Of a stretch of 30,697 nt of DNA, positions 1 through 30,697 are shown piece by piece. The stretch is taken from positions 1 to 30,697 of the IMG/VR virus record IMGVR_UViG_3300030451_000993; one strand, 5' to 3'. Under the pieces are notes generated by a model. It was not told the DNA's origin. It did not search any database and worked only from the letters and a program-made list of their open reading frames with translations. Numbering within the stretch: the first letter of the stretch is position 1; each line of letters opens with the position of its first letter. The translations under genes were made by a program, and so were the position numbers. The stretch is from a virus.

Positions 1-396
1 CTATTTCTATACCACCGTTTTCGGAAGCAGAACCAGTAGCGTTAGAGTTTAAGGTAATAAGATTATCAGCAAGATTTATTGTTTCAGTATTTACTGTTGT
101 TGTAGTTCCACTAACAGTTAAGTTACCACTAACTATTAAGTCGTTGAAAGTTACATTGCTAGTTGTTCCTACAGCCTGTCCAATAGCAACTTCTCCAGAA
201 GATATTGTAACACCTGTTCCTGCGGTAATGTGTGCTCTTACTTCAGAAGCACTAGGACCTGTATATGTAAATACTCCTGTTGATGAGTTATATGCTAATG
301 AGCCATCGCCACCACTATCTGTAACAGAAACTGCACCTCTAGCCCTTGCGTCTGTGTAGTAAAGGTTAGAGCTACCTTCTGTTAAGTTATCAGTAG
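1..396 (-). repeat. Fibre module A, copy 2 (cut by window edge)
   Basis: A module of about 132 visible codons: NLTEGSSNLYYTDARARGAV, TDSGGDGSLAYNSSTGVFTY, GPSASEVRAHITAGTGVTIS, SGTTTTVNTETINLADNLIT, NATGSASENGGIEI. It repeats the segment at 1768..2177 with mostly silent DNA changes and lacks an 8-codon stretch (DADGNVVI) present there. The continuation past the edge should be an ERGDDSNKTFLW-like segment. Confidence 0.8.
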
Positions 397-3300
397 TGCT
401 TGCAGATAAACTAGAACCTGCAACAGAAATAACTGAGTCTCCACCCATTCCAGAGTGATGTTGACAGTAGTAATAAAGAGTATCAGCAGTTGCTGCGTTA
501 ACAACAATTTGAGTATAAGCTCCAGAGCTACCCGGAGTTCCATTAGTTGTTACACCAGTTGTATAGTTGCTACCAGAACCATGTGTACCATTCTTAGTTG
601 TTGATAGTAATAATGGGTGTCCAGACACAGAGCTATCTGAGGTATCAAATCTATAAGTTATACCCGGAATCAATTGAATGCTTGCGTTTAGTTCACCATC
701 TAAATAATATTTATTACCAGAACCCGGATTAGCTACTGTGACTGCAAACTCTACTATTGCAGTATTATTTTCAAAGTTTATTGTTTTGTTTGTAAGAGTA
801 TCTGTAGAGGTTTCAGTAACAACAGTACTGTCTATGGATACAGCACCGGAAGAAACATTTATTCCTGTGCTACCTGTAATTGCAGCTTGTGCTCTTGCGT
901 CTGTATAGTATAAGTTATTAGAACCCTCTGATACATCATCAGTATCTTGTGTCTTGACACGAAGCATTCCGTCATTACCCATACCAGAGTGTGCTGTACA
1001 GTAGTAGTACAAGTTAGGTGTCATACCATCTACAACTATTTGTGTATAAGCACCGCTTGAACCTTGTGAGCCATTAGTAGTTACGCCTGTTGTATAAGCA
1101 CTACCGCTATTATGAGTTCCGTCTTTAGTTTCTGATAAAGCAAATGGATGACCAGATGTTGATGAATCTGATGTATCAAATCTATAAGTAACGCCCGGTA
1201 TAAGCTGTACAGTACTTGCTAGTTGTCCGTCTAAGTAAAACTTGTTACCACCAGAAGCATTAGATACTGTTACAGCGTATTCAATTATTGCTGTGTTGTT
1301 TTCAAAGTTAATTGTTTTATTAGTTAACGTATCAGTAGAAGTTTCTGTTACTACTGTTCCGTCAATAGATATAGCACCTGTGCTATTGTCATAAGTTATA
1401 CCTGTGCTTCCAGATAAAGCAACTCTTGCTCTTGCAGCAGTATGGTAAAGATTTGTAGAGCCTTCAGTCATGTTATCTGTATCAAACTCAGAGAAGTCTA
1501 TGCTGAGTGTTCCAGAAGATTCTGTTATACCTGTTCCACCTGTTAAGTAAGTAGAAACTCTAGCGTCTGTATAGTAAAGGTTGGTGGAGCCTTCACTTAA
1601 GCTATCAGTGTCGTGATTACTAATGCTTGACACAGTTCCTGTGACATTTCCAGTCAAGGCTCCTTCAAAAGTCCCAGCTACGAATGTCTCAGAACCAACA
1701 GTCCATTTATCATCTGTTTCGTTCCAAAGGAAAGTCTTATTACTATCATCTCCTCTTTCTATCTCAAGTCCACCATTTTGTGAAGCTGAACCTGTAGCGT
1801 TAGAGTTAAGAGTTATAACATTGTCAGCAAGATTAATAGTTTCTGTGTTAACAGTTGTAGTTGTACCAGATACAGTTAAGTTTCCGTCAATTACTACATT
1901 TCCGTCTGCGTCTATATTATTGAAAGTAACATTGTCAGTAGTTCCAACTGACTGACCTATTGCGATTTCACCAGATGATATTGTTACACCTGTACCGCCT
2001 GTTATATGAGCTCTGACTTCTGAAGCAGATGGTCCTGTGTATGTGAATGCACCTGTAGAGCTATCGTAACTAAAAGAACCATCTCCTCCAGAATCAGTAG
2101 CTGATACCGCACCTCTTGCTCTTGCATTGGTAAAGTATAAGTTAGTTGAGCCTTCTGTTAAAGAATCTGTGTCGTGATTTGTTATTGAGGATACAGTACC
2201 AGTAACATTTCCTGTAACGTTACCTGTAACATTACCAACTAAGTCAGCAGTAACTTGATTAAAGGTTACATCGCTTGTTGTTCCTACTTCTTGAGGTATT
2301 GTTAAAGTTAAAGTTCCAGCAGTATCATCATAAGTAGATGTTATACCTGTTCCGCCAACGATAAGGCCGTTTACTATATCCTCTAATGCGTCTTCTACTT
2401 CTGGTAAATCTACAGTTAAAGTTAGTTGGTTGTTGGTGTCGTCATAGCTTATATCTATTCCGCTTGATGTAGAATCTACTAATAATGCAGCGACCCTGTC
2501 ATCAACTCTTTCAGCAGTAAAATATAAATTAGTTGAACCTTCAGATAAGCTGTCTGTATCAAAGTCACCTAAGTCAACTGTAATAGTTGGTGTTGCTGTT
2601 TCACCTGTATTATTTGCTAAGTCAATACCTGTACCAGCAACAAGACTTGCAACGTATGCACCTTCAGTATCTGTTCCTAAGTTAAGTGGTTCATTTATAA
2701 ATGCTGAACCATTGTATCTAAGAATGTCTCCTGTAGCAGTAGAAGTTAAAGTAACGTCTGATAAATCATTTAAACCTGCTGATAAAGCAACTGTAGGTGT
2801 TTGTCCTTCTCCAGAAGTAACGCTGACACTTATACCAGTACCAGCTACTAAGTTTTGTACATAATCACCAATAGTATCTGTAGATAAGTTAACAGGGTCA
2901 TTTATCCAACCAGAGCCGTCATATCTTAAAAAGTCTCCATTAGCCAAACTAGAGAAAGTAACATCACCCATTTCTGCTAATGTGTCAGAAGCTTGTACGT
3001 CAGATAATAAAGCTACTGTACCGGATGAGTCTGGAAAAGTTATTGTTCTGTCAGCAGTAGGGTCAGTTACAGCAAGTGTAGTTTCAAAAGCGTCATCTGT
3101 TGCTCCCTCTAATGCAATAGAAGGACCACTAACAGTTAAGTTAGATGTAAGTATTGTATTGAATTGTACTGAGTCTGATGTACCTAATCCTAAAGAATCT
3201 CTTGCTGTTGAGCCAGATTCGTTTACAAATGTAGTTCCATTACCAACAATAAAGTTTCCGTCTGTTGGTGTTAATCCAGATAGAGCTTGTAGTTCAGCGT

Positions 3301-3478
3301 CATATCCTTGAACATCTACACCTATCTCTAGTCCAAGAGCAGTTCTTGCAGCGGAAGCGGTTACAGCACCTGTACCACCATCACTTATTGCAATGAAGTC
3401 TGCTGCTTGAAACTCGGAGAACTCAACAACGTTACCGCTATTGTCAAAAACGTACCTTATTGGACTTTTTGCGGCCAT
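1..3478 (-). CDS. Giant fibre protein with tandem cupredoxin-like domains (3' end beyond window)
   Basis: The frame opens with ATG at 3478 (MAAKSPIRYVFDNSGNVVEF), sharing one base with the upstream stop, and stays open to the left edge: at least 1159 residues, C-terminus missing. It is Ser/Thr/Gly/Asp-rich with few Lys, as in phage fibres. Near the N-terminus stands FIAISDGGTGAVTASAARTA, a common shaft motif. Six copies of a (D)TD.L.EGSTNLY(Y/F)T.AR unit recur near 2540, 2160, 1595, 1470, 925 and 380. A block with SGTTTTVNTETINLADN occurs twice. Two domains at about 720-840 and 898-1018 each have His...Cys-x2-His-x2-Met (His777, Cys827, His830, Met833; His954, Cys1005, His1008, Met1011), the ligand set of type-1 copper proteins. 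Likely a long side or tail fibre; copper binding is inferred. Confidence 0.85.
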   Translation of the reverse strand, partial: MAAKSPIRYVFDNSGNVVEFSEFQAADFIAISDGGTGAVTASAARTALGLEIGVDVQGYDAELQALSGLTPTDGNFIVGNGTTFVNESGSTARDSLGLGTSDSVQFNTILTSNLTVSGPSIALEGATDDAFETTLAVTDPTADRTITFPDSSGTVALLSDVQASDTLAEMGDVTFSSLANGDFLRYDGSGWINDPVNLSTDTIGDYVQNLVAGTGISVSVTSGEGQTPTVALSAGLNDLSDVTLTSTATGDILRYNGSAFINEPLNLGTDTEGAYVASLVAGTGIDLANNTGETATPTITVDLGDFDTDSLSEGSTNLYFTAERVDDRVAALLVDSTSSGIDISYDDTNNQLTLTVDLPEVEDALEDIVNGLIVGGTGITSTYDDTAGTLTLTIPQEVGTTSDVTFNQVTADLVGNVTGNVTGNVTGTVSSITNHDTDSLTEGSTNLYFTNARARGAVSATDSGGDGSFSYDSSTGAFTYTGPSASEVRAHITGGTGVTISSGEIAIGQSVGTTDNVTFNNIDADGNVVIDGNLTVSGTTTTVNTETINLADNVITLNSNATGSASQNGGLEIERGDDSNKTFLWNETDDKWTVGSETFVAGTFEGALTGNVTGTVSSISNHDTDSLSEGSTNLYYTDARVSTYLTGGTGITESSGTLSIDFSEFDTDNMTEGSTNLYHTAARARVALSGSTGITYDNSTGAISIDGTVVTETSTDTLTNKTINFENNTAIIEYAVTVSNASGGNKFYLDGQLASTVQLIPGVTYRFDTSDSSTSGHPFALSETKDGTHNSGSAYTTGVTTNGSQGSSGAYTQIVVDGMTPNLYYYCTAHSGMGNDGMLRVKTQDTDDVSEGSNNLYYTDARAQAAITGSTGINVSSGAVSIDSTVVTETSTDTLTNKTINFENNTAIVEFAVTVANPGSGNKYYLDGELNASIQLIPGITYRFDTSDSSVSGHPLLLSTTKNGTHGSGSNYTTGVTTNGTPGSSGAYTQIVVNAATADTLYYYCQHHSGMGGDSVISVAGSSLSASTTDNLTEGSSNLYYTDARARGAVSVTDSGGDGSLAYNSSTGVFTYTGPSASEVRAHITAGTGVTISSGEVAIGQAVGTTSNVTFNDLIVSGNLTVSGTTTTVNTETINLADNLITLNSNATGSASENGGIEI
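425..800 (-). repeat. Cupredoxin-like domain, copy 2 of tandem pair
   Basis: Second copy: TLTNKTINFENNTAIVEFAV, GITYRFDTSDSSVSGHPLLL (His954) and TLYYYCQHHSGMGGDSVISV (Cys1005, His1008, Met1011). All four presumed copper ligands and the flanking Tyr-rich strand are kept, while the loop between (TKNGTHGSGSNYTTGVTTNG) is nearly the same as in copy 1. Retention of every ligand in both copies argues for a metal-binding function. Confidence 0.75.
955..1330 (-). repeat. Cupredoxin-like domain, copy 1 of tandem pair
   Basis: This is the first of two in-frame copies, about 177-178 codons (531-534 bases) apart. It runs from TLTNKTINFENNTAIIEYAV through GVTYRFDTSDSSTSGHPFAL (His777) to NLYYYCTAHSGMGNDGML (Cys827, His830, Met833). 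The strand-Cys-x2-His-x2-Met end and the early His 50 residues before match the amicyanin loop type. The DNA differs from copy 2 at many silent sites, so the duplication is not recent. Confidence 0.75.
1768..2177 (-). repeat. Fibre module A, copy 1
   Basis: Upstream copy of the same module: SLTEGSTNLYFTNARARGAV, TDSGGDGSFSYDSSTGAFTY, GPSASEVRAHITGGTGVTIS, SGTTTTVNTETINLADNVIT, NATGSASQNGGLEI, then ERGDDSNKTFLWNETDDKWT. The offset to the other copy is about 1.76 kb, and the cupredoxin-like pair lies between, so the fibre is built by stacking modules. Confidence 0.8.
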
Positions 3479-4617
3479 TATAAATTACTTTCTGTCATGT
3501 CTACTTCTAGTGTTCCAAGTGAAGTTCCGGAAGAATCTGTACCTACAGTAAATAATAAGCTATTGTCACCGGACGCAGGCATAGTTAATTTATGAGTAGT
3601 ACCATCTGCTTCTTTACAGACTACTGCTCTTGCACTAAAACCTACTGATGAACCTCCACCACTAACATTTACACCGCTAACAGTTTGGTTAAAGAAGTGG
3701 TTTTTAAGAGGCATTCCAGATATACTTCCGTCACTAAGCCTTGTTGGTATTCTACCACTCATACTTAAAGTTCTTGGTAATTTAGCTTTGAAGGTAACTT
3801 TTTTGTTTGCTGTGTCAGTTGTTATATCTAGCTCATTTCTATCAGTAGAAGAGTCAAATGTTACTGTCTCACTAGCTTGAGCTGCACCTAATGTTGATTG
3901 ACCACTAACACTAATAGAAGAAAAAGCATTTTGGTTAGCGTCACCTGTTTGAGTAGCTGCAAAAGTAATCTTATCGTTGTTTTCATCAAAGGTAAGTGTC
4001 ATACCAGAACCAGCAACAAAAGTAAGTGTATCACTTTGGCTATCTGCTTCTATCTGACTACCAGAAGTTGAACCCGCTCCATCTAGTGGTGCTATATATT
4101 TAAAGGCATTATGTGCAGAAGTATCACTAGCAATAGTTACTGTACTACCCGATGTTGTAATATTTATACCAGAACCTTCAGCAAAAGTTAAGGTATCACT
4201 TGTAGAACTAGCTTGTACTGTTGTTTCTCCAGATACAGCTATATTAGAAAAAGCAAATTGTGTGTAATCTACTGTAAGCCAAGATAGATTACCATTTCCA
4301 TCTGTAGATAATACTTGTCCTACTGAACCTGTATCACTATTGATAGATAATTTACCAGATAGTATATTGAGAGTACCATCTGTTTCAAGCTTTATATATG
4401 CAGTAGAATCTGCACCTAAATATACAGGATTGTTTGTTGAAGTACCTAAAGATAAAGCACCATCAGATATTACAGATTTACCATCTAGGTAAAGTATGTC
4501 TTGGTAAGATTGTATCTTAGTTGTATAGTTTTCAGTTTGGAAGCCTTGAAAGGTGTACGTATACGACGTACTGGTCGCCATCTCCTCCGTAGTATGAGTA
4601 TGGTCAGTTTGGGCCAT
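3478..4617 (-). CDS. Repeat-containing fibre-type structural protein
   Basis: A 379-residue Ser/Thr/Gly/Asp-rich, beta-type protein without Cys in its body until VCKEADGTTHKLTMPASGDN. It starts MAQTDHTHTTEEMATS and has LETDGTLNILSGKLSINSDT and LSTDGNGNLSWLTVDYTQF, motifs of phage fibre shafts. Three units follow of the form SG.(T/S)T..A...SDTLTF..GSG (about 130-240), such as SSTSDTLTFAEGSGINIT and SQSDTLTFVAGSGMTLTF. The C-terminal part (VGFSARAVVCKEADGT, SLLFTVGTDSSG) looks like a compact tip domain. It is probably a minor fibre or receptor-binding protein. It is coupled on both sides by TAATG (4617 and 3478) and so is co-translated with the giant fibre. Confidence 0.78.
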   Translation of the reverse strand: MAQTDHTHTTEEMATSTSYTYTFQGFQTENYTTKIQSYQDILYLDGKSVISDGALSLGTSTNNPVYLGADSTAYIKLETDGTLNILSGKLSINSDTGSVGQVLSTDGNGNLSWLTVDYTQFAFSNIAVSGETTVQASSTSDTLTFAEGSGINITTSGSTVTIASDTSAHNAFKYIAPLDGAGSTSGSQIEADSQSDTLTFVAGSGMTLTFDENNDKITFAATQTGDANQNAFSSISVSGQSTLGAAQASETVTFDSSTDRNELDITTDTANKKVTFKAKLPRTLSMSGRIPTRLSDGSISGMPLKNHFFNQTVSGVNVSGGGSSVGFSARAVVCKEADGTTHKLTMPASGDNSLLFTVGTDSSGTSLGTLEVDMTESNL

Positions 4618-4901
4618 TAGACTGGTTCTCCATACTCATCATACTCTTGAGTATTTTCCCAGTTCCCTCCCATTTTTTCATATACATATCTGAGTCTCAT
4701 AATCTCTTTTTTAATATCTTTATCGGTAGATACCCATTCATCATAATCAGAATGATTTTCAGCAAGTCGATTCATATTGTGTTGAAACAAAGCTTGCTCC
4801 ATATTAAACATACCTTCTAAAACCATAGAAAGTTTGTCCCCGTGAGATAGTAATTTATATTCAAATGTGTCCTTTTTAGGCTTAGGTGTTTCTTCGCTCA
4901 T
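4617..4901 (-). CDS. Small protein of unknown function
   Basis: A 94-residue protein with good ribosome site GGGAG six bases or so before ATG. It starts MSEETPKPKKDTFEYKLLSH, runs through a helical part (GDKLSMVLEGMFNMEQALFQ, HNMNRLAENHSDYDEW) and ends with KKEIMRLRYVYEKMGGNW and an acidic QEYDEYGEPV. I recognise no family. A Met-rich helix stretch and many charges suggest a small soluble helical protein. Its stop is coupled to the next gene by TAATG (base 4617), so the two are made together; a fibre chaperone role would be in line with this but is not shown. Confidence 0.72.
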   Translation of the reverse strand: MSEETPKPKKDTFEYKLLSHGDKLSMVLEGMFNMEQALFQHNMNRLAENHSDYDEWVSTDKDIKKEIMRLRYVYEKMGGNWENTQEYDEYGEPV

Positions 4902-4927
4902 GATTCTCCCTAGAATCTATGATACTA

Positions 4928-5683
4928 TTAGGAAGTTAATCTTCGGGTTATGTTTCTATATGAGTTCTTGAATTTTGTAGATAATTCTAACTTTTGTGCT
5001 GTATCTTTTTTAACTTGTTCTGGTGTCATTGTTGACACATCAAGATTCCAATTGTCTCTCTTGAAAGGTATAACCTGCATAAATGGTGTACCTCTTTCTA
5101 TAATTGTATCTTTCTTTGTGTGAATTATTGTAGGAAAATTTACGTGATGATAACTGTCTGTTTCTACTATTCCCGGCAATACTGTAAACCTTTGTTCAAA
5201 TTGATAGTAAGGAGCCATAAACATTACTGAATATCCGGGTGGTGTATATATTCTCCAAGGATTATTAAACTTTACACCTTCTCTAAAATCATTCTTCTTT
5301 AGTTTCCAATTGTGTATTTGTGAATTACCATGAAACTCAATACCATAAGGAAAGTTTTTATTGTCCCATTCAAGTACTTGATTATCTCTCTGTAATAAAA
5401 AGTCACACCACATTGGTATAATAAATCCCTCTGTAATCAAGTCTATTATTGCAGGACAACGTTTCACAGTTCCACCAGACCACTTCTTAGCTGTCTCTTC
5501 TGATTTACCATACCTACCGGGAACACTTCCATCCGGTGTAGGTTCTTGTGGTATATAATCTTTCATATCTTTAAACCATCTAGGTGTAAAGTGTGTAGAT
5601 TTTTGTACTGGAGCTACCTGTTCGAGTCCCTCCACATCTGTAGCAAATTCAATGAATTGCTTGCCTCCCAAGCTAAATTTCAT
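4928..5683 (-). CDS. Conserved-looking protein of unknown function, DUF6065-like
   Basis: A 251-residue globular protein, not repeat-like, inside the fibre cluster. It contains STHFTPRWFKDMKDYIPQEP, RCPAIIDLITEGFIIPMWCD, FNNPWRIYTPPGYSVMFMAP, TVLPGIVETDSYHHVNFPTI, IERGTPFMQVIPFKRDNWNL. The series TPPGYS, G.VETD, F..GTPF.Q.IPFKR reminds me of DUF6065-type proteins (RTPPGYN, G.VETDW, F..GEPF), a beta-rich family of unknown activity. The resemblance is from memory. Proteins with this look are frequent in T4-like and marine phage genomes near tail genes. Conserved His and acidic residues (HHVNFP, VETD) could bind metal or substrate as in cupin-like folds; that is inference. It carries no signal peptide. 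Confidence 0.75.
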   Translation of the reverse strand: MKFSLGGKQFIEFATDVEGLEQVAPVQKSTHFTPRWFKDMKDYIPQEPTPDGSVPGRYGKSEETAKKWSGGTVKRCPAIIDLITEGFIIPMWCDFLLQRDNQVLEWDNKNFPYGIEFHGNSQIHNWKLKKNDFREGVKFNNPWRIYTPPGYSVMFMAPYYQFEQRFTVLPGIVETDSYHHVNFPTIIHTKKDTIIERGTPFMQVIPFKRDNWNLDVSTMTPEQVKKDTAQKLELSTKFKNSYRNITRRLTS

Positions 5684-5687
5684 TTAT

Positions 5688-5930
5688 TTATGGTGCTTGA
5701 TACCACTCATGGTCTGTTGGTAATGATTGACAAAGAGTATTGTACCCAGAAACTTTTTCAGTAATAGTAGTTTCCATAGCAGCTATCTCATCATCAGTAT
5801 AATCAATATCTCCATTAACCATTTCGTAGTGTGCTTTTTCAAGTGACTCTATTTCGTCTCTCATCATCTGAACTCTAATTTCTATAGGTTCTTCAACTGA
5901 GTCATCGAATATAGTATATGTAATCGACAT
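5688..5930 (-). CDS. Small helical protein after tail tip
   Basis: An 80-residue acidic protein translated in coupling with the tail-tip gene (TAATG sharing base 5930). It starts MSITYTIFDDSVEEPIEIR, has a helix-rich middle (VQMMRDEIESLEKAHYEM, DDEIAAMETTITEKVSGYNT) and ends LPTDHEWYQAP. I do not recognise a named family. Its charge and two long helices suggest a small coiled-coil or chaperone for fibre folding; that is only context, because small fibre-assembly proteins commonly follow adhesin genes. It ends 4 bases before the next start. Confidence 0.75.
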   Translation of the reverse strand: MSITYTIFDDSVEEPIEIRVQMMRDEIESLEKAHYEMVNGDIDYTDDEIAAMETTITEKVSGYNTLCQSLPTDHEWYQAP

Positions 5931-8900
5931 TAACCCTCCAAGGTTGTTATTCTATCTTCTAGTAAATCTATCTTAGCAGATAAATCTTTGATTGCTTGTA
6001 CTAAAATTGCGTCTATCTCTCCGTCCATTAAACCTTTCATAGGTTCGTCTTCGTCTAATCCCGGCTTATCATTCTTAGCATAAGTAACATCTTCAATAAT
6101 CATTGCTATTGTAGACGGGTCTAAGCCTTCGTCTGTAAGTGCTTGTTTAACATCTTGTTGTGTAAGCCTATAAGTTACTCCGTCTAATTCATCAATTCCA
6201 CCTTGTTTTGCCTTTGCTCTTTCTAAATAAGCAGCAGAGAAATTAGCAGTAACAGGATTTAATCTATTAACTACATTGAGTCCCGGAACAGTATTAGCGT
6301 TTATATTTAATAATCTTGAATCGTGAGTTAATGGGTTTATATGAAAGTGGCTAAAACTTGCGTAAGTATTTCCGTGACCATGACCGCTAGAAGAGTAAGG
6401 GTGATTATGTGCTGTTGCACCTTGTGCAGCGTGTCCAATAGTGTGTGAGTTAGATAAATATGAGCTACCATGTCCATGAGAGTTAGCAGCATAGTCGTGT
6501 GTGTGGTTTGCTGAAACGTTTGAGTTACCATTACCATTTCCGTTACCATTACCAGTACCAAAGTTAGGATGGTCAGTATCTAAGTGATTTATTAATATAG
6601 CACCAGAGTTATTACTTAAATTTAATCTTGATGAAGCTGCTGTCGCTAAAGAGTTTACTGCTGATGTATTATGAGAGTGAGTAGCGTTAGTTAAAACATT
6701 ACTAAAGTTTACTCCGTGGTTGTTACCATGATTATCACCATCATAACTACCACCCGGAGCATTAGAAGTTCCATGGTCATGAGTATCATCTAAGTTGCTA
6801 GGGTTAAAGTTCATAGTCACACCACCGGTGTTACTACCTAATACAATTGCTGAATTTAAACTTGTTAATGAAGTTACACCAGCGTTAGCAGGAACGCTAC
6901 CCCAGAATGGACTGTTACCACCAAGAAGTACCATATTAGAGTTTCCAATGTTTCCTCCAACATCTAGACCCGCATTAGTAACTATTTTAGTAGGCCCAAC
7001 AGCAGAGCTTAAGACAAGACCACTTGCGTTGACACCGCTTTGTAAAGCAAAAAATCCACTGTTATCTTGTAAAGTTCCAAAGGCACCACCACTTTTAACA
7101 AATGACATTGTACTTCCATTATCACTAGCTAATTCGATGTATGTATTTCCAGAAGCAGTCCTTACTGTTCCATCTATAGTTCCGTCAATGCTTGCACCAG
7201 ACAATGTACCTGTAATAGTGACATTATGAAAAGTTGCACCAGTTGAATCTAATTGATAACCTGCTGTGTTAGAAAAGTTTGAAGTTTCCAATGTATTTGC
7301 ATTTATACTTGTTCCACCGATACTTCCAGCATTAGCATTTATATTTCCTGTAATAGTTGCAGATGAAGCAACCATAGCTCCGTTAGTATCTACTGTAAAT
7401 GTTCCGCTACCTAGATTTATACTTGAACCATCTATTGTTCCACCACTAATTATGTCCGCACTAAATGTACCTGCGTTTATCTGACTTGCATTTAAGTTAC
7501 CTGTAAAAGTACCCCCAGCAGCAGATAAGTTTCCAGAGAATGTTCCGCTTGCACCTGTGATATCTCCTCTAAATTTTCCAGACTCAAACTCAACAGAGCC
7601 ATCAGATTTAATTATCCAACCAGCATTGTCAGCTACATAACCGCTACTCCTTATTGTTCCTAGTACAGGGTTTGATGGGTCAGTAGCACTATCTGTATCT
7701 ATAATTATTTCTTTACCACTGATAGTTCCTGCTGTTATCTTTGCAGCAGTAAGTGTATCTATCTTTGCGTCTGTAACTGCTAAGTCACCAATCTTTGCTG
7801 TGGTAATTGTTGCGTCATCAATAAATGCTGTAGAGATTAATTCTTCTGTTACTGATACTGCGGTAGAAGGGTCTGACTCATTACCAGCTACGTCAACTGC
7901 TGTAACTCTATAGTAAGCAGTACCAGCTGTTGAGGCAGCAAATGTTCCTATTGCAGGAATACTTCCGTCAATGTGACCAGCTCTAGCTGCTATCTCACCA
8001 ACAAAGTTAGTAGAACTGATTGTAAAGCTTGATGTAGTACCACGATAAACATTTAAGTGGTCTATGTCTCTAGGTAAAGAAAAGTTTGTAGGGCTAGATA
8101 TAACTGCACCAGCAACAGTTTTTGCAGCACCTAGCTTATGTGTAATTTGAACTTTAGTTGCACTAGACGCAATAGAACCAAAGCTTCCTGTAGGTGCAGT
8201 AGGTTCTGGTGGTATAGTTGCGTCAGCAGGCATTTGTGAAGCAGTAATAACAGCAAAGCCTCCGGAGAAACCAGAGTTGTCAATACATGCAACACCAAAC
8301 TCATAAGTGTTATTTGGTCCTAAACCTTTTATAACTACAGCAGTTGTACCAAACTCTACTGTTAAATACTCATAGTCAGTAACTTGATTGTCGTTACTAT
8401 CAATAAGATTGTTTCCGTCAACATCTGTAACTTGTCTGTATCTAACGCGATACATATTACCATCAGTAATTCTTGAGCCATCTGTGTTTGTAGGTTCGTT
8501 CCAAGTTAATTTAGCAAAAGCAAAAGGCCTACCTGCTCCGTCTTGATAAGTACCACTAGCAGCAGCAAAACTTGTAGGTGCGTCTGGTACTGTAAACTCA
8601 TTTGTACCTCCAACAGCAATAACTGCCGCTGAAGCTCTTAGGTCTTCGTTTATGTTAGGAGTTGTAGAGCCAACTTCTACTTGTGTTATACCAGACTCGA
8701 AAGATACATAATCAGTTAAGTCTGTATAGTTTCCGTTACTGTCTCTATAAAACACACCCATACTGTCTGTGATAGGGAATGATAATCCCATAACACGAAT
8801 CTTTATAGGATTTAAAATCTGTCCTTGATAAGCTATCTCGTGCCTATCTCTGTTTTCTAATGTTGCGTCAGCCTGTGTATCTTCAAAACCAACTTCTGGG

Positions 8901-10531
8901 TCGAAGACAAAGATAACGTCACCTACGCCTATATCTCCAGATAGGTCATAGTCTTCTAGTCCTACAGATAATGTTTTCTGAACCTTGTTGTATTCATTTA
9001 AGTATGCCTCTGCTCTAATATCACGCATAGAGTCTGGTACTTCGTTCTCAGATAATATCTGTATTCTTTCTAATTCATTTCCGTGTAAATCTTTATAAGG
9101 TATATCTTTTGCGTCTGCTTGTCCTAAGTTTATTTCTTTACCATACTGCGAAGCAATTAATTCAACACGACTAACAAAATCTTCTGCGTTAAACTCTGTC
9201 TTTAAATCTGCTCCAGAATAACCTTTTACACCTGCGTCTAAACCAGACAATCTTCTTACAATCATTCCAGTAGGTTCATTATCTTCGTGACCTGTAAATA
9301 ATGAAGTACGAGGTCCTACATCGATAGTTCCGTCATTCTGCATTTTAAATTCTGCGTCTAGAGTTGTACAAATTGTTTTAAGAGCTTTGTAAGCAGATTC
9401 CATGTAATGCTTACCTGTGTATGTTTTGTTAGCTGTAGTAGCTGTAGGAGCAGAAGTACTAGGAGTAAATGCGTCCCAATACTTTGCATTACCTCTAGTA
9501 ATAACCATTCCATCAAGATATCCTTCGAAGAAGTTGCCGTCTTGTCCTTTACCAATCTGTAAAGAATCAGAACTAACTCTGACAAATAATTCTGGTCTTG
9601 TATCGGTTTGTTGTATTACACCATTTTTAAAAGTTCTAAACTGGTCACCTTTATGAGATATTGCAAAGTGATTCCATTGGTTTAAATCAATAGAACCCAT
9701 ATCTATATTTAAATCTTCATCTGTTCCATACCCATTACCATCGTGAGTAATAAAAGCTTTATTATTTCCATCAACAGCTTTACCAAATATCCAAGGTGAG
9801 TATGTGTCATTGTTTCTTGCCCAAACAGTAGGATTACCACTTGAAGAAGTTCTATACTCCCACCACTCAACTGTAAATTCTTGATAAGTTAAATCTAACT
9901 CTGGTCTATCTGCTACAGTAACAAAACCATCAGTAGTTAAGTGAAGACTTGTATTACCATACTTTGCTTGGTCTGTAGATATATCCGCAGTACCACTAAA
10001 AGTTATAACTTGATTAGATGTAAATGTAGAACCATCAGTAGTAGTTGTATCTCCATTGCTACCTTCGTAATTTAAAAGTAAAACTGTGTCATCGTACTGT
10101 ACTTCTACAACTGTACCTTTTCTTACTGCTTTCTGTGTAGCGTCTTCACCTCGTAAAATACCATAAGGTGTTGATGTACTTCTATCTAAAACATCGTCTA
10201 AAGTGTCTCTACTGTAAGACCTAACAGCACCAACTCCTGCATTTCTAGCTAATACCATTCCTCTTGAATCAGTATCACCTAGATATCCAAGAATACCTAT
10301 ACCACCAACTTCTATACCTTCTTCTGTAATTGTTTGGTTTTGTACAATACCAACATACCTAGCCATATTTCTAAGTTGTGCGTCAGTAAATTCTGTAGGA
10401 TTTACACGAGTAGAAGTCAATACAATATTACCCCAAGGAGTTATTGTATTTAAAACTGAATTAGGTGTTGTCTCTAAATTAAGGTACACATTAAATGTAC
10501 CCGGAGCCATTAATTTTTCGTTTACACTCAT
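5930..10531 (-). CDS. Tail-tip hub / adhesin with LamG, FN3, HxH and S74-like parts
   Basis: A 1533-residue multi-domain tail-tip protein. Hub-type sequence at about 1-140 and again 370-620 (AYKALKTICTTLDAEFKM, RAEAYLNEYNKVQKTLSVGL, DIGVGDVIFVFDPE) flanks a LamG/concanavalin-like domain at about 145-360 (FTVEWWEYRTSSSG, DLNQWNHFAISHKGDQFRTF, LQIGKGQDGNFFEGYLDGM). Two FN3-like domains follow (about 646-760 and 778-890), then GDLAVTDAKIDTLTAAKITA (about 910-935) and repeats of TFSGNLSAAGGTFTGNLNAS type. Residues about 1250-1397 contain seven HxH motifs and a GNGNGNGN tract. The C-terminus (about 1400-1533) resembles the S74 intramolecular chaperone (DAILVQAIKDLSAKIDLLED). It likely binds the host surface and starts infection. 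Confidence 0.88.
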   Translation of the reverse strand: MSVNEKLMAPGTFNVYLNLETTPNSVLNTITPWGNIVLTSTRVNPTEFTDAQLRNMARYVGIVQNQTITEEGIEVGGIGILGYLGDTDSRGMVLARNAGVGAVRSYSRDTLDDVLDRSTSTPYGILRGEDATQKAVRKGTVVEVQYDDTVLLLNYEGSNGDTTTTDGSTFTSNQVITFSGTADISTDQAKYGNTSLHLTTDGFVTVADRPELDLTYQEFTVEWWEYRTSSSGNPTVWARNNDTYSPWIFGKAVDGNNKAFITHDGNGYGTDEDLNIDMGSIDLNQWNHFAISHKGDQFRTFKNGVIQQTDTRPELFVRVSSDSLQIGKGQDGNFFEGYLDGMVITRGNAKYWDAFTPSTSAPTATTANKTYTGKHYMESAYKALKTICTTLDAEFKMQNDGTIDVGPRTSLFTGHEDNEPTGMIVRRLSGLDAGVKGYSGADLKTEFNAEDFVSRVELIASQYGKEINLGQADAKDIPYKDLHGNELERIQILSENEVPDSMRDIRAEAYLNEYNKVQKTLSVGLEDYDLSGDIGVGDVIFVFDPEVGFEDTQADATLENRDRHEIAYQGQILNPIKIRVMGLSFPITDSMGVFYRDSNGNYTDLTDYVSFESGITQVEVGSTTPNINEDLRASAAVIAVGGTNEFTVPDAPTSFAAASGTYQDGAGRPFAFAKLTWNEPTNTDGSRITDGNMYRVRYRQVTDVDGNNLIDSNDNQVTDYEYLTVEFGTTAVVIKGLGPNNTYEFGVACIDNSGFSGGFAVITASQMPADATIPPEPTAPTGSFGSIASSATKVQITHKLGAAKTVAGAVISSPTNFSLPRDIDHLNVYRGTTSSFTISSTNFVGEIAARAGHIDGSIPAIGTFAASTAGTAYYRVTAVDVAGNESDPSTAVSVTEELISTAFIDDATITTAKIGDLAVTDAKIDTLTAAKITAGTISGKEIIIDTDSATDPSNPVLGTIRSSGYVADNAGWIIKSDGSVEFESGKFRGDITGASGTFSGNLSAAGGTFTGNLNASQINAGTFSADIISGGTIDGSSINLGSGTFTVDTNGAMVASSATITGNINANAGSIGGTSINANTLETSNFSNTAGYQLDSTGATFHNVTITGTLSGASIDGTIDGTVRTASGNTYIELASDNGSTMSFVKSGGAFGTLQDNSGFFALQSGVNASGLVLSSAVGPTKIVTNAGLDVGGNIGNSNMVLLGGNSPFWGSVPANAGVTSLTSLNSAIVLGSNTGGVTMNFNPSNLDDTHDHGTSNAPGGSYDGDNHGNNHGVNFSNVLTNATHSHNTSAVNSLATAASSRLNLSNNSGAILINHLDTDHPNFGTGNGNGNGNGNSNVSANHTHDYAANSHGHGSSYLSNSHTIGHAAQGATAHNHPYSSSGHGHGNTYASFSHFHINPLTHDSRLLNINANTVPGLNVVNRLNPVTANFSAAYLERAKAKQGGIDELDGVTYRLTQQDVKQALTDEGLDPSTIAMIIEDVTYAKNDKPGLDEDEPMKGLMDGEIDAILVQAIKDLSAKIDLLEDRITTLEG

Positions 10532-11790
10532 GACTTAATTATCCTTACGTACTCATACATGCTGTCCAGATATGCGTCACGCATATTATCTGCTGTGTTT
10601 TGTCCAGCTGCTGAAGAGCCATCTAGAACATAACCTAGAAAAGCTTTCATCTGAGTTCCCGTAAGGTGTATCCCACCATTAGTCAAGTCAGTACTAAAGG
10701 TAGTTGGAGAGCCCAAGATGAAATAGTTTCCTTCAGAGTCGTTGCTTGAAGATACTATATAACCTGTCCCAGCAGTACTAGCCTCTGCTGTGGTTCTCTC
10801 TAAATGTATTTCATCGGCTGTACCATAAGAGTTTATCACGATACTAAAAAATCTCGCGCCTCTTCGTAACGATACATCAAACGTTAACCTACCACTACCA
10901 TCAGTATTTGCTTGTGAAGTAAACCTTAAGGTTCCACACTCAGCATAATTTTTAATTATTTGTACTGTGTTCCATCCATCCCATTCTGTTTCGGAAGAAC
11001 CTTTACTAACTGCGAATTCTTTTACGCTACGATAGTCGTCATTCTCCCAAAGAGAAACTGTAAATCTTGATTGTGTATTGCTATTAGTCAAAGTAAATTT
11101 AACTAATCCATTTTCTATAGTTGCTTGGTCAACGTTAAGGTTAGGACTTAATAAACCATTTCTTACTTTGCCGTTTGTAGATATCTTTACTGCACCTTTT
11201 AAATAATCATCCGGATTACATTCAAACTCTATATTGTTGTCTCTAATATTACTACCAGAGAAGAACTGCATAGTAGTAGTTGATGTACCATGTTCAGCTA
11301 TTCTTTCTTCAACAGAAGGAGAAGTACCTGTTCCAACTGCTGGTATGTGTACTGAGAATGCACCACTTGGTGGAGAAAAGAACTGCGAATCTGAAGAACT
11401 AATACTGTGGTTGTTTTCTAATATTGCTCCAGAGAACTGTGACTCAAAACGTATTTCACCGGGGTTGCCTAAATATGCTAGTGATATATTGTAACTAATA
11501 CCTGCACCACCATATCTATTTACACTAACATCAGAAGAGTTAACTCTTACATAACCTTTAAGTGTGGTATCACCTGTATAACTAAATGGATGAAAGTGTC
11601 CATAGTTAGCCATAGATTCTAATTCATCTCTAATATACTTAGCTTCATCTACATCTAAACCAGTAGCATTAGTATGAGCTATAACACCGCTAAGAGTTAA
11701 ATCTCTACTGCCGTCCATTGAGCTATGAGACAATGATTGAGGAGATGTAAAACTTAAATGTCCTATTGTGATTTGATGGTCATTAGCCAT
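10528..11790 (-). CDS. Distal-tail-like (Dit) protein with extra beta domain
   Basis: A 420-residue protein between tape measure and tail tip, the place of the distal tail protein, which forms the hub ring. The N-terminal 110 residues fit: ITIGHLSFTSPQSLSHS, RDLTLSGVIAHT, a helix DEAKYIRDELESMANYGHFHPFSYTG and LKGYVRVNSSDVSV. The rest is beta-rich and may be a carbohydrate-binding or galectin-like insertion as in evolved Dit proteins: FECNPDDYLKGAVKIS, FTVSLWENDDYRSV, GWNTVQIIKNYAECGTLRF, and RGARFFSIVINSYG. The C-terminus (MKAFLGYVLDGSSAAGQNTA, MYEYVRIIKS) returns to a helical/strand end. The Dit part is inferred from pattern and place. It overlaps the tail-tip gene by 4 bases (ATGA). Confidence 0.72.
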   Translation of the reverse strand: MANDHQITIGHLSFTSPQSLSHSSMDGSRDLTLSGVIAHTNATGLDVDEAKYIRDELESMANYGHFHPFSYTGDTTLKGYVRVNSSDVSVNRYGGAGISYNISLAYLGNPGEIRFESQFSGAILENNHSISSSDSQFFSPPSGAFSVHIPAVGTGTSPSVEERIAEHGTSTTTMQFFSGSNIRDNNIEFECNPDDYLKGAVKISTNGKVRNGLLSPNLNVDQATIENGLVKFTLTNSNTQSRFTVSLWENDDYRSVKEFAVSKGSSETEWDGWNTVQIIKNYAECGTLRFTSQANTDGSGRLTFDVSLRRGARFFSIVINSYGTADEIHLERTTAEASTAGTGYIVSSSNDSEGNYFILGSPTTFSTDLTNGGIHLTGTQMKAFLGYVLDGSSAAGQNTADNMRDAYLDSMYEYVRIIKS

Positions 11791-11885
11791 TATCTACACC
11801 TCGCACATACTTCATAATTTATCTTAAAAAAATAATCTCCACACTCTAAGCATGGCTCTAAATCTCTACCTGCTAAGTTGTTCAT
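11790..11885 (-). CDS. 31-aa miniature zinc-ribbon protein
   Basis: A 31-residue frame with four Cys in two knuckles, CLEC (12, 15) and CARC (27, 30), separated by 11 residues, with aromatic residues between (DYFFKINYE). That is close to the smallest arrangement able to bind one zinc. It overlaps the previous micro-ORF by 4 bases (ATGA) and the distal-tail gene by 1 base (TAATG at 11790), so it is embedded in a translational chain. The Cys pattern argues against chance. Function unknown; possible roles are a regulatory or assembly factor for the tail tip. Gene callers with a usual length limit would miss it. Confidence 0.65.
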   Translation of the reverse strand: MNNLAGRDLEPCLECGDYFFKINYEVCARCR

Positions 11886-11965
11886 TCTTCTTCTTCAGTC
11901 CATTCAACCCACTCATTATCGTGAGTAGCTTTGTGTATATGAAAATTTGCGTGTGAATATAACAT
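11882..11965 (-). CDS. 27-aa micro-ORF, His-rich and acidic end
   Basis: A 27-codon frame that begins on the tape-measure stop (TAATG, sharing base 11965) and ends in TGA overlapping the next ATG by 4 bases. It reads MLYSHANFHIHKATHDNEW then VEWTEEEE, with four His residues including an HIH. I recognise no family. Support for real translation is only the tight coupling at both ends and the fact that the two micro-ORFs together fill the whole 174-base gap exactly. It may be a peptide, or serve to keep ribosomes moving to the next genes. Confidence 0.5.
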   Translation of the reverse strand: MLYSHANFHIHKATHDNEWVEWTEEEE

Positions 11966-14900
11966 TATCTATTTCTAAGTCCTGTTCCTGCATTACCTTC
12001 TTTTTCTAGTTTTGTTAATTCTCTTCTAATGTTTATAGCAACTTTTCTAGCTGTGATTGGGTCTGCTGGTAATCCTGTGATATTCAAATTCATATTCTCT
12101 ACTGTAACACCTCCGACACCAGCTCCGGTTTTATTAGAGAATACTGATGTACCACCCGGTGTTGACATAATAACTTCTGGTCCTCTTTCACCTACAAGTG
12201 ATGACCTACCTATAGGAACGTTACCACCTGTGTAATTATTCATATCTACTCTTCTACCGGTATAGTATCCACCTTGACCAATTATTCCTTGTACACCACT
12301 TTGTCCTGTGTTAGGTACATAAGGATTAGCAAACATTTGTATTCCGTTAAATATATTTTGATTTCTAAGTTCTTCAGATATTTCATTTATAACTTTCTTA
12401 GTGTGGTCTACAGTAGCTAAAGTTCCGTTCATAAAGTTTTGTAGTGCTTGGTCTTGGAATGCAACATAGTTTGCAAACTCTGTTTCCATTGCTACTAATA
12501 CTTCTTGTACATAACCTGTTGGTATTCCTAGTTGTTTAGCTAGGGTCATAAACATATTGTTAAGGTCTGGATACTTTTGCCTTAACTTGTCTATCGCTAT
12601 ACCATTTTGTGCAATCTTAATATTATTTTCTGCAATCATTGAATTGTACTTATCAGTAGCGTCAGCAATCTTTTGATATCTTTCTGGCTGTACTTTTAAT
12701 TGGTCATTGTAAGATTCAATAGCAGAAATAATTTCTGGAGACAAACCTTTTGCTCTGGATTCAGCAGCTGCTAGTTCTGCTTCAGCTGCTTTGATTTGCA
12801 AGTCTAAGATTTTCTTTTCAACCTCAGACATTGGGTTACGCATTTCTTCAAGTTCTTCTCTAGCTGCGTCTAAGTCTAATTGTTCAGCAACTCCCTGTTC
12901 TACTGCTAACTCTAAGAACTTAACTTCTTTTTCTTTGTCTCGTAAAGATTTCTTTTGACGTGCAGTCATCTTCATACTTAACTTGTCTCTCATCTTATCT
13001 AGATTGAGACCCATTTGTAATAGTTCTAATTCTTCACTAGCAGTTACTACACCTTCTTTACCAAATTTATCTATTGCTTCTAATACAGCTTCTCTTGCTA
13101 AATCAACCTCTAACTGTTCTTTTTTACGAAGACTTATTTGTAAGTCACCAAATACAATATCTTGTTGTAATTCTGCTATTTCTTTTTCTGTATCTCTAAT
13201 AGCTCGTTTTCTTTTTTTGATGTCTTCGTTCATTCTGAACATTGACAACATAGCAGCAAGTTCTTCTTCTCTTGCAGAAGTTGCAGCTTTGACTAGTTGT
13301 AGGTTGTCCATGTTTATTTGAGCATTTACAGCTTGTACACTATTCAAACCAGTTTGTTCAAATATTTGGTCTCTAATTTCTTGAGTAATCTCTTCACTAG
13401 TTCCTTGTATTCCTTGTAGTTCTGCTGTGTTATCAATGAACATTTGATTTAGTTCTGAAAACTCTGGTGCTAATGAAGCGTCACCTATTCCTTGTAAAAA
13501 TGCAATAGCTGTTCCAAATGCTTCACCTGTATCTTGGATACTTGCTACTTGTGCAGCTAAACCTACTTGGCCTTGGCTAACTAGTATTCCGATAGCATTA
13601 GTAATAAATGATATTCTATCTTCTACTTCTTGTGTTCCTGCAACGATATCTTCTGGTGATATAAATTTAATATCACTTAAGTCACTAAAGGTTGTACCTA
13701 AAGTTCTCATCTTATCTATTTGGTCACCAATAAATTGTGTAACTTCTACTATGGCTTCTGCAAAAGCTTTGTTGCTATCAGTTGCAGTATCTGTGCTTCC
13801 GTATAAAGTTTGAATAACTCTATCAGCTGTTGTAGAGCTTGCAATAAATTGTTCTAATGTAATAGTTGAATGACCTGTTTCACTAGCCATAGCATTGTAT
13901 CTATCAACTAATGTTTGAGCACTATCAGCTAAGAATTCTTGTTCTTTATCAATATTTGTCATTCTGTTACCTAGCTCTGACAAAGCAGGTGTTTGTTGTT
14001 TTAAGAAAAATAATTGTCTCTTTTGTGCTTCTGTAAATTTATCTGAACCGGCTTCTGCCTCTGAAAATGCACCATTAATATTTGCTACAGTAGTATTTAT
14101 AATACCGCCTGCTTCTTGAAAAACATTTGCGTCATCTAATCCTTTTACTGAAATAAGCTGTAACAATCCTGTTAAGTCACCTTTTTCTAATAAATTTTGT
14201 ACTACTTCTAGTTCTACACCTATAGCTTCAGATAATTGTTCTGCTAAGTCTCCTTCTGCTCCTATAGTTTGTTCAATAAAACTTAAATTACTCATTCCTG
14301 TACTACCAGTCAAAGCAACTTCTGTACCAGATATTTGTATTGTTTCTACTTCGATTGGGTCTCTTGTTATATCTCCTAAAGCTTCATACTGATTACCTAA
14401 GACTCTAAAAGCAGTAGATACTTTTTCTGCCTCTTCAACTGATATATCTTTCATGAATTTAGGTATGTTCATAAATGCTCTGATACCAGCATTGTTTATA
14501 TCAGATAGTTCGCTTTCGATAATATTTAATTCTTTTTGATAAACTTGTAATACTTCTGGAGCAAAACCTTCTTCTTGCAATCTATTAAATTCTTGTTGTT
14601 TTTGTTGAAGTTTATTCTGTAAAGGTACGAATGCAGAAGCAGTTTCAGTAAATAGTTTAGCTGAAGCTTCAGAGTTCTTATTTGCTCTAGCATTTGCAAT
14701 ACCAAAACCTGCTATGAGTGCTGTAGCAATACCGATAGGACCCATCATCATTTTAAGAGCTTGAGTCATCTTCATATAACTCATAGTCTGCTGACCAATC
14801 ATTTTTCTAGCTAATTTTGCAGCATGTGTTTTCTTACCACTTAAAGCAAGTTGTTTTATTTCTGCTCTTGTCATTTCTGCAAGTACTTGTGCAGATTTAG

Positions 14901-16233
14901 CTGTAGAAGCATTTACTTTTGCTTGTATAGATATAAACTTGAAGAAGTTAAATATAGGCATAGCCATAGCAAGACCTAATGCTACGAAACCACCTGTAAG
15001 TACTTTCATAGAGTTAGACATCTTACTAAATCCTACTTCAGCACTCTTTTCATCATCTGCTGCTGCAACAGCAACACCAGTCAATGCTTGCGTTAATGCT
15101 TTTGCAAGTGGTAAGAATGTATTACCTATTTCTATACGAAGTTCTGTAAAGGCATTCTTCATTAACTTTGTTTGAGATTTCAAAGTTTCGAATCTCTTAG
15201 CAGCCTCTTCGTTAAGAGCATTGTTAATTTCAAAAGCAGCATTACCTCTAGCTAATGTTTCAGTAACTAGGTCTCCTGCCTCAGATAGAGCTAACAAAGC
15301 ACGGATAGTTCTCTGCTGTTTTAGGCCTAATGCGTCAAGAACCTCTACAACATTACCGCCTTCTTCACTTAATCTTGATAAACCTTGTAAGAATACGTTA
15401 AGAGCTTGAGCTGGGTTATTTTCAGCTAACTCTTTGAACTGCTCTGGTAATATTCCAGATACTCTTGCAAATACATTTAACTGTTCTGTACCTCCTTGTA
15501 CGGCTACAGTTAATTGCTGGAATACACGTGCGACAGCAGTACCACCTGCTTGTGATTGAACACCAACAGCTTGTAACGCAGTAGCAATTGCTAAAGTATC
15601 CGCGGCTGTTGCTCCAGCTACTTTAGCACCTGCTGCTAATCGTAATGATGTAGAAAGTATTTCATCTTCAAGAGCTGCGAAGTTGTTACCTAAGTCAACC
15701 AATGAAGAAGCAAGTTTAGATATATCTTCGTCTGCAAGTTGGAAAATAGTTTTCATCCTTGCAAGACCAAGTGCAGCAGTTTCAGTAGATAACCTAGTTG
15801 CTACTCCTAATTTAGATATAGTTTCAATAAATGTAGGAAGTCCACCTGCGTCAATGCCTAACTGACCTCCAAGCTCGCCAATTGCATTTAATTGACTAGT
15901 TGCAATAGGTATTTCAGTTGCAAGTGTTCTGACAGATACAGCTAATGATTTAAAATCAGCTTCACTAGCGTCAACAGTTTTTCTAATACCTGCAAAGGAA
16001 TCTTCAAATTTAGAAGCTGCACCAACTGTGAAAGCCATAGTTGTTGCTAATCCAGCTAATGTTGTTAATGCTGTAGTACCAACTGCACCAGCAAGGCCAC
16101 CTAATTTACCATAGGCACCCATAACAGTAGAGGCTAGTTTGTTTGCTTCTTTCGCCGCCGTATTGGTAGCGTCGTCCATATCGACTTTGAACGCAACGAG
16201 GAAAGGGGCTACTCCACCGGACTTATTAGCCAC
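11965..16233 (-). CDS. Tape measure protein (TP901 type)
   Basis: This 1422-residue protein sets tail length and is threaded inside the tube. It starts GTG at 16233 with GGAGG five bases upstream. The TP901 core lies at about 73-385: FEDSFAGIRKTVDASEADFK, LATEIPIATSQLNAIGELGG, ATALQAVGVQSQAGGTAVAR, ENNPAQALNVFLQGLSRL, TLKSQTKLMKNAFTELRIEI. Hydrophobic segments are at about 47-72, 408-437 and 494-511 (the last MMGPIGIATALIAGFGIANA). A coiled-coil-rich region runs about 980-1160. The end carries LVGERGPEVIMSTPGG, the common tape-measure C-terminal motif. No peptidase or lysozyme motif was seen. With about 0.15 nm per residue, a tail near 210 nm is inferred. Its stop shares one base with the next micro-ORF. 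Confidence 0.95.
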   Translation of the reverse strand: MANKSGGVAPFLVAFKVDMDDATNTAAKEANKLASTVMGAYGKLGGLAGAVGTTALTTLAGLATTMAFTVGAASKFEDSFAGIRKTVDASEADFKSLAVSVRTLATEIPIATSQLNAIGELGGQLGIDAGGLPTFIETISKLGVATRLSTETAALGLARMKTIFQLADEDISKLASSLVDLGNNFAALEDEILSTSLRLAAGAKVAGATAADTLAIATALQAVGVQSQAGGTAVARVFQQLTVAVQGGTEQLNVFARVSGILPEQFKELAENNPAQALNVFLQGLSRLSEEGGNVVEVLDALGLKQQRTIRALLALSEAGDLVTETLARGNAAFEINNALNEEAAKRFETLKSQTKLMKNAFTELRIEIGNTFLPLAKALTQALTGVAVAAADDEKSAEVGFSKMSNSMKVLTGGFVALGLAMAMPIFNFFKFISIQAKVNASTAKSAQVLAEMTRAEIKQLALSGKKTHAAKLARKMIGQQTMSYMKMTQALKMMMGPIGIATALIAGFGIANARANKNSEASAKLFTETASAFVPLQNKLQQKQQEFNRLQEEGFAPEVLQVYQKELNIIESELSDINNAGIRAFMNIPKFMKDISVEEAEKVSTAFRVLGNQYEALGDITRDPIEVETIQISGTEVALTGSTGMSNLSFIEQTIGAEGDLAEQLSEAIGVELEVVQNLLEKGDLTGLLQLISVKGLDDANVFQEAGGIINTTVANINGAFSEAEAGSDKFTEAQKRQLFFLKQQTPALSELGNRMTNIDKEQEFLADSAQTLVDRYNAMASETGHSTITLEQFIASSTTADRVIQTLYGSTDTATDSNKAFAEAIVEVTQFIGDQIDKMRTLGTTFSDLSDIKFISPEDIVAGTQEVEDRISFITNAIGILVSQGQVGLAAQVASIQDTGEAFGTAIAFLQGIGDASLAPEFSELNQMFIDNTAELQGIQGTSEEITQEIRDQIFEQTGLNSVQAVNAQINMDNLQLVKAATSAREEELAAMLSMFRMNEDIKKRKRAIRDTEKEIAELQQDIVFGDLQISLRKKEQLEVDLAREAVLEAIDKFGKEGVVTASEELELLQMGLNLDKMRDKLSMKMTARQKKSLRDKEKEVKFLELAVEQGVAEQLDLDAAREELEEMRNPMSEVEKKILDLQIKAAEAELAAAESRAKGLSPEIISAIESYNDQLKVQPERYQKIADATDKYNSMIAENNIKIAQNGIAIDKLRQKYPDLNNMFMTLAKQLGIPTGYVQEVLVAMETEFANYVAFQDQALQNFMNGTLATVDHTKKVINEISEELRNQNIFNGIQMFANPYVPNTGQSGVQGIIGQGGYYTGRRVDMNNYTGGNVPIGRSSLVGERGPEVIMSTPGGTSVFSNKTGAGVGGVTVENMNLNITGLPADPITARKVAINIRRELTKLEKEGNAGTGLRNR

Positions 16234-16902
16234 GTGCTCCTCCTATATCGCCCATAATCTCATCAAGAGACACTCTTTGTCTCGGTTTATTTCTATTGTG
16301 TTGTTTACGAAGGGCCATTTTTAACCTATGTGTATCTGCTTTTTCTTTCTTTACTAATGTCCCATCCTCAGTCATCTCTAATTGACGACTACGGAGGATG
16401 TTATAGAATGTTGAATTTTCGTTCGGCATATAAGAAATTAATCTTAAAAAACGAAACCATTCAACATCAAGTGGTGACTCAATGTTATATAAATGAAGAA
16501 AGTCAGCTTCTAGTGGCCCATAAAGTTCAAGTATATCTTGAACGGACCAACTTATTTTGGGGCTTCGGAGTCCTCTTCTTCCCCTTCAGCTTCAACCTCT
16601 TCGTCCGGTTGTGCTGATAATCCGTATGCTTCTAGTAAGTAAGAAAGCAAATCATTCATTTGCTCCCAAGTCATACCATTGTCTAACATATCATTCAGAA
16701 CATCTTCGCCCACTAATGAGCCAATCCATTCTGGTAATAAGTCCATAGGGATTACATCACCTTCGTTAGCATATTTCATTTGAGCTAACACTGTTCTTGC
16801 AGGTAAAGTAGCTGGTAACTCGTAGGTCTTTCCAGCTACTTTAATCTGCAAAGGTTCTTTGTCGGCTTCCAAAGCCTTATCAAAGTCTTTAAATTTAACC
16901 AC
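16226..16902 (-). CDS. Tail assembly chaperone, -1 frameshift fusion (GT-like)
   Basis: The long form is made by slipping back one base on CCCAAAA (16561-16555), reading base 16555 twice: complement of 16226..16555 joined to 16555..16902, 225 residues. The extension is 109 residues and starts ISWSVQDILELYGPLEADF. It contains ESPLDVEWFRFLRLISYMP, the same layout as the T domain of actinophage chaperones (sp.r.l..LI..LP..S), and ends in basic residues (RKQHNRNKPRQRV). An ATG-started frame at 16226..16429 is the 3' part of this extension; it has no ribosome site of its own, and the frame is open back to the slip site, so I treat it as part of GT. The fusion overlaps the tape-measure start by 8 bases. 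G/GT pairs made this way are established for lambda and many siphoviruses. Confidence 0.88.
16514..16561 (-). promoter_or_regulatory. Programmed -1 frameshift signal
   Basis: The heptamer C CCA AAA (16561-16555, X XXY YYZ form) ends one codon before the G stop. Five bases downstream begins a two-part stem: TGGTCC (16549-16544) can pair with GGGCCA (16519-16514, one G-U pair). Directly inside it, GTTCAAG (16543-16537) pairs perfectly with CTTGAAC (16531-16525) around a 5-base loop. A 5-base bulge lies on the 3' side. Spacing and stem length are those of known stimulatory structures. Confidence 0.85.
16552..16902 (-). CDS. Tail assembly chaperone, short form (G-like)
   Basis: A 116-residue chaperone that coats the tape measure during tail assembly, encoded before it. 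The start is GTG at 16902 with GGAG 9 bases upstream. The protein begins VKFKDFDKALEADKEPLQIKVAGKTYELPATLPA, the usual beta-hairpin opening of siphovirus chaperones. It continues with a helical body (PARTVLAQMKYANEGD, EDVLNDMLDNGMTWEQMNDLLSYLLEAYG) and ends in an acidic tail (EEVEAEGEEEDSEAPK). The last two sense codons before the stop lie on a -1 slippery heptamer, so part of the ribosomes make the longer form listed separately. Confidence 0.9.
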   Translation of the reverse strand: MVKFKDFDKALEADKEPLQIKVAGKTYELPATLPARTVLAQMKYANEGDVIPMDLLPEWIGSLVGEDVLNDMLDNGMTWEQMNDLLSYLLEAYGLSAQPDEEVEAEGEEEDSEAPK

Positions 16903-16928
16903 TTTCTAATATCTCCAATCTAATTATT

Positions 16929-17582
16929 TTAGTTAATATCTAACTCGTCTGAATCGTTAGTGTTATCTACAACTCTGAACAAGTAGTATGCACCGCTAGA
17001 GCTACCAACATTTAAAGTTGAGTCTGGTACAAGAACCTTAAATTCTGTAGCCAAACTAACTTTTGCTGGAGCTTTTTGGTGAGCCATTGCGAAAGAACCA
17101 ACATTCACTGCTCTAGGAATGTGGAACTGTCTGTCTGCACCAGCAGGTCCATCTGTGTGCAACACAAGTGCGTACTCTGTGAAAGTATCAGACAATGGAG
17201 GTAGGTATACATCATACCCAGCGGCGAAGTTAGTAGTATCGTCTTCTGTGATTGTACCACCACCCATTGCTATTTGTAACTTATTCTGTGCAGCTTGTGA
17301 AAGCTCTCCAGTAAGTCTTACTTCTTGTGCTGATTTAAGAGTTTTAATAGGGTCTACTTCTTCTGCGACCATGACATCTTCAAAAGTTTTATCAACTTCT
17401 AATGTCCAGCCATCTTCTGAGTATCCTACTTCATCCCATGCAACAGACATTCCGGTTGGGTTTACCCAGTTACCGGAGCTATCGCCCGGAAATGCTAAGG
17501 AACTTGTAGTCCTATCTTTGTAATAGAGAACACCTGTACCAATTAATACTTCGGATATTGTACCGCTTGTATTGTATGACAT
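16929..17582 (-). CDS. Major tail (tube) protein
   Basis: A 217-residue protein that I assign as the tail-tube subunit. Evidence: length and beta-rich composition fit; it starts MSYNTSGTISEVLIGTGVL and continues GMSVAWDEVGYSEDGWTLEVDKTFEDVMVAEEVDPIKTL, the early strand pattern of siphovirus tube proteins in which the ligand loop and the helix-linked strand follow. The middle reads EVRLTGELSQAAQNKLQIAMGGG, the usual helix plus Gly turn. It ends with DNTNDSDELDIN. Placement directly before the G/GT chaperone and tape measure is diagnostic. The ribosome site TTAGGAGA is among the strongest in the window, as expected for a high-copy product. Confidence 0.88.
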   Translation of the reverse strand: MSYNTSGTISEVLIGTGVLYYKDRTTSSLAFPGDSSGNWVNPTGMSVAWDEVGYSEDGWTLEVDKTFEDVMVAEEVDPIKTLKSAQEVRLTGELSQAAQNKLQIAMGGGTITEDDTTNFAAGYDVYLPPLSDTFTEYALVLHTDGPAGADRQFHIPRAVNVGSFAMAHQKAPAKVSLATEFKVLVPDSTLNVGSSSGAYYLFRVVDNTNDSDELDIN

Positions 17583-17663
17583 TTTATGTCTCCTAACTAT
17601 CTTATACTTATACTTATCAGCTGAGCTCAGCCGACTCTTTCAAGTCGATTTCAGCTTTGCCGG

Positions 17664-17942
17664 TTATTCTTCTTCAGCAATAAAGAAGTCTTCCACTACC
17701 TCTTCAACAGATTCATTGTCTTCCTCTGCTGAATAGTCATCTGGTTCTTCCTCGTTACTAATCAAGACGTTAATGCGCTCTCCACCTTGATTGTATTTAT
17801 TTACTTTGAGGCGCTCCCAGATATCCGGGTCTATTTCCACCCATTCACTACTAAACACTACTCCGCTCACAGTATCGCGAACAACAGTCTTGTTTAGTAA
17901 AGGATTAATCTTTACTTCTACTTTTTTCTTTTTCTTAGCCAT
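17664..17942 (-). CDS. Small charged protein before major tail gene
   Basis: A 92-residue protein with a basic start (MAKKKKKVEVKINPLLNK), a compact middle (VVFSSEWVEIDPDIWERLKVNKY, NVLISNEEE) and a very acidic end (about 66-92, DDYSAEEDNESVEEVVEDFFIAEEE). I do not recognise it. Small proteins at this place between tail terminator and major tail protein occur in siphoviruses and may help tube assembly, but I claim nothing specific. The opposite charges at the two ends suggest binding to partners or self-contact. Its start overlaps the tail-terminator stop by 1 base. An 81-base gap with a perfect palindrome separates it from the major tail gene. Confidence 0.75.
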   Translation of the reverse strand: MAKKKKKVEVKINPLLNKTVVRDTVSGVVFSSEWVEIDPDIWERLKVNKYNQGGERINVLISNEEEPDDYSAEEDNESVEEVVEDFFIAEEE

Positions 17943-18436
17943 TAGCCAGTTCCTCTATAATACATAGTTAATGATAGCTGATAATGTCCCAATCCAGTTT
18001 CAGTCTCTTCTATTCTTTCTGGAGCTGAATTAATCTCAAAACCAACAATTACACCTGCTGTGCTAGTTGTTGGAGTCACAACTCTGGTTTGTCCTGTTTT
18101 AAAAGCTGCTTCATATACCGCATTTGCTAATTGATAAGCAGTTGCATAGTCTGGTTGTGAAGTACTAGCTCCACCCCATCTACCTGCGTAACAATTCACT
18201 TGAAAAACAACACCAGCTATCGCTGCGTCACTTGTGTTACTTATTAAACTTCCTCCAGTAGCGAAGAAAGTCAAAAAGGGTAAATCAGCATTTCTCGGTA
18301 ATCTAGTAGCTACTCTTGTGCTACAAACGTTAGTAATGATTGATGTGTTGACCGCCCATTCACGAAAAATTACTTCCGCGTCTGGCGGAAAGTTAACATT
18401 TTGGTCTGGCTGTACGCCAACTGCTTTTATACCCAT
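17942..18436 (-). CDS. Tail terminator (tail completion) protein
   Basis: A 164-residue protein that fits the DUF3168/gpU-like tail terminator, which caps the tail tube and joins it to the head. Visible pattern: an N-terminal helix AEVIFREWAVNTS, then VCSTRVATRLPRNADLPFLTFFATGG (short strand, LP, strand), GVVFQVNCYAG (the strand before a polar loop), a helix ATAYQLANAVYEAAFK, and the closing strand GHYQLSLTMYYRG typical of the family's last strand. Length and position between the gp10-like and major tail genes agree. Its stop shares one base with the start of the next gene (TAATG at 17942). Confidence 0.75.
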   Translation of the reverse strand: MGIKAVGVQPDQNVNFPPDAEVIFREWAVNTSIITNVCSTRVATRLPRNADLPFLTFFATGGSLISNTSDAAIAGVVFQVNCYAGRWGGASTSQPDYATAYQLANAVYEAAFKTGQTRVVTPTTSTAGVIVGFEINSAPERIEETETGLGHYQLSLTMYYRGTG

Positions 18437-18453
18437 TTGGGAAATTATATCAC

Positions 18454-20439
18454 TTAAAAGTCAAAATCCATGTTAAGAGCGTCGTTGAACAATGAGTCAA
18501 CATCAAATGAGCCAGCAATATCTCTAGCAAACTGTTCTCCTTTAATACTCTTCCAACTTTGATTAGAAACGTAAGGTCTCTTACCTGTTTTTCTTGAACC
18601 ACCTTTATCGCTTCTTCTTTTTCTAGCTTTAATAATTAATTTATTACCATCTTGTTTTGTAGATAGATTGTAGATTTCTTTGAGTAGCTCAGCACGTCTT
18701 GCACCTCTAGCAGTATCTTCTCCCATATTCATATTGTTAAATATCTTAATAAATCTTTCTGTATCACTCATTAATCTCTTAGGAGCATTTTTGTATTCAG
18801 CTTGCTTAGATAGATAGTTTCCGACCTTGTTAAATACTTTCTTGTACTTGTCTCCACCTTCAGTTAAGTTACCGCCACCAGATTCAATAAATATTTTGGC
18901 TGCTTGTGAAACAATCTTTGCATTATCGTTCTTTCTTAATGGTACAGTCATAGATATATTCATATCTTCTGGTATTGCATTCAAACCTATTTCTGCTGCT
19001 AATTCTTTACTGTAGAAAGAACCATGTGCTGATTCTATTCTTGGTCCCGGTATTCTTTGCTCCATTTGAGACAAGAAACTATGTCCTCTAGATTCTCTAT
19101 CAAGCATGTAACGTTCACTAAGGAAATCATTAGTTCTTGTATTCTTGAGATAGTCTGGCTTGTATTTCTTAAGAGCTGTTTGTTGATTTCTTTGTTTTGC
19201 TATTCTTAGCCATTCAGAATAGTATTTCTTAGAGTTAGACATACCAACATTTACTTTACTGCTTAGGTTGTATGCTTTCTTATATTGTTTTCTTGCTACT
19301 TCAATAGCTCTTCTAACAAAGAATGTAGGTTGTATATATTTAGTTTTTGGTATATATTTATCTTCTTTTCTACCACTATATTGTCCACCGAAACCTTTTT
19401 TATCTGGGTGATTAGTCCTTACATAGTAAGGTATATTTCCACCAAACTCTACAGCCCATATCCATGGAAACTCTGGGCTACCACCTACTCTAATTTCTGC
19501 GTCAAAGAAACTGCCCTTATCCCAATCTGGATGAGCCTCAGTTCCTTTATTTATAGCTTTACCTATTGTAGGTTTAAAGTCTTCTCTTACAATAGAGTTT
19601 TGTAAAGCTAGATAAGATTGACCCGGTTTTCTAAATCCGAATACATCTCTAAATTCGTATTTAAATTTAGAATCTTCTGGTGCTAAGTTTTTTATACCCA
19701 TTTTGTTAAACTCTGATTTACTTGTCATTCTGTCAAAATCTATAATTTGATTCTGATATTTAGCAGGGCCGTCTGTCATACCTAACAAGAACTGACCACT
19801 AGCAACATCTGGTGCAAAAGCTCTAATATTCATTTCTGTTTGAACTAACATCATCTGTGCTTTTTGTAGTACGTTATATTGTTTTTTGACATGAGCATTA
19901 GCTGCTGCACCATTTATTTTTAACTTACCAGTAACGAAAGCTACAGCGTTATTCTGAAAGTTTCTAAATCTTCTATTAGCAGACAGTCCTTTACCTATAC
20001 CTATACGAAGAACACGAGAAGGTAATGGTCCAAGATTTAAAGGACTTACAACTGCATTAATAGCTAAACCAGATAATTTACCAACACCTACACGGCTAGC
20101 TCTTTGTGCTAATGGAGAAAGTGTTCCTGTTTCTAGTGCTTTAGTTAAGGCCTTACCAGTACCCATCATACGAGCTGCTGGGTAAATTAAGTTACGAGCA
20201 CTAGCAAAGTTCTGTACTACACCTAGGTTTCTGACACCCGGCATTTGTTTCAACGTACCAGAAGTTTTACCATATCTATATAAAAAGTTTTGGAATGTAT
20301 TAGTTTGCTTGCCTTTTGGCTTATTGCCTTTAGTTAAGGCGTTATATGATTTACCATCTATCCATCTACGTGCAGCACTACCTAGCGTATCACCCTGTTG
20401 GGTTTTGATATATTCTTCGACCATCCCGTCGCTAGGCAT
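18454..20439 (-). CDS. Large gp10-like neck/tail-completion protein
   Basis: A 661-residue basic protein in the slot of the HK97 gp10-like protein (usually 120-170 residues). The family resemblance is limited to the region about 315-390: WIWAVEFGGNIPYYVRTNH followed after a Gly-rich loop by YIQPTFFVRRAIEVARKQY, like the family's yaryvEfGT ... a.PFLrPA. pattern. About 310 residues precede it: a Gly/Leu/Arg-rich stretch with SRVLRIGIGKGLSANRR and a helical stretch with KAQMMLVQTEMNIRAF. About 270 Lys/Arg-rich residues follow (KKYYSEWLRIAKQRNQQT, RKRRSDKGGSRKTGKR). I see no enzymatic motif. The extra mass may form a neck appendage or bind DNA. Synteny with head closure upstream and tail terminator downstream supports the slot; the function of the extensions is unknown. 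Confidence 0.65.
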   Translation of the reverse strand: MPSDGMVEEYIKTQQGDTLGSAARRWIDGKSYNALTKGNKPKGKQTNTFQNFLYRYGKTSGTLKQMPGVRNLGVVQNFASARNLIYPAARMMGTGKALTKALETGTLSPLAQRASRVGVGKLSGLAINAVVSPLNLGPLPSRVLRIGIGKGLSANRRFRNFQNNAVAFVTGKLKINGAAANAHVKKQYNVLQKAQMMLVQTEMNIRAFAPDVASGQFLLGMTDGPAKYQNQIIDFDRMTSKSEFNKMGIKNLAPEDSKFKYEFRDVFGFRKPGQSYLALQNSIVREDFKPTIGKAINKGTEAHPDWDKGSFFDAEIRVGGSPEFPWIWAVEFGGNIPYYVRTNHPDKKGFGGQYSGRKEDKYIPKTKYIQPTFFVRRAIEVARKQYKKAYNLSSKVNVGMSNSKKYYSEWLRIAKQRNQQTALKKYKPDYLKNTRTNDFLSERYMLDRESRGHSFLSQMEQRIPGPRIESAHGSFYSKELAAEIGLNAIPEDMNISMTVPLRKNDNAKIVSQAAKIFIESGGGNLTEGGDKYKKVFNKVGNYLSKQAEYKNAPKRLMSDTERFIKIFNNMNMGEDTARGARRAELLKEIYNLSTKQDGNKLIIKARKRRSDKGGSRKTGKRPYVSNQSWKSIKGEQFARDIAGSFDVDSLFNDALNMDFDF

Positions 20440-20440
20440 A

Positions 20441-20776
20441 TTAAGTCCTTACTAGAGACTGAATAAATTTATAACACTCGTTTCCATATCTATCTAATAC
20501 TGGTTGAACTGTAATGATTTCGTGATATGTACCATTCCTATTCATCCTATCTCCCGGAGTTACTGTTACATTTGGTTGTATATATACTCTAAATGTTTCA
20601 ATAGTAGTATTACGTCCGTCTCTATCCTCTTCAGCACCTAATGACTCAAACTTAGCTCTAACACTTGTAGCACTATCTGCCCAAGAATCAGAAGGTAAAC
20701 CTCTCTCGTCTACGTTGGTGTCTGAAACAGATTGAATTGAAATTGTCTCTGGTAAATGTCTGCTCTTTAAACCCAT
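20441..20776 (-). CDS. Head closure / head-tail joining protein
   Basis: A 111-residue protein with the layout of the phage head-tail joining family (SPP1 gp16 / HK97 gp9 type), a small beta barrel that closes the neck channel. Evidence is an early strand PETISIQSVSDTNVDERGLPSDSWADSATSVRAKF, written in the family as a strand, a loop and a W..s..v.a.ie segment. It is followed by TIETFRVYIQPNVTVTPGDRMNRNGTYHEI, the typical f.ir...gv...d.i...g..y.I core, and the closing strand VQPVLDRYGNECYKFIQ. Length agrees with the family (100-120). It ends 1 base before the next gene, the gp10-like protein, the usual order in these phages. Confidence 0.83.
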   Translation of the reverse strand: MGLKSRHLPETISIQSVSDTNVDERGLPSDSWADSATSVRAKFESLGAEEDRDGRNTTIETFRVYIQPNVTVTPGDRMNRNGTYHEIITVQPVLDRYGNECYKFIQSLVRT

Positions 20777-20798
20777 GGCTACATTTTACAACAAGATG

Positions 20799-21983
20799 TT
20801 ATAAAAATTGGTTAAGCATATCTCCCATCATCATTTCCTTATAAATAATGCTATAAAGCATATTGTTCTTTCCTAGAACGTGAGGATTGTATCCAGTTTC
20901 TTTGTTGTATGTTTTTACTATGTTTAACAAATCTACACAGACTTGTTCGTAAATCTTAACTATCTTGGAAAAATCCTTTGACCACTGAGCACGATTGTCG
21001 AGATTGAATATTACAAAGCACCTAAAACCATTAAGTAAAACACAAGTTATAGCTTCATGAAACTTATAATCTTCTTTCTTACCCAACATTGGAAACTCAT
21101 AGGCTTTTTGTTTGTAAGGTAAAGCTAGACCTAAACTTGCTAAGCTACCTAACTTTGATGGCCATAGTTCTATTGTTTTTGTATTTATAAAATCGTGTAG
21201 ATACAGTATGTCTTTGATTATTGGTATAAAAGCTTTAAATATATCTGGGTCACTCTTGTATGTATCAATAACTTGTTGTTTATTCCAGTAAGAGATAGTT
21301 GGTTGATTAGTTGCGTCTGTATCGTATATATTGTTCCTAAATAGGTTTATATAGCAAAGCACATCTACTAAATCAATTTTATCTACGTATTCAGTACTAT
21401 CAACTATTTTTTTTAGCCAGTCGAGTTCCTTAACGTCAATTGATACATCTACTTTGTTAGTTATCTTTGTGTCAAGACTTGTAATTATTTCTGGTATAAC
21501 TTTTGGCTCTGGGCCTGTAATTATTTTGACATTTACATAAACCTTATTACCCAAGTCTTCTTTAGACATAGTACGAATAATATTATATAAATTAGCACCA
21601 TCAATAATTCCTTGAGTTTTTTCATCAGTTATTTTTATAGCACATCTGTTTACACCTTCTGATATATCTACTGCGTCAGCATATATAGTTATACCTTGAT
21701 TTTTTAAATGAAAGTAACCTTTCTCCCCGAACTCTTCTTTTATAGATAGCTTTACATTCTCTATTACTTCTTTGTCAATGTCAAAAACATTACAGTCTGG
21801 ATGTGTAGGTATAATCTGTTTTACACCCGGTCTGTTAAAAGAAAGCTCTCTTAAAGGAACATAGAGATTTACAACATAACTTTTTTGATGTAGTGGGTCT
21901 GGGTTTACAGAGTACGAATTGAACGATAAAAAGTATCTATTAGCTCCCTGTATTATTTCTTCAGTACCTTCGTCTTTTACCAT
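20799..21983 (-). CDS. AIPR-like protein (abortive phage infection family)
   Basis: A 394-residue protein with two hallmarks of the AIPR family (named from an abortive phage infection protein). These are FHLKNQGITIYADAV (residues about 91-105), matching the lNNGITI.A pattern, and TQGIIDGANLYNII (about 123-136), matching the QIVNGaQT.n.L pattern. Between and after them are alternating strands and helices (VYVNVKIITG, PEIITSLDTKITNKVDVS), also as in AIPR. The C-terminal half is helical and AT-rich in codon use. AIPR members occur in bacterial defence loci; a phage copy could act against rival phages or be a counter-defence decoy. Neither is shown here. It sits between connector and head-closure genes with no structural role suggested, and overlaps the zinc-ribbon gene by 7 bases. 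Confidence 0.75.
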   Translation of the reverse strand: MVKDEGTEEIIQGANRYFLSFNSYSVNPDPLHQKSYVVNLYVPLRELSFNRPGVKQIIPTHPDCNVFDIDKEVIENVKLSIKEEFGEKGYFHLKNQGITIYADAVDISEGVNRCAIKITDEKTQGIIDGANLYNIIRTMSKEDLGNKVYVNVKIITGPEPKVIPEIITSLDTKITNKVDVSIDVKELDWLKKIVDSTEYVDKIDLVDVLCYINLFRNNIYDTDATNQPTISYWNKQQVIDTYKSDPDIFKAFIPIIKDILYLHDFINTKTIELWPSKLGSLASLGLALPYKQKAYEFPMLGKKEDYKFHEAITCVLLNGFRCFVIFNLDNRAQWSKDFSKIVKIYEQVCVDLLNIVKTYNKETGYNPHVLGKNNMLYSIIYKEMMMGDMLNQFL

Positions 21984-22222
21984 CTATACTTTATCTTCTT
22001 TGCTTTTTCATATTGTTTAAATGATTTCTCACTTAAGTTACTTGGGTCTTTCTCCCAATCTACATCTATTGGTGTTTCAAACATAACATTCTTACCAATA
22101 AGTCTTTTAGTATCAGACTCACACTTAGGGCATTTGATTAAAGGGTCTTCGTGTATAGAATAAGTTACTTCAAACTCAAAGTAACATTGGTGCATAATAC
22201 ACTGATGTTCATATCTGGGCAT
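21977..22222 (-). CDS. FmdB-type zinc ribbon protein
   Basis: An 81-residue protein whose first 40 residues follow the FmdB-type putative regulatory zinc ribbon: MPRYEHQC, then FEFE, a short linker, and CPKCESDTKRLIG. In the family the first knuckle is CxxC; here alignment on the FE motif places His11 where the second Cys is expected (Cys8-x2-His11), with Cys13 two residues later. A Cys3His site with Cys31/Cys34 is therefore likely. The C-terminal half (residues about 50-81, DVDWEKDPSNLSEKSFKQYEKAKK) is the charged tail often seen in phage members. The function of the family is not settled. It overlaps both neighbours (14 and 7 bases), so translation of the island is coupled. Confidence 0.8.
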   Translation of the reverse strand: MPRYEHQCIMHQCYFEFEVTYSIHEDPLIKCPKCESDTKRLIGKNVMFETPIDVDWEKDPSNLSEKSFKQYEKAKKIKYRW

Positions 22223-22850
22223 TTCGTCTTCTTATCTTTCTTTTATTATTCTTATGACAATCTTTGCAAAATATTTTAAAACCATCTTTTGAATTAGGAT
22301 TTCTACTGAAATCTGATGTTTTCTTTTCTTTCCTGCAAGAAATACATAATTTTAATTTTTCATCACCAAGTTCTTCTTTTTTCTGTTTAATTACATCTAG
22401 GCACATAATACAAAACTTAGTAAAACCATCTAGATACTTTTGTGTTCTTTTAAAATCTTCTACCGGTTTCCATTCTCTACAATACTTACATTCTTTTTCA
22501 ATCGGGTCTTTTAAACTTTTAAGAGCTTGCTTTTGTGCTTCTTCTACACGTTCACGTAAACCTTCTTCTTCCTCCATCCAAGTTTTAAACTTTTCTAAAC
22601 CTATTGTTACTTCTTCATAAGTTCTAGGTGTAGTTAAACCACCACGACCTGTTCTAATTACTTCAAGAATAGTTTCTGCGGTTTCTTCATTGTAAGCACC
22701 ACGTTGAGGCACACCAGATTGTATTCTAAGTTGACGAACTCTTTCGTGTGTTACACCCCATTCATCAGCCCACGCTTGCAACATCTTGTCTGGGTCTTTT
22801 GTGAAGAATTCTGTAGCTTCTTCCAGAGACGGAGCTTTTCTATGTACCAT
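22209..22850 (-). CDS. HTH protein with two Cys4 zinc modules
   Basis: A 213-residue putative DNA-binding protein. Residues about 27-47 (WADEWGVTHERVRQLRIQSG) resemble the sigma-70 region 4 helix-turn-helix consensus GVTRERVRQ. A charged helix (about 88-118) leads to two Cys4 modules: Cys121/124/147/150 and Cys169/172/195/198. Both are CxxC-x22-CxxC and share F..(T/N)..(Y/K).DGF..(F)C..C, so they look like an internal duplication. Similar CxxC...DG...CxxC ribbons precede the nuclease part of many phage HNH proteins, but no HNH motif is present here. The basic tail KRKIRRRN fits nucleic-acid binding. It could regulate the late operon or be a homing-nuclease remnant. Its 3' end overlaps the next gene by 14 bases. 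Confidence 0.8.
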   Translation of the reverse strand: MVHRKAPSLEEATEFFTKDPDKMLQAWADEWGVTHERVRQLRIQSGVPQRGAYNEETAETILEVIRTGRGGLTTPRTYEEVTIGLEKFKTWMEEEEGLRERVEEAQKQALKSLKDPIEKECKYCREWKPVEDFKRTQKYLDGFTKFCIMCLDVIKQKKEELGDEKLKLCISCRKEKKTSDFSRNPNSKDGFKIFCKDCHKNNKRKIRRRNAQI

Positions 22851-22857
22851 AGTCTAA

Positions 22858-23502
22858 TTATACAAAAAATCTGCTCTTAAACGGGTTTAACATAGCCATG
22901 TCTGAGTTGCTTAATACAGGTTGTAAATTCTGTATTACTACATCTCCAAACGCTACGTCGTAATCTCCTACTCTCTCGGTTATGGCTACATCAAAGTTTG
23001 TTGTTGATGTATTGTCTTCTAAGTGTGAACGAACTACTCCTGTATCTGCTTTAGCAGAGACTTGTAATGAAGTCATTACTAATCTTGCGGCAGCACGAGC
23101 AGCTGTAAATTTTATTTGGTCTGGTATATCAGATGAGGCATATCCACCAACATAAGTAACTACAACATTCTTAGGTTTGATTCCAGACCATCTGATTGCA
23201 ATTCTACTAAGTCTTCCGTTGTCGTAATATACGTAGTCTTTAGTATTGCCTTCGGTAAGCGTACTACCATCTTCAGTAACAGATGTGATAGACGCAATAG
23301 GTACGTGTCTTAAGAAAATATCTTTTTGTTCGTTGCCGTCGAATGTTTCTGTAAACGTTGCTTGTTCAATATCATAACCCAAGTAACGCTTAATAGCTGC
23401 GTCAACATAAGGTATAAAAGTGTTTGTAACGTGGCTTTCAACAGTAGTACTTAAGTCTATCTCTAGAAAGGTCTCTACGTCACTAGCGCTACAAAGAGCC
23501 AT
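22858..23502 (-). CDS. Head-tail connector (gp6-like adaptor)
   Basis: A 214-residue protein of the phage gp6-like / head-tail connector type, which forms the ring docked under the portal. Evidence is the pattern of that family: an N-terminal helix pair (CSASDVETFLEID, VTNTFIPYVDAAIKRYLGYDIE), then a strand-rich middle with ETFDGNEQKDIFLRHVPIAS, SVTEDGSTLTEG and KPKNVVVTYVGGYAS. It continues with the helix IPDQIKFTAARAAARLV and a C-terminal extension ending NPFKSRFFV. The family is often 90-200 residues, so this is at the long end. The gene has GGAG before its ATG. Position after the capsid gene agrees. It is followed not by the head-closure gene, as usual, but by three accessory genes. Confidence 0.85.
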   Translation of the reverse strand: MALCSASDVETFLEIDLSTTVESHVTNTFIPYVDAAIKRYLGYDIEQATFTETFDGNEQKDIFLRHVPIASITSVTEDGSTLTEGNTKDYVYYDNGRLSRIAIRWSGIKPKNVVVTYVGGYASSDIPDQIKFTAARAAARLVMTSLQVSAKADTGVVRSHLEDNTSTTNFDVAITERVGDYDVAFGDVVIQNLQPVLSNSDMAMLNPFKSRFFV

Positions 23503-23513
23503 TTAGGACTCCT

Positions 23514-23780
23514 TTATTTATCTTCGGCTGGTTTGACAGCTTTGGTTTCGACTTTTTTCTTAGGTGCTGCTTTTTTAGCAGGAGCTTTCTTTGCAGGAGC
23601 TTTCTTCTTTGCAGAAGAATCTTTCCAACCTTGCTCTTTTAACCATTTCTTAGATACTTCTTTTCCTGCTTGTGCAATTTTAGAAGCACCAGATTTAGGT
23701 AGTTCTGCTAATGAACCCTCGAAGAAGGAGCCATCCTTCATCTTCCAAATTGTCTTCTCTGGTTTAATAATATCTGACAT
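23514..23780 (-). CDS. Small Lys/Ala-rich protein with histone-like tail
   Basis: An 88-residue protein between capsid terminator and connector. Residues 1-52 form an ordinary segment with WKMKDGSFFEGSLAELP and VSKKWLKEQGW; residues about 55-88 are low complexity, repeating KKAPAKKAPAKKAAPKKK and ending KAVKPAEDK. Such Lys/Ala/Pro tails resemble histone H1-type or other nucleic-acid-binding tails and are expected to be disordered and strongly basic. I do not recognise a named family. In this position phages often code for a head decoration, head-fibre or small neck protein; either is possible. The start has no strong ribosome site, in contrast to its neighbours. It ends 11 bases before the connector start. 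Confidence 0.8.
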   Translation of the reverse strand: MSDIIKPEKTIWKMKDGSFFEGSLAELPKSGASKIAQAGKEVSKKWLKEQGWKDSSAKKKAPAKKAPAKKAAPKKKVETKAVKPAEDK

Positions 23781-23800
23781 AATAAATGTATTCTACCTTA

Positions 23801-23875
23801 TAAAAAGAAGAAAGCCGGTTTTACCCGGCTCTCTTCAAATATCCAACTAACAGATATTACATATTTGTTAGTTTG
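23801..23875 (-). terminator. Hairpin terminator pair after capsid gene
   Basis: Read on the minus strand, a first inverted repeat at 23873-23845 (arms of 13 bases, one mismatch, 3-base loop) spans the capsid stop codon. A second at 23836-23807 has a 6-bp GC-rich inner stem (GCCGG/CCGGC core), one mismatch and 5 more outer pairs around a 6-base loop, and is followed at once by TTTTT (23806-23802). The second has the layout of an intrinsic terminator on the minus strand only; the plus strand has no T run on its other side. It lies inside the presumed late operon, so it probably attenuates rather than ends transcription. That is inference. Confidence 0.7.
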
Positions 23876-25098
23876 TGGAAAGCTGCTTCTCTGTAAACAG
23901 GGAAACCAACACGCATTGTAGCTCTGATAGCTAGCATGTTCTTTGTGAAATAATCACTATGAGAATCTGTTACCGCTAAATCGATACCTTGTCTCATAAC
24001 AACATTACAAGCTTCACCGCCACCGAATTTACCAACAAGTACTGTACCTGCGGAAATTGCGGTTGTAGGAACTACTTTGAGTCCCCAAATTGAAGCGGCT
24101 GGACCAGCGCCCATTCCACCAGCTGCTACGAAAAGTGGTGACTTTTCTGCATATCCAGCGGATGAAGTTCCAGCGAAATCAGCACCAACTGATGTGACAA
24201 TGTCATTCCAGTCATTAGGGTGCATAATGATTGCGTCTGGCTCTGTGAATGCGTTTACTCTGATGTCTGTGATTGCACCATAAAGTGCACCAATTTTACC
24301 AAGAGTTCCTGCATAGGAGCTAAAGTCTGTGCTTCCAACTGATGATTTACCAGCGTCCAAGATACCTTCTAAGTTAGGAGCAGTTCCATCTCCGGAAAGG
24401 AGTTGGCTGTCCAAACGAAGACGAATCATTGTTTGAAGTCTGCTGTTAATGTATCCTTGGATACCAGCTTCGTCTGCGATTAATTCATCAGTAACTGGGA
24501 TAAATATACCCAATTTACGGATTGCTTCTGTTTGCTCTGTGAAAGCCAAAGCTGCTTCACCAACAGCAGAACCTTCAGCTGCTTCAGCAGCATTGTTTGT
24601 GAAGGTAGTTTCTTCTAAATATGAGAAACTGTTTTGGTCTGTGTTGATTACATCAAATAATGATATAACAGCATTTGGGTCTCTAAGAGCTGATTCTAGA
24701 ATCCCCGGTTGTCTTAAAACCTCTGGTGGATAACCAGTTGTGGTTAAAGTTGTTTTTGTCTCAATTTTTGAGTCAACACCTTTTACACCACTACCTACAT
24801 AATTTTTGTAAGCGTCGGATTCAGTAAAAAGCTGCCCAACAGTTTTAACTTCTGCTTCGTTAGAAGCTAAAGGCATTTCTGCAACTGGTTTTGAATCTTC
24901 TTCAAGAGCTTTTTCATTTTGAAGTTTTTTCTTCTCAATGTTAAGGTCTTCAACTAATTCAGCAAGCTCGTCATTTCTTGACTTGATTTCCTCTTTTTGT
25001 TCAGCGGAGTACTTGCCGTCTTCGTTTGACTCAAAAACAGATTTTAATTCTGCTCTTTTAGCAGCAATTTTATCCATGAGTTCGTTTTGATTACTCAT
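23857..25098 (-). CDS. Major capsid protein, HK97 fold
   Basis: This 413-residue protein builds the icosahedral shell. Residues about 1-70 are charged and helical with heptad character (MDKIAAKRAELKSVFES, ELVEDLNIEKKKLQNEK), like the delta/scaffold domain removed by the prohead protease. Capsid-family signatures follow: YPPEVLRQPGILESALRD, LEETTFTNNAAEAAEGSA, AALAFTEQTEAIRKLGIFIPV, TDELIADEAGIQGYI, LRLDSQLLSGDGT, PDAIIMHPNDWNDI, LWGLKV-type strand IWGLKVVPTTAI, and the end FPVYREAAFHKLTNM. The start has GGAG 11 bases upstream. Which residue marks the mature N-terminus is unknown; the segment near 105-125 is the likely boundary. It follows protease directly and is followed by a hairpin terminator, which would set capsid message apart from later genes. 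Confidence 0.95.
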   Translation of the reverse strand: MSNQNELMDKIAAKRAELKSVFESNEDGKYSAEQKEEIKSRNDELAELVEDLNIEKKKLQNEKALEEDSKPVAEMPLASNEAEVKTVGQLFTESDAYKNYVGSGVKGVDSKIETKTTLTTTGYPPEVLRQPGILESALRDPNAVISLFDVINTDQNSFSYLEETTFTNNAAEAAEGSAVGEAALAFTEQTEAIRKLGIFIPVTDELIADEAGIQGYINSRLQTMIRLRLDSQLLSGDGTAPNLEGILDAGKSSVGSTDFSSYAGTLGKIGALYGAITDIRVNAFTEPDAIIMHPNDWNDIVTSVGADFAGTSSAGYAEKSPLFVAAGGMGAGPAASIWGLKVVPTTAISAGTVLVGKFGGGEACNVVMRQGIDLAVTDSHSDYFTKNMLAIRATMRVGFPVYREAAFHKLTNM

Positions 25099-25125
25099 TC
25101 TTAGATTTCTCCAATCTATAATTGC

Positions 25126-26385
25126 TTATACTTCTATTTCTACTTCTTCGGCTAGAGACTCAGCAATTAATTGTTGAGCTCTTACCCACTCTGCGTCAAA
25201 TTCCTCGTCATCAGTCGATTCAGTGTTATCCTCTGGAGTTTCTTCTTCAGCAGCTTCATCTTCTGGTTCTTCAACAGCAGGTTCCTCTGCTGGTGCTTCT
25301 TCCTCAGTAACTTCTTCAGCTTCTGTTTCAACATCAATAGTATCAGTTGAAGCCTCAGCTACTTCTTCAGTTTCAGCTGGTTCATCTTCCACAGGTTCTT
25401 CGTCTAGGTCTGATAGCTCCAAAGCACCCTCGGTTCCGACATTTCCGATGAACTCATCTATTTCGGTCCAAGCGTCGTTCAAGTCGTCTGCGACTGCACG
25501 AAGTGCTTCGGTGGCCTTAACGCCTAATTTTCTCCCATCTTCACCACGAAGCATAGCTATTGCTTTTGCTCGGGCTACTAAGTCATCCAATGCAGCAAGC
25601 ACATCTTTGACTTCTTCAGAGAAAGACTGAGAGCCTTCCTCAGAAACTTCTATATCCTCATCGGATTTCTTTTCGTCGTTGTATTCTTTCATACATTCTC
25701 CTCCACTTCCATACTTGCAATCCTCTTTGGCTTTTTGTCCCGAGTCGGATTTTTTACCATCCTTCATACAAGGGCCACCATCGTGGTATTTACAAGACTT
25801 CATATCCTCACTATCATCTCCATATTTTGCGGACTTACCTTCGCAAGAACCACAACACTCATCCTCAAACTCTTCTTCCGGGTCAGCAACTTTTGCTACT
25901 TCCTTCAAGAGTTCAGTATTGGATTTAATTGCAAGTGTGTATGTATCTTGGTTTGCTCCAACAAGAACAGGAGAGACTTCATAAACTGTTAAATCTTTGA
26001 GATATCTAGCGTTGGTTGTTCCTTCGCTATCTTTAAATTTTTCGAATTCAGAATCGTTAACTTTATAGCCGAATGACCATTGTTGCATATCGCCCATATT
26101 CTTAACTAGGTTATAAGCTTCTTTACCAGACTCTGTGTCCATAAAGAACTCACCTTTGAAAACTGCTTTATCGTCATCTTGAGTTATAGTGCCTTTTCCA
26201 ATAGGCATGTCCCACTTGTGAGACCATACCATAGGTACTTGGTCATTTTTAAATCCAGATTTTACTGCGCCCGGTACTACGACATCCCCATCACTATCGA
26301 GGGAATTGAACAAGCTAAAGACGGCTTCTACTTGACCGGACTCATCTTTGAGCTCTATGTCTATATTTTTAGATTCGTTATTCAT
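25126..26385 (-). CDS. Prohead protease with Cys-rich and acidic C-terminal tail
   Basis: The N-terminal part (about 1-165) is a U9/S78-type prohead protease that cleaves capsid delta domains during maturation. Motifs are SLDSDGDVVVPGAV, PMVWSHKWDMPIGK with candidate catalytic His56, and MQQWSFGYKV with candidate catalytic Ser104. Family members are usually near 200 residues; this one has 419. A Cys-rich segment follows, containing ECCGSC and two similar units, CKYHDGGPCMK and CKYGSGGECMK. Then comes a helical stretch (VLAALDDLVARAKAIAMLRG) and a very acidic Glu/Ala/Pro-rich tail ending FDAEWVRAQQLIAESLAEE. Because no separate scaffold gene lies before the capsid gene, the acidic tail may serve as scaffold; that is inference. 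GAAGGA lies just upstream of the ATG. It ends 27 bases before the capsid start. Confidence 0.92.
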   Translation of the reverse strand: MNNESKNIDIELKDESGQVEAVFSLFNSLDSDGDVVVPGAVKSGFKNDQVPMVWSHKWDMPIGKGTITQDDDKAVFKGEFFMDTESGKEAYNLVKNMGDMQQWSFGYKVNDSEFEKFKDSEGTTNARYLKDLTVYEVSPVLVGANQDTYTLAIKSNTELLKEVAKVADPEEEFEDECCGSCEGKSAKYGDDSEDMKSCKYHDGGPCMKDGKKSDSGQKAKEDCKYGSGGECMKEYNDEKKSDEDIEVSEEGSQSFSEEVKDVLAALDDLVARAKAIAMLRGEDGRKLGVKATEALRAVADDLNDAWTEIDEFIGNVGTEGALELSDLDEEPVEDEPAETEEVAEASTDTIDVETEAEEVTEEEAPAEEPAVEEPEDEAAEEETPEDNTESTDDEEFDAEWVRAQQLIAESLAEEVEIEV

Positions 26386-26469
26386 ACATCCTTCAATCGT
26401 ATATTATATAATATATATTTCAGATGTGCGTCTTTACTATTTTATATTAAGAATGCTGAATTGAGTTTT

Positions 26470-29259
26470 TTATTGTCTAAAGTCTGATATTATTCTGAGC
26501 TTAGAGATAGGCATAGTTACACGTCTATCTGTCTTCTTATGGTCTCCATTTTCTAATCGAGCCCATACTTCCATTGTCGCTTCTTTGTCTCTACTATTAA
26601 CAGAAGTGACTATACCATGAACAACTGATGGTGGGTCTGGGTCTTTGTTGATTGACCAACTAACCGCTTGACCAACTCTAACTGATTCTGCTTTATTACC
26701 AGACTTCTTAGAAGACAATGGATGTGAACTTGGTAGTAAGTCTTGGTCATAAGGTTTTCTTCTAAACTTACCTGTTCTCAAAGCTCTTAAGAACCCGTTA
26801 ACTCTGGCCATTGCCCACTGGTCAGCAGATGTAACGTTACCTCTAACTGAACCCGGTGATGTTCTGTAAGCACCAACACCTCTTCTAAATACTGCTGATA
26901 ACATTCTTAGAGTAGCTCTGTGCTTAGGATTTTTCTTGTTATGGTCTTCTACTTTTTTCTGTAAAGCTTTTCTAACTCTTTCAGACAATTGCTTCATCAT
27001 AATATCTTCTGCAATGTCAAGAGATTTTTTTCTACGTTCTCTAACAACTTTTTTATAATCATTAACAACTGACTTCATTTGTGAAACGCCACCGGCAGTA
27101 ACACCGCCCCATTTCATGACAGCAATAATGCCGTTAAGTCTATTGTTTTTCTTATGACGATTCATAAAGCGTTCTCTTCTCTTAACCCAGTTAAGTGTTG
27201 ATTCGCTTCTGTCTCCGCCTTTGTATGCTGTCCATTTATTGAAAGCGTCATTACCAGTAAATGATGTAGGAGGATTACCACCAGTACCAGCTCTTCTCCA
27301 AATCTCTGGCCAGTTCTCTTTTAAATCTTTAACGTAGGCATAACCCGGAAATTGTGGGTGTTGTGAATTAGATAAACTTATTTTTTGATTGTCTCCACTT
27401 CTAGGAAAGTTGGTTATTTTTTTAGGAGCTTTATCACCTTTGACTGCTTCTTCGTATTCTTCGTGTGTTTTACAAGGCATAAACGCTTCTTTGCCGTTTA
27501 CTTCATGAGTATGTACTCCAATAGCACAACCTAACTCTTTTGCTCTCTCCATAGCTTCACCCGGATTATCGAATACATCTTTTGCTAATGCAATCTTTTC
27601 TTCTGGACTATACAAGTTATCACCTCGTTCATACATTGTTTCGGCTTCTTCTAGAGATACTTTTATCTCTCTGATTTTCCCGTGCTTTTTATTTAAGAAT
27701 GCTTCTGCTTCTGCTCTAGTATCAAAACATTTTAGTATCTCACCATCTTCGTGGCTAATAACACAAAATGCACCATTAGGCATTTCTGCAATATACTTTT
27801 CTTCATTCAAGTAAGTAGGAGTTAAAACTACTTCATCTTCTCTCTCTACCTCTGGCGGTAAACCAATAGTTGTCAATGTTGCTTTAGACTCATCATCGTC
27901 TTTAGCCGGTTCAGATTCTGCTTGGTCATTAAGAAGTGGACTACCATCTTCTGTGACCTGTATCATGTTGAGTGGTCTTAGATAAACATCATGCCTATCA
28001 TCAGCTTCAAGACCTACAACTTTTCTTGCTTCGCCAATTGTTACCCAACCCCCTTGTACAGCAGTATTCATGCGTTTATAGAGGTTGTCTTTGTCATCAG
28101 CTAAAGCTCTAACGTTTCCGATATCATACTCGCAATATTGATTATCGTTTCCGCCAAACTCTGGTCGTAACAATTGATGAGTCAAATCACTCGCAACCAT
28201 GTTCCACATTGGGACCATTTTTGACTCTGTAAAGAACTCTCTAAGTTCTTTGGTATTTGAATATGTAGCAGAATCAAGACCAGCACCAAGTCCTGCAAGA
28301 ACAGCTGGAACGCCAAGTACAGCAGAAACTCTTTCTTCTGGTATTCTTCTTAATTCGGCTAACTTCATTTGGTCTGGAGAAAAAGATACAACTTCAACAT
28401 TCATCGCACCAGACAAAACCATTGGCGCACCTCTGTTTTTGCCTCCGAATTTTTGCTTATACATTTCTGCAATAGCTTCGGCTTCTTCTCTAGTTGGGCC
28501 ACCCATAGCGTCATCTCTTGGTGAGAGTATAACTCCGGGTACCGCCATGTTATGCAATAAAGCAGCTGTATATTGTCCAGCAGCTTCATCTCCTGCAATC
28601 TCTCTTAGAACGCCTCTAAGTGGAGCAAGACCTTTTCTCATGTTGTTAGGGTCGACATTTTGACGTAAATGAATCATGTCTTCTTTTTCAATCTTTACAG
28701 ATTCGTCACCCTGCAAACCACCTTGTGGTTGATAATTGAAGTGTGTAATTAATTCGTTTTCGTTACCTTTTGCTTCTACTAAGTGAGGCATTAAAGGAAC
28801 TAGTTCTACAACTTGTCCTCTTGCATTTCTATTTTTATAAATAAAAGCGTCGCCAGCTGCGTTAAGAGATGTAACAATATAGTTAGCTAGTAACTGTTGT
28901 GTCATGTAAGGATTTGGTCTTCTTAATAATCTTGTAAGAGGATGATTCATTTCTCTTGTGTAATCGCCCTCAGAGTTTCTAGATGATACTAAAAGATTAG
29001 GTTCTGCGAATGCTGTAGCTAATACATTAAGACATGCAATAACAGCAGAGTTTCCTGTTCCGTCACCGACCTCTGCTAATTTTTTATGGTCAAAGTATCC
29101 GGATGATGTGTTATATCCAAATACTGCTTGATTTAAATATGAATATTCTGTTTGGTTTACTACTAAACTTTTTTGTTCTGCTTCTCTTCTAACTCTAGCG
29201 TCGGTTGGTGCGTTCAACCAATCTATTGCTTTGGAAAACCTTGACTTATCTTCAGCCAT
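26470..29259 (-). CDS. Portal protein fused to long C-terminal extension
   Basis: The portal is the dodecameric ring at one capsid vertex through which DNA enters and leaves. Residues 1 to about 430 carry HK97-type portal features: FGYNTSSGYFD, NHPLTRLLRRPNPYMT, GDAFIYKNRNARGQVVEL, then PEERVSAVLGVPAVLAGL and FTESKMVPMW. Usual portals end near 400-500 residues; this one has 929. The extension contains an acidic linker, a TLTTIGLPPEVERE segment (about 462-475), a segment with IGVHTHEVNGKEAFMPC (about 579-596), a basic region with NRLNGIIAVMKWGGVTAGG (about 703-721) rich in Lys/Arg helices, and a C-terminal SH3/tudor-like segment starting VRVGQAVSWS (about 857) and ending PISKLRIISDFRQ. The portal call is firm; the roles of the added segments are not known. 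No frameshift or internal stop breaks the fusion. Confidence 0.93.
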   Translation of the reverse strand: MAEDKSRFSKAIDWLNAPTDARVRREAEQKSLVVNQTEYSYLNQAVFGYNTSSGYFDHKKLAEVGDGTGNSAVIACLNVLATAFAEPNLLVSSRNSEGDYTREMNHPLTRLLRRPNPYMTQQLLANYIVTSLNAAGDAFIYKNRNARGQVVELVPLMPHLVEAKGNENELITHFNYQPQGGLQGDESVKIEKEDMIHLRQNVDPNNMRKGLAPLRGVLREIAGDEAAGQYTAALLHNMAVPGVILSPRDDAMGGPTREEAEAIAEMYKQKFGGKNRGAPMVLSGAMNVEVVSFSPDQMKLAELRRIPEERVSAVLGVPAVLAGLGAGLDSATYSNTKELREFFTESKMVPMWNMVASDLTHQLLRPEFGGNDNQYCEYDIGNVRALADDKDNLYKRMNTAVQGGWVTIGEARKVVGLEADDRHDVYLRPLNMIQVTEDGSPLLNDQAESEPAKDDDESKATLTTIGLPPEVEREDEVVLTPTYLNEEKYIAEMPNGAFCVISHEDGEILKCFDTRAEAEAFLNKKHGKIREIKVSLEEAETMYERGDNLYSPEEKIALAKDVFDNPGEAMERAKELGCAIGVHTHEVNGKEAFMPCKTHEEYEEAVKGDKAPKKITNFPRSGDNQKISLSNSQHPQFPGYAYVKDLKENWPEIWRRAGTGGNPPTSFTGNDAFNKWTAYKGGDRSESTLNWVKRRERFMNRHKKNNRLNGIIAVMKWGGVTAGGVSQMKSVVNDYKKVVRERRKKSLDIAEDIMMKQLSERVRKALQKKVEDHNKKNPKHRATLRMLSAVFRRGVGAYRTSPGSVRGNVTSADQWAMARVNGFLRALRTGKFRRKPYDQDLLPSSHPLSSKKSGNKAESVRVGQAVSWSINKDPDPPSVVHGIVTSVNSRDKEATMEVWARLENGDHKKTDRRVTMPISKLRIISDFRQ

Positions 29260-29261
29260 TC

Positions 29262-30494
29262 TTAATACGCGCTCCAGCTTCTACGTTCTTGTAACATTTG
29301 TACGCCGTAAGATAAAGTATCAATGATATCATCGTGAGCACCAGCGGGAAAGGTCATTATCTCTCTCTCCATCTCTGGTAGCCAGTGAGTATCTCTAAGT
29401 AAGAAAACGTCTCCAGATTCCATTCTGGCTGACAAAGGAAGTGCGCGTGTAACTTTGTCTTTATCCGACTTAAGGTCTTTTACACGAATACCCGAACGTT
29501 GCGCCATTTGGATAATCGTGGTCTGAAAACCTTGGCGTTCTATACCTACATATTCTAACTTATTTTTGTCAATTGCACGTTTTATTGCTGGAATGATGTC
29601 TGGTCCTTCTAATTTTTGTCTTTGCATATCAATAACTAGAAGTCTATTGTCTGGAGTAACAGCAAAAGAAGTAATTACTGTATAATCGCTGTCTTTATTG
29701 GTTGTAGTAGCCAAATCAACTACACCAAACTTCTTCAATGCTTTTAGATAATATTCTGAGCCTTCAACTACGCATTTAATATTTCCTGCTTCATCCGGCA
29801 CCATTACAAAATAATTCAACCATTCCGGCCTTAACATACCTTGACCTGCGTCAACAAACTCTGCTAAATACTCTTGTGCAAAAACTATAGAGCCAACTTC
29901 TTTTCTAGCTGCCTCAACTTCTTCGGGGTCAATCATAGGATTGTCAGTAGTAGAAAATCTAAAGCGTTCCCAATTCTCTGCGTCTTCTGCAACTTCCCAT
30001 AAATCATAAAACCAATTGTTTCGTCCAATAGGAGTAGAAATAAATAAAGCAGAACCTTTTCTTTCAGTAAGAGTAGGACGTAGAACTTCTTGCCAGACCT
30101 CTGGTTTAACGAAAGCGGCCTCGTCCATAACTAGGAAGTCAAGACCCTCACCTCTAAGTCTTTGTGGATTATCAGCAGACCTAACAGCAATAGAACCTCC
30201 GTTAGGTAAATCAATTTGCATATTAGCTAAAGATACGTTTGGCTCTATCTCTCTTGGAAATGATTTTGCACTTGCAGCGATATCACGCCAACCAACTCTT
30301 GCAATAGAAAATGTAGGAGCAACCCACCAAGCTCTTCCACCCTTTAGGGCAACTTCCAAACACATTTGTACACCAAGTCTTGTTTTACCAAATCGTCGAC
30401 CTGCACAAAGAATTTTCCAACGTGCTTCTGAGTCTCTTACTTTTTGCTGACCCTCGTGTAGTCTTGGAAGTTTAGGAAGATACTTGTTAGTCAT
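29262..30494 (-). CDS. terL: Terminase large subunit (packaging ATPase and nuclease)
   Basis: The large terminase subunit drives DNA into the prohead with an N-terminal ATPase and cuts concatemers with a C-terminal RNase H-like nuclease. The Walker A motif is CAGRRFGKT and the Walker B motif is FLVMDEAA, followed by the coupling segment LFISTPIGRNNWFY. Acidic nuclease residues appear in GVVDLA, VGIERQ and GAHDDIIDTLSYG. I start it at the Met of MTNKYLPKL (30494), giving 410 residues, because AAGGA lies 6 bases upstream. A longer frame starting at 30533 (MDLILRYL) has no such site and would overlap the upstream gene by 47 bases. The protein is short-to-normal for a siphovirus terminase and complete. 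The portal gene starts 2 bases after its stop. Confidence 0.96.
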   Translation of the reverse strand: MTNKYLPKLPRLHEGQQKVRDSEARWKILCAGRRFGKTRLGVQMCLEVALKGGRAWWVAPTFSIARVGWRDIAASAKSFPREIEPNVSLANMQIDLPNGGSIAVRSADNPQRLRGEGLDFLVMDEAAFVKPEVWQEVLRPTLTERKGSALFISTPIGRNNWFYDLWEVAEDAENWERFRFSTTDNPMIDPEEVEAARKEVGSIVFAQEYLAEFVDAGQGMLRPEWLNYFVMVPDEAGNIKCVVEGSEYYLKALKKFGVVDLATTTNKDSDYTVITSFAVTPDNRLLVIDMQRQKLEGPDIIPAIKRAIDKNKLEYVGIERQGFQTTIIQMAQRSGIRVKDLKSDKDKVTRALPLSARMESGDVFLLRDTHWLPEMEREIMTFPAGAHDDIIDTLSYGVQMLQERRSWSAY

Positions 30495-30697
30495 AGATTT
30501 CCTTATACATAAATATCGGAGTATAAGGTCCATGATTAGCAGATAGAATATTGTACTCTATATGCTGTATTGCGTCAGACACTGCTTTGTCTTCGTCAAC
30601 GTCTTCGTCTTCGAGTATTCCGTCAACTACAATATCTACCATTGTATAAAAATCATAGATAGCTACTCCGCCAGTTGTATAACCTAGATAAGCTTCT
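30487..30697 (-). CDS. Unknown acidic protein, 3' end only
   Basis: This partial gene enters from the right edge and is open in frame for 69 codons to a TAA at 30489-30487. The visible C-terminal part starts EAYLGYTTGGVAIYDF, has an acidic stretch (LEDEDVDEDKAVSD) and ends in FMYKEIYD. I do not recognise a family. A terminase small subunit often precedes the large one, but no helix-turn-helix is visible in this part, so I do not call it that. Its stop lies 8 bases inside the terminase gene when that gene starts at 30494, an overlap typical of this operon and an argument for that start. The coding claim rests on the open frame through the edge and the coupling; the function is unknown. Confidence 0.7.
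   Translation of the reverse strand, partial: EAYLGYTTGGVAIYDFYTMVDIVVDGILEDEDVDEDKAVSDAIQHIEYNILSANHGPYTPIFMYKEIYD

Follow-up and report, generated by a model that had tools for sequence, protein, structure and literature searches.

Predicted cupredoxin-like modules with a type-1 copper ligand set in the tail fibres of marine phages

The tail fibre of the marine bacterial virus analysed here carries two copies of a small module that is predicted to be built like the blue copper proteins of photosynthesis and respiration and that has their full set of copper-holding residues. The module recurs in virion proteins of many ocean viruses, and to our knowledge it has not been described there. The window (the whole stretch of DNA analysed, the 30.7-kb IMG/VR record IMGVR_UViG_3300030451_000993) encodes the first 1,159 residues of the fibre, and the record ends inside the gene. 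A relative with an identical first domain, designated L080, has the whole protein of 2,076 aa. The fibre matched PHROG 697 (E 1.4e-58), 30742 (E 6.8e-34), 693 and 677, which are structural and tail-fibre families. The other genes of the window include those for terminase, portal, capsid protease, major head protein, head-tail adaptor, tape measure and minor tail protein, so the fibre gene lies at the tail end of a tailed-phage structural module. No named phage matched the window at the nucleotide level.

The initial annotation had noted two tandem copies of a His, Cys, His and Met set in the fibre, and this observation was confirmed at the exact residues. The copies are 177 (His) and 178 (Cys) codons apart, and the distance from His to Cys is 50 and 51 residues, respectively. 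Both strands end in LYYYC-x2-H-x2-M, and the two ligand cysteines are the only cysteines in the 1,159 residues. The pattern is not due to chance. Each copy scored about 145-150 bits against an iterated profile of the family, although this profile was grown partly on ligand-bearing sequences. In 41 diverse homologues the only invariant residues were F, D and S of an RFDxSD strand motif and the four ligands.

Table of features. Window coordinates refer to the 30.7-kb record; the last three lines refer to other phage sequences.
Sequence	Feature	Coordinates	Strand	Residues	Support
Window	Tail-fibre gene, 3' end cut by the record	3478..2	-	1-1,159	PHROG 697, 30742, 693, 677
Window	Cupredoxin-like domain 1 (predicted fold)	968..1282	-	733-837	Profile match; AF2 model of aa 722-846; PDB fold matches
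Window	Cupredoxin-like domain 2	434..751	-	910-1015	Profile match; 69% identical to domain 1
Window	First ligand, domain 1	1148..1150	-	His777	Conservation
Window	Ligand loop, domain 1	980..1000	-	Cys827-x2-His830-x2-Met833	Conservation
Window	First ligand, domain 2	617..619	-	His954	Conservation
Window	Ligand loop, domain 2	446..466	-	Cys1005-x2-His1008-x2-Met1011	Conservation
Window	Upstream minor tail protein, 1,533 aa	5930..10531	-		PHROG 11445, 496
Window	Tape measure protein (long-tailed phage; non-contractile tail inferred)	11965..16233	-		PHROG 13339, 28 and others
Window	Protein upstream of the tape measure gene, 217 aa (possible major tail protein)	16929-17582	-		PHROG 2175, 'protein with Ig domain'
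PSS2 (stretch L202)	gp80, stand-alone version of the domain, 112 aa	2492-2830			Annotated baseplate wedge subunit
P-SSM2	Second, more canonical cupredoxin subfamily	225472-225729			
S-H9-1	Related domain	77761-78009			Phage protein annotated as peptidase

To predict the fold of the module, we used AlphaFold2 on an alignment of 41 natural relatives. The model of domain 1 is a confident beta sandwich with 9 strands (pLDDT 86.5, pTM 0.82). Foldseek against the PDB returned rusticyanin, pseudoazurin, AcoP, copper nitrite reductase and multicopper oxidases almost throughout the top of the list, with top hits at E 3.7e-4 to 1e-3 and a probability of 1.00. TM-scores were modest (0.4-0.58), as expected for distant relatives with a long inserted loop. 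That the four residues meet in space is inferred only from fold and alignment equivalence.

Sequence comparison supported the same reading. A profile-profile comparison was made with 28 bacterial PF00127-type blue copper proteins from gammaproteobacterial genomes and one Bacteroidetes genome. It scored 31.4 (E 1.1e-4) over the strand-loop core, with His, Cys and His in register and Met within the gapped loop, whereas 60 column-shuffled controls reached at most 16.3 and reversed profiles 12-14. A profile search of PDB sequences aligned the first His, Cys and second His with those of plastocyanins, Met again falling in the gapped loop, at a non-significant E of about 0.35. Prochlorococcus phage P-HM2 carries in one protein (PHM2_106) a copy close to this family and a second, more canonical copy (GTYSYICGIHSSMKGTITV) that hit plastocyanin at E 0.0025 and listed amicyanin. 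The second copy belongs to a more canonical cupredoxin subfamily (CGIHSSMKG) found in Prochlorococcus and Synechococcus phage proteins (28 phage records). However, direct Pfam and NCBIfam scans of the domain gave nothing over cut-off. Pfam Copper-bind scored 13.6 bits for the fibre and 20.1 bits for the related copy of P-HM2 against a cut-off of 21.2 bits, so we do not file the domain as a PF00127 member. A phmmer search of the PDB with the single domain placed pentatricopeptide repeats in the top rows, which summed many weak pieces and were rejected, and pseudoazurin appeared at E 1.6.

We next asked whether the ligands behave as a site. In 122 unique full domains, 105 were C-x2-H-x2-M, 3 were C-x2-H-x3-M, 2 were C-x4-H-x2-M and 12 lacked the loop ligands, with nine of the C-x2-H-x2-M rows and one C-x4-H-x2-M row read by eye. 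The amicyanin-like spacing proposed in the initial annotation is therefore right and dominant, and loop indels keep the ligands. Adding named phages gave 135 domains, of which 117 had Cys-His-Met. The distant His was present in 117 of these 117 and in only 3 of the other 18, which lack Cys and the second His. Because C, H and M define the label, only the result for the first His is free of circularity. On a tree the ligand state changed about four times (three forced by well-supported branches) against a shuffled mean of 17, and each ligand column needed 5-6 changes against a median of 26. Independent losses (3-4) are too few for a significance test. Of 139 cysteines within the domain 135 are the ligand, and cysteine is rare outside it (0.82 versus 0.11 per 100 aa). 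This is the pattern of one metal site and not of freely varying residues. Loss was not strictly all-or-none, and single-ligand relics remain. P-RSM4, S-SZBM1 and one domain of the stretch L149 keep a His at the first position, and PSS2 and the flavobacterial second domains keep a Met.

The module is not peculiar to this phage but is widespread in marine phages, including phages of cyanobacteria, SAR11 and Methylophilales. In the IMG/VR contigs returned (337 related stretches) it was found at very different places: mid-fibre, as residues 8-113 of 400-600-aa proteins, and in 1,600-aa baseplate-wedge proteins, singly, doubly or triply. In 50,697 phage records, 267 matched, nearly all named for aquatic hosts (Synechococcus, Prochlorococcus, cyanophage, Pelagibacter, Methylophilales), but these cannot all be counted as carriers of a copper site. 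Of 13 records opened, six have intact ligands (S-B68, S-TIM54, Melnitz-3, Syn1, HTVC028P and P-HM2) and six have the domain without the set in the stretch opened (P-SSM7, S-RIM2, P-RSM4, ACG-2014d, S-SZBM1 and PSS2). No domain was detected in the stretch opened of Roseobacter phage CRP-207, whose fibre shares flanking repeats with ours. The site is thus common but not universal, and the module is inserted or lost as a unit. Related domains also occur in phage proteins annotated as subtilisin-like or S8/S53 peptidase (S-H9-1; BFVD A0A0E3F583 and V5URI3).

The cyanophage tail-fibre family phrog_693 / T4-GC 345 keeps the domain but has mostly replaced the first His by Arg and the Cys by Asp or Asn and has lost the His-Met loop. 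PSS2 gp80, encoded next to the tape measure gene, has degenerate ligands. An AlphaFold2 model of the ligand-less domain of L066, a phrog_693 member, from a single sequence reached a pLDDT of only 33.6, so retention of the fold after ligand loss rests on sequence only. A few marine bacterial contigs carry the module too, in a large flavobacterial DUF7507/DUF11 repeat protein and in a small Litorivicinus protein with a dockerin-like part, which suggests a general extracellular module. Flavobacterial or other Bacteroidota proteins have one intact domain near the N-terminus and one with lost ligands (Phe/Tyr, Ser, Gln, Met).

The results indicate that each domain is very probably a cupredoxin-fold module, with an intact type-1 copper ligand set (His, Cys, His, axial Met, amicyanin-like short loop), carried as a mobile bead in a virion tail fibre. 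This supports the initial annotation, which proposed that the fibre carries copper or uses a cupredoxin fold for adhesion. Copper binding is likely, but it is inferred in the absence of any copper measurement. Most likely the fibre is made metal-free in the host cytoplasm, where copper would be scarce, and takes up one copper ion per domain at or after lysis or at the host surface. The filled site would stiffen the ligand loops and form the exposed docking face through which cupredoxins usually meet partners. Given copper, a role in fibre stability and/or host-surface adhesion is somewhat more likely than not. It is possible, although we hold this only tentatively, that true type-1 copper centres are built into a whole family of virions. 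Marine phages would then carry copper in their tail fibres and baseplates, load it from seawater or the dying host and use it for attachment or redox sensing at the host surface, which would make ocean viruses carriers of organically bound copper.

The main alternative, although unlikely, is a metal-free bead in which the fold is real but the four residues are kept for packing or hydrogen bonding, and the module is only a fibre spacer or adhesion domain. The ligand-less versions in cyanophage tail fibres and PSS2 gp80 show that the module has a use independent of metal. On the other hand, the four residues are conserved together and lost almost together while loop length changes around them. 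A lone Cys-His-His-Met set has no obvious packing role and matches the type-1 site position by position apart from loop length. A site for another metal such as zinc, or a copper(I) store or scavenging site, is also improbable. Ligand type alone does not fix the metal, and phage tails are known to hold iron through HxH motifs (PMC11705849), but Cys-His-His-Met in a cupredoxin fold is the type-1 copper arrangement, and the window part of the fibre has no HxH motif.

Electron exchange with host surface or periplasmic proteins during infection would be consistent with the intact ligand set, its amicyanin-like spacing and the electron carriers among the relatives by fold. We consider it unlikely, as no partner or enzyme was recognised among the neighbouring genes scanned and the domains sit at variable places in fibres, unlike a dedicated electron path. 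An immunoglobulin-like or other beta-sandwich fibre domain with a chance ligand pattern is very improbable. Ig-like domains are common in phage fibres, and one BFVD match and P-HM2 are annotated with Ig domains. However, the leading PDB fold matches were cupredoxins, and the profile comparison aligned the ligand positions with blue copper proteins far above controls.

No cupredoxin or blue-copper domain in a phage virion was found in the 5.4 million open-access papers searched, which did not cover subscription papers or preprints, nor were InterPro assignments included. If the sites hold copper, metal in marine virions would not be limited to the proposed iron HxH motifs. The analysis also gives a predicted fold to a large, so far unexplained module of cyanophage, pelagiphage and Methylophilales phage tail proteins, of which the ligand-less versions are natural controls.

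Amicyanin, pseudoazurin and plastocyanin (single-domain blue copper proteins, PF00127) share with the module the predicted cupredoxin fold and the His-Cys-His-Met ligand set in the same order, and the C-x2-H-x2-M loop is as in amicyanin (CTPHPFM in 1id2). They differ in that the phage domains are not secreted electron carriers but beads inside a virion fibre, with a longer His-to-Cys stretch containing a Gly/Ser/Thr-rich insertion. Soluble bacterial cupredoxins are stand-alone secreted proteins, whereas the domains here lie inside a fibre, as judged from their position without signal-peptide prediction. Rusticyanin and copper nitrite reductase domains are the best fold matches, but at 12-15% identity and with other loop lengths, and they are enzymes or soluble carriers. 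PHROG 30742, 693, 677 and 27200 (phage tail fibre and baseplate connector families) contain this domain but are annotated only as tail, structural or unknown, with no fold or metal site named, and L066 and named cyanophage members of phrog_693 have lost the ligands. Iron-bearing phage fibres (T4 gp37 HxH motifs; Alteromonas phage R22Y, PMC11705849; the Trojan Horse hypothesis) likewise have a proposed metal ion in a tail fibre, possibly relevant to host attachment, but with a different fold, different ligands and a different metal.
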